Shown: positions 1-32,297 of the stretch, one piece after another
Layout: each line of letters opens with the position of its first letter
Position numbering within the stretch: position 1 is the stretch's first letter
Source: a virus
Reading direction: 5' to 3' (one strand)
Virus record (IMG/VR): IMGVR_UViG_3300042557_000613
Span: 1 to 32,297 of that record
Length of the DNA: 32,297 nucleotides
The notes under the pieces: model-generated
Databases searched by the model: none
Told to the model about the DNA's origin: nothing
What the model saw: only the letters and a program-made list of their open reading frames with translations
Made by a program: the position numbers and the translations under genes

Positions 1-42
1 CTCGATGCCGTTGCTAATATCTTTAACCTGGTAATGCTTCAT
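1..42 (-). CDS. Start of a probable prohead protease (partial, runs off left edge)
   Basis: Only the first 14 codons are present; they read MKHYQVKDISNGIE and then leave the window. The ATG lies 20 nt inside the end of the upstream head morphogenesis gene, the same kind of overlap seen at neighbouring junctions. The short basic start followed by a VKDI-type segment resembles the N-terminus of HK97-type prohead proteases, and a protease or scaffold gene is expected after portal and gpF. The product name is inferred from position and a short resemblance only. Confidence 0.4.
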   Translation of the reverse strand, partial: MKHYQVKDISNGIE

Positions 43-859
43 TTATCAAAGTTTGTAATTGCAAAAATAAGGTGTTATTCCATAGGTTCAACATATCGCC
101 TGCTGGCCCACGTAACCCACCTTGTATGTCAACAGGTTTTCCATTACTATCTCTTACTACTTCGAATCCTACCGTGCATCTACAATTACACACGTTACCT
201 GCGCTGCCGTTAGGGTCTCCGGGGAACTCCATAATATCTATGCTGCGTAAACCGGGAACTGTAAATGGCTCATCTATTCGTGTAGTCTTTCCATCCATGT
301 GTAGATGGTCATAATCATTGCGGGGTATTCTACGTGTACGGTCATCAGTTATTGCTATCCATTCTTTAACGGTTAGTAACCCAGTTGATACCGCCCCAAG
401 CATTGCACCCTGATTGGCGGCCCGTGTTGTTTCGGTACGTGCGATAAGTTCAGCCCGGTAAACATTGATACCTAATTTCTCTATTTCTTTCATCATTTGC
501 ATAATACTCCACCCCTCCTGCATACCTTGTATTAATACTTTGCGGATAGTTTCCTTAGTGGTAGATGTAATGCCGTTGACTAAATTAGTTAACCCTTGTT
601 CAAGAAATAGTTTTATAACTGCCGCCCATCTCTGTTCAGGTGTCATGGAATCCTTGATACCTGCCGACTTGCGTATTTTGTCATAGTTATACTTCGCCAT
701 CGTTATACCTGCATCGTTGTGCAGTTTGCGGATGTACTGCTTTAACTTTTCCTCATCCGGTTGCTCACCTTTGAGTAATGCCATACATTGCTTATCCAAC
801 TCACGCTTAATAAGTACCCTGTATCGTTTGCGGTATGCGTTATAAAGTTGGCGGTACAT
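23..859 (-). CDS. Phage head morphogenesis protein (Mu gpF / SPP1 gp7 family)
   Basis: Minor head protein of 278 residues, expected to sit with the portal inside the procapsid. The diagnostic part is the C-terminal half. It holds RAELIARTETTRAANQGA (about 135-152), WIAITDDRTR (167-176), an H-x-H at about 185-187 (DHLHMDG), and a terminal CNCRC cluster (about 226-230), as in the gpF domain. The N-terminal third is basic and helical. Its start lies 20 nt inside the portal gene, so the two are probably translationally coupled. Family assignment is strong; the exact role in the virion is by analogy. Confidence 0.88.
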   Translation of the reverse strand: MYRQLYNAYRKRYRVLIKRELDKQCMALLKGEQPDEEKLKQYIRKLHNDAGITMAKYNYDKIRKSAGIKDSMTPEQRWAAVIKLFLEQGLTNLVNGITSTTKETIRKVLIQGMQEGWSIMQMMKEIEKLGINVYRAELIARTETTRAANQGAMLGAVSTGLLTVKEWIAITDDRTRRIPRNDYDHLHMDGKTTRIDEPFTVPGLRSIDIMEFPGDPNGSAGNVCNCRCTVGFEVVRDSNGKPVDIQGGLRGPAGDMLNLWNNTLFLQLQTLINEALPG

Positions 860-2213
860 TCAGAGGCAGGTTAGTGAAATCATCAACGGGTGTCAAACCT
901 TGCGGAATGTACAACTTTTGATAATCTTCAATCGGTACATTCGGATCGGGTGCAAGTCCTTGTATCTTTAATTTCTGCTCGGGTGTTAACCACCACGCAG
1001 TATTTAACCAGGTAGATTGCTCTGCTCTGTTTGCTTCAAGTTCGGAGTAGATACTCATGTCAAAGTCCACGAATATATCCGACCCCTTATAACCCCAATC
1101 GGTCTGCATCTTTCGGTTGATATTATCCCTGATAGCAGTTAGTTCGGGTAACACCGCCCGAACGGTTAGCGATTTCTCCGCTTCCTTCATGTTGTTGTAC
1201 GTTGCAGCATCCGTATTACCCAGTAACACCGGAGGTACGCCATAGATTGAGCATAGGGCCTCTTTATCCCATTTCTCGGCTTCAATCAGTTGCAAGTCCT
1301 TTGCAGGTAACCCAATTTGCGCCCATCCTACTTTGTAGCCCGATACGGCTGCGCTGCCATGCTTTGCGGCCCCTGTGTTCGCTGATATTTGCATCTTGAG
1401 TGCCTGTGCTTGTTCGCTGCCGGATAAAGGGTCAAAGCGTTGGTCATCCATGTATAACACCCCTAACGGCCCCATGTTATCGAACATCGCTACGGATGCC
1501 TCCTTGCTTGCATTGGAACGTGTCAGTACCTTAGATGCAGCACGTAGCGGTGATAATCCGTACAACTGCCCTCCGGTCGCATTCCATTCGGGGTTGAAGT
1601 ATTTATCATGCAGAATCTCAATAGTATTGAAAGGGATATACTGCCCGTAGTAAAGTTGATAGGCTACCTTCTTTGGGGGGAACTGCTCAATATCTACTTT
1701 GATTGCCATGTATTGGGATGGCAGCATATAAAGTTCTAACGGCTTGCCTCTGTTTACTGATTCCTCACCGACCTGCTTTGCATACATGAAAGCATTGCCT
1801 GTTATCTTCTTAAACCCGACCCATTGCTCTATAATGTCGCTCCATGTATCTTCAGAGTTCGGGTATTTGAGTAATTCATTCAGCCTGCTATCGCCTTCGT
1901 ATATCTCGAATGCCTCTTCTTTCAGTTCCTTCAGTTTGGCATAGTCAGTAATAGCATCCGGTTGCTGCATCTTAGCCATGTAGCGCTTCTGCGCTGCTTT
2001 ATTCTTTACACGGTACACAAACCAGGGCGCAACCTTTGCTTTTTGGGTTATCAGCGTAATGATGGCATACACTAAATCATTGCCTATGTAACTATCCCGA
2101 ACTATCTCTGCTTGATTCTGCCCATCCCACGTGAGTAACCCACGCTCTACCGACATTTGCATAGGCATCTTAGCGGGTGCCGCCTTACGATTAAGAAAAT
2201 CGAATAAACCCAT
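840..2213 (-). CDS. Phage portal protein (HK97-type)
   Basis: Dodecameric portal through which DNA is packaged and to which the connector binds. The 457-residue length fits the HK97-like portal family. Visible family features are an early segment on entry and activity (DLVYAIITLITQKAKVAPW, about 46-64), ITGNAFMYA (about 136-144), the GLSPLRAA motif (about 219-226), and the late stretch CSIYGVPPVLLG (about 317-328), which is highly typical of phage portals. It lies between the large terminase, 36 nt upstream, and the gpF-like gene, which it overlaps. This is the standard packaging-module order. Confidence 0.93.
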   Translation of the reverse strand: MGLFDFLNRKAAPAKMPMQMSVERGLLTWDGQNQAEIVRDSYIGNDLVYAIITLITQKAKVAPWFVYRVKNKAAQKRYMAKMQQPDAITDYAKLKELKEEAFEIYEGDSRLNELLKYPNSEDTWSDIIEQWVGFKKITGNAFMYAKQVGEESVNRGKPLELYMLPSQYMAIKVDIEQFPPKKVAYQLYYGQYIPFNTIEILHDKYFNPEWNATGGQLYGLSPLRAASKVLTRSNASKEASVAMFDNMGPLGVLYMDDQRFDPLSGSEQAQALKMQISANTGAAKHGSAAVSGYKVGWAQIGLPAKDLQLIEAEKWDKEALCSIYGVPPVLLGNTDAATYNNMKEAEKSLTVRAVLPELTAIRDNINRKMQTDWGYKGSDIFVDFDMSIYSELEANRAEQSTWLNTAWWLTPEQKLKIQGLAPDPNVPIEDYQKLYIPQGLTPVDDFTNLPLNVPPTL

Positions 2214-2249
2214 ATTAAAATGATTTATACAAAATTACACCGAAAACCC

Positions 2250-3416
2250 TTACCATACCGCCACCTTGAACGCTGGCTTATGTAGGTGGGTGAATATGGC
2301 ATACCGCATCGCATCAAGGGCATCATCTGATTCCTTTACAGGTTCATCAATCACATTATCGTTTTTATCCTTGCGCCATTTGTAGGATTGCAGTTCACGA
2401 ATGATGTCTTTGCTATCCTTGTGTACGAATAACGGATATGATTTCACTTTCAGTATCCCTGCCCATACTTCTTTGTTTGCAGTTTGTGCGTTGATACCGC
2501 CCCTGTATAGTTCCTCAATGCTTTTCGGTTCGGCTGCATCGCAGTACACGGGCTTGCGGTCGCTGATATGATCCTTCACTTCCCTGCTTATTTCAGATGG
2601 GGTTAATCCGGATTTGTAAATCAGTTGCTTTACATAATTTGCCCCCTGGTAATGGCATACCTTGACAAGCGCAAGCGGATGCACATAACCGAAGTCTAAT
2701 CCATAGAATATATCGCCCCCTTCGGGTAACTCATCTGTTATTTGCCATTGGGTATAAATAATCTCCTTCGCAGCGCCACGCTCACCCAGTCCGTACACCT
2801 TCCACATGAAATCATCGGGTAGTAGTTTGTAGCTTTCAATCGTGTCTATCTGAATCTGCGAAAGGTTGCCGAGGTTATTAAGATAGGTTGAATGTATGCG
2901 TTTGTTGATTGGGTTATCCGATACTTCATAAACCCAACTAACGAAGTCTGCAGGATTCCAATCTAAGAATATCTTACCCGTTGTACGCATCGCCAGTTGG
3001 TCGAATAACGCCTTACGGATTAGGTTGGCTTCATTAACAAATAGTATATCCCTACCCGGCCCACGTGCTTTGCCTTCATCTTCAAGTCCAAATAGTTCGA
3101 TGTAGCTTCCATTATCAAATCGGTAGATAAAATCGGTGTAACTGAATTTCTTGTCATCCCATAGATGCCATTCTTCCATGATGGTTTTGAAATCCCTGTA
3201 TGCACCACGTTTGATATGTGGGAGGGAGTGCGATACAATAGAGATGCGGATGTTTTTGGCATTCTTATCGGCTGCGATTGAGATAAGGAGTTGTACTATA
3301 GAGTAACTCTTGCTGCTACGTGAACCGCCCTCATTACATATTATCGGGGCATCACTTTGGTATGCTTCAAGATTCTTAAAGAATACATCCGTTGCTCTAA
3401 TCTGTTTTAATTCCAC
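2250..3416 (-). CDS. terL: Terminase large subunit (PBSX/TerL family)
   Basis: ATP-driven packaging motor with a nuclease domain. In 388 residues it shows a Walker A variant GGSRSSKS (30-37), a Walker B with catalytic Glu DILFVNE (about 123-129), and an RNase-H-like nuclease core with Asp in YGLDFGY (D241), Asp in VYCDAAE (D293) and the late DDALDAMRYA. The start is GTG at 3416, which overlaps the preceding methyltransferase-like gene by 20 nt; an A-rich stretch rather than a Shine-Dalgarno site precedes it. It is separated from the small terminase by a modification cassette of about 4 kb, which is unusual because terS and terL normally adjoin. Confidence 0.95.
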   Translation of the reverse strand: MELKQIRATDVFFKNLEAYQSDAPIICNEGGSRSSKSYSIVQLLISIAADKNAKNIRISIVSHSLPHIKRGAYRDFKTIMEEWHLWDDKKFSYTDFIYRFDNGSYIELFGLEDEGKARGPGRDILFVNEANLIRKALFDQLAMRTTGKIFLDWNPADFVSWVYEVSDNPINKRIHSTYLNNLGNLSQIQIDTIESYKLLPDDFMWKVYGLGERGAAKEIIYTQWQITDELPEGGDIFYGLDFGYVHPLALVKVCHYQGANYVKQLIYKSGLTPSEISREVKDHISDRKPVYCDAAEPKSIEELYRGGINAQTANKEVWAGILKVKSYPLFVHKDSKDIIRELQSYKWRKDKNDNVIDEPVKESDDALDAMRYAIFTHLHKPAFKVAVW

Positions 3417-3975
3417 AGGTCTTAAATTCGTTTAACGTACAAAACTCTTCTTTAGTCTTTTGCAGAACCGAGTAAACATTCCACCCATCAGTAGTATTGC
3501 CCATAGCAGCAACGCTACCAACAGAGATAAGGTTATAACCGCAGACTTGAGCCAAATTACGATAGAACTCTTCGGTGTAGTAGTTGAATCCATGTCCGGG
3601 CCAGTTGCCTGTTTTGGGGTTTTCGGAGATGATATAACCTCCGACTTTAACGAGGTTGTGTTTATTTTTCCAACAGTTGTATATGGCTTTGATGTCGTGT
3701 TTGCCGTTTGTACCAACGTGTTCAGAGGTTCCGGCATCCACCAATAAATCAAACTGCTTGCTGAACTTGTGAAGTACGGATAAGTCCAACGGGGTTGAGC
3801 CGTTCTCACCCGATATGTCAATGGCTTCGTATTCTTTGCCTGCATAGTAACTGTCTTTAGTGTATGGTGCGGGTAATGGTACCCTGTAATCGTTTTGCGC
3901 TCCGAGGTCTACCACCGATTGTATATGTGGCAGGTAGGGGTCTATTAGTTTTGTTGTTTCGTGAGTGTAGCCCAT
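3397..3975 (-). CDS. SAM-dependent methyltransferase-like protein
   Basis: 192 residues with a class I methyltransferase layout. It has a glycine-poor motif I (VVDLGAQND, about 21-29), an acidic second strand (YEAIDISG, about 49-56), FDLLVDAGTSEHV (about 75-87), which matches motif IV regions of small-molecule or glycan methyltransferases, and VGGYII (about 111-116) before the next strand. The third glycine of motif I is replaced (GAQND), so activity is not certain. It ends 20 nt inside terL and starts 2 nt after the neighbouring methyltransferase, so it belongs to the same transcript. The substrate is unknown; a glycan or sugar is inferred from the adjoining glycosyltransferases. Confidence 0.7.
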   Translation of the reverse strand: MGYTHETTKLIDPYLPHIQSVVDLGAQNDYRVPLPAPYTKDSYYAGKEYEAIDISGENGSTPLDLSVLHKFSKQFDLLVDAGTSEHVGTNGKHDIKAIYNCWKNKHNLVKVGGYIISENPKTGNWPGHGFNYYTEEFYRNLAQVCGYNLISVGSVAAMGNTTDGWNVYSVLQKTKEEFCTLNEFKTCGIKTD

Positions 3976-3976
3976 A

Positions 3977-4588
3977 TTATTTCTTTAAGTGTACCACTAT
4001 ATCCCTGTGGTCGGGTGTTAGGTTACGGCTAACAATTTTGAATTTATGCTTCATAATATCAACCGTTCTATCATCTTGGTAGAAGTGTCCGATTAACATT
4101 CTATCTCCTAAAATGTACTTGCTCCAATCATCGAAGTCGGGAAACTCTGCTTTAAGTTTATCAAAGTTACTAATCATTATCACACAATCCCCGCCCTTCT
4201 TCATCACTCTGTAAATAGATTGCAGATACTCTTTGATGGCATCATTTGAGAAGTGGCAGAATACTCCGTAACTAAATACGAAGTCAATTGAGTTGTCCGG
4301 TATGCCTGTGCATTTGTAATCTTGATTATCCAACTCAATGTACTTCACATTATGATACCTTACTCCATCATGTATTGGTATTACATCTATTCCGATTACA
4401 TTATCGAACTGCTCTGATAGTACCTTAGTAAATACACCGCCACCGCATCCTATTTCTAAACAGGTTTTATTACTGAATGGCACAATAGTACGTTCAATCA
4501 CCTTGTCTATGCCTATCCCATAGGTAAACGCTTCATAATATCCGCTCTTGCCCCAAAAGTTAATGAATTGCTCTTTGGTGAAGTCCAT
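3977..4588 (-). CDS. Class I SAM-dependent methyltransferase
   Basis: 203 residues with a textbook Rossmann methyltransferase core. It shows motif I LEIGCGGG (44-51), GIDVI ending strand 2 (66-70), SIDFVFSYGVFCHF (about 100-113) as motif IV/post-IV, and VMKKGGDCVIMIS (about 128-140). These features fit the Methyltransf_11/23 group that acts on small molecules, sugars or lipids rather than DNA, since no target-recognition domain is present. Its start overlaps the stop of the 58-residue upstream gene by one base (TAATG), which argues for coupled translation. It is probably part of the glycan-modifying cassette. Confidence 0.85.
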   Translation of the reverse strand: MDFTKEQFINFWGKSGYYEAFTYGIGIDKVIERTIVPFSNKTCLEIGCGGGVFTKVLSEQFDNVIGIDVIPIHDGVRYHNVKYIELDNQDYKCTGIPDNSIDFVFSYGVFCHFSNDAIKEYLQSIYRVMKKGGDCVIMISNFDKLKAEFPDFDDWSKYILGDRMLIGHFYQDDRTVDIMKHKFKIVSRNLTPDHRDIVVHLKK

Positions 4589-4764
4589 TACTCGTTGGGT
4601 TGTTTAGATTCACTAAATGTTGCATCAAATGCTGCTATTGCATTATTTGCCTCGTACCATGCGGATTCCCATCCTGCATTCGGCTTCTTTATGCACTCTA
4701 AATATACCTCCAACCATAACTGCTTTCTTTGTCGCTTGTGTATTACTTTTTCTCTGTCATTCAT
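4588..4764 (-). CDS. Small hypothetical protein, 58 aa
   Basis: The reading frame starts at ATG 4764 and ends in TAA 4590-4588. It fills the gap between two cassette genes exactly, with 2 nt upstream and a one-base TAATG overlap downstream. The protein is charged and helical (MNDREKVIHKRQRKQLWLEV at the start, then ECIKKPNAGWESAWYEAN), with no signal or membrane segment. I do not recognise the family. The AGWESAWYEANNAIAAFD segment looks like a short amphipathic helix, so it may be an accessory or adaptor protein. The tight packing is the main support. Confidence 0.7.
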   Translation of the reverse strand: MNDREKVIHKRQRKQLWLEVYLECIKKPNAGWESAWYEANNAIAAFDATFSESKQPNE

Positions 4765-4766
4765 AA

Positions 4767-5504
4767 CTAATCCTTTACCCCCCAGTTAATAAAATAAGGT
4801 TCAACAGGTAGATAATGCCTGTATGCCAACCCTCCGTACGGCTGCACCGGAATCCCTGCTAAGTTCATCAATCCGGATAGTAACGCCTGGTCATGCCGGC
4901 TGCTGATAAATTGCGGGTTAACGGATTCATTGTGATGAAAACAATTCTCTTTTGCTCCCTTTATCCATTTTTCAAAGATAGGCATCGTTGCGGGGTGGTC
5001 GAAATCAAACACAATGCAACACGCCATAATCTGATACATGGTAATCACATCCCTATAGCTATTTAGCCCTAAGAACTTAATCTGATGGTCGGGTATGTAC
5101 TTGTGTAGCGGATGCCCCTCGTTGTTCCATGCTACTATCCCGTGTTCGGCTGCTAATGCCCACAACGGATCGGGATTCTGGTGTACCCTGATTGTTGAAT
5201 CACACCAAATGATTTTCCGGTATCCCATCTCAAGTGCCTCCGCTACCATAAACGGCTTGAATTGATAAGGCATATTTTGGTGATTCCATGACTTGCCCCA
5301 TCGTTCGGTATCAGGCCAGTCGCCGAGGTGAATCTTACGCTCTAAGTACTCATCCACATACCCATCCACACTTCGCAGGTGAGTGTCATAGTCCGGTGCT
5401 TTGCGGTCTATACTGCGAATGAGTCCTAATTGTGCCTCGTTGTAGTTTTCCCTGCCTGTAGAGGATAGGGATACGATTACTTTACCGGATGTTATCTGGC
5501 CCAT
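4767..5504 (-). CDS. Glycosyltransferase-like protein (GT-A type)
   Basis: 245 residues starting at the ATG that gives MGQITSG; an ATG 30 nt further upstream is less likely because it would deepen the overlap with the FkbM gene from 13 to 43 nt. The central part has RKIIWCDSTIRV (about 96-107), a D-x-T at the end of a hydrophobic strand in the place where GT-A enzymes carry DxD. It is followed by a hydrophobic block and a HDQALLSGLM helix (about 204-213), as in GT8/GT32-like and capsular-sugar transferases. No membrane segment is present. Family assignment is tentative, and the sugar and acceptor are unknown. Confidence 0.6.
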   Translation of the reverse strand: MGQITSGKVIVSLSSTGRENYNEAQLGLIRSIDRKAPDYDTHLRSVDGYVDEYLERKIHLGDWPDTERWGKSWNHQNMPYQFKPFMVAEALEMGYRKIIWCDSTIRVHQNPDPLWALAAEHGIVAWNNEGHPLHKYIPDHQIKFLGLNSYRDVITMYQIMACCIVFDFDHPATMPIFEKWIKGAKENCFHHNESVNPQFISSRHDQALLSGLMNLAGIPVQPYGGLAYRHYLPVEPYFINWGVKD

Positions 5505-6091
5505 ATTACATTTTCTAAGTTTGTTAATAAGCATTTCGTTAACCCTGCCTTATTGCAGTAATCTTTGATAAGGTGAAATAAATCTACATTACCATTATGC
5601 TCAATGCATACCATCTGCGTATGCTTGAGGTTAATCTGTTCGAGTATCTCATAATCTACCCCCTCGGCATCAATACTGATGAAATCAAAGTATTTAAATG
5701 GCGAGTTCTTAATTAGGGTGTTGTAAGTCCATACCTCTGTCATTCGCTCTTTGAACTCCGTACCCGGCCATCGTTTGAGTTCAGTACGTTTGATTGTACT
5801 AAGTAGGGATACATCCCCCTTGCCCAAATGGTTTCCCATCTCATGGAAGGTACAATGCCCATCTGTTTCGCCTATTGCTACATTGAACTTGTGTACCATA
5901 GGATTGGCTAAGATGCGGTTGAAGGCTTCCTCAGATGGCTCTACCAGTACACCGCTCCAACCCTGTTGCTGCAATGCGTAGGTATTGGATAGGGTAACCC
6001 CATCGTTCGCCCCAATGTCAAGGAAGAATCCTTTGCGGGATTGGAAGTAGGAAAGGATAATGTCCTGTTCGTTGTTTTGGCTATATCTCAT
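5492..6091 (-). CDS. FkbM family methyltransferase
   Basis: 199 residues with the hallmark FkbM features: FFLDIGANDGVTLSNT (about 22-37, SAM binding), GVLVEPSEEAF (about 47-57), and FDFISIDAEGVDYEIL (about 135-150), where the acidic pair is typical. FkbM enzymes O-methylate sugars or natural products. The gene starts with an ATGA overlap on the GT2 gene and ends 13 nt inside the next glycosyltransferase-like gene, so it is translationally linked to both. Sugar O-methylation is the natural reading of a GT/FkbM pair; no substrate can be read from the sequence. Confidence 0.92.
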   Translation of the reverse strand: MRYSQNNEQDIILSYFQSRKGFFLDIGANDGVTLSNTYALQQQGWSGVLVEPSEEAFNRILANPMVHKFNVAIGETDGHCTFHEMGNHLGKGDVSLLSTIKRTELKRWPGTEFKERMTEVWTYNTLIKNSPFKYFDFISIDAEGVDYEILEQINLKHTQMVCIEHNGNVDLFHLIKDYCNKAGLTKCLLTNLENVIWAR

Positions 6092-6630
6092 TTGTTTGTC
6101 CTGAATTGATAATGATAAAGTTCCTTCTCAATCTTCACCTCGGTCTTAATCAGCCCGGCATTGTGTATAGCAGTAGCCCAGGCATAATCTTCACCGATAC
6201 GTATATCCATGAAAGGGAACGCCATAGCAATCTCCCTGCGTATTGGTACAATGTGATTAGGGTAGCGGTAATACGCCCCGCCCTTCGCCTCATAGCCGTA
6301 ATCCTTTGATATGTACCACTTCCTTTCATCCCTGCCATCTGTGGTCATTGTGCCATTGAATACGATGGCATCGGGATTACTCTCGGCTGCCGTTAGTATG
6401 TCTTTAACGTAGGTACTTGCAACCATGTCATCATCATCTATGAATACCACATATTTGCCTGTGCTGCGGTGTAGTAGTATATTTCTTTTCCTTCCCGTAC
6501 TCATAGTACCATTATCCGACTCGGTTAGAACTTCAACCTCCGGTGTACGTTGCGGTGTCAGTACCTGTAGCAACTTCGAAAGATAGCCGATGCGTTGGGG
6601 TAGGGTGCAAATGAGTATTGATAGGGTCAT
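6088..6630 (-). CDS. Glycosyltransferase family 2 protein
   Basis: A compact 180-residue GT-A enzyme. LSILICTLPQRIGYL (3-17) is the nucleotide-sugar binding strand, YVVFIDDDDMV (60-70) carries the DxD metal site, and RIGEDYAWA (about 144-152) holds the ED catalytic-base motif of GT2 enzymes. No membrane segment is seen, so it should act in the cytoplasm, where virion proteins and DNA are. It joins its neighbours on both sides through ATGA stop/start overlaps. Confidence 0.9.
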   Translation of the reverse strand: MTLSILICTLPQRIGYLSKLLQVLTPQRTPEVEVLTESDNGTMSTGRKRNILLHRSTGKYVVFIDDDDMVASTYVKDILTAAESNPDAIVFNGTMTTDGRDERKWYISKDYGYEAKGGAYYRYPNHIVPIRREIAMAFPFMDIRIGEDYAWATAIHNAGLIKTEVKIEKELYHYQFRTNK

Positions 6631-7385
6631 ACATTCTGTTTAGGAAACCCGGCTTTTGACCGCCGGATATAGGTTATCTCATCAGCACGGTAAAACGATT
6701 GAGTGTGATTCAGCAACGCATCCACAGGTTCACCAGTCCATGCCGGGTGGTAGTGGTCAAATATCCGCTTATCTACGTATTTATACGCATTTATCTGCTT
6801 TGCCACATCCATAGCCTCGTTATCGCACCAAAGGGATTCATATTGGGGGTGGTAGATGTACCCGAACCGCTCATAATACGTTCTACCCATGATACTCATT
6901 GTAGGTAGCAGGTGATTAACCCGCCCATCGGGAAAGTGAATGAATAGGTCTAAGTTACCCTCAAATGCGTTGATAATGTCAATGTCATAGCCGTGCTTAA
7001 TGAATCGCATATCATCGCTCATATTCACAACTATATCCCCCTGCCATCCTTCCATGCCCCGGTTGATGGCGTGTACCTTGCTTTTGGATTTACCCATTGT
7101 GATAAACACATTAGGGAACTTTAGTAGGTCGGATAACTCATTTGAATTGAGCGTAACGGTATCATCATCATCTACGGTCAGTCCAACCGTGTACTTCTTA
7201 GAATGTGAATATGCCTGAATGGTAGCAAATGCAGCAGCCATCTTTTCGGGCCGGCTTCGTGTAGCAAAGTTGTAATGTATGTGCATGGTGTCCGAGCGTG
7301 TTTCACAAAGATAGCAAATATCTTTGGTGTGGTCCATCTGTAACCTGCACTTTTGTTTTCCACAATAGATGCACAATTTATACAA
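6627..7385 (-). CDS. Glycosyltransferase-like protein with N-terminal Cys-pair module
   Basis: GT-A-like protein. TVGLTVDDDDTVTLN carries an acidic DxD-like cluster, and DIVVNMSDDMRFIKHGYD is a second conserved-looking acidic strand. The N-terminus has two CxxC pairs (CIYCGKQKC and ICYLC), about 16 residues apart, that could bind one zinc. The start is uncertain. ATG at 7451 would overlap the small terminase gene by 74 nt, so I use TTG at 7385, which keeps both Cys pairs and overlaps by 8 nt. ATG at 7337 or 7286 would lose part or all of them. It ends in an ATGA overlap with the GT2 gene. Acceptor unknown. Confidence 0.7.
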   Translation of the reverse strand: MYKLCIYCGKQKCRLQMDHTKDICYLCETRSDTMHIHYNFATRSRPEKMAAAFATIQAYSHSKKYTVGLTVDDDDTVTLNSNELSDLLKFPNVFITMGKSKSKVHAINRGMEGWQGDIVVNMSDDMRFIKHGYDIDIINAFEGNLDLFIHFPDGRVNHLLPTMSIMGRTYYERFGYIYHPQYESLWCDNEAMDVAKQINAYKYVDKRIFDHYHPAWTGEPVDALLNHTQSFYRADEITYIRRSKAGFPKQNV

Positions 7386-7656
7386 TGGGCTGTGATTTGG
7401 TGTCGGGGATAATTTGAATGATGGTAGTCGGCATTGGGTTATCGGGATCATTGGCTACCTGTAGCGGGATGAGTTTACTTGCCAGTCGGTAAAATTCGGT
7501 TGGGTTCGATTCTGCCCAAGTCATAATATTTGCCGATGGGGATTGCTGCAATAACTCAAACGCATAGGCAAAATGTTCCCTCACCGATTTGGTAGCCCTG
7601 TTCGGTGAACCCTTCGGCCTACCATTTGGATTGTTCGTATGTCCTTTCTTTGGCAC
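7378..7656 (-). CDS. Small terminase-like / DUF5681-type protein
   Basis: 92 residues opening with a GTG start and the sequence MPKKGHTNNPNGRPKGSPN. This NPNGRPKGSPN stretch is the hallmark of DUF5681-type proteins, found next to terminases and thought to act as the small, DNA-recognising subunit. The rest is helical (SVREHFAYAFELLQQ; NPTEFYRLASKLIPLQV). It is the first gene of the late operon, 22 nt downstream of a predicted promoter and beside a repeat array that could be its binding site. The TerS role is inferred from motif and position. Confidence 0.7.
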   Translation of the reverse strand: MPKKGHTNNPNGRPKGSPNRATKSVREHFAYAFELLQQSPSANIMTWAESNPTEFYRLASKLIPLQVANDPDNPMPTTIIQIIPDTKSQPIV

Positions 7657-7677
7657 TCTGTAGATACTTGTTGTTTA

Positions 7678-7710
7678 CAAAGGTACTTACTTCCAACTCA
7701 AACCACCAAA
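7678..7710 (-). promoter_or_regulatory. Predicted late promoter upstream of the terminase operon
   Basis: On the minus strand a -33 TTTG (7710-7707) is followed after 21 nt by TACCTTTG (7685-7678). This matches the Bacteroidota vegetative promoter consensus TTTG-N19-21-TAnnTTTG exactly. The predicted start site is near 7671, giving a leader of about 15 nt before the GTG of the small terminase gene. The -33 element overlaps the first copy of the ATTCTCAC repeat, so a protein bound there would directly touch the promoter. Confidence 0.65.
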
Positions 7711-7932
7711 TTCTCACATATTCCTTGTCAAATTCTCACGTAACGCATTGATAATGAGTTAATTATTCAATATTCTCAAATTCTCACTCACCCTTTAGTA
7801 TAGTATGGTATTAGATATATAAATATATAGAATTATTATTTTCTTTAAATTCTCGAGCAAGTGAGAATATGGGTAGTTAGCCTATGATAATCAATAAGTT
7901 ATAAATTCTCACTTGGTGAGAATATTGAGAAT
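7708..7932. repeat. Array of ATTCTCAC / GTGAGAAT repeats in an AT-rich spacer
   Basis: Exact copies of AAATTCTCAC lie at 7708-7717, 7730-7739, 7778-7787 and 7903-7912. A partial copy, AAATTCTCGA, is at 7847-7856. Inverted copies GTGAGAAT lie at 7861-7868 and 7916-7923. Degenerate half-sites occur near 7770 and 7925. Two pairs form inverted repeats: ATTCTCAC-TTG-GTGAGAAT at 7905-7923 and an imperfect one at 7849-7868. An AT-only stretch near 7811-7846 sits inside the array. The 436-nt region 7657-8092 has no convincing gene. The array could be operators, terminase recognition sites or origin iterons. Confidence 0.85.
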
Positions 7933-8008
7933 ATGATGCCAACGGAATGGTATAGTTTATCGCTCACAAATGTTGGGTATTACCCCCAAATTGGGCGTTA
8001 ATGCGTAT

Positions 8009-8039
8009 AAAAAACCCCCGATGTAGAAACACCAGGGGA
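8009..8039 (-). terminator. Intrinsic terminator of the replication operon
   Basis: On the minus strand CCCCTGGTG (8038-8030) can pair with CATCGGGGG (8023-8015), allowing two G-U pairs, around the loop TTTCTA, and six T follow (8014-8009). It begins 54 nt past the stop of the replicase gene and is preceded by TTTTGGTTT. It is nearly the same as the terminator at 16424-16452 on the other strand. Confidence 0.85.
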
Positions 8040-8092
8040 AACCAAAACACCACATGAAATATTATTTCAGTCGGTTAGCAATTGTAACCAAC

Positions 8093-10294
8093 TCACATCT
8101 TCTCATACTGCCCATGCGCAACCCTCTTAACCACCCTTGCAAAATCAGCCCTCCGAATCGCATTAAAAAACCTCTTAGGCTTAATATTGAATCTTAGGCA
8201 GAGCAAATCTACCTCCTTTGTTGTAAACTTAGGCGGTAGGTTATCAACTAACAATCGCAGGTCAGCAGGAAGGCCGGATTCCGTTTCCGCGCATAACTCA
8301 CTAATTATCGATATAGTACTCTCGGCATAGTACCTGTAAAGATTATATGCTTTGTTGACTATTTCCACCGTTATAACGGGTTTTAGTGCATTTTGGCATA
8401 TAGCTACCACATGGCACATACGTGGGAAGTATGCGCTCATTTTAGCTTCCGCACCCATAATGTATTGTTCGGCCTTACCTGCCATCCGGCTATTAGCATC
8501 CGCTAAATTCTGCCTGTAGTATTTGGTGTATAGTGTTTTCGCATCTGGTGTAATCTCAATTCGTATGGGCGCACAATCCCCGGCTGCAAATTCTTTGTTG
8601 ATGCGGTACAGGTGAGTTACCAATTCTTTCCACTCCTTACACATTTGCCGGCCACCGCTAAATGGGTCGGCATCTTCATTCAGTTTGATGTAATCGGATT
8701 TAACCATAAGGAAACGTGAGGCGAATCCTGATTGAATTTTATCAGCCCCGAATATGTGTGCCAACCTGGATGGCTGCGTACCCATCAAAAGGGATATGTT
8801 AAGTGATTTAACTACTCTTTCTTTCTCCCGATCCGCTCTAATTTGGGTGTACCTACCTCCAGTGAATGCTTGGGTGAAAAATGAAATAGCATCGTTATTT
8901 GCTTTGTGCGCCCCTGCGTTTAGGATAGTTTCCGCTTCATCATGATATACCCCCATCCCTGCCTCCTGGTCTTGCATTAGGGCGATATATCCCTCGGTGG
9001 TGCCATCAACTGCGAAGGGGTGAAATCGTTTGGGTTTAGGTTTACCGAATGACTCCTTATTTACGTTAGCGGCTGCTTTCTCAAGCAACCAGTTATCCAT
9101 CGCTAATTTGTAGGCTGCATCTTCCGATTTCAACAGGTCGGCCAATGGTTCCTCACACATCGCTTTGAATGCCGGAGTCTTACCAACCGATACCGGGGCA
9201 ATCATTATGGCAAATACAATGTTTTTTACATTGTGAAAGTCGGATGTGTAGCAGTTCCCTGCAAGCGAGGATATAGTCCATATCCCGGCGGTAGCGAGAA
9301 ACTCTGGGCATAGGCTCATTTCAGTTGCTACTTCGTGCAGCGAATTGTTAATAAGTTGTGGGAAAATACTATACGGGTAACCCTGTTCTACAGGTTCGAT
9401 TCCTATGTGTTTGAGTACGGAATCCCAATCCCTGCCGAGGTGATAGAACAGAATAAACGATGGCGGCAGGCACCACACCGGATACTGCTCTTTATTGTGC
9501 CAGTTAGGAAAGTTGCTCATTGATGCGCTGAATATCATTACCCTACGAGCGTTGTAGTACACTTTAGCAGATATGCCGGCTGAATCGCTACCCTTGCGGC
9601 GGTAGGCTTGGAACTTGTCATTCTTGCCGTACTTGTAGCCCTGTATAGGTAGCAGCCCTATTGATTGCAGGATAATGTCGAACGCATCATCTGATATTGA
9701 CTTGTCATATTCTGCCAGTTGCGATTCGCTACCAATTGGGTAGTTAATTGCTTTCTTACTCGGATCGTACTTAGGTTTGTACTCGTTAAAATATTGTGAA
9801 ACTTCTGTTAGATAGTTGTATTCGGACTCGGTTAGTTCCTGTACATCTTCCATTGATTGATGGAACTCTGTATAACCGGGTGTTGGGTAGGTATAAACCA
9901 CCGGGCCGTTAGAATATAGGGCAATCACCTCGTTACCCTCCGGCGATTCTGCAAGCGGTGTTTTGCTCGGTAGTGATGCATAGTTAAGCCATACGTGATA
10001 CCCTGCGTTACGGGTTTGCTCAATGAATACCTTGCTGAATATCTCTGGGGCCTCGTTGGTTATAATTGCCATCCACTTACTGAATAGTTCTTTATCCTTC
10101 GTGTTTTTCAGGTCGAAGTCAAGGCATCCGTAGTTATTGCCTGTAAGTATCATTAACCCATTATCCGTAGGGCGCAGATGCAGGTCATCGGGATTAGACC
10201 AGTTGCGATGTGATACGGGTTGTTTTGTTGCGGCATCCCATTGTATGGGGATGACTTTGATGCCGAGTGATTGGTAGTCGGTGTATTGGTGCAT
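8093..10294 (-). CDS. Prim-pol / DUF3987 helicase-type replication protein
   Basis: 733-residue replicase of the fused primase-helicase type. Residues 1-160 form a bifunctional primase-polymerase domain (YQSLGIKVIPIQW at 7-19; acidic motif CLDFDLK at 57-63; GYHVWLNY at about 98-105). The second half matches DUF3987, a P-loop domain, with APVSVGKTPAF (about 366-376) as Walker A and GVYHDEAETIL (about 448-458) as Walker B. The C-terminus is helical and may bind DNA. It should prime and unwind phage DNA. It is the last gene of the early minus-strand operon and is followed by a strong terminator. The GIY-YIG gene lies 20 nt upstream. Confidence 0.88.
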   Translation of the reverse strand: MHQYTDYQSLGIKVIPIQWDAATKQPVSHRNWSNPDDLHLRPTDNGLMILTGNNYGCLDFDLKNTKDKELFSKWMAIITNEAPEIFSKVFIEQTRNAGYHVWLNYASLPSKTPLAESPEGNEVIALYSNGPVVYTYPTPGYTEFHQSMEDVQELTESEYNYLTEVSQYFNEYKPKYDPSKKAINYPIGSESQLAEYDKSISDDAFDIILQSIGLLPIQGYKYGKNDKFQAYRRKGSDSAGISAKVYYNARRVMIFSASMSNFPNWHNKEQYPVWCLPPSFILFYHLGRDWDSVLKHIGIEPVEQGYPYSIFPQLINNSLHEVATEMSLCPEFLATAGIWTISSLAGNCYTSDFHNVKNIVFAIMIAPVSVGKTPAFKAMCEEPLADLLKSEDAAYKLAMDNWLLEKAAANVNKESFGKPKPKRFHPFAVDGTTEGYIALMQDQEAGMGVYHDEAETILNAGAHKANNDAISFFTQAFTGGRYTQIRADREKERVVKSLNISLLMGTQPSRLAHIFGADKIQSGFASRFLMVKSDYIKLNEDADPFSGGRQMCKEWKELVTHLYRINKEFAAGDCAPIRIEITPDAKTLYTKYYRQNLADANSRMAGKAEQYIMGAEAKMSAYFPRMCHVVAICQNALKPVITVEIVNKAYNLYRYYAESTISIISELCAETESGLPADLRLLVDNLPPKFTTKEVDLLCLRFNIKPKRFFNAIRRADFARVVKRVAHGQYEKM

Positions 10295-10314
10295 GGGTGG
10301 TGGTGGTTAAAGTT

Positions 10315-11010
10315 TTATACTGAAATTAGATTTAATTTGTTTTTCCTACTACAGCTCAATATTAATGATATGTAAGATGCGCTAACCTTATAAAATATTG
10401 CAGCATCTGTAATAGAATTATGAAATATACCATTACTTGTATCAAGTATAATTTTAGATTTCATTGATGCAAGAGTGTAAAAGTTTTTAGGAAGCTTACC
10501 CTTTAGCGATTCCGATATGTTTTTTTTATGAAGTTCATTAAATTTTTTGCCCGTATGAGATTTACTCATTTTTATTTTAGATTCAATACTATGTACACTT
10601 TTACCTTTATTTGGGCTAGGCTTACCAATATTAGCTAATCTCAATTTTTGTTTAGTTACATCAGATAGTTTTTTACCTTTATTGTTTTCTGATATTTTTT
10701 TTCTTGTTTCTTCACTCCTACATATAAAATTATCATCTTTTTTTGGTAGAAAACAATTCAATCCGTTTTTAGATAATGAATTGTAAATATTACCATAATA
10801 AGATTCAAGATTCAACATTTCCTCAATTGTACATTCTGTAATTATTTCAAATTTATGGTTATCTATTCCATATTTAATAAATGAATTGTATAACCTTACT
10901 TGAGATTTACAATGTAATCTTTTATAACTTCTAAATCTTTCATTTATATCTGTAGAACTACCTACATAAATTTTTTTACTCGGGGATGTGATTTTATAAA
11001 TATGTGCCAT
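10315..11010 (-). CDS. GIY-YIG homing endonuclease with NUMOD3 repeats
   Basis: 231 residues from the ATG at 11010. An in-frame ATG 42 nt upstream would translate through a terminator hairpin and is rejected. The catalytic domain is N-terminal: HIYKITSPSKKIYVGSS (3-19) is the GIY...YIG pair, with Arg in NERFRSYK and the metal-binding Glu in NLESYYGNIYN. The rest carries several NUMOD3 units of the type SEETRKKISENNKGKK and HTGKKFNELHKKNISESLKG, which bind DNA in homing nucleases. The gene is markedly more AT-rich than its neighbours and is free-standing between two intact genes, which indicates recent arrival as a mobile gene. It does not sit in a recognisable intron. Confidence 0.92.
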   Translation of the reverse strand: MAHIYKITSPSKKIYVGSSTDINERFRSYKRLHCKSQVRLYNSFIKYGIDNHKFEIITECTIEEMLNLESYYGNIYNSLSKNGLNCFLPKKDDNFICRSEETRKKISENNKGKKLSDVTKQKLRLANIGKPSPNKGKSVHSIESKIKMSKSHTGKKFNELHKKNISESLKGKLPKNFYTLASMKSKIILDTSNGIFHNSITDAAIFYKVSASYISLILSCSRKNKLNLISV

Positions 11011-11014
11011 AAAT

Positions 11015-11035
11015 AAAAAAACCCTCAGAAAAGGG
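11015..11035 (-). terminator. Short hairpin plus T-run directly before the GIY-YIG start codon
   Basis: CCCT (11035-11032) can pair with AGGG (11025-11022) around TTTCTG, followed by seven T (11021-11015); the ATG follows four bases later. The stem is short, so efficiency is doubtful. It would limit read-through into the homing endonuclease gene. Confidence 0.5.
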
Positions 11036-11100
11036 AGCGGTGGTAGTCGCATCCCTAATCTTCGGGCATAAAGTTCTTAATTGTTGCTACCACACAACAA
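11016..11100 (-). ncRNA. Candidate small structured RNA between VRR-NUC and GIY-YIG genes
   Basis: A matching promoter (11103-11134) and a terminator-like hairpin (11015-11035) bracket about 85 nt with no gene. A 6-bp hairpin, TTGTTG (11100-11095) with CAACAA (11086-11081), has the loop TGTGGTAG. Seven loop bases, GTGGTAG (11093-11087), are fully complementary to CTACCAC (11046-11040), which would make an H-type pseudoknot or an alternative long stem. It could be a free small RNA or the structured leader of the endonuclease gene. No known RNA family is recognised. Confidence 0.35.
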
Positions 11101-11102
11101 TA

Positions 11103-11134
11103 CAAATATACAATTAATTAATTATTGAATCAAA
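11103..11134 (-). promoter_or_regulatory. Predicted Bacteroidota-type promoter at the end of the VRR-NUC gene
   Basis: Minus strand TTTG (11134-11131), a 20-nt spacer, then TATATTTG (11110-11103), an exact match to TTTG-N20-TAnnTTTG. It overlaps the last codons and stop of the VRR-NUC gene and would start transcription near 11096, before the candidate RNA and the endonuclease gene. Confidence 0.55.
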
Positions 11135-11560
11135 TAACGTAAAGAATTGTTCCGGTGTAGATATAAATTCATAGATGCCGCCTGCCTGTCTTTCTTTTTT
11201 TTGCTCATCTAATTGATACTGCGATGCTTTATCTTTCCCAACTTTTATTTCTATCATAATGCTTCTGCCTATTCCGTTCTTATCACGAATCGTAGCCGAA
11301 ATATCAGCCGTTCCCTTTCGTGTTGCCGATGGGATAAACTTCCCGTTAATCTGCCTGCCCATTGTGTTAATGCGTGTAGCACGGTATCCCGACCAGTTCA
11401 GATAGTTGATTATAAAAGTAGTCAGTCCATTGGATTTCGTTACCACGGGCGTTGGCGGTGGGGTGTATAATCCATCCTTAACGATGCTCGGTGTACGTTG
11501 ATTAACGTAGTTGCAATGGGCGTTGTTATAGCGAAATTTCCAGAGGGGGAGTTGTTTCAT
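11114..11560 (-). CDS. VRR-NUC (PD-(D/E)XK) nuclease
   Basis: 148 residues with a C-terminal VRR-NUC core. The catalytic pattern is GTADISATI (Asp) followed by MIEIKVGKDKASQYQLDEQ (E-x-K, then the Q of the helix). GGIYEFISTPEQF forms the last strand typical of this family. Phage VRR-NUC proteins act as structure-specific nucleases, such as Holliday-junction or flap resolution, in replication and recombination. The start codon overlaps the stop of the DNA methyltransferase gene (TAATG). The N-terminal 40 residues carry a proline-rich stretch (YTPPPTPVV). Confidence 0.88.
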   Translation of the reverse strand: MKQLPLWKFRYNNAHCNYVNQRTPSIVKDGLYTPPPTPVVTKSNGLTTFIINYLNWSGYRATRINTMGRQINGKFIPSATRKGTADISATIRDKNGIGRSIMIEIKVGKDKASQYQLDEQKKERQAGGIYEFISTPEQFFTLFDSIIN

Positions 11561-12585
11561 TAGAATAATGTTGATTGAAGTAAATAAGGTTCTAATCTTT
11601 TATTGGCAATATCAATATACTTTTCTGACATTTCGCTGCCGATAAATTTACGGTTAGCCCTTAATGCTGATTCTGCCGTGCTGCCAGTACCCATAAACGG
11701 ATCGTATATTATACCACCTTCAGGACATCCGGCAAGTATGGGTTTCTTTATCAATTCATCGTTATACGCTGCATAATGCTGATTAGAAGATGGCTTTGTA
11801 GGTATATCCCAAAAGTCAGAAACGCTGCCGGGGTTTTTGCCTAATGGGTTTCCTGTTTCGTTTGTTGTGTGTCCTTCGCGATGTTGCCTTGCTCTTGGAC
11901 TACCAAACATTTCTGCACCTTCTTTAGTTATTTTAGTTGTAGGTATTAAATATGATTTATCTCCCTTTAAGTTTCTACTTTTCCCTCCTTCCTGCCCGGT
12001 AAATTCATATTTATATCTTTCAATACTAACTTCCTTAATCTTATCTCTCACCACATCCAAATCAAAATAATACTTTTCTGATTTTACCATAAAGAAAAAA
12101 TACTCATGCTTTTTACTAAACCTATCAGTAACGGATTCCGGCATACCATTACGCTTTGCCCATACTATATCGTTGCGAACTATCCAACCTCTGTCAATGC
12201 AACCAATAGCGAAACGGTGAGGAATAAGGAGTAGGCATTTATGAATTGTTTTAGATTGTTCAATTACTTGTATAGTTGCATTTTTATTTTTAGGGTCAAA
12301 AGTACTTTTACCTTTTAATCTGCCCGATTGAGTGCCATAAGTATCCCCCAAATTAACCCAACATGTGCCATTTGGTTTCAATACCCTGTATATTTCATCC
12401 ATCATTTTCCAAAGGTGTTCAAGGTATTGATGAAACGTAGGCTCTAAACCCCATTGCCCTTTATACCCGTAATCTCTTAACTGCCAGTACGGTGGCGAAG
12501 TAATTACACAATCTAAAAAATCATTCGGCATACGTTTTAGCGTTTCCAAACATGGCTCATTGTATATCTTATTGAGTTCAATCAT
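11560..12585 (-). CDS. Site-specific DNA methyltransferase (beta class, SPPY motif)
   Basis: 341 residues. The catalytic motif TSPPYWQLRDYG (about 29-40) lies near the N-terminus, and the SAM-binding motif YDPFMGTGSTAESAL lies near the C-terminus. This is the order of beta-class amino-methyltransferases, and SPPY is most common in N4-cytosine enzymes. The middle third is variable and should be the target-recognition domain. No restriction endonuclease gene is adjacent, so it is probably an orphan that protects phage DNA or tunes replication. It starts with an ATGA overlap on the upstream small gene and ends in a TAATG overlap with the VRR-NUC gene. Confidence 0.93.
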   Translation of the reverse strand: MIELNKIYNEPCLETLKRMPNDFLDCVITSPPYWQLRDYGYKGQWGLEPTFHQYLEHLWKMMDEIYRVLKPNGTCWVNLGDTYGTQSGRLKGKSTFDPKNKNATIQVIEQSKTIHKCLLLIPHRFAIGCIDRGWIVRNDIVWAKRNGMPESVTDRFSKKHEYFFFMVKSEKYYFDLDVVRDKIKEVSIERYKYEFTGQEGGKSRNLKGDKSYLIPTTKITKEGAEMFGSPRARQHREGHTTNETGNPLGKNPGSVSDFWDIPTKPSSNQHYAAYNDELIKKPILAGCPEGGIIYDPFMGTGSTAESALRANRKFIGSEMSEKYIDIANKRLEPYLLQSTLF

Positions 12586-12776
12586 AATAGTGCATTCTTA
12601 TTCTTGTCAAGATTAGTCAACTGCTTCCCCACCTTATTCGGCAAAGGGTATATCCGTTCAAATTCCTTGTTGCTCATCCATCTTTCGTTAACCCAATGGT
12701 AAAGTACACCTTTGCGGATTGTTGCGGTTGTGTTTAGCCGAAAGTATTTGCGTTCAATGTATTGGTGGATGGTCAT
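12582..12776 (-). CDS. Small hypothetical protein, 64 aa
   Basis: A basic 64-residue protein (MTIHQYIERKYFRLNTTATI at the start; LYHWVNERWMSNKEFERIYP in the middle) with no recognised domain. It overlaps by four bases (ATGA) with both the upstream 95-residue gene and the downstream methyltransferase gene, so it is translated as part of that chain. The aromatic and basic content would suit a small nucleic-acid-binding protein, which is a guess. Confidence 0.7.
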   Translation of the reverse strand: MTIHQYIERKYFRLNTTATIRKGVLYHWVNERWMSNKEFERIYPLPNKVGKQLTNLDKNKNALL

Positions 12777-13060
12777 GGTGTTATTATGCTTGATTGATAA
12801 ATGCTTCTTTTGTTGCCCCTTTTGTTTGGTTCACCTTTTTTGGTTAACTCAACTCCGAAGTAAACACATTGAGGATATATGCCTAAACCTAAATAAATTT
12901 TTATTTTTTCTATTTTAATAGTTCCCGTATTGTCGGTAACAATATCACCAATTTTATATGGATTGTTAGCATAAGCAAACTCTCTATACAATTCTTCTTT
13001 TGCCGCTTCAAAACTCATTTTTATTTCCATCAATTTCTTATCGTAAGCTACTTGTGTCAT
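12773..13060 (-). CDS. Small hypothetical protein, 95 aa
   Basis: The protein opens with a charged helix (EIKMSFEAAKEELYREFAYA), then a beta-rich half with YKIGDIVTDNTGTIKIEKI, reminiscent of small SH3-like barrels found in phage early proteins. I do not recognise the family. It ends in an ATGA overlap with the next gene. The upstream gap of 47 nt contains a perfect 8-bp hairpin that may set its expression relative to the SSB-like gene before it. Confidence 0.7.
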   Translation of the reverse strand: MTQVAYDKKLMEIKMSFEAAKEELYREFAYANNPYKIGDIVTDNTGTIKIEKIKIYLGLGIYPQCVYFGVELTKKGEPNKRGNKRSIYQSSIITP

Positions 13061-13075
13061 AGTGTGTAAAGTTAA

Positions 13076-13100
13076 GGGAGGGGTTAATGTGTCCCCTCCC
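13076..13100. promoter_or_regulatory. Perfect 8-bp GC-rich inverted repeat in the early mRNA
   Basis: GGGAGGGG (13076-13083) and CCCCTCCC (13093-13100) flank a 9-nt loop. It lies 8 nt after the stop of the SSB-like gene and 16 nt before the ATG of the 95-residue gene. On the minus strand TTAACTTT follows, too weak a T-run for a clear terminator. It could be a partial terminator or an mRNA stability element. Confidence 0.55.
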
Positions 13101-13107
13101 TGGTGAG

Positions 13108-13398
13108 TTAGAAGGGTAATCCGGAATCTTCAGTAGCCGCCTGTGCAGGTGCAGCATCCTTCTTAGGTGCAAGCGTAACTTTGTTATCAGTCCACACAAC
13201 CGCCCCATTACCAAAATACGTTTTAGGGGTTTTAGATTCCCTTTCCTCCTTTGTCTGTGAAAGGTAAAGGGATACATTCTGATTGTAGGCATTCGCTTCA
13301 TCGTTTACTGCGATGGTAAAAGCTACGCCTTTGTCTGCAAGTTGCCATAGTAACTCAAGTTTCGCCTTTGTGATGTAGGCGTTTATTAGTGTTGCCAT
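13108..13398 (-). CDS. Candidate single-stranded DNA-binding protein
   Basis: 96 residues. The body is beta-rich with alternating hydrophobic residues (GVAFTIAVNDEANAYNQNVS; GAVVWTDNKVTLAP). It then becomes a flexible Ala/Pro/Lys linker and ends in TEDSGLPF, an acidic tip with a terminal Pro-Phe like the partner-recruiting tail of bacterial SSBs. It lies in the operon of RecT, VRR-NUC and the replicase. An OB fold is not provable by eye and the protein is short for an SSB, so the call rests on tail and context. Confidence 0.5.
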   Translation of the reverse strand: MATLINAYITKAKLELLWQLADKGVAFTIAVNDEANAYNQNVSLYLSQTKEERESKTPKTYFGNGAVVWTDNKVTLAPKKDAAPAQAATEDSGLPF

Positions 13399-13433
13399 TG
13401 ATTCGCCGGTTAATCAGAGCCGGTATGATTTAG

Positions 13434-13523
13434 AACCACCTACAGGACTCGAACCTGTATCTCCCCATCTTTATGAGGACGTTATCCCAAGCCGATATTT
13501 ATTTTCGGTTACGCCAAGGTGGT
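13434..13523 (-). tRNA. tRNA-like element, non-canonical; anticodon unresolved
   Basis: A 90-nt element between two genes. It has a perfect 7-bp acceptor stem, ACCACCT (13523-13517) with AGGTGGT (13441-13435), and a perfect T arm (5-bp stem ACAGG/CCTGT, loop TTCGAGT). The middle does not fold canonically. One reading has a Met/Ile-like loop CTCATAA with an extra A on a 4-bp stem. Another has a D-arm GCGT/ACGT whose loop contains an inserted 17-nt hairpin. A third has a class-II-like variable stem TCCTCAT/ATGGGGA. These are mutually exclusive. No CCA is encoded. It may be an atypical phage tRNA or a tRNA mimic. Confidence 0.5.
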
Positions 13524-13531
13524 TGCCTGTG

Positions 13532-13771
13532 TTACTTGTTAAGTGCTTGCATTAGGGAGTCGGCTGCTTCAACAGACCAACGGGAAATTTCATCATCTTT
13601 TATACAAGTTTTAGCATTATTTACTAAATACCCTTGCATTGCCATTGCTGCAAAGTATTCACGTTTGCTTAAACCCTTAATTACACAAATATCTGAATGA
13701 TTAATCGGGAATGGAAATGCTGCATCTTTTGCTTCTTTTTCTAATGCTTCTATTTTTTCTTCGTATGTCAT
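13532..13771 (-). CDS. Small hypothetical phage protein, 79 aa
   Basis: A 79-residue protein whose core LSKREYFAAMAMQGYLVN (about 34-51) is a motif I associate with small early proteins of unknown function in many phages. The N-terminus is a charged helix (TYEEKIEALEKEAKDA), and the C-terminus is another helix. No signal or membrane segment is present. It lies 7 nt downstream of the 154-residue gene and directly before the tRNA-like element. Confidence 0.7.
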   Translation of the reverse strand: MTYEEKIEALEKEAKDAAFPFPINHSDICVIKGLSKREYFAAMAMQGYLVNNAKTCIKDDEISRWSVEAADSLMQALNK

Positions 13772-13778
13772 AATCGTA

Positions 13779-14243
13779 CTATTTAAGCGTTACCGCCACA
13801 CTTGTGGTAGAAGTTTTCGCGGGTGGATAATGAGTTTCTACTTCGCCTGTTTCGGGATGTACTACTTGAATGCCTGATTTCGGAAGTGGTTTATGATATT
13901 CTTCATACACCTTTATAGCAGAATTTATAGTACTTTGTTTTTGGTACAATTCATTTAACGTACTATTCCCACATACTGAGTAATCATACTTCACCCCAAC
14001 CTCCCTAATATCAACTTTCGCATTGTGATACTGAAATGACTTGCCATGTTTTTCTGCATCATCCAGTACGATAGCCTTGTACGCAGGCATTGAGGTTAAT
14101 TGCTTAACTACTTCCTCTATGCATTTCATTCTGATGTGCAGTTCCATAGGGTTAATGCGGCCCTCTAATACTTCCTGGAATATTTCACGTACAACCTGTG
14201 TACGCTCTTCCTTAGTAGTGTGGTTAAATTTAATCAGTTCCAT
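13779..14243 (-). CDS. Hypothetical early protein, 154 aa
   Basis: 154 residues, helical and charged for the first two thirds (EERTQVVREIFQEVLEGRIN; MELHIRMKCIEEVVKQLTSM). A later LNELYQKQSTINSAIKVYEE helix and a proline-rich tail (HPETGEVETHYPPAKT) follow. It looks like a scaffold-type or recombination-accessory protein, but I do not recognise the family. The start ATG overlaps the end of the 64-residue gene by 14 nt within a 21-nt sequence that is repeated at the preceding gene junction. Confidence 0.7.
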   Translation of the reverse strand: MELIKFNHTTKEERTQVVREIFQEVLEGRINPMELHIRMKCIEEVVKQLTSMPAYKAIVLDDAEKHGKSFQYHNAKVDIREVGVKYDYSVCGNSTLNELYQKQSTINSAIKVYEEYHKPLPKSGIQVVHPETGEVETHYPPAKTSTTSVAVTLK

Positions 14244-14247
14244 TGTC
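14227..14247. repeat. 21-bp direct repeat at gene junction, copy 1
   Basis: Exact 21-bp match to 14408-14428, 181 bp apart. Read on the minus strand it encodes the end of one protein (DNGTD, then stop) overlapping the start of the next (MELIK). Both copies sit at stop/start junctions, so the sequence works as a reusable gene boundary. Confidence 0.9.
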
Positions 14248-14424
14248 GGTATTTTTTTTAATTGTTATAGTAATGTTGAAACTATCAATATTTTTTCCCA
14301 TTTCTACCAAATTAGAGTCATTATGGTTTTTATGGAAATTAGTAATTGTTATTTTATAAACTTCTTTTAATGAAATGTTTTTATCTAATTTAATCAATTC
14401 ATCAATTAATTTAATCAGTTCCAT
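14230..14424 (-). CDS. Small hypothetical protein, 64 aa, flanked by a duplicated junction
   Basis: 64 residues, rich in Ile, Lys and Asn (MELIKLIDELIKLDKNISLK then ITITNFHKNHNDSNL), and more AT-rich than its neighbours. It begins with MELIK like the gene downstream and ends with DNGTD like the RecT gene upstream, because an identical 21-bp segment bounds it on each side. This pattern suggests it was inserted between the RecT gene and the 154-residue gene, or arose by junction duplication. No domain recognised. Confidence 0.6.
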   Translation of the reverse strand: MELIKLIDELIKLDKNISLKEVYKITITNFHKNHNDSNLVEMGKNIDSFNITITIKKNTDNGTD

Positions 14425-14428
14425 TGTC
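14408..14428. repeat. 21-bp direct repeat at gene junction, copy 2
   Basis: Second exact copy of the sequence at 14227-14247. It covers the last codons and stop of the RecT-like gene and the first codons of the 64-residue gene. Confidence 0.9.
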
Positions 14429-15109
14429 TTGGGTGTTTAAAAGGTTAAAGGTATTTTGTTGTGCTTCAGTTAGTTGGCATTCAGTTTTCACCCAATCGTA
14501 AACGGTTACGGTTGATCCTTTGATACATTCCCCATCTTGAATTTTTACGATAGCGGATTGGAATTGCTCATCTGTTAGGATGCGTTTGGTTTTCCATGCA
14601 TCGGCAGCAATGTCGTATATGCTGCCATTAATATGCCCTACTGATTCCATTTCCTCCGGTACGTACACCGGCCCTGCAAACACATCCGGGGTGTACCACT
14701 TAACACCGTTACTCATCGCCCTCGCAAATAGCATATTACGAGGGAATTTGTCAGTATTTTTAGTACCTGCTTTCTTTGCATCTTCAATAGTGAAGGTAGA
14801 TGTACCTATCATTTCAGCACCTTCATAGTAATCAATAGAGCATACTTTATCAGTTTGCTGCATTACCTTGTAATTGTACTTACCCGATGCTTTTACCATT
14901 GCAGCCATAACGCCTGCCCCAATGGTTGGCTTACCCTGAATGATGTGGATGCCGGACATAGCGGCAAAAGGTGCGATACCCAACTCAGCACCTGCTTGTA
15001 TCTTAACGATTGCTTGAGCAGCGGATTTGATGTCGGGAAACATTCCAGACTCCGCAAACGCCTTACCGATGCTCATTATTTCGGTGGCGGTGTGTTTTAC
15101 GATGTTCAT
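14411..15109 (-). CDS. recT: RecT-family single-strand annealing recombinase
   Basis: 232 residues from the ATG giving MNIVKHTATEIMSIGK; longer in-frame starts fall inside the control region and are rejected. The family signature is clear: AAQAIVKIQAGAELGIAP (about 31-48), then IHIIQGKPTIGAGVMAAMV (about 55-73), followed by a variable beta region (YYEGAEMIGTSTFTIEDA) and the late FARAMSNGVKWYTPDVFAG. Such proteins coat single strands and anneal homologous DNA. As first gene of the early operon it is placed with a candidate SSB and a VRR-NUC nuclease. No exonuclease partner (RecE/Exo type) is recognisable. Confidence 0.88.
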   Translation of the reverse strand: MNIVKHTATEIMSIGKAFAESGMFPDIKSAAQAIVKIQAGAELGIAPFAAMSGIHIIQGKPTIGAGVMAAMVKASGKYNYKVMQQTDKVCSIDYYEGAEMIGTSTFTIEDAKKAGTKNTDKFPRNMLFARAMSNGVKWYTPDVFAGPVYVPEEMESVGHINGSIYDIAADAWKTKRILTDEQFQSAIVKIQDGECIKGSTVTVYDWVKTECQLTEAQQNTFNLLNTQDNGTD

Positions 15110-15128
15110 GTGTTTTTGATTTAGGACC

Positions 15129-15160
15129 CAAAGATGGAATATAGTTTTGATATTGCCAAA
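15129..15160 (-). promoter_or_regulatory. Predicted leftward early promoter (recT operon)
   Basis: Minus strand TTTG (15160-15157), a 20-nt spacer, then CATCTTTG (15136-15129), one mismatch from TAnnTTTG. The predicted start near 15122 gives a leader of about 13 nt to the RecT ATG. The -33 box lies inside the AAATATATTT operator. TATATTTG at 15164-15157 is an alternative -10 with a poor -33. Confidence 0.5.
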
Positions 15161-15177
15161 TATATTTTGTAGGTTTG
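15146..15177 (+). promoter_or_regulatory. Predicted rightward promoter of the HTH gene
   Basis: TTTG (15146-15149), a 20-nt spacer, then TAGGTTTG (15170-15177), an exact match to the Bacteroidota consensus. The start site would be near 15184, about 10 nt before the ATG. The spacer contains one AAATATATTT palindrome and another lies over the predicted start site, an arrangement suited to repression. Confidence 0.7.
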
Positions 15178-15190
15178 TAAAAATATATTT
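15156..15190. promoter_or_regulatory. Two AAATATATTT operator-like palindromes in the divergent region
   Basis: The 10-bp palindrome occurs at 15158-15167, preceded by CC, and at 15181-15190; the starts are 23 bp apart. A third copy lies just after the HTH gene (15379-15392). All three overlap predicted promoter elements, which suggests a shared operator. Confidence 0.65.
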
Positions 15191-15193
15191 TAT

Positions 15194-15376
15194 ATGGAAC
15201 AACTGAAACAACTATTCAAAGGTCAACACGTATTCAACTTATCCGCCATTGAGCGTAAAGCAGGCATCCGCAAACTGAAACTGCATGAATTTGTGAACGG
15301 CAAGGCAGAATTATCGTATTCGGAGTGTCTGAAAATCAATAAGATAGTGGAAAATGCAACTAAATTGCAAAAATAA
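15194..15376 (+). CDS. Small helix-turn-helix regulator (Cro-like)
   Basis: 60 residues that look almost entirely like one HTH domain: NLSAIERKAGIRKLKLHEFV (about 15-34) gives the two helices, followed by NGKAELSYSECLKINKIVEN. Size and shape resemble Cro or other phage switch proteins. It is the first gene rightward of the divergent region and is bracketed by AAATATATTT palindromes upstream and immediately downstream, so autoregulation and control of both the recT operon and the next promoter are likely. Which promoter it represses, and whether a CI-like partner exists outside the window, cannot be told. Confidence 0.75.
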   Translation: MEQLKQLFKGQHVFNLSAIERKAGIRKLKLHEFVNGKAELSYSECLKINKIVENATKLQK

Positions 15377-15378
15377 TT

Positions 15379-15392
15379 CCAAATATATTTGG
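15379..15392. promoter_or_regulatory. Perfect 14-bp palindrome CCAAATATATTTGG
   Basis: A complete palindrome 2 nt after the HTH stop codon. It overlaps the -33 box (15388-15391) of the next promoter, so a bound protein would block it. It contains the same AAATATATTT core as the two sites at 15158 and 15181. Confidence 0.7.
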
Positions 15393-15420
15393 GTGGTATT
15401 GGAATGTAAATGTATATTTG
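15388..15420 (+). promoter_or_regulatory. Predicted second rightward promoter
   Basis: TTTG (15388-15391), a 21-nt spacer, then TATATTTG (15413-15420), matching the TAnnTTTG consensus. Start near 15427, about 13 nt before the ATG at 15440. It would drive the small-protein operon independently of the HTH gene. Confidence 0.65.
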
Positions 15421-15439
15421 TGTAACAAAACCAAACAAC

Positions 15440-15652
15440 ATGACAACGATTAACTCTAACACCACGATTACTGCAAAATCAATTTGCGATTCTGATTGTA
15501 TTTTTACTGCTTATGTAGTAGAAAGAAAAGGCGATTATGTAAGATTACAAATGGATGGCAAAACATTCAGCAAAAAAGTTAAGAAGTCATTTGATGGTAG
15601 CGAATATGTTTTAGCTTTAGGTAGTTACTCAATGGCTCCTGCATTTAAATAA
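15440..15652 (+). CDS. Small hypothetical protein, 70 aa
   Basis: 70 residues from the ATG at 15440. An in-frame ATG at 15410 overlaps the promoter -10 box and is rejected. The leader is A-rich (AAAACCAAACAAC) with no Shine-Dalgarno site. The sequence is beta-rich (CIFTAYVVERKGDYVRLQMD, then GKTFSKKVKKSFDGSEYVLA), suggesting a small barrel. No family recognised. As first gene behind the second promoter it is a candidate early host-interaction protein. Confidence 0.65.
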   Translation: MTTINSNTTITAKSICDSDCIFTAYVVERKGDYVRLQMDGKTFSKKVKKSFDGSEYVLALGSYSMAPAFK

Positions 15653-15691
15653 CGTTTTACGGGGTGCAGCATCCGCCAAACTGCCTAACAC

Positions 15692-15835
15692 ATGAACACC
15701 TACCTCATCTACTTCAACAACATTCTGCGAGATATTATACTCGCTCAAAGTTTACACGATGCGAAGAAGCAATGTATTCGGATTAGGCGGGATAATAAAT
15801 ACACCGGAGTTTTAACTATTCATTCATTATATTAA
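15692..15835 (+). CDS. Small hypothetical protein, 47 aa
   Basis: An open frame of 47 codons beginning MNTYLIYFNNILRDIILAQS and ending in TTA TAT TAA. The central part is basic (KKQCIRIRRDNK). It sits in the right orientation with 39 nt upstream and 4 nt downstream to the next start, and no competing frame is present. No family recognised. Short length limits certainty, but the close packing supports it. Confidence 0.5.
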   Translation: MNTYLIYFNNILRDIILAQSLHDAKKQCIRIRRDNKYTGVLTIHSLY

Positions 15836-15839
15836 TTGT

Positions 15840-16013
15840 ATGATAATTCACAATTCATTCCCGAACGAACCATTCCCTTGTTTAGTGCAAGTTAATTGGA
15901 CTAAAGAAACAGGATTTTATTTAGCTGAAAACTTCCAAGATGGATTAGATAGTTATAATAACCTTGGCAATCTTGTTGCCATCTTCAAATGTAAACCCAA
16001 ACTCAAACCATAA
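15840..16013 (+). CDS. Small hypothetical protein, 57 aa
   Basis: 57 residues (MIIHNSFPNEPFPCLVQVNW at the start; FYLAENFQDGLDSYNN in the middle; a lysine-rich KCKPKLKP tail). It fits between the 47-residue frame, 4 nt upstream, and the 129-residue gene, 11 nt downstream. The FPCLVQVNW and GNLVAIFKC segments look like beta strands of a small compact domain. No family recognised. Confidence 0.6.
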   Translation: MIIHNSFPNEPFPCLVQVNWTKETGFYLAENFQDGLDSYNNLGNLVAIFKCKPKLKP

Positions 16014-16024
16014 AAACCAAACAC

Positions 16025-16414
16025 ATGACAACAGTAGTACTTTCAACCCCGCAATTAGCCCAGCAGTATGCAGAGCGTACTGGCTTACAGTATGACCGAA
16101 AAGGCAACTCTTTCGTATGCTACGATGATTCGGGCGAGCCTATCTACACGATTAAATTCTACATGCAGCGCACGGAGTTAGTAGATATTCGCACGGTGTA
16201 TGAAATCTTTAGTCCGAACGCTAATAGGTATGAGGAATATCCGACAAAGGAGCGTATGCTTGAAGATTTGGATTTTAACGAAATGCACATACCTTATAAG
16301 TCTATCCGTTCAACGTATAACAATGGGGCTATTTTGGTAAGCCGGGAATTAATGCAGGAGTTGTTTGCCTTGCCATTTAGCGCAGAATTGCTTAACTTAC
16401 AAGGGCATGGTTAG
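16025..16414 (+). CDS. Hypothetical early protein, 129 aa
   Basis: 129 residues with no recognised domain. It opens MTTVVLSTPQLAQQYAERTG and has a beta-rich centre (NSFVCYDDSGEPIYTIKFYM) and a helical C-terminus (SRELMQELFALPFSAELLNL). The leader AAAAACCAAACAC is nearly identical to that of the 70-residue gene, and both proteins start MTT, which suggests a shared translation-start cassette. It is the last gene before a strong terminator. Confidence 0.7.
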   Translation: MTTVVLSTPQLAQQYAERTGLQYDRKGNSFVCYDDSGEPIYTIKFYMQRTELVDIRTVYEIFSPNANRYEEYPTKERMLEDLDFNEMHIPYKSIRSTYNNGAILVSRELMQELFALPFSAELLNLQGHG

Positions 16415-16423
16415 TTTTGGTTT

Positions 16424-16452
16424 CCCCCTGGCAGCGATGTCGGGGGGTTTTT
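16424..16452 (+). terminator. Intrinsic terminator with a GCGA tetraloop
   Basis: CCCCCTGGCA (16424-16433) pairs with TGTCGGGGGG (16438-16447), allowing two G-U pairs, around the GNRA loop GCGA. Five T follow (16448-16452). It lies 9 nt after the stop of the 129-residue gene and is preceded by TTTTGGTTT, like the terminator at 8009-8039. Confidence 0.88.
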
Positions 16453-16478
16453 ATCACTTTAATTTTAAACAATGACTC

Positions 16479-16913
16479 ATGCTAACCAAAAAACTCAAAA
16501 CAGAACGCTTAAACGCATCCCCCTTTATTACTCTTTACTTGCCATCCACGCCAAAACAAAGGATAAGCTACTTTGCGCTCCCAGGTATGAAAGGGAAAGT
16601 CAATGTACCTATCGTATTAAATTCAAAACTGCAAATAGATAATATAATTAAGACTTGCAGTAATTACTTCCGGATTTCGTTTGAGTCTTTGCAATCCAAA
16701 AGCCGAATGAGAAATATAGTAGTAGCCCGTCACATTACGATGTGGTACCTGCTGAATCAAACGGAAATTACCTTATCAGATGTAGGCGCAATATTCGGTA
16801 GCAGAGATCATACCACCGTTATACACGCTAAGAAATCAGTTAATGATAGCCTTACTTCTAAGTTCGATAACGAGTACAAAACCCATATTGAAAACCTTAA
16901 CGTAATTTTATGA
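16479..16913 (+). CDS. Stand-alone DnaA domain IV-like protein
   Basis: 144 residues. The C-terminal 80 residues match the DNA-binding domain IV of DnaA: YFRISFESLQSKSRMRNIV (start of the domain), ARHITMWYLLNQTEITLSDV, then the signature GSRDHTTVIHAKKSV (about 107-121). The AAA+ ATPase domain is absent, and the first 50 residues (SPFITLYLPSTPKQRISYFA) replace it. It may direct replication initiation, compete with host DnaA for DnaA boxes, or act as a transcription factor. It follows a strong terminator, so it needs its own promoter or read-through; I see no consensus promoter. It ends in an ATGA overlap with a tiny membrane protein. Confidence 0.85.
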   Translation: MLTKKLKTERLNASPFITLYLPSTPKQRISYFALPGMKGKVNVPIVLNSKLQIDNIIKTCSNYFRISFESLQSKSRMRNIVVARHITMWYLLNQTEITLSDVGAIFGSRDHTTVIHAKKSVNDSLTSKFDNEYKTHIENLNVIL

Positions 16914-17005
16914 TTTACATTATTGCAGCAATGTTCTTCGGTACTCTTATCATGGCATACAGAATCGGTGAGTATGAGAATAAACATCGTAATAAAGATA
17001 AGTAA
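16910..17005 (+). CDS. 31-residue single-span membrane peptide
   Basis: The ATG overlaps the TGA of the DnaA-like gene (ATGA). The peptide reads MIYIIAAMFFGTLIMAYRIG followed by a charged tail EYENKHRNKDK. The first 17 residues form one membrane helix with a short charged cytoplasmic end. Such micropeptides in phages can be lysis regulators or inhibitors of host membrane proteins. No homology can be claimed; the coupling and hydrophobicity are the evidence. Confidence 0.55.
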   Translation: MIYIIAAMFFGTLIMAYRIGEYENKHRNKDK

Positions 17006-17078
17006 GAAACGTGGGTTGTAAAGCATAAACGGACACCCAGTAACAAAAGTCAGCATTGCCGGATAGGTGGAAGGCCTA

Positions 17079-17312
17079 TCATTTCTCCACCTTCCTATAC
17101 CCCTCCTGCCATAACACCGCACATAACCGCTTAGACTTCCGTACGATGGCAGTTTCCGACTCCAAAGGATACAGGATGTGTAACGCTTCGTGAATGGTTA
17201 TCTCCAATTTATGCTTAGGCTTCAGTCGGCTATCTATCTCAATGGTATTACTATCAATGTGGGCTAATCCATACGCTTTTTCCTTCCCTAACTTGCGATG
17301 GATTACTTTCAT
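17079..17312 (-). CDS. Small HExxH metallopeptidase-like protein
   Basis: 77 residues from the ATG at 17312, just after the phosphoesterase stop. KLEITIHEALHILYP holds a HExxH zinc motif (HEALH), followed by ESETAIVRKSKRLCAVLWQE; the Glu in ESE may be the third zinc ligand. Size and layout resemble minimal phage zincin-type proteins. It is the last gene of the minus-strand late block and converges on the plus-strand early operon. Enzymatic activity is unproven for so short a protein. Confidence 0.6.
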   Translation of the reverse strand: MKVIHRKLGKEKAYGLAHIDSNTIEIDSRLKPKHKLEITIHEALHILYPLESETAIVRKSKRLCAVLWQEGYRKVEK

Positions 17313-17313
17313 T

Positions 17314-18294
17314 TTACAGGACTTTACCTTTATAAATTCTCTTATTCCGAAACTCAAACTCATCCCCATCCGTATCAATTATGGCGAATCCATGATTCCA
17401 TTTATTGAGCGGCATGTATGCCGGATGCAGTTCCGATAGGCACCCGATACTAAATGTGGTTACCATCTTCCCGGCGAGTGTCGGTTCGGTGTGTTCAGAG
17501 GTCTGGTGATTATGGCCTTGAAAGCAGGATACTTTAGATCGCAGAAATAACCCCCTTGCAGGATTTACCGGGGCTGATATTCCCCCTACGTACTCATGCC
17601 CGTGTATGCCCCATAAATGCCCAATTTGCATAGGGCGTTTATTATCTATTATTTCAATTCCTTCTGCCCTTGCTTTGAGGATATTGGTAAACTCAAATTC
17701 TTCTACCCCTACCAACTCCCCGGCTTTCTCTTGCAGGAAATGTTCGTACCGCTCCTCATGATTGCCAACCTTAAAGTATATTTTGCAGTTGAAGGTGCTT
17801 TTGATAATGTTAAATAATTCCTTAAAGGTATCTAACTCCTGCTTAAAGTTCCTTTTCTTTGGGTCTTTAATAAACCTACTTAACCTGTGGCAATCTATAG
17901 TATCCCCGTTAAGCAGTATTGCATCCGGTTTCTCCTTTACTGCGAAATCAAATGCAGCCGTTAACGCTTCGATAGAATGATATGGTACGTGGATGTCGGA
18001 TAATACTAAAATACGTTTGTGTCCTTTAATCTTGTAGGGTGTGAAGTCTGCCTCATCGGAAGCAGGTAGTTTATACGGGTTTTTCGGTCTGTCATTCGGC
18101 ATATAATATTTGGTTTTGATTGCTTTTTCCGGACTCTGATTCTTTCCCTCAATCCTTCGCAGAATACTTCGGGCTGCTTCTACGTGCTTAAACGATAGCT
18201 TATTTTCGGCATACATTATACGTGCAAGTTTGAGCGATGGCATTTGCATACCGTACTTATCCCTGTATGAACGTGCTATATCGGATAGAGTCAT
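17314..18294 (-). CDS. Calcineurin-like metallophosphoesterase
   Basis: 326 residues from the ATG that overlaps the upstream stop (ATGA). The full set of metal-binding motifs is present: LVLSDIHVPYH (D100, H102), LLNGDTIDCH (D131), KVGNHEERYE (N178, H179), then a later HGHE and GHNHQ. The N-terminal 50 residues (SDIARSYRDKYGMQMPSLKL) look like a small helical, possibly DNA-binding, module. Such enzymes in phages can be nucleases, nucleotide phosphatases or diesterases; the substrate is not evident. Its place at the end of the tail operon is not explained by virion assembly. Confidence 0.88.
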   Translation of the reverse strand: MTLSDIARSYRDKYGMQMPSLKLARIMYAENKLSFKHVEAARSILRRIEGKNQSPEKAIKTKYYMPNDRPKNPYKLPASDEADFTPYKIKGHKRILVLSDIHVPYHSIEALTAAFDFAVKEKPDAILLNGDTIDCHRLSRFIKDPKKRNFKQELDTFKELFNIIKSTFNCKIYFKVGNHEERYEHFLQEKAGELVGVEEFEFTNILKARAEGIEIIDNKRPMQIGHLWGIHGHEYVGGISAPVNPARGLFLRSKVSCFQGHNHQTSEHTEPTLAGKMVTTFSIGCLSELHPAYMPLNKWNHGFAIIDTDGDEFEFRNKRIYKGKVL

Positions 18295-18563
18295 AAACTT
18301 GCTTCCACAATCATTTGAGCGATTGAAGTTTTGTAAGTTACCCCAGCCTTTACAACGAACCCCTGCAATATCCAAACACCTGGCACATCTATATCTCCCA
18401 CCGTTGTAGTGTAGGTTATCTCATGGTTAGCGATAACGGTTGCCCCCCATGACCCTGTTTCACCGTTGGGTTTTTTATAGTAGATGTCAGATGAAGTAGG
18501 GTTGTGTAGATTAACCCCTGTTTCTGTTAGCTTTATTGTTACGTTGGTGCCGTTGTATATCAT
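18291..18563 (-). CDS. Ig-like / BppU-type tail-region protein
   Basis: A 90-residue all-beta protein. NVTIKLTETGVNLHNPTSSD, then ANHEITYTTTVGDIDVPGVW and ILQGFVVKAGVTYKTS, resemble the N-terminal immunoglobulin-like domain of BppU baseplate proteins. It is coupled by ATGA overlaps to the repeat protein upstream and the phosphoesterase downstream. It probably joins fibre or decoration proteins to the tail. The assignment is structural resemblance only. Confidence 0.55.
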   Translation of the reverse strand: MIYNGTNVTIKLTETGVNLHNPTSSDIYYKKPNGETGSWGATVIANHEITYTTTVGDIDVPGVWILQGFVVKAGVTYKTSIAQMIVEASL

Positions 18564-19303
18564 GATTCAAATATTGATGTGATTGTTACGTTATAATGAT
18601 TTGATTCCTGTATTGTTACGGTTGTGCTTTGTTCGTTATCAATGGTAACGGTATTATTCTGTTGACTAACAATATTAACCTGTGTAGTTTGCGCTGATTG
18701 AATTGTTACGTTAGAATTGAACTGATACAAAGGTACTATGAGATTCGCATCAAAACCTGTGAGTATAAATATGCCACGTTCGGCGGTGAGGGTTGCATCC
18801 CCTTCTTTCTGCAAAGTGGCATCGTTGCCTGTGAGTAGGTAAGTGCCTTTATCCGCTACAAGTGTGCGAAGTATGTCTATTGTGGCTGCGTTGCCTACAA
18901 GTGTAAATGTTCCCCTATCGGCTACTATTCTGCGACTTGCTATAACCCCGGCATCGCTTCCGGTAAGTACAAATGTGCCTCTGTCGGCTGCAACTGATTT
19001 GACTACTTGAAAGTTGGCATCGAATCCTGTGAGTACGTACGTTGATTGATCGGCTGCGATTCTACGTGCTGCGGTTGTGCCTGCATCGTTTCCGGTGAGC
19101 GTGTATGTTGCCGTATCGGCTACAATGGTTTTGCCGAGTTGGAAGTTAGCATCGCCACCGGTGAGAGTAAAGGCTGCTACCGTTGCAGCTATCTGAAATG
19201 CACTTCTTAAATCTACTACGTTACCCGTTAGGGTGTATTCACCCCTATCCGCAACAATGGTATTGCCTGTTGCACCAGTATTACGTAATAGCGTTAAAAG
19301 CAT
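18560..19303 (-). CDS. Tandem-repeat tail-region protein (about eight 22-residue repeats)
   Basis: 247 residues. Residues about 15-190 consist of around eight copies of a 22-residue unit of the form VADRGTFxLTGNDAxxxxxR, for example IVADTATYTLTGNDAGTTAA and VAADRGTFVLTGSDAGVIAS. A Thr/Val/Gln-rich beta tail follows (NVTIQSAQTTQVNIVSQ; STTVTIQESNHYNVTITS). This repeat is common near tail genes of many phages and probably forms a beta-solenoid or stalk. Repeat units are divergent but keep the LTG core. No catalytic motif. Likely a virion fibre or decoration protein. Confidence 0.7.
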   Translation of the reverse strand: MLLTLLRNTGATGNTIVADRGEYTLTGNVVDLRSAFQIAATVAAFTLTGGDANFQLGKTIVADTATYTLTGNDAGTTAARRIAADQSTYVLTGFDANFQVVKSVAADRGTFVLTGSDAGVIASRRIVADRGTFTLVGNAATIDILRTLVADKGTYLLTGNDATLQKEGDATLTAERGIFILTGFDANLIVPLYQFNSNVTIQSAQTTQVNIVSQQNNTVTIDNEQSTTVTIQESNHYNVTITSIFES

Positions 19304-19436
19304 CCTTTGCCTCGGTTAATTCAGTTGTTAATTGTATGGCTGCCTTCAAATCTCCCCTCTGCTTTGCGGCAGAAATCAGCATCTCAAGTTGGTTGATTTG
19401 CCGTGATAATATTTCTTTAGTTTCTGCCTGTGTCAT
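19281..19436 (-). CDS. Small coiled protein, 51 aa
   Basis: A 51-codon frame starting at the ATG that overlaps the stop of the Kelch-like gene (TAATG) and ending 23 nt inside the repeat-protein gene. The protein is one long amphipathic helix (MTQAETKEILSRQINQLEML; AAIQLTTELTEAKDAFNAIT). It fills a gap otherwise empty of genes. It may be a small tail-fibre chaperone, which the position would allow, but no family is recognised. Confidence 0.65.
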   Translation of the reverse strand: MTQAETKEILSRQINQLEMLISAAKQRGDLKAAIQLTTELTEAKDAFNAIT

Positions 19437-20866
19437 TAGATTGCCATTTGTCTAAACATTAGAGTTGATGTGTTCATGAGCATATAAATATAAACTATCA
19501 CCGTTGCCCCATCCTGATACTCCACATCGAAAGCCGTATCCCCAACGATGGCAGCGCCTTGCACTACAGGCATCGTATTCCATCCATCCATCGCATTACC
19601 TGCTATATGGTATTTGAACCACCTGTTTGTGGCATCCTTTTGTATGTAGATGTTATCCCCGTAGTACGCATACTTTGTACCTGTGGTAAATGTTTCCGTT
19701 GCAGGTGCATACGTTACCCCCGATACCCATGTGTTGGCGGCAATGTCATAGTAATCAAGTACGGCACCTGCACTACCTCTGAATGAGTAGATTCTGCGCC
19801 CGTTGATTATTGCATTTTCGGAAGTCCATGCAGTTGCACTTACGCCCCATATCCAATGCCCTGACATCCCCGCTCCGGGTGCTGCTGCCCTTGCTGCACC
19901 GGGGGATAAGGTACTCCAGGTGTTGGCACCTATATCGTATCGGTACATGGTAACTGCACCGTTACCCATGTAGTAAAGGAAGTTATCATTCCCGCTAATC
20001 TGATATACTGAAGTAGCATCCGGGGTTGTAGTCCACGTTGCAACGGTGAGCGTGTCGGTTGTGTTTGCCGTAATCGTACGAAGTTGCCCTGCACCTGTAC
20101 CACTAACGATTCTAACCTGTGAGTTAATCCATTGAGATGCAGTCCATGTCTTTGTGTTATTTACAAGAGTTGTACCGGTTGCGGAGGTTGCAGTACCTGT
20201 AGCAAGTGGCACATAATCCTGGTCATACCATGAAGGTGTTGCTATCAGTTTGCCATCCGTGGCAAGTGATGCAGCCAATCCGGTTTGAGATAGGGTAGTC
20301 CATGTATTTGTTGCGTAGTCATATTTACGGAAAGAACCTGCTGCCAAAGTACCTGCACCCAGTACATACCATACCGGAGTGCATAAACGATAAACCGTAG
20401 ATGCAGAGAAAGCCGATGCCTGCGTAGCTACGGTAATAATTGCGTTAGTTCCAATAGTGTTAGAAACGATTTGCAGCGTAACTCCTGCGTTAGGCCCGGA
20501 TAAGATGTGTATTGAATACCCTGCAAGTGAGCGGGCGATAGTTTGGTTGGTTGTAATTGTAGAGGTAGTACCTGCGGTTGCAGTCAGCGATGCGGCAATA
20601 GTTGTACCTGTACTCCATGCCCCTGCGGTAGCGGATGCCCCGGCTGATACCGACCCGGCTAATGCAGGCGAAGGGAGCTGCACCCATCCATCTTCATTAG
20701 GGTTGTAAAGCCATGCGGTAGTTGCACCGTTGACATACAACTGATTCTGTTTAAAGTGCCGGGAAGATGCAATAAAAGCACCTGCTGCTGATGCCGAAGG
20801 TGCAGGGGTTACTTGTTCCCATCTCTTTAAATCTAATATCTGTCTATTTCCGTTTGTAGTAGCCAT
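19436..20866 (-). CDS. Kelch-like beta-propeller virion protein
   Basis: 476 residues with about five Kelch-like blades marked by YDxxxNTW: FRKYDYATNTWTTLSQTG, MYRYDIGANTWSTLSPGAA, LDYYDIAANTWVSG, plus less regular ones near both ends. Two internal copies of a G-x-GAG-type beta unit (HILSGPNAGVTLQIVSN and RIVSGTGAGQLRTITAN) are seen, a motif common in phage tail proteins. Beta-propellers of this type often bind glycans, so a receptor-binding role is plausible. No signal peptide. It joins its neighbours by one-base TAATG overlaps. Confidence 0.65.
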   Translation of the reverse strand: MATTNGNRQILDLKRWEQVTPAPSASAAGAFIASSRHFKQNQLYVNGATTAWLYNPNEDGWVQLPSPALAGSVSAGASATAGAWSTGTTIAASLTATAGTTSTITTNQTIARSLAGYSIHILSGPNAGVTLQIVSNTIGTNAIITVATQASAFSASTVYRLCTPVWYVLGAGTLAAGSFRKYDYATNTWTTLSQTGLAASLATDGKLIATPSWYDQDYVPLATGTATSATGTTLVNNTKTWTASQWINSQVRIVSGTGAGQLRTITANTTDTLTVATWTTTPDATSVYQISGNDNFLYYMGNGAVTMYRYDIGANTWSTLSPGAARAAAPGAGMSGHWIWGVSATAWTSENAIINGRRIYSFRGSAGAVLDYYDIAANTWVSGVTYAPATETFTTGTKYAYYGDNIYIQKDATNRWFKYHIAGNAMDGWNTMPVVQGAAIVGDTAFDVEYQDGATVIVYIYMLMNTSTLMFRQMAI

Positions 20867-21297
20867 TATGTTACGTTTATATTTCTTCTTAAATTATCGG
20901 CAGTCATTCTCTCAAATGATTGAACCTGTGAGTTAGCAGCCACACCGCCAATGGTTGCAAGGTTGGTTATGTTCCAGGTACCTGATTGGTTGGCAGATAC
21001 CGTACCGGATACAGGCGAAGTAACCCCCGATGGGTCAACAAGCATACGCCCTGTGAGCGGGTTAACCTGCGCAAGTCCGATAGTACGTGTTAAAGCGTGT
21101 ATAGCCATCCTCATAGCCTCTATCGCCTGCATTAACTCCTGTGTTGCGGTAACGGGCAGAGGGGTAGTTTCGTTTACATCGTTAGCAACTCCATCTGAAC
21201 CCCATGTAGGCTTCACCCTTTGAAACAGGATACCCCCTATATCATCTGCTGCGATTGTTGCACCGCTCCCCGGTGTATATCCTACGTTATCTGCCAT
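20866..21297 (-). CDS. Hypothetical virion-associated protein, 143 aa
   Basis: 143 residues. A glycine/alanine-rich start (MADNVGYTPGSGATIAADDI) is followed by a helix (TQELMQAIEAMRMAIHALTR), then VSGTVSANQSGTWNITNLAT, a beta segment found repeatedly in phage structural proteins. The last stretch is helical and basic. It lies between the Kelch-like and the 136-residue structural gene with one-base overlaps on both sides. Likely a fibre or neck component; the family is not recognised with certainty. Confidence 0.55.
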   Translation of the reverse strand: MADNVGYTPGSGATIAADDIGGILFQRVKPTWGSDGVANDVNETTPLPVTATQELMQAIEAMRMAIHALTRTIGLAQVNPLTGRMLVDPSGVTSPVSGTVSANQSGTWNITNLATIGGVAANSQVQSFERMTADNLRRNINVT

Positions 21298-21707
21298 TAT
21301 TGTATTGTTAATAGTCCATTCGTGCCATCAAAGTCAACTGCCAAAGATTCACCGCTATTCAAAGTGAGAGATGTGCCGTAATCATACCACCCTATCAAAG
21401 GCCCGCCCGCAGCCGTAGAGTTGTAAACTACTAAGTATCTGAATGGCCCGGTACTACCGCCTGTAGATGTCAGGGTAATGTCATTCACTACCAACTTATA
21501 AAGCCCTCCAGTCTGCGAAGATGCAGAAGTTGTAAGGTTACGAGTAGAAAGGTTGGTGTATGTAATTTGCGTAATGTCTGCAAGCACACTATTTGCCGAG
21601 GTCGGTAAGGTATTAGTTAACGCAAGTGTTAATTGGTCAGAGCCAAGATTATGCACCTTCTCCGCTACTGCTTCAACAAAGGGGTTGAATTTATTAAATA
21701 CTGCCAT
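21297..21707 (-). CDS. Phage structural protein, 136 aa
   Basis: 136 residues. NPFVEAVAEKVHNLGSDQLT near the start and LALTNTLPTSANSVLADITQ are typical of a small phage structural family found among head/tail genes of many phages. The rest is beta-rich (GPFRYLVVYNSTAAGGPLIG; LNSGESLAVDFDGTNGLLTI), suited to a decoration or fibre-base protein. Its place here after the lysis cassette, rather than near the capsid genes, is compatible with a tail-associated role. Confidence 0.65.
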   Translation of the reverse strand: MAVFNKFNPFVEAVAEKVHNLGSDQLTLALTNTLPTSANSVLADITQITYTNLSTRNLTTSASSQTGGLYKLVVNDITLTSTGGSTGPFRYLVVYNSTAAGGPLIGWYDYGTSLTLNSGESLAVDFDGTNGLLTIQ

Positions 21708-21729
21708 GATTTATAATTGTAGTGTAAAA

Positions 21730-22299
21730 TTACATCAATTCCTTAAGCAAAATTGCCGCCCCGACTTGCTTGCTCACGGCTTCGGGATTGTACTTACCAT
21801 CCGCTACGAATTTGCCCTTATCGTAATGGTCAGAGTAACTCCAGAGGTAAGGCGTAGCAACCGAGCGCTTGCGGTACCCGAATCCGTTATTCGCTTCAAA
21901 ACGATACAACATATCCTGCACCCCCCAATCTTGCCATTTGTGCCAATTCTTTAACCTAAACCAATCTTCTGCCGATTCCTCCCATGTATATGACTTACCG
22001 AATTGCGGAGGGAGTAATGGCCGTCCGGCCGGTACTTGCCAGGTACGAGCGGTTAACGGATCGCCATTGTGAATATGCTTACTGAAATTGCAACTGCCTT
22101 CTAAGTAGTGAACTATCCCCAGCGCATACCACGGGCATTTGAGATTGAGTTTAGCGGTAACGGATAAGTAACGCTGCTTGCCTTTATTGATTAGTGCAAC
22201 GGCTTTTGCTATTTCGGCTGCTTTATCTTCATCCACTTGCATGGAATCAAACATCGCCTTATACTCAATTAAAGAAACGATTGGTTTTACGGATGCCAT
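21730..22299 (-). CDS. Endolysin (COG5526-type lysozyme family protein)
   Basis: 189 residues. The core WYALGIVHYLEGSCNFSKHI (about 57-76) holds the probable catalytic Glu. It is followed by HNGDPLTARTWQVPAGRP (about 77-94), FTWEESA-like YTWEESAEDW, and the late TPYLWSYSDHYDKGKFVADG. This combination marks the lysozyme-family endolysins, which cut peptidoglycan. No signal peptide, so release depends on the adjacent holin candidates. The first 35 nt overlap the end of the spanin-like gene. Confidence 0.85.
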   Translation of the reverse strand: MASVKPIVSLIEYKAMFDSMQVDEDKAAEIAKAVALINKGKQRYLSVTAKLNLKCPWYALGIVHYLEGSCNFSKHIHNGDPLTARTWQVPAGRPLLPPQFGKSYTWEESAEDWFRLKNWHKWQDWGVQDMLYRFEANNGFGYRKRSVATPYLWSYSDHYDKGKFVADGKYNPEAVSKQVGAAILLKELM

Positions 22300-22753
22300 A
22301 GATTATAATTATTACAATACCTCCGATTATAATTCCGATAAAAGGTACGCGATTTGATTTCTTACTGCTTGTTGATTCTACTTTGCTAAGTGCAACCGTA
22401 TTACTCACACTGCCCGATACGCTATCCTTTATAATGCCATTGAACGTATTTGTTCGCTGCTGATATGCGTTCGTGTAGATTATGCGTTGCCGTAATACAG
22501 GTACATCTTTATACACGGTATCGTATAGTTCAATAGTCTTTGTATTAAATTCCTGTAGTTCGGTTACGATGCGGGAAGTGTCAATAACTTTAACGTGTAC
22601 GGTATCACGTAGGTATATTGTTGTAGATTGTTCCTGTTTAGTGGTTTGAGATTTCTTTACACTATTGCATGATGTCATAATCAGCACGAATAGCAAAGCC
22701 ATAGCAAGTAACCACCATTTAACCCAACTGTCCGAATTATTCGGGCTTTTCAT
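22265..22753 (-). CDS. Candidate unimolecular spanin (lipoprotein with C-terminal TM)
   Basis: 162 residues from ATG 22753; ATG 22765 is an alternative. The N-terminus is a lipoprotein signal: WVKWWLLAMALLFVLIMTSC, with the lipid-attachment Cys at its end. A polar, Thr/Val-rich periplasmic region follows (RDTVHVKVIDTSRIVTELQE), then a C-terminal membrane helix, VPFIGIIIGGIVIIIIYGI, and a basic tail. An outer-membrane lipid anchor plus an inner-membrane anchor in one chain is the T1 gp11 u-spanin design, for fusing the two membranes at lysis. It lies between holin candidates and the endolysin. No sequence homology is claimed. Confidence 0.7.
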   Translation of the reverse strand: MKSPNNSDSWVKWWLLAMALLFVLIMTSCNSVKKSQTTKQEQSTTIYLRDTVHVKVIDTSRIVTELQEFNTKTIELYDTVYKDVPVLRQRIIYTNAYQQRTNTFNGIIKDSVSGSVSNTVALSKVESTSSKKSNRVPFIGIIIGGIVIIIIYGIRKTNRFFN

Positions 22754-22988
22754 CGATAGCTGCATATTGTTCGCCGTTTGCGAGGATTGCGGAAAATACC
22801 TCTAATAATGTAGGAAGGAAAGCTATTACCGTTGCCACGCTTGCCATTTGGTGGTCGGTAAGTTTGAATATCTGAAATACTGCCAACACGGTGGGGCCGG
22901 ATAACAACCCGATAACCCTTTTGGATTTGCGGTACCATTTCGGGGCGGGGTAGTTTACATTAGTCAGTCCTATGCTTGTCTTTGCCAT
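22737..22988 (-). CDS. Holin-like membrane protein, 83 aa
   Basis: 83 residues with two hydrophobic segments, VIGLLSGPTVLAVFQIFKL and MASVATVIAFLPTLLEVFSA, a basic N-terminus (KWYRKSKR) and an acidic C-terminus. This is the layout of small phage holins. It overlaps the 60-residue membrane protein upstream by 29 nt and the spanin-like gene downstream by 17-29 nt. It may be holin or antiholin to its neighbour. Confidence 0.65.
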   Translation of the reverse strand: MAKTSIGLTNVNYPAPKWYRKSKRVIGLLSGPTVLAVFQIFKLTDHQMASVATVIAFLPTLLEVFSAILANGEQYAAIDEKPE

Positions 22989-23142
22989 GTTTGAATTTTT
23001 GTATGTTTACGATAATAGTAACGATTGCCGATAGTATTGTGCAGTAGGTAGCCACCTGCGAGGCGGTAACGTGTGCTAACATCCATAAACCCATTGTGAA
23101 TAGTAACCCCTTTACCGATGTGCTATCTACGTGCTGCTCCAT
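22960..23142 (-). CDS. Second holin-like membrane protein, 60 aa
   Basis: 60 residues with two membrane segments (VKGLLFTMGLWMLAHVTA and VATYCTILSAIVTIIVNI) and a short basic C-terminus (KFKHGKDKHRTD), like class II holins. It is coupled to the secreted protein upstream (TAATG) and overlaps the second holin-like gene by 29 nt. The pair may be a holin/antiholin set; which is which cannot be told. Confidence 0.65.
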   Translation of the reverse strand: MEQHVDSTSVKGLLFTMGLWMLAHVTASQVATYCTILSAIVTIIVNIQKFKHGKDKHRTD

Positions 23143-23489
23143 TATTTCTTTTTTTGAACTTTATACAATGAGATGATATAATTATCTATAAGTTTTGCAT
23201 AGTTACCCCATTGTTCTAAAATAGAAGGCGGTATTGGTATGTTTGCATCCATTACTTTACGGCCTTTCTTATCATAGGCCACCACGTATGCCGTACATCC
23301 GGCTTGACTATCTCCTGTGAGTCCGAATATACTCCACGTTATTTGCGAAGTGGTATCTTTTGTAAACTTGTTGGACTCAACATCTTTGATTTGTATTGAG
23401 TGTGGAATAGTATCCGTTTGCGTTTGCACTTGCACGGGTGCGGGTGCGGTTGTAGATAGTGCGATTGAAAGGGCGATTGCTGTTATCAT
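23142..23489 (-). CDS. Secreted hypothetical protein, 115 aa
   Basis: 115 residues. A short hydrophobic start (MITAIALSIALSTTAPAPVQ) looks like a signal peptide with cleavage near the Ala/Pro segment. The mature part is polar and beta-rich (TSQITWSIFGLTGDSQAGCT; AYVVAYDKKGRKVMDANIPI) and ends in a basic tail (SLYKVQKKK). Its position directly before the holin candidates suggests a role in lysis or in the periplasm. I do not recognise the family. Confidence 0.6.
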   Translation of the reverse strand: MITAIALSIALSTTAPAPVQVQTQTDTIPHSIQIKDVESNKFTKDTTSQITWSIFGLTGDSQAGCTAYVVAYDKKGRKVMDANIPIPPSILEQWGNYAKLIDNYIISLYKVQKKK

Positions 23490-23501
23490 ATTACAAAGTT
23501 A

Positions 23502-25124
23502 TTAGAATTTAGCGATTATTTTCCAGTTGGTGCCATCGCACATTATTTGCACGGTGGCATATTGTACGGATAGTGAATAAGTAGCAGCCCCATCAATAGT
23601 TTCGGATGCGTTGCCATCAACGGTAATTGTACCCGCTCCACTATTCTTAATGATTAGTATTCTACCTGTGCGACCCGATGATGCAGGAAGGGTAACGGTG
23701 AAAGTACCGGAAGTACAATCAATAACGTAATCATCATTCGTGGCGGTGTATGCACCTGTTTTGGTAACGTAGGCTTGTCTAAACCCTGTTCCTTTTATGG
23801 GGCCGGTTACGTTTATTTTATCCACTCCGTTATCAGCAACTCCATTAACATTTAAACTTGTATTTAAATCTAATGACCCTGAATGCTTTAATACTGCAGT
23901 ATAATAAGTACCTGTTGAATTTGTTACCCCTAAAGTTAAATCCAACGGTGTATGAGTTCCAACGGCTCCATTTTGAATAAAGACAATATTACCAGAATTT
24001 CCGGTATAATTACTATTACCACTACCTGCTACGGCAAGTTGAAAAAGGTAATCTCCATTTAATGTAGCCCCATAACTACCGAAAGTATTATTTTTTGTGG
24101 CTTTAAAATCCCATGAGTTATACACTTGCGTTCCGGCAGTTGCATTATTTACAAAATAATAAAATATAGCTGAATTACCGGGAGTTGGATGAAATTGATA
24201 ACCTACAGATGAATTAAAAAATGATGTTGTAGGCATATTATAACCAATTTGCCCCAAATTATTTACTACCATTGTATTTCTGCTGCCTACAACGTCATTA
24301 ATACGAAATAATCTATTCCCACTATTGTAATCATTACCTGCCCTCCATTGAGTAGTACCTGCATTTTGAAAATCTATGTATGCGTTTGTAGTGCCTGTTC
24401 CATTTAATAAAGCAAGGTTATTACCTGTACCTGTTGCCTTTAGTACTGTTGCTATTGCACTCCCACTCACCTGCAATTTATCAACTCCGTTATCGGTGTT
24501 GGTGTTTATTAGGGTAGTTCCTGATACTGATAGTTTAGCAGCGGGAGTAGTGTAACCTATTCCCACATTGCCTGTTGAATTTATATAAAAAGGATAATTA
24601 CTTGAGGTATTATTCCATATTCCTATATCTCCGCTGCCGTTTACCCCTAATGTATATGAAGATGCAGGGCCTGTATTATTTAAAGTTAATGCAGGTAATG
24701 ATCCTTGTATTTGTAATTGTTTTACAAATCCGGCAGTATTAGTTGGAAATGTAGAACCTATACCAATATTTCCATTTGTATTAATAGTCATAGCCAATGC
24801 CGAAGCCGAATCCACAATGGATGAATTGCCGAGCGTTGTACCTGCAGTGAACTTTGGCACATAATTCGTAGTACCACTACCCCCAATACTCCCACCGCCA
24901 CCTGAACCAACCTTTACCCATGTACGCTTGTACTTAATGTACAGAGAACTATCAGCCGGCCTTATCAGTATCTGCGAACTATCAGCCGCAACCCCGGCGG
25001 CGGTGTCCTTAGTGGGAATACCCAAACCATTAACGTAACGTACCTTACTACCCGTTTGCTGCCATTGAGCGGATGCTGATAGGCTGCATAAAGTAAGGGT
25101 AATTAATAATAATCTTTGTAACAT
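23502..25124 (-). CDS. Tail fibre-like protein with a signal peptide
   Basis: 540 residues. It starts with a clear Sec signal (MLQRLLLITLTLCSLSASAQ), then a Gly-rich linker (VGSGGGGSIGGSGTTNYVPK) and a long beta-rich, Asn/Thr/Gly-rich region (NTNGNIGIGSTFPTNTAGF; YTTPAAKLSVSGTTLIN). Two copies of NGVDK-[LI]-x-V-[ST]-G occur at about 210 and 425. The end, DGAATYSLSVQYATVQIMCD, is typical of phage fibre C-termini. It lies in the tail module beside the tail tip. A signal peptide is unexpected in a virion protein. Confidence 0.7.
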   Translation of the reverse strand: MLQRLLLITLTLCSLSASAQWQQTGSKVRYVNGLGIPTKDTAAGVAADSSQILIRPADSSLYIKYKRTWVKVGSGGGGSIGGSGTTNYVPKFTAGTTLGNSSIVDSASALAMTINTNGNIGIGSTFPTNTAGFVKQLQIQGSLPALTLNNTGPASSYTLGVNGSGDIGIWNNTSSNYPFYINSTGNVGIGYTTPAAKLSVSGTTLINTNTDNGVDKLQVSGSAIATVLKATGTGNNLALLNGTGTTNAYIDFQNAGTTQWRAGNDYNSGNRLFRINDVVGSRNTMVVNNLGQIGYNMPTTSFFNSSVGYQFHPTPGNSAIFYYFVNNATAGTQVYNSWDFKATKNNTFGSYGATLNGDYLFQLAVAGSGNSNYTGNSGNIVFIQNGAVGTHTPLDLTLGVTNSTGTYYTAVLKHSGSLDLNTSLNVNGVADNGVDKINVTGPIKGTGFRQAYVTKTGAYTATNDDYVIDCTSGTFTVTLPASSGRTGRILIIKNSGAGTITVDGNASETIDGAATYSLSVQYATVQIMCDGTNWKIIAKF

Positions 25125-25133
25125 AGTATAGGT

Positions 25134-25823
25134 TTATTGAACTAAAATAATAATTTTTTCCCCTGTAAAGAACGGCACTCCGGCATCTACTTCGAGCGTA
25201 CCACTTGAGATAGTCCACTTTGCCCCTGTACCCGGTGTTCCCGAATAAACAATGGTTTCAAACGATGTACCGCCACGTGAACCGTATAACATAGTTTTCC
25301 CCGCCCCACCCGGTATAACGATAGATGTTTCCCCACCTCCGGCGGTGTATTGTAATACCTGTGTAGTAGTTCCGCTAATAACCACCCCTGTAGGCGTTAT
25401 GGTTGTGCCTGCTAAGGAATACGCCCCTGTACCCTGATAGTTTACTTGGTAGGTGCTAATGTTCTTATTATTGCCCTGTAATGAAATTGATTGCAGCCAC
25501 ACCAATCCTGATACAATAACCAAACCTCCGGCAGTACCGTTATCAATCACGAATTTGAAAGATACTATCTCCCTGGCAAGTTGGGAGTTGAGCATAAACA
25601 GGTAAGAATAGTCATCCAGTACAACCAATCCATCGCAGGAGATTGACCACGATGCAACATCCGGGCGGGATTCTTTGAACCATGCGGATGCTATTCCTGT
25701 GGTTTCCATCTCATTCACATTCACGCTGAATGTGCAATTCCTTGCACACGCTATTAGCGTATCAGTCATTGCGATTGAGTTGTATCTGTATATGTTTAGC
25801 TTTTGGCCGGTTACGGGGGTCAT
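25134..25823 (-). CDS. Tail-tube-like / distal tail protein
   Basis: 229 residues. The N-terminal 130 residues resemble a tail tube fold: MTDTLIACARNCTFSVNVNE, METTGIASAWFKESRPDVAS, WSISCDGLVVLDDYSYLFML. The C-terminal 90 residues are a separate beta domain rich in Gly/Thr (TPTGVVISGTTTQVLQYTAG). The true major tail tube protein lies at 30119-30559, so this is a second, larger tube-like protein between tip protein and fibre, perhaps the distal tail ring. The call is by resemblance and position. Confidence 0.5.
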   Translation of the reverse strand: MTPVTGQKLNIYRYNSIAMTDTLIACARNCTFSVNVNEMETTGIASAWFKESRPDVASWSISCDGLVVLDDYSYLFMLNSQLAREIVSFKFVIDNGTAGGLVIVSGLVWLQSISLQGNNKNISTYQVNYQGTGAYSLAGTTITPTGVVISGTTTQVLQYTAGGGETSIVIPGGAGKTMLYGSRGGTSFETIVYSGTPGTGAKWTISSGTLEVDAGVPFFTGEKIIILVQ

Positions 25824-25827
25824 ATTA

Positions 25828-27867
25828 TTAGCATTGTGCGCCTTGTTCTAAATCGGTGCCTGTTAAAGTAAATGGTGTACCCTGTGCGCATACAAACTGC
25901 CCAGGGGTTAATGTTGCAGCCGGGTAAGAAGTTCCATCACATGCAACGTAATCGCCTAACCAGTTGGCTGCTGAATTATTGTACCAATTAAAGCAGGGTG
26001 TTGGCGGTGTTGGCGGTATTGAACTTACTAATGTGTACGGCAAATTAGTATTAGATACCTCTAATGCAGTACCGGATATTGTGTTGTTAACGTAATCTAA
26101 TGTGCAACTGCTATACGTAAACCTTGCAGTATTTATGCTAATTACGGATGTTGGGTCTTCGACTCCAAAGTTATCAACCAACCCGATTACTTTTGATCCG
26201 GTGAATAAATTGTATTGCGTTAATTGTAGGTTAATATTTGCTTTGCCGTAAATATTATACAATTGGCTAAATAGTAACGCAGTCAAATTGGCGTAAGAGG
26301 GGCCACCGGAAAACCGAGAAAATGTTACAAGTGCATTATCTGAAACGGATAAAATAGATTGTATTTGCGATACGTTAGTTGATGGGAATGGCCCGCCAAT
26401 GGGCGAGTTAATAGACTTCTTATAAAGGTTATTAGATGTCTGATTGTATAAAGTTTGCTTTTTTGCTAACGTAGATGAACCTGTCTTTTTTAGATTAGCA
26501 ATAAATACGGATGTTATTCCTGATGATAAAGCCCGAAAAGATATAGTTAGATTGCCTGTAGCGGGTGCAGGTAGTGTTGTTATTGTTCGAGTCTGAAAGG
26601 TGGTATTTGTTATTTCATCATCATAGTATTGAGTTGCACCCCACGCCCCTGCACCTGATATTAGTTTTGCATAGTTTGTAGTTGACATTCCTGATGTAAT
26701 CTTTATTTCTACACCTAAATTACCTATAACATTGCATTTGGTTTGATATTCTATTGTAATAATATCTCCCTCATTTACAACCCCACAGGATAAAGCGTTT
26801 AGAGTAGTATTAGTACTACCGGATGTGATTTGCGCTCCATAGATTCCATCAACCGTAGTCATTGTAAAAGTACCACCTGTGCCAAGCGACCTACTCCAAT
26901 TAGTGGGTATGCCAGTACCGTAGTCAAGCAAAAACATATTGCCGTTATCAACCGTGTTTTGTGCATAGTTTAAATCAGATATAACCTCAAGCGATGTAAA
27001 GCCCTTTTTGATTACTTTAGTTTGGCTATTATCAATAAAGTAATAAGGTGTACTAACATCACTTAGGTATGGGGTAATTCTTCTGTTAATGTTAACCGTA
27101 CTCAAGGTATCGGTTGCGCTTGTGCTATCGGTACGAAATACACGCAGCGTATCGGATGCCCTTTCGTTCACCGAGGTAATCCACCACTCACCGCCTGATT
27201 GATATAGCTGCGCTCCATGTGCCACACAAATATCCTGTAACACATCGTAACAACTTTTGAACGTATAATCATTGTTAGTCCAAGTAGTTGGGAATATGTG
27301 AGTTTTGCGGATATAAGATTCAGCCGTACTATGGGCGGTAGCATAATAATTTATAGCCGAATTAATATAGATTGTAACCGGATAAGCTATATTCAGTAAG
27401 CAGTTGCGGATAATTTGCAGTAGCGATTCGGATGTGTTAATTGTTGCGGATGAAGGTTGATATGGTACGGTTTTGAGCAACCCTAATCCATCCACACAAA
27501 TTATATCAACAAAGTTTCTGCCAGTTGTAAATTGTATGGCTATGCTATCCATTAATACAAACCCCTGCCATATAAAGTACGTTCCATTATTGGCAGCAAA
27601 ACGCACGTAATACTTCCTGTCATCCGTAGAAACTAAATCCGGGTAAGGCCCTGTAAAATCGGTGAAGTCTGCCCGGATGTTAAAGATAGTCGGCAGTATT
27701 GGTTGGAATGGGTCATCACCAGAACCTGCGCAGGTTAGCACAAACGGACTCATACCGGAGTTTACATTGTACTCCGGCCCTGTGTAGCCGTTTTCCCACA
27801 TTTCAGCCGTATAGGTTAACCCCGATTTGCTGATAGCTGAAAATATGTATTTCTTGCCGTATGCCAT
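25828..27867 (-). CDS. Tail tip / baseplate hub protein
   Basis: 679 residues directly after the tape measure gene, the usual place of the distal-tail/hub protein. The N-terminus (KKYIFSAISKSGLTYTAEMW; DIICVDGLGLLKTVPYQP) resembles the hub region of Bacteroidota siphophage proteins. The middle (GLLKTVPY through VLQDICVAHGAQLYQSGGEW) has hub-like beta barrels, and the C-terminal half is Ser/Thr/Asn-rich and may bind receptors. The end has Cys-containing short repeats (CFNWYNNSAANW; CDGTSYPAATLTPGQFVCAQ). The family is not certain; position is the main evidence. Confidence 0.55.
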   Translation of the reverse strand: MAYGKKYIFSAISKSGLTYTAEMWENGYTGPEYNVNSGMSPFVLTCAGSGDDPFQPILPTIFNIRADFTDFTGPYPDLVSTDDRKYYVRFAANNGTYFIWQGFVLMDSIAIQFTTGRNFVDIICVDGLGLLKTVPYQPSSATINTSESLLQIIRNCLLNIAYPVTIYINSAINYYATAHSTAESYIRKTHIFPTTWTNNDYTFKSCYDVLQDICVAHGAQLYQSGGEWWITSVNERASDTLRVFRTDSTSATDTLSTVNINRRITPYLSDVSTPYYFIDNSQTKVIKKGFTSLEVISDLNYAQNTVDNGNMFLLDYGTGIPTNWSRSLGTGGTFTMTTVDGIYGAQITSGSTNTTLNALSCGVVNEGDIITIEYQTKCNVIGNLGVEIKITSGMSTTNYAKLISGAGAWGATQYYDDEITNTTFQTRTITTLPAPATGNLTISFRALSSGITSVFIANLKKTGSSTLAKKQTLYNQTSNNLYKKSINSPIGGPFPSTNVSQIQSILSVSDNALVTFSRFSGGPSYANLTALLFSQLYNIYGKANINLQLTQYNLFTGSKVIGLVDNFGVEDPTSVISINTARFTYSSCTLDYVNNTISGTALEVSNTNLPYTLVSSIPPTPPTPCFNWYNNSAANWLGDYVACDGTSYPAATLTPGQFVCAQGTPFTLTGTDLEQGAQC

Positions 27868-27868
27868 T

Positions 27869-29464
27869 TTAGTTTGTTAACCCTCTGAAGGTGTTTGTTC
27901 TTTGCTGACTTAACCAAATATCCTGCCCCTGTATTCTACCCTCAACTATCACTCTGCTTGCGCCACTCCCCCCCATTTGCGATGCCGATGCAATGATTTG
28001 TTTCATCTGGTCGGGGCGTACAATATGCTCTGTGCCGTGTAGCATTACAGGATAGCCGGATTGTGGGCCGGAAACGGTACCGCCTTCAGCGAAGCCTAAT
28101 AACTTGCCGAACCCCTTTAGGAATCCACCTGCTTTACTTGCCCCGCCCACCGGATTGATAGCTGATAGTATTGCCTGGAATATTGCCGCCTTAGCTGCTG
28201 CCATTGCAATATCAATAGCCAACTGCTTAAACATATTACCAAACGCTTCACCAATATTACCTCCGTTAGCCATTGCATTTGCTATACCTGTGATGCCCTG
28301 CATTGCTCTATCGGTCAACTGATTTGCTAATTCAACACGGGCATTCTTTTGGTCATCTAATTCAATTTGCCTTGCAGTAATTTCATTTAATTGAGCATTA
28401 CTATCCATCCTTAGTTTGAGATTGGTTAGGTCTTTCTCTTTTGCTTTCTCTTGCGTAATAAAGCCCTGCCCCATCATCTGTGCCTGTAACCGCTTGTATA
28501 TTTGGATTTGCTCTTCTAAAACTTTGTTTTCATCTTTTACTGCAACCTCTTTAGTCTTGCCGCCGGGCGGAGGTGGCGGCTCTTTAGTTGATATTGTAGC
28601 ATTTTTAGCAGCAATCTCCTCAAGTTGATTTATCTTTTTTAATTCCTCCGCTATCTGTTTTTGTAATGCAAGCCTTTTTTGTGCAAATGTATTTAATACA
28701 ATTTGTTGCTCTTGCGCTTTAGTGGAATATGCCCCAGTACCGCCAACTCCTCCCATAGCAGTTGACTTCCCCTCTGCTTTTTTAAAATCTTCTATTGCCT
28801 TTGTCCTTTGATTAATTAACTCTATTTCAAGTTCTAATCTTTTTTGTTCAATAGGTGCTGCTAATGCCATTGCTGCTTTTGCAATAGATTCTTTTCGCAG
28901 TGATTCTAATAATAATTCATGTGCTTTTGTAGCTTTACCTACTAATATATCTTCATCTGAATAACCTTTCAGATACTCCCCATACTTTTCACGTAATTGA
29001 TTTATTGCATTTAATCTAACATTCATTTGATTGTTAGAATCTTGAGCAGATTTGAATAAAGTATCTAATGCAACTTTTTCTTCTGAAAGTGTTTTTACAT
29101 ATCCTTGATTAACCTTATCAGCAAGAGTCATAGTACCAAATAATCCCTCTAATCCACGAGTCCAAGCACCTGTACCATTTTGAGCAAACTGCAACCCTGC
29201 AACAAGTGCTGAAATACCTAACCCCAATGCCCCGGCAGCAGGGAGAATATTTGTTAAGTTATTTGCAATGGCATTAAACCCATAAGGTAAATCCTGTAAT
29301 ACCCTACTCATTCCGGTAAAATCACTACCAAGTTTTTTAGTTGCACCGCCCGCTTTACCCCCTGCAACCGATACGCCATCCAAAGATGTAACCGTTTCAC
29401 GCATGGCAAGCAACGCCTGCTTATTATCTGCCGTTAATACTATTTTGAGGGTTTCAACTGCCAT
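27869..29464 (-). CDS. Tail tape measure protein
   Basis: 531 residues, short for the family and suggesting a tail of roughly 80 nm if the usual 1.5 angstrom per residue holds. It has an Ala/Gly-rich amphipathic start, a hydrophobic segment ILPAAGALGLGISALVAGLQ, a long charged helical middle (RLELEIELINQRTKAIEDFK; QLEEIAAKNATIS), a proline cluster (EPPPPPGGK) and a second hydrophobic stretch near AIDIAMAAAKAAIFQAILSA. The C-terminal FAEGGTVSGPQSGYPVMLHG is typical of tape measure proteins. It follows the frameshifted chaperone gene by one base. Confidence 0.92.
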   Translation of the reverse strand: MAVETLKIVLTADNKQALLAMRETVTSLDGVSVAGGKAGGATKKLGSDFTGMSRVLQDLPYGFNAIANNLTNILPAAGALGLGISALVAGLQFAQNGTGAWTRGLEGLFGTMTLADKVNQGYVKTLSEEKVALDTLFKSAQDSNNQMNVRLNAINQLREKYGEYLKGYSDEDILVGKATKAHELLLESLRKESIAKAAMALAAPIEQKRLELEIELINQRTKAIEDFKKAEGKSTAMGGVGGTGAYSTKAQEQQIVLNTFAQKRLALQKQIAEELKKINQLEEIAAKNATISTKEPPPPPGGKTKEVAVKDENKVLEEQIQIYKRLQAQMMGQGFITQEKAKEKDLTNLKLRMDSNAQLNEITARQIELDDQKNARVELANQLTDRAMQGITGIANAMANGGNIGEAFGNMFKQLAIDIAMAAAKAAIFQAILSAINPVGGASKAGGFLKGFGKLLGFAEGGTVSGPQSGYPVMLHGTEHIVRPDQMKQIIASASQMGGSGASRVIVEGRIQGQDIWLSQQRTNTFRGLTN

Positions 29465-29465
29465 C

Positions 29466-30115
29466 TTATATTGCTTGACTAAGTTTCTTCATGTTCTCGA
29501 TAAATTGTTCCTGTGTTAATCTCTCTCCCCGATCCGGTTGCTCATCTGTTGACAAAGGTAAGAACTCTCCTATATCTTTTCGCTTGCCGGATTCGGTGTT
29601 AGTGCAATAAATGATATATGCTATCATTCGTGTACGTTGCCATTCGGCTAACTGCTTTGCTTCGTAACCTTTCCTATAAAGCAAAAATTCTCGCCATGTA
29701 GCCCTCCAAAAACCTTCGATGGTCATTCCGGCTTCAATGGCGAGAACAAGTATCTCATCCCAAGTCTTTTCCCTTAACTTTTTTTTTCTTCCTGTGGCTT
29801 TTCATCCGTTGGCACATCCGGTGTCATACACTTTATAGTATAGTGGATAAACTCATTCACCGCCTTACCATTCGCCCCGCCCGCTTCATCTATGTACCTT
29901 GCAGCAGTCCTATCATCTATCACTAACCCTGCGCTCTCACTTGCTGCCTGTACCATTGTTATAATATGCTTGAAGGAAAACACCTCACCGTTATACAGGC
30001 TTAACAACTTGCTGATAGGAATATCCCCATTCAGTTCGCAGTAGCGGTGCATCGCCCATGTACCCCATTCCAATTTTACAACACCCCCCGAAATCTGTAG
30101 TTCGTATGGCGTCAT
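29466..30115 (-). CDS. Tail assembly chaperone G-T fusion made by -1 frameshift
   Basis: The short frame (29774-30115, 113 aa) ends in EEKKS then stop. At A_AAA_AAA (29786-29780) a -1 slip continues the protein as KKLREKTWDEILVLAIEAG and joins without any stop to the frame ending at 29466. The fusion is about 216 residues. This is the lambda G/GT arrangement found in most siphophages between tail tube and tape measure genes. The two products, made in a fixed ratio, hold the tape measure in a form fit for tail assembly. The C-terminal T part carries MTIEGFWRATWREFLLYRKG. Confidence 0.9.
29774..30115 (-). CDS. Tail assembly chaperone (G-like, unshifted product)
   Basis: 113 residues; the zero-frame product of the chaperone gene. 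LEWGTWAMHRYCELNGDIPI and SFKHIITMVQAASESAGLVI are typical of tail assembly chaperones in Bacteroidota phages. It ends in a lysine run (QEEKKS) where the slippery sequence sits. It lies 3 nt after the major tail tube gene. It should be made in large excess over the fusion. Confidence 0.85.
   Translation of the reverse strand: MTPYELQISGGVVKLEWGTWAMHRYCELNGDIPISKLLSLYNGEVFSFKHIITMVQAASESAGLVIDDRTAARYIDEAGGANGKAVNEFIHYTIKCMTPDVPTDEKPQEEKKS
29780..29786 (-). promoter_or_regulatory. Slippery heptamer A_AAA_AAA for programmed -1 frameshift
   Basis: Nine A in a row (29787-29779, minus strand) hold the zero-frame codons AAA AAA preceded by A, two codons before the TAA stop. A -1 slip opens a frame that runs to 29466 with no stop. 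No strong downstream stem is obvious by eye; A-rich heptamers can slip without one. Confidence 0.88.
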
Positions 30116-30118
30116 AAA

Positions 30119-30559
30119 TTAGTACGTTTTAGTTTGGGTCATTGGCGCACTTTGAACACCAAACTCTGCATCGAACTTCATCAAGTCTTTATCCTTTGCA
30201 TCCAATTTTATAGAGGTAACAAAGATATTACCCGTGTAAACGATGTCGCCGGATACAGGAGATGCAGGACCGAACTTAGCAGCAACTACTGCCTTGCTAC
30301 CTACCAAAGAATACAACCGCTCGTAGCTTTCTTTATCGATTGTGCCTGTTTGGTCGATTGCATTACCGCTAACCGAAATAGTTTGCATTACGCTATCACC
30401 AGGCAGTTGTTGGTCGCCACATTTAGAATCGGCATCAATGGCATCTCTTTTTACATCCATTGATACAGAAGTTAAACACGCAACAGGGAGAAACGTAGAA
30501 TTATTATCCCAGTCAATTTGCAGAATTATATCTCTGCCGTTTACGAAAGTGTATGCCAT
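30119..30559 (-). CDS. Major tail tube protein
   Basis: 146 residues, the normal length. FVNGRDIILQIDWDNNSTFL at the start, then ACLTSVSMDVKRDAIDADSK and SGDIVYTGNIFVTSIKLDAK, are typical of the TP901-1/phi13-type tail tube family. It lies between the tail terminator-like gene and the tail chaperones, exactly where the tube gene is expected. The N-terminal part resembles that of the 229-residue protein at 25134-25823. Confidence 0.85.
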   Translation of the reverse strand: MAYTFVNGRDIILQIDWDNNSTFLPVACLTSVSMDVKRDAIDADSKCGDQQLPGDSVMQTISVSGNAIDQTGTIDKESYERLYSLVGSKAVVAAKFGPASPVSGDIVYTGNIFVTSIKLDAKDKDLMKFDAEFGVQSAPMTQTKTY

Positions 30560-30560
30560 T

Positions 30561-30977
30561 TTATATTGTTTGAGTGATTACAAAGGTATAACGAATTATT
30601 ACACGAAAAGTATTGTCCGATGGGTCTAAATCTTCAAGGTTGTTTATACTCTCACATACCACGTTTTTACAATCCCAACCAACGGGCAAAGTAACTACCG
30701 TATCGGAATTTATACCGCCCACAACCAACTCTGCTATTTGCTCTGCTCGTTTGAATCCGAAGTTGCTGCCCTTAGTTACTATATCCACGTTAGCCGATAC
30801 CTCAAATTGAAAGCAGTCTTTCCCTTCGCCCTGATTAGCAGTTCGCGAACTGATAACAATATACTCCCCATCCGCATCCGTTGGGGTCATGCCATCGTAA
30901 ACATCTATGTAGGCGTATGCCTGTAGCCGGGCAACTAACCATTGTTTTATCGGTATGGCGGGGTTTTTCATTATCAT
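30561..30977 (-). CDS. Tail completion / terminator-like protein (DUF3168-like)
   Basis: 138 residues. PIKQWLVARLQAYAYIDVYD, then FQFEVSANVDIVTKGSNFGF and KRAEQIAELV, fit the DUF3168-like tail completion family, which caps the tail tube at the head end. The start overlaps the stop of the HK97-gp10-like gene (ATGA); an ATG two codons later is an alternative start. Order connector, closure, gp10, this, tail tube is the standard one. Confidence 0.65.
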   Translation of the reverse strand: MIMKNPAIPIKQWLVARLQAYAYIDVYDGMTPTDADGEYIVISSRTANQGEGKDCFQFEVSANVDIVTKGSNFGFKRAEQIAELVVGGINSDTVVTLPVGWDCKNVVCESINNLEDLDPSDNTFRVIIRYTFVITQTI

Positions 30978-31492
30978 GAGAATAGTGCTTTTAGGCGTTT
31001 GAGTAGGGCAGGCTTTTCTTTCTCATAGGCTGGTATCATAAATGGTTGCGCAGGCACCCCGTTATTTAATATAGCCCTAAATATGGGAAAAGTATATTTT
31101 GGGTCAATGCCTTTGCGCTTAATCCAAAACTCAATCGCACTCCATAAGCCTTTACCGCTTTTCCCTTTAGCTTTATATTGGGCTGCAAATGCTTCATACC
31201 CTGCAGGAATTTTAACTTGAGACTTCTTTTTACCTGCCGTACCGAACTCCACATACGGAGCATACTCAACCGTACTGAATACTGATTTGAATAATGAATT
31301 ACCAATATCAATATTGAAACTACCTTTTAATTTTCCTAAATTACCGGGGGCGGTTCTTGCTGCCATCCTTTGTATATTTATGGATGATGTATCAAGTTCG
31401 GCCGATAGCCCTTTTGTAGCCTTTGCATCAATCTTCTTAATGGCATCCTCTACCTGCTTTATCCCCGATATGTCAAGCGAAAACCCTGCCAT
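30974..31492 (-). CDS. HK97 gp10-like head-tail joining protein
   Basis: 172 residues. APGNLGKLKGSFNIDIGN, VEYAPYVEFGTAGKKKSQ and the end VPAQPFMIPAYEKEKPALLK are diagnostic of the HK97 gp10-like family, which acts in tail completion or head-tail joining. It starts in a one-base overlap with the closure gene (TAATG) and ends in an ATGA overlap with the tail terminator-like gene. Confidence 0.88.
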   Translation of the reverse strand: MAGFSLDISGIKQVEDAIKKIDAKATKGLSAELDTSSINIQRMAARTAPGNLGKLKGSFNIDIGNSLFKSVFSTVEYAPYVEFGTAGKKKSQVKIPAGYEAFAAQYKAKGKSGKGLWSAIEFWIKRKGIDPKYTFPIFRAILNNGVPAQPFMIPAYEKEKPALLKRLKALFS

Positions 31493-31833
31493 TATCTAAA
31501 TATTGTGATTTCGTAATATTCCTTCCTATTCTCTATATCCGTAATCGAATGGATTGTATAATCCAACCCATTAATCTGTATTTTATACGTGTTATCAAAG
31601 GTGAGGGGGTAGCGGATATAAATCCTTGCCGAATCGGTGAAAGTTACCTCCGCTGATAATAATTGTCGGTCTTGCCCGAGCGGTACATACATGCCCCAAA
31701 TCGTACTGCCTGCCGCATAGGTAACCGTAAAGCCCCCCTCACTATCGGTTAAGGTAGTAGGCACCATTAATACCATAGGCTCAATAAGTAATTCAGCCGA
31801 TAGGAACCTTGGGCTATTTCCTTTTATTCTCAT
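31492..31833 (-). CDS. Head closure / head-tail adaptor-like protein
   Basis: 113 residues, all-beta (SEGGFTVTYAAGSTIWGMYV; RIYIRYPLTFDNTYKIQING; DYTIHSITDIENRKEYYEIT). Length and the terminal strand-loop-strand with YTIxSITDIENRxEYYEI are typical of the SPP1 gp16-like closure family. It sits between the connector and the gp10-like gene, overlapping the connector by four bases. Confidence 0.8.
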   Translation of the reverse strand: MRIKGNSPRFLSAELLIEPMVLMVPTTLTDSEGGFTVTYAAGSTIWGMYVPLGQDRQLLSAEVTFTDSARIYIRYPLTFDNTYKIQINGLDYTIHSITDIENRKEYYEITIFR

Positions 31834-32297
31834 AGGATTGGCGAAGTTTTAGAGTACATTTGGCACGTTCTCCACGCCTTTTGGCATACACCCATCGTTT
31901 CATCGAACGCCCCTCTATTCTCATACAAGTGATTCACCTGGTCAAGTATAGCCGTTTTCAACGCCGTAGGTAATGCGGTGAATCCGACATTATACTCCGC
32001 ACGCATTTTGTCAATAGCAGGGAATGTTATAACCGGATGCTTGCCGCCCATGATAGTTTTATCAGTTAGTTCGGTGCCTGTGGTTACATCGTACAAAGTA
32101 ATAGATGAAGTTATCGGGCCGTGTGGGAATTGAAACCATCCCCCTTTATTGCAGAACCATACCTCGGCCTGCTTAGTGATAAGGGATAGCCCTGTGGCTT
32201 TCTCAATAATCATTCGGGCAGCACGTATCATTTCGGATATTTGCGCATCTTCAGAGGTATGCGAAACACGAATGTATAATTTCGCCTCCGCAAGCGT
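31830..32297 (-). CDS. Head-tail connector (gp6-like), start beyond right edge
   Basis: An in-frame ATG exists at 32231, but the frame stays open to the window edge and the extra part reads TLAEAKLYIRVSHTSEDAQI then SEMIRAARMIIEKATG. This matches the usual gp6-like connector start (AK-x-YLRV-x-H-x-x-EDA), so the true start lies outside. The rest (TALKTAILDQVNHLYENRGA) is typical of the family. It binds beneath the portal. At least 155 residues are seen; probably only a few to a dozen are missing. Confidence 0.85.
   Translation of the reverse strand, partial: TLAEAKLYIRVSHTSEDAQISEMIRAARMIIEKATGLSLITKQAEVWFCNKGGWFQFPHGPITSSITLYDVTTGTELTDKTIMGGKHPVITFPAIDKMRAEYNVGFTALPTALKTAILDQVNHLYENRGAFDETMGVCQKAWRTCQMYSKTSPIL

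Follow-up and report, generated by a model that had tools for sequence, protein, structure and literature searches.

Why should a phage carry glycosyltransferases (GTs) and methyltransferases between its two terminase genes? At this locus, seven tightly coupled genes, all on the minus strand, lie between a putative small terminase gene (terS) and the large terminase gene (terL). The window, by which we mean the whole stretch of 32,297 nucleotides analysed, comprises positions 1-32,297 of IMG/VR record IMGVR_UViG_3300042557_000613, which is incomplete, about 3 kb of the genome being absent. It stops at a minor head gene. In relatives the protease, capsid and GT4 genes come next, and the stretch following the major capsid gene is not reached by this 32-kb record. 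The late genes of the window are co-directional, and the features used below are as follows.

7678..7710, minus: promoter-like site of the Bacteroidota type, TTTG-21-TACCTTTG, directly upstream of terS (consensus match only)
7378..7656, minus: putative terS, 92 aa, DUF5681-like (weak, supported by position)
6627..~7385, minus: GT1, glycosyltransferase (phrog_14945, E 1e-14)
6088..6630, minus: GT2, family-2 glycosyltransferase (PF00535, 8.5e-8)
5492..6091, minus: FkbM-family (sugar) O-methyltransferase (PF05050, 1e-15; TIGR01444, 8.5e-14)
4767..5504, minus: GTlike, probable GT-A glycosyltransferase (TOD1/MUCI70-like), medium-low confidence; a longer frame runs from 5534
4588..4764, minus: 58-aa accessory protein (phrog_9711, unknown function, 3.9e-5)
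3977..4588, minus: MT, class I SAM methyltransferase (PF08241)
3397..3975, minus: MTlike, class I SAM-methyltransferase fold
2250..3416, minus: large terminase subunit, terL (phrog_2, 4e-37)
840..2213, minus: portal protein (PF04860, 1.6e-44)
23..859, minus: minor head protein at the window end, Mu F-like judging from its synteny with that of phage 11b
18560-19303: T-rich repeat protein, 247 aa, versus 204 aa in one relative
30119..30559, minus: tail tube protein, candidate acceptor (PF06199, 3.4e-8; phrog_1407, 7e-17)

Read from terS to terL, the junctions measure -8, -4, -4, -43, +2, -1, +1 and -20 nt (negative values are overlaps), the last being the 20-nt overlap of MTlike with terL given in a preliminary description of this DNA. 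An alignment of 20 homologues placed the GTlike start at a conserved Met 11 (position 5504), so that the FkbM/GTlike overlap is about 13 nt rather than 43. The start of GT1 is uncertain, its frame being open to 7451. The terS candidate shows a partial DUF5681 match only (4e-4), and the gene just upstream of terL in Sulfitobacter phage pCB2047-C encodes a weak homologue of it; these matches, together with its position, make it a putative small terminase subunit. Matches to the Bacteroidota-type promoter consensus numbered five in the window against 1.65 expected, a count reached in 1 of 100 shuffles, while generic sigma-70 and terminator scans of the window gave no excess over shuffles.

The family assignments differ in strength along the cassette. 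FkbM scored above the curated cut-offs of both models (58.7 bits versus 22.7 for PF05050 and 52.2 versus 37.7 for TIGR01444), and a phmmer search with it gave no match. GT2 also matched phrog_14775 (5.9e-38) and phrog_8858 (4.6e-31). GT1, for which the Pfam match was only 0.07, has GT-A features, with a DDDD motif and N-terminal Cys pairs. For GTlike and MTlike, sequence-family searches gave no convincing match and their profiles matched none of the sequences of solved structures; searches against isolated phages with these two and GT1 were likewise negative, and a search of genome contigs found no relative of GTlike. The structure prediction recommended at the outset was informative for MTlike, whose AlphaFold2 model (pLDDT 74) matched methyltransferases in Foldseek at E 6e-6 with probability 1.00; its predicted fold is the Rossmann-like class I SAM-methyltransferase fold. 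For GTlike the outcome was weaker. Its model (pLDDT 65) gave PDB matches that were all at E of at least 1, with GT-A enzymes at the top, and in a viral library it was linked, at E 0.009-0.04, to TOD1/MUCI70- and GT32-like proteins, so we assign it only tentatively to the GT-A glycosyltransferases.

To examine conservation we selected viral contigs by terL, a choice neutral with respect to the cassette, and counted as denominators the loci with room for the gene in question. MTlike was present in 52/52, GTlike in 36/36, FkbM in 36/36, GT2 in 18/18 and GT1 in 14/14. The order terS-cassette-terL, which we had been advised to look for, was kept in 28 distinct loci of relatives as well as in the terL-selected loci; the placement is therefore not due to chance, and the seven-gene cassette is real. 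Its variable parts are the 58-aa gene (10/28 relatives) and the slot of the second methyltransferase, which holds MT in 14/28, a TylF-type enzyme in 3/28 and neither in 11/28; the TylF-type enzyme is, by its family, probably a sugar O-methyltransferase. Median pN/pS was 0.066-0.09 for the GTs and FkbM, compared with 0.057 for terL and portal, and the cassette enzymes are under purifying selection. GTlike and MTlike were absent from 297 sampled Bacteroidota genomes (a positive control was run for GTlike). Together, the selection and this absence contradict the notion that these are recently acquired, inactive host genes. Two syntenic Bacteroidota phages have neither the cassette nor an annotated capsid-adjacent GT. 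The virus belongs to a lake-type or otherwise aquatic, uncultured group whose host is probably a Bacteroidota. We leave the assignment at that level because a terL search of genome contigs gave, apart from remote relatives, only a partial one (68%), located in a MAG contig of Gammaproteobacteria that is possibly mis-binned.

A decisive feature is found beyond the window. Every distinct relative in which this region is covered (15/15) has a gene for a GT-B (GT4-type) glycosyltransferase directly after the major capsid gene. The preliminary description had counted two GT-A enzymes and one GT-like protein; GT1, GT2 and GTlike are indeed in the cassette, but the count falls short since the phage group encodes a GT-B enzyme too. 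A second link comes from mycobacteriophages. With the known sequences (LittleE, Yoshi, Forza) kept out of the query, the profile-profile comparison of GT2 with Che8 gp108 gave 99.7%; the N-terminal half of that protein is a homologue of GT2 (33% identity over 181 aa), as is LittleE gp15, while the TylF enzyme of some relatives is homologous to the C-terminal half of gp108 and to the Corndog-type O-methyltransferase. Two marks of a locus of the Che8/Corndog type are present here: several GTs and an O-methyltransferase clustered with virion genes, and, in GT2, a homologue of the glycosyltransferase domain of gp108.

We consider it probable (roughly 0.7) that the cassette is a virion-glycosylation locus, whose enzymes glycosylate and O-methylate a virion protein in the cytoplasm, with the capsid as the likeliest target. 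Virion glycosylation is well supported by the capsid-adjacent GT4, by the matches of GT2 and TylF to the two halves of gp108, and by the GT/methyltransferase clusters in mycobacteriophage head operons. The cassette would be transcribed late in infection, within the packaging and head operon. GT1, GT2 and GTlike, with the capsid-adjacent GT4 known in relatives, would act in the cytoplasm and assemble a short glycan on a virion protein, drawing on host nucleotide sugars as donors, and FkbM and MTlike, plus the optional Methyltransf_11 or TylF enzyme, would O-methylate the sugars. We conjecture that the resulting coat alters the surface properties of the particle, acting in binding, protection, adsorption or predation. 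We infer substrate, sugar methylation, co-transcription and biological role; observed directly were the genes present and their families, their fixed placement and purifying selection, the capsid-adjacent GT4 and the gp108 homology.

The acceptor is a candidate only, the major capsid protein and/or the tail tube protein being most likely. The capsid of relatives ends in ...YATI and the tail tube protein in ...QTKTY. The C-terminal Ser of mycobacteriophage capsid and tail proteins, found in Che8 and in Firecracker, a cluster O phage used as a sequence stand-in for Corndog, is thus absent, which counts against the virion-glycosylation reading. Also against it, nothing homologous to Che8 gp110 / Corndog gp38, the essential transferase, was detected with profiles of GT1, GT2, GTlike and GT4. 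A site other than a C-terminal Ser may serve as acceptor.

The same enzymes could act on other targets. Were modified bases in packaged DNA the substrate of the GTs, a location in the packaging operon would fit, phage DNA glycosylation has precedent (cited in PMC12619734), and the window does encode one N4/N6 DNA methylase. Yet among the window proteins scanned with Pfam, which cover part of the genome, we recognised no thymidylate-synthase-like, hydroxymethylase, TET/JBP or dNMP-kinase family, GT2 and GT4 match virion-glycosylating or head-operon GTs rather than alpha/beta-glucosyltransferases, and GT4 adjoins the capsid gene in relatives. DNA hypermodification, one of two hypotheses favoured earlier, therefore appears very unlikely, while the other, in which a virion protein is glycosylated and O-methylated, has gained support. 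Conversion of the host surface, in which the enzymes would alter LPS or capsule and block superinfection, had been judged to fit less well, and we consider it unlikely. FkbM, GT2 and GT4 belong to families common in polysaccharide loci and polysaccharide glycosyltransferase models match GT2 weakly, but the hallmarks of gtr-type serotype conversion (a membrane flippase, GtrB, a polytopic Gtr and a temperate lifestyle) were not seen: the cassette has no GtrA/GtrB-like or other membrane protein, its highest 19-residue Kyte-Doolittle mean is 1.28, as expected from the claim that no membrane segment is present, and Pfam recognised no integrase in the window proteins scanned. The late-operon placement, an argument that holds, speaks against it as well, and so does the lack of GTlike and MTlike in the sampled Bacteroidota genomes.

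The glycan might instead be attached to a tail fibre, receptor-binding or repeat protein and tune adsorption. The product of 18560-19303, with its T-rich repeats and varying length, would be a suitable target, and the late genes share one direction; but GT4 is fixed beside the capsid gene and not beside fibre genes, and we regard this target as rather doubtful. Finally, variable small ORFs and optional slots are what a recently acquired, partly decaying moron region without virion function would contain, but no informative relative lacks the core genes and their pN/pS is low, making such an origin extremely improbable. Overall the original observation is confirmed and its interpretation partly supported.

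Extended to the group, virion glycosylation would mean that a large set of aquatic phages, probably of Bacteroidota, carries a coat of O-methylated oligosaccharide on its capsids, using enzymes split between the terS/terL and capsid/connector sites and a non-C-terminal acceptor, a proposal to which we give even odds. If it is true, virion glycosylation is not peculiar to actinobacteriophages, and escape from animal antibodies could not be its role. In the literature searched, virion glycosylation by phage enzymes has been demonstrated experimentally only in mycobacteriophages, where it is discussed as an antibody shield. A conserved, selected gene set in aquatic phages suggests a wider function; the glycans might, for instance, stabilise particles in the environment, serve adsorption or protect against predators, and the cassette supplies concrete genes with which a general function of phage glycans can be tested.

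Among known phages, those in the phage collection with the closest capsid proteins are Flavobacterium phage 11b and Cellulophaga phi10:1 (27-30% identity). Their head gene order is identical, but they have no glycosyltransferase cassette, and no GT is annotated behind the capsid gene; in 11b, terS overlaps terL with no cassette between. For mycobacteriophages, PMC11256854, PMC12619734 and PMC12363180, citing Freeman 2023, describe the virions of Che8, Corndog and Myrna as bearing glycans, with a requirement for gp110/gp38. The Corndog capsid-modification genes gp35-38 (an O-methyltransferase, two GTs and a putative GlcNAc-transferase) lie inside the head operon between portal and protease (PMC4351075), as in Firecracker, and the O-methyltransferase is of the TylF type related to the optional-slot enzyme. 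The insertion site differs, however, as do the host phylum and the GT set, which is non-homologous to ours except for a marginal match of GT1 to the gp37 type; the cassette also lacks a recognisable gp38 homologue. Che8 (cluster F) carries in gp108 fused homologues of GT2 and the TylF slot enzyme, and its virions are reported, in the literature cited above, to be glycosylated; gp108-gp110 lie at the right genome end and include no FkbM, MTlike or GT4. In LittleE and Omega (cluster J) the head operon encodes several GTs, the GT2 homologue gp15 among them, and SAM methyltransferase domains. Although they have no terS-terL insertion of this kind and their GT block contains no match to GT4 or FkbM, that block, placed between capsid and connector in LittleE (PMC3706429), sits where the cassette relatives have their capsid-adjacent GT4. 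Gp20 of Streptomyces phage TurkishDelight, which differs in having two GT4 domains in tandem, is a GT4 homologue located between the capsid and major tail genes.

Seven genes lie between a candidate small terminase gene (terS) and the large terminase gene (terL) in this record of 32,297 bases, which is classed as linear and is probably incomplete. All are on the minus strand, in this order:

terS candidate, 7378-7656 region, minus strand
GT1, minus strand, glycosyltransferase (phrog_14945)
GT2, minus strand, glycosyltransferase (PF00535; phrog_14775/8858)
FkbM, minus strand, O-methyltransferase (PF05050/TIGR01444)
GTlike, start at 5504, minus strand, probable GT-A enzyme
58-aa ORF, minus strand
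MT, minus strand, methyltransferase (PF08241)
MTlike, minus strand, predicted class I SAM methyltransferase
terL, minus strand

The successive junctions from terS to terL are -8, -4, -4, -43, +2, -1, +1, and -20 nt (negative values are overlaps), in agreement with the tight packing noted in the preliminary description. However, an alignment of 20 homologues places the conserved start of GTlike at Met 11, so that the true FkbM/GTlike overlap is about 13 nt rather than 43 nt. The start of GT1 is uncertain, its open frame extending to 7451, and its Cys-rich N-terminus is kept in most relatives. The assignment of terS is plausible but weak: it is based on a partial DUF5681 match and on a Sulfitobacter phage whose terL is directly preceded by a weak homologue.

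Family-model searches gave no match for MTlike, which is a class I SAM methyltransferase by predicted structure, and no convincing match for GTlike. Confidence in the GTlike model is modest (pLDDT 65); GT-A enzymes head its list of PDB neighbours, although the matches are not significant, and a viral library returned uncharacterised phage proteins together with GT32, TOD1/MUCI70-like and DUF616 proteins at E 0.009-0.04. GTlike is taken here as a probable GT-A enzyme. As described previously, no cassette protein contains a membrane segment.

Scans of viral contigs confirmed 110 (GT2), 93 (GTlike), 492 (terL), and 101 (MTlike profile) relatives, the best 80 being kept per scan. GT1, GT2, FkbM, GTlike, and MTlike were all present in 28 of 28 distinct terS-to-terL loci from these sets, including L013, where GT1 overlaps terS; the gene order that the preliminary description proposed to look for is therefore conserved. 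Because two of the queries behind this set were cassette genes, loci found by terL alone (best 80 of 492) were counted separately. Where there was room, MTlike was found in 52/52, GTlike in 36/36, FkbM in 36/36, GT2 in 18/18, and GT1 in 14/14. In one MTlike-positive locus, L152, the last residues of MTlike are EKFKKCGIATS, and an inserted gene, which by inspection encodes a DNA methylase, parts it from terL. MT is an optional gene: its slot holds MT in 14 of the 28 loci, a TylF-type sugar O-methyltransferase in 3, and neither in 11. Median pN/pS at moderate divergence was 0.066-0.09 for GT1, GT2, GTlike, and FkbM, 0.13 for MT, and 0.21 for MTlike, compared with 0.057 for terL and portal. Low pN/pS and conserved presence indicate that the cassette is maintained and not decaying, contrary to the refuting condition in the preliminary description of phage copies recently acquired and inactive.

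DNA methylase and HNH-type genes interrupt the region in single relatives (L016:3763-4482, L002:6468-6815, L152:1-753), so the region takes cargo without loss of the core. In many relatives, the GT2-FkbM gap holds small unrelated ORFs, up to four in tandem, that are absent from the window (L057:2565-3596, L073:2050-2454, L002:5128-5690). Their first ~20 nt are identical (AATAACATGGCACAACAGAC, often encoding MAQQTAVEWL), with complete divergence thereafter, which looks like a shared leader or a recombination boundary for variable small genes. The terL of several relatives is split in frame by an intein-like insert with Hint/intein splicing domains (L011:8743-10728, L024:10919-12898, L054:4370-6364; boundary DDA|C...VHN|C), within the conserved DDAxDAMR nuclease motif. 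Elsewhere in the window, 18560-19303 encodes a protein built from T-rich repeats (ADRGTFTLTGNDA...), each some 18 residues long; it has a shorter counterpart in a relative and is possibly a surface-exposed virion protein. The gene at 16479-16913 encodes a phage protein with the C-terminal DNA-binding domain of bacterial DnaA (PF08299, 4e-22).

Relatives extending beyond the left end of the window carry, in this order, genes for terL, the portal, the minor head protein, the prohead protease (PF04586), the major capsid protein (PF05065), a further glycosyltransferase of GT4 type (here GT4; 315 aa; PF00534, 4.7e-17), and the head-tail connector. GT4 lies between capsid and connector genes in 15/15 distinct loci with room. 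The window lacks the protease-capsid-GT4 stretch because the record begins just past the minor head gene and stops within the connector gene; judging from close relatives, whose terL is 98-99% identical, its own genome would have GT4.

By capsid sequence, the closest isolated phages are Flavobacterium phage 11b and Cellulophaga phi10:1, and both have their head genes in the same order. In phage 11b, however, terS overlaps terL by 4 nt with no cassette between them, and the capsid gene is followed only by small ORFs; phi10:1 has no annotated glycosyltransferase either. This kinship, terL matches to Parabacteroides/Bacteroides phages, and a promoter-like site upstream of terS (TTTG-21-TACCTTTG, matching the Bacteroidota consensus) point to a probable Bacteroidota host. 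One contig assigned to a Gammaproteobacteria MAG (L189, RGPR01000135.1) has a terL 68% identical to that of the window phage, perhaps through mis-binning or as a host clue.

Over 181 aa, GT2 shares 33% identity with the N-terminal domain of mycobacteriophage Che8 gp108, a protein whose TylF-like C-terminal domain matches the TylF slot enzyme of the relatives. Profile-profile comparison, with known sequences left out of the query, gave 99.7-99.9% to Che8/Yoshi, LittleE, and Forza proteins. PMC12363180, PMC12619734, and PMC11256854, all citing doi 10.1016/j.chom.2023.05.028, report glycans on Che8, Corndog, and Myrna virions, describe Che8 gp110 and Corndog gp38 as essential for them, and place the glycans at the C-terminal ends of the capsid and tail tube proteins. 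The Corndog portal-protease interval holds an O-methyltransferase, two glycosyltransferases, and a GlcNAc-transferase, and its authors proposed that the capsid is modified by methyl and glycan groups (PMC4351075); in cluster J phages, glycosyltransferase and methyltransferase genes separate the capsid gene from the connector gene (PMC3706429). In Streptomyces phage TurkishDelight, a tandem homologue of GT4 is encoded between the capsid and major tail genes.

Given the gp108, TylF, and LittleE homology, the Corndog and cluster J head-operon loci, the reported glycans, and the TurkishDelight GT4, the best reading is that the cassette would glycosylate the virion with O-methylated sugars. Of the two roles favoured in the preliminary description, this one gains from the homology to gp108, while hypermodification of DNA loses ground, as no base-modifying partner enzymes were recognised among the proteins scanned. 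Conversion of the host surface, already judged a poorer fit, is disfavoured by the lack of membrane components in the cassette and of a recognised integrase. We found no previous account of the phage group or of its cassette in the open-licence literature, although one may exist elsewhere.

Capsid and tail proteins of Che8 and Firecracker end in Ser, whereas in the window's phage group the capsid ends in ...YATI and the tail tube in ...QTKTY. Profile comparison found no gp110/gp38 homologue in the cassette enzyme set. The cassette is therefore not a member of the mycobacteriophage systems in every defining respect. Nevertheless, it probably works as those systems do, on a putative virion acceptor.
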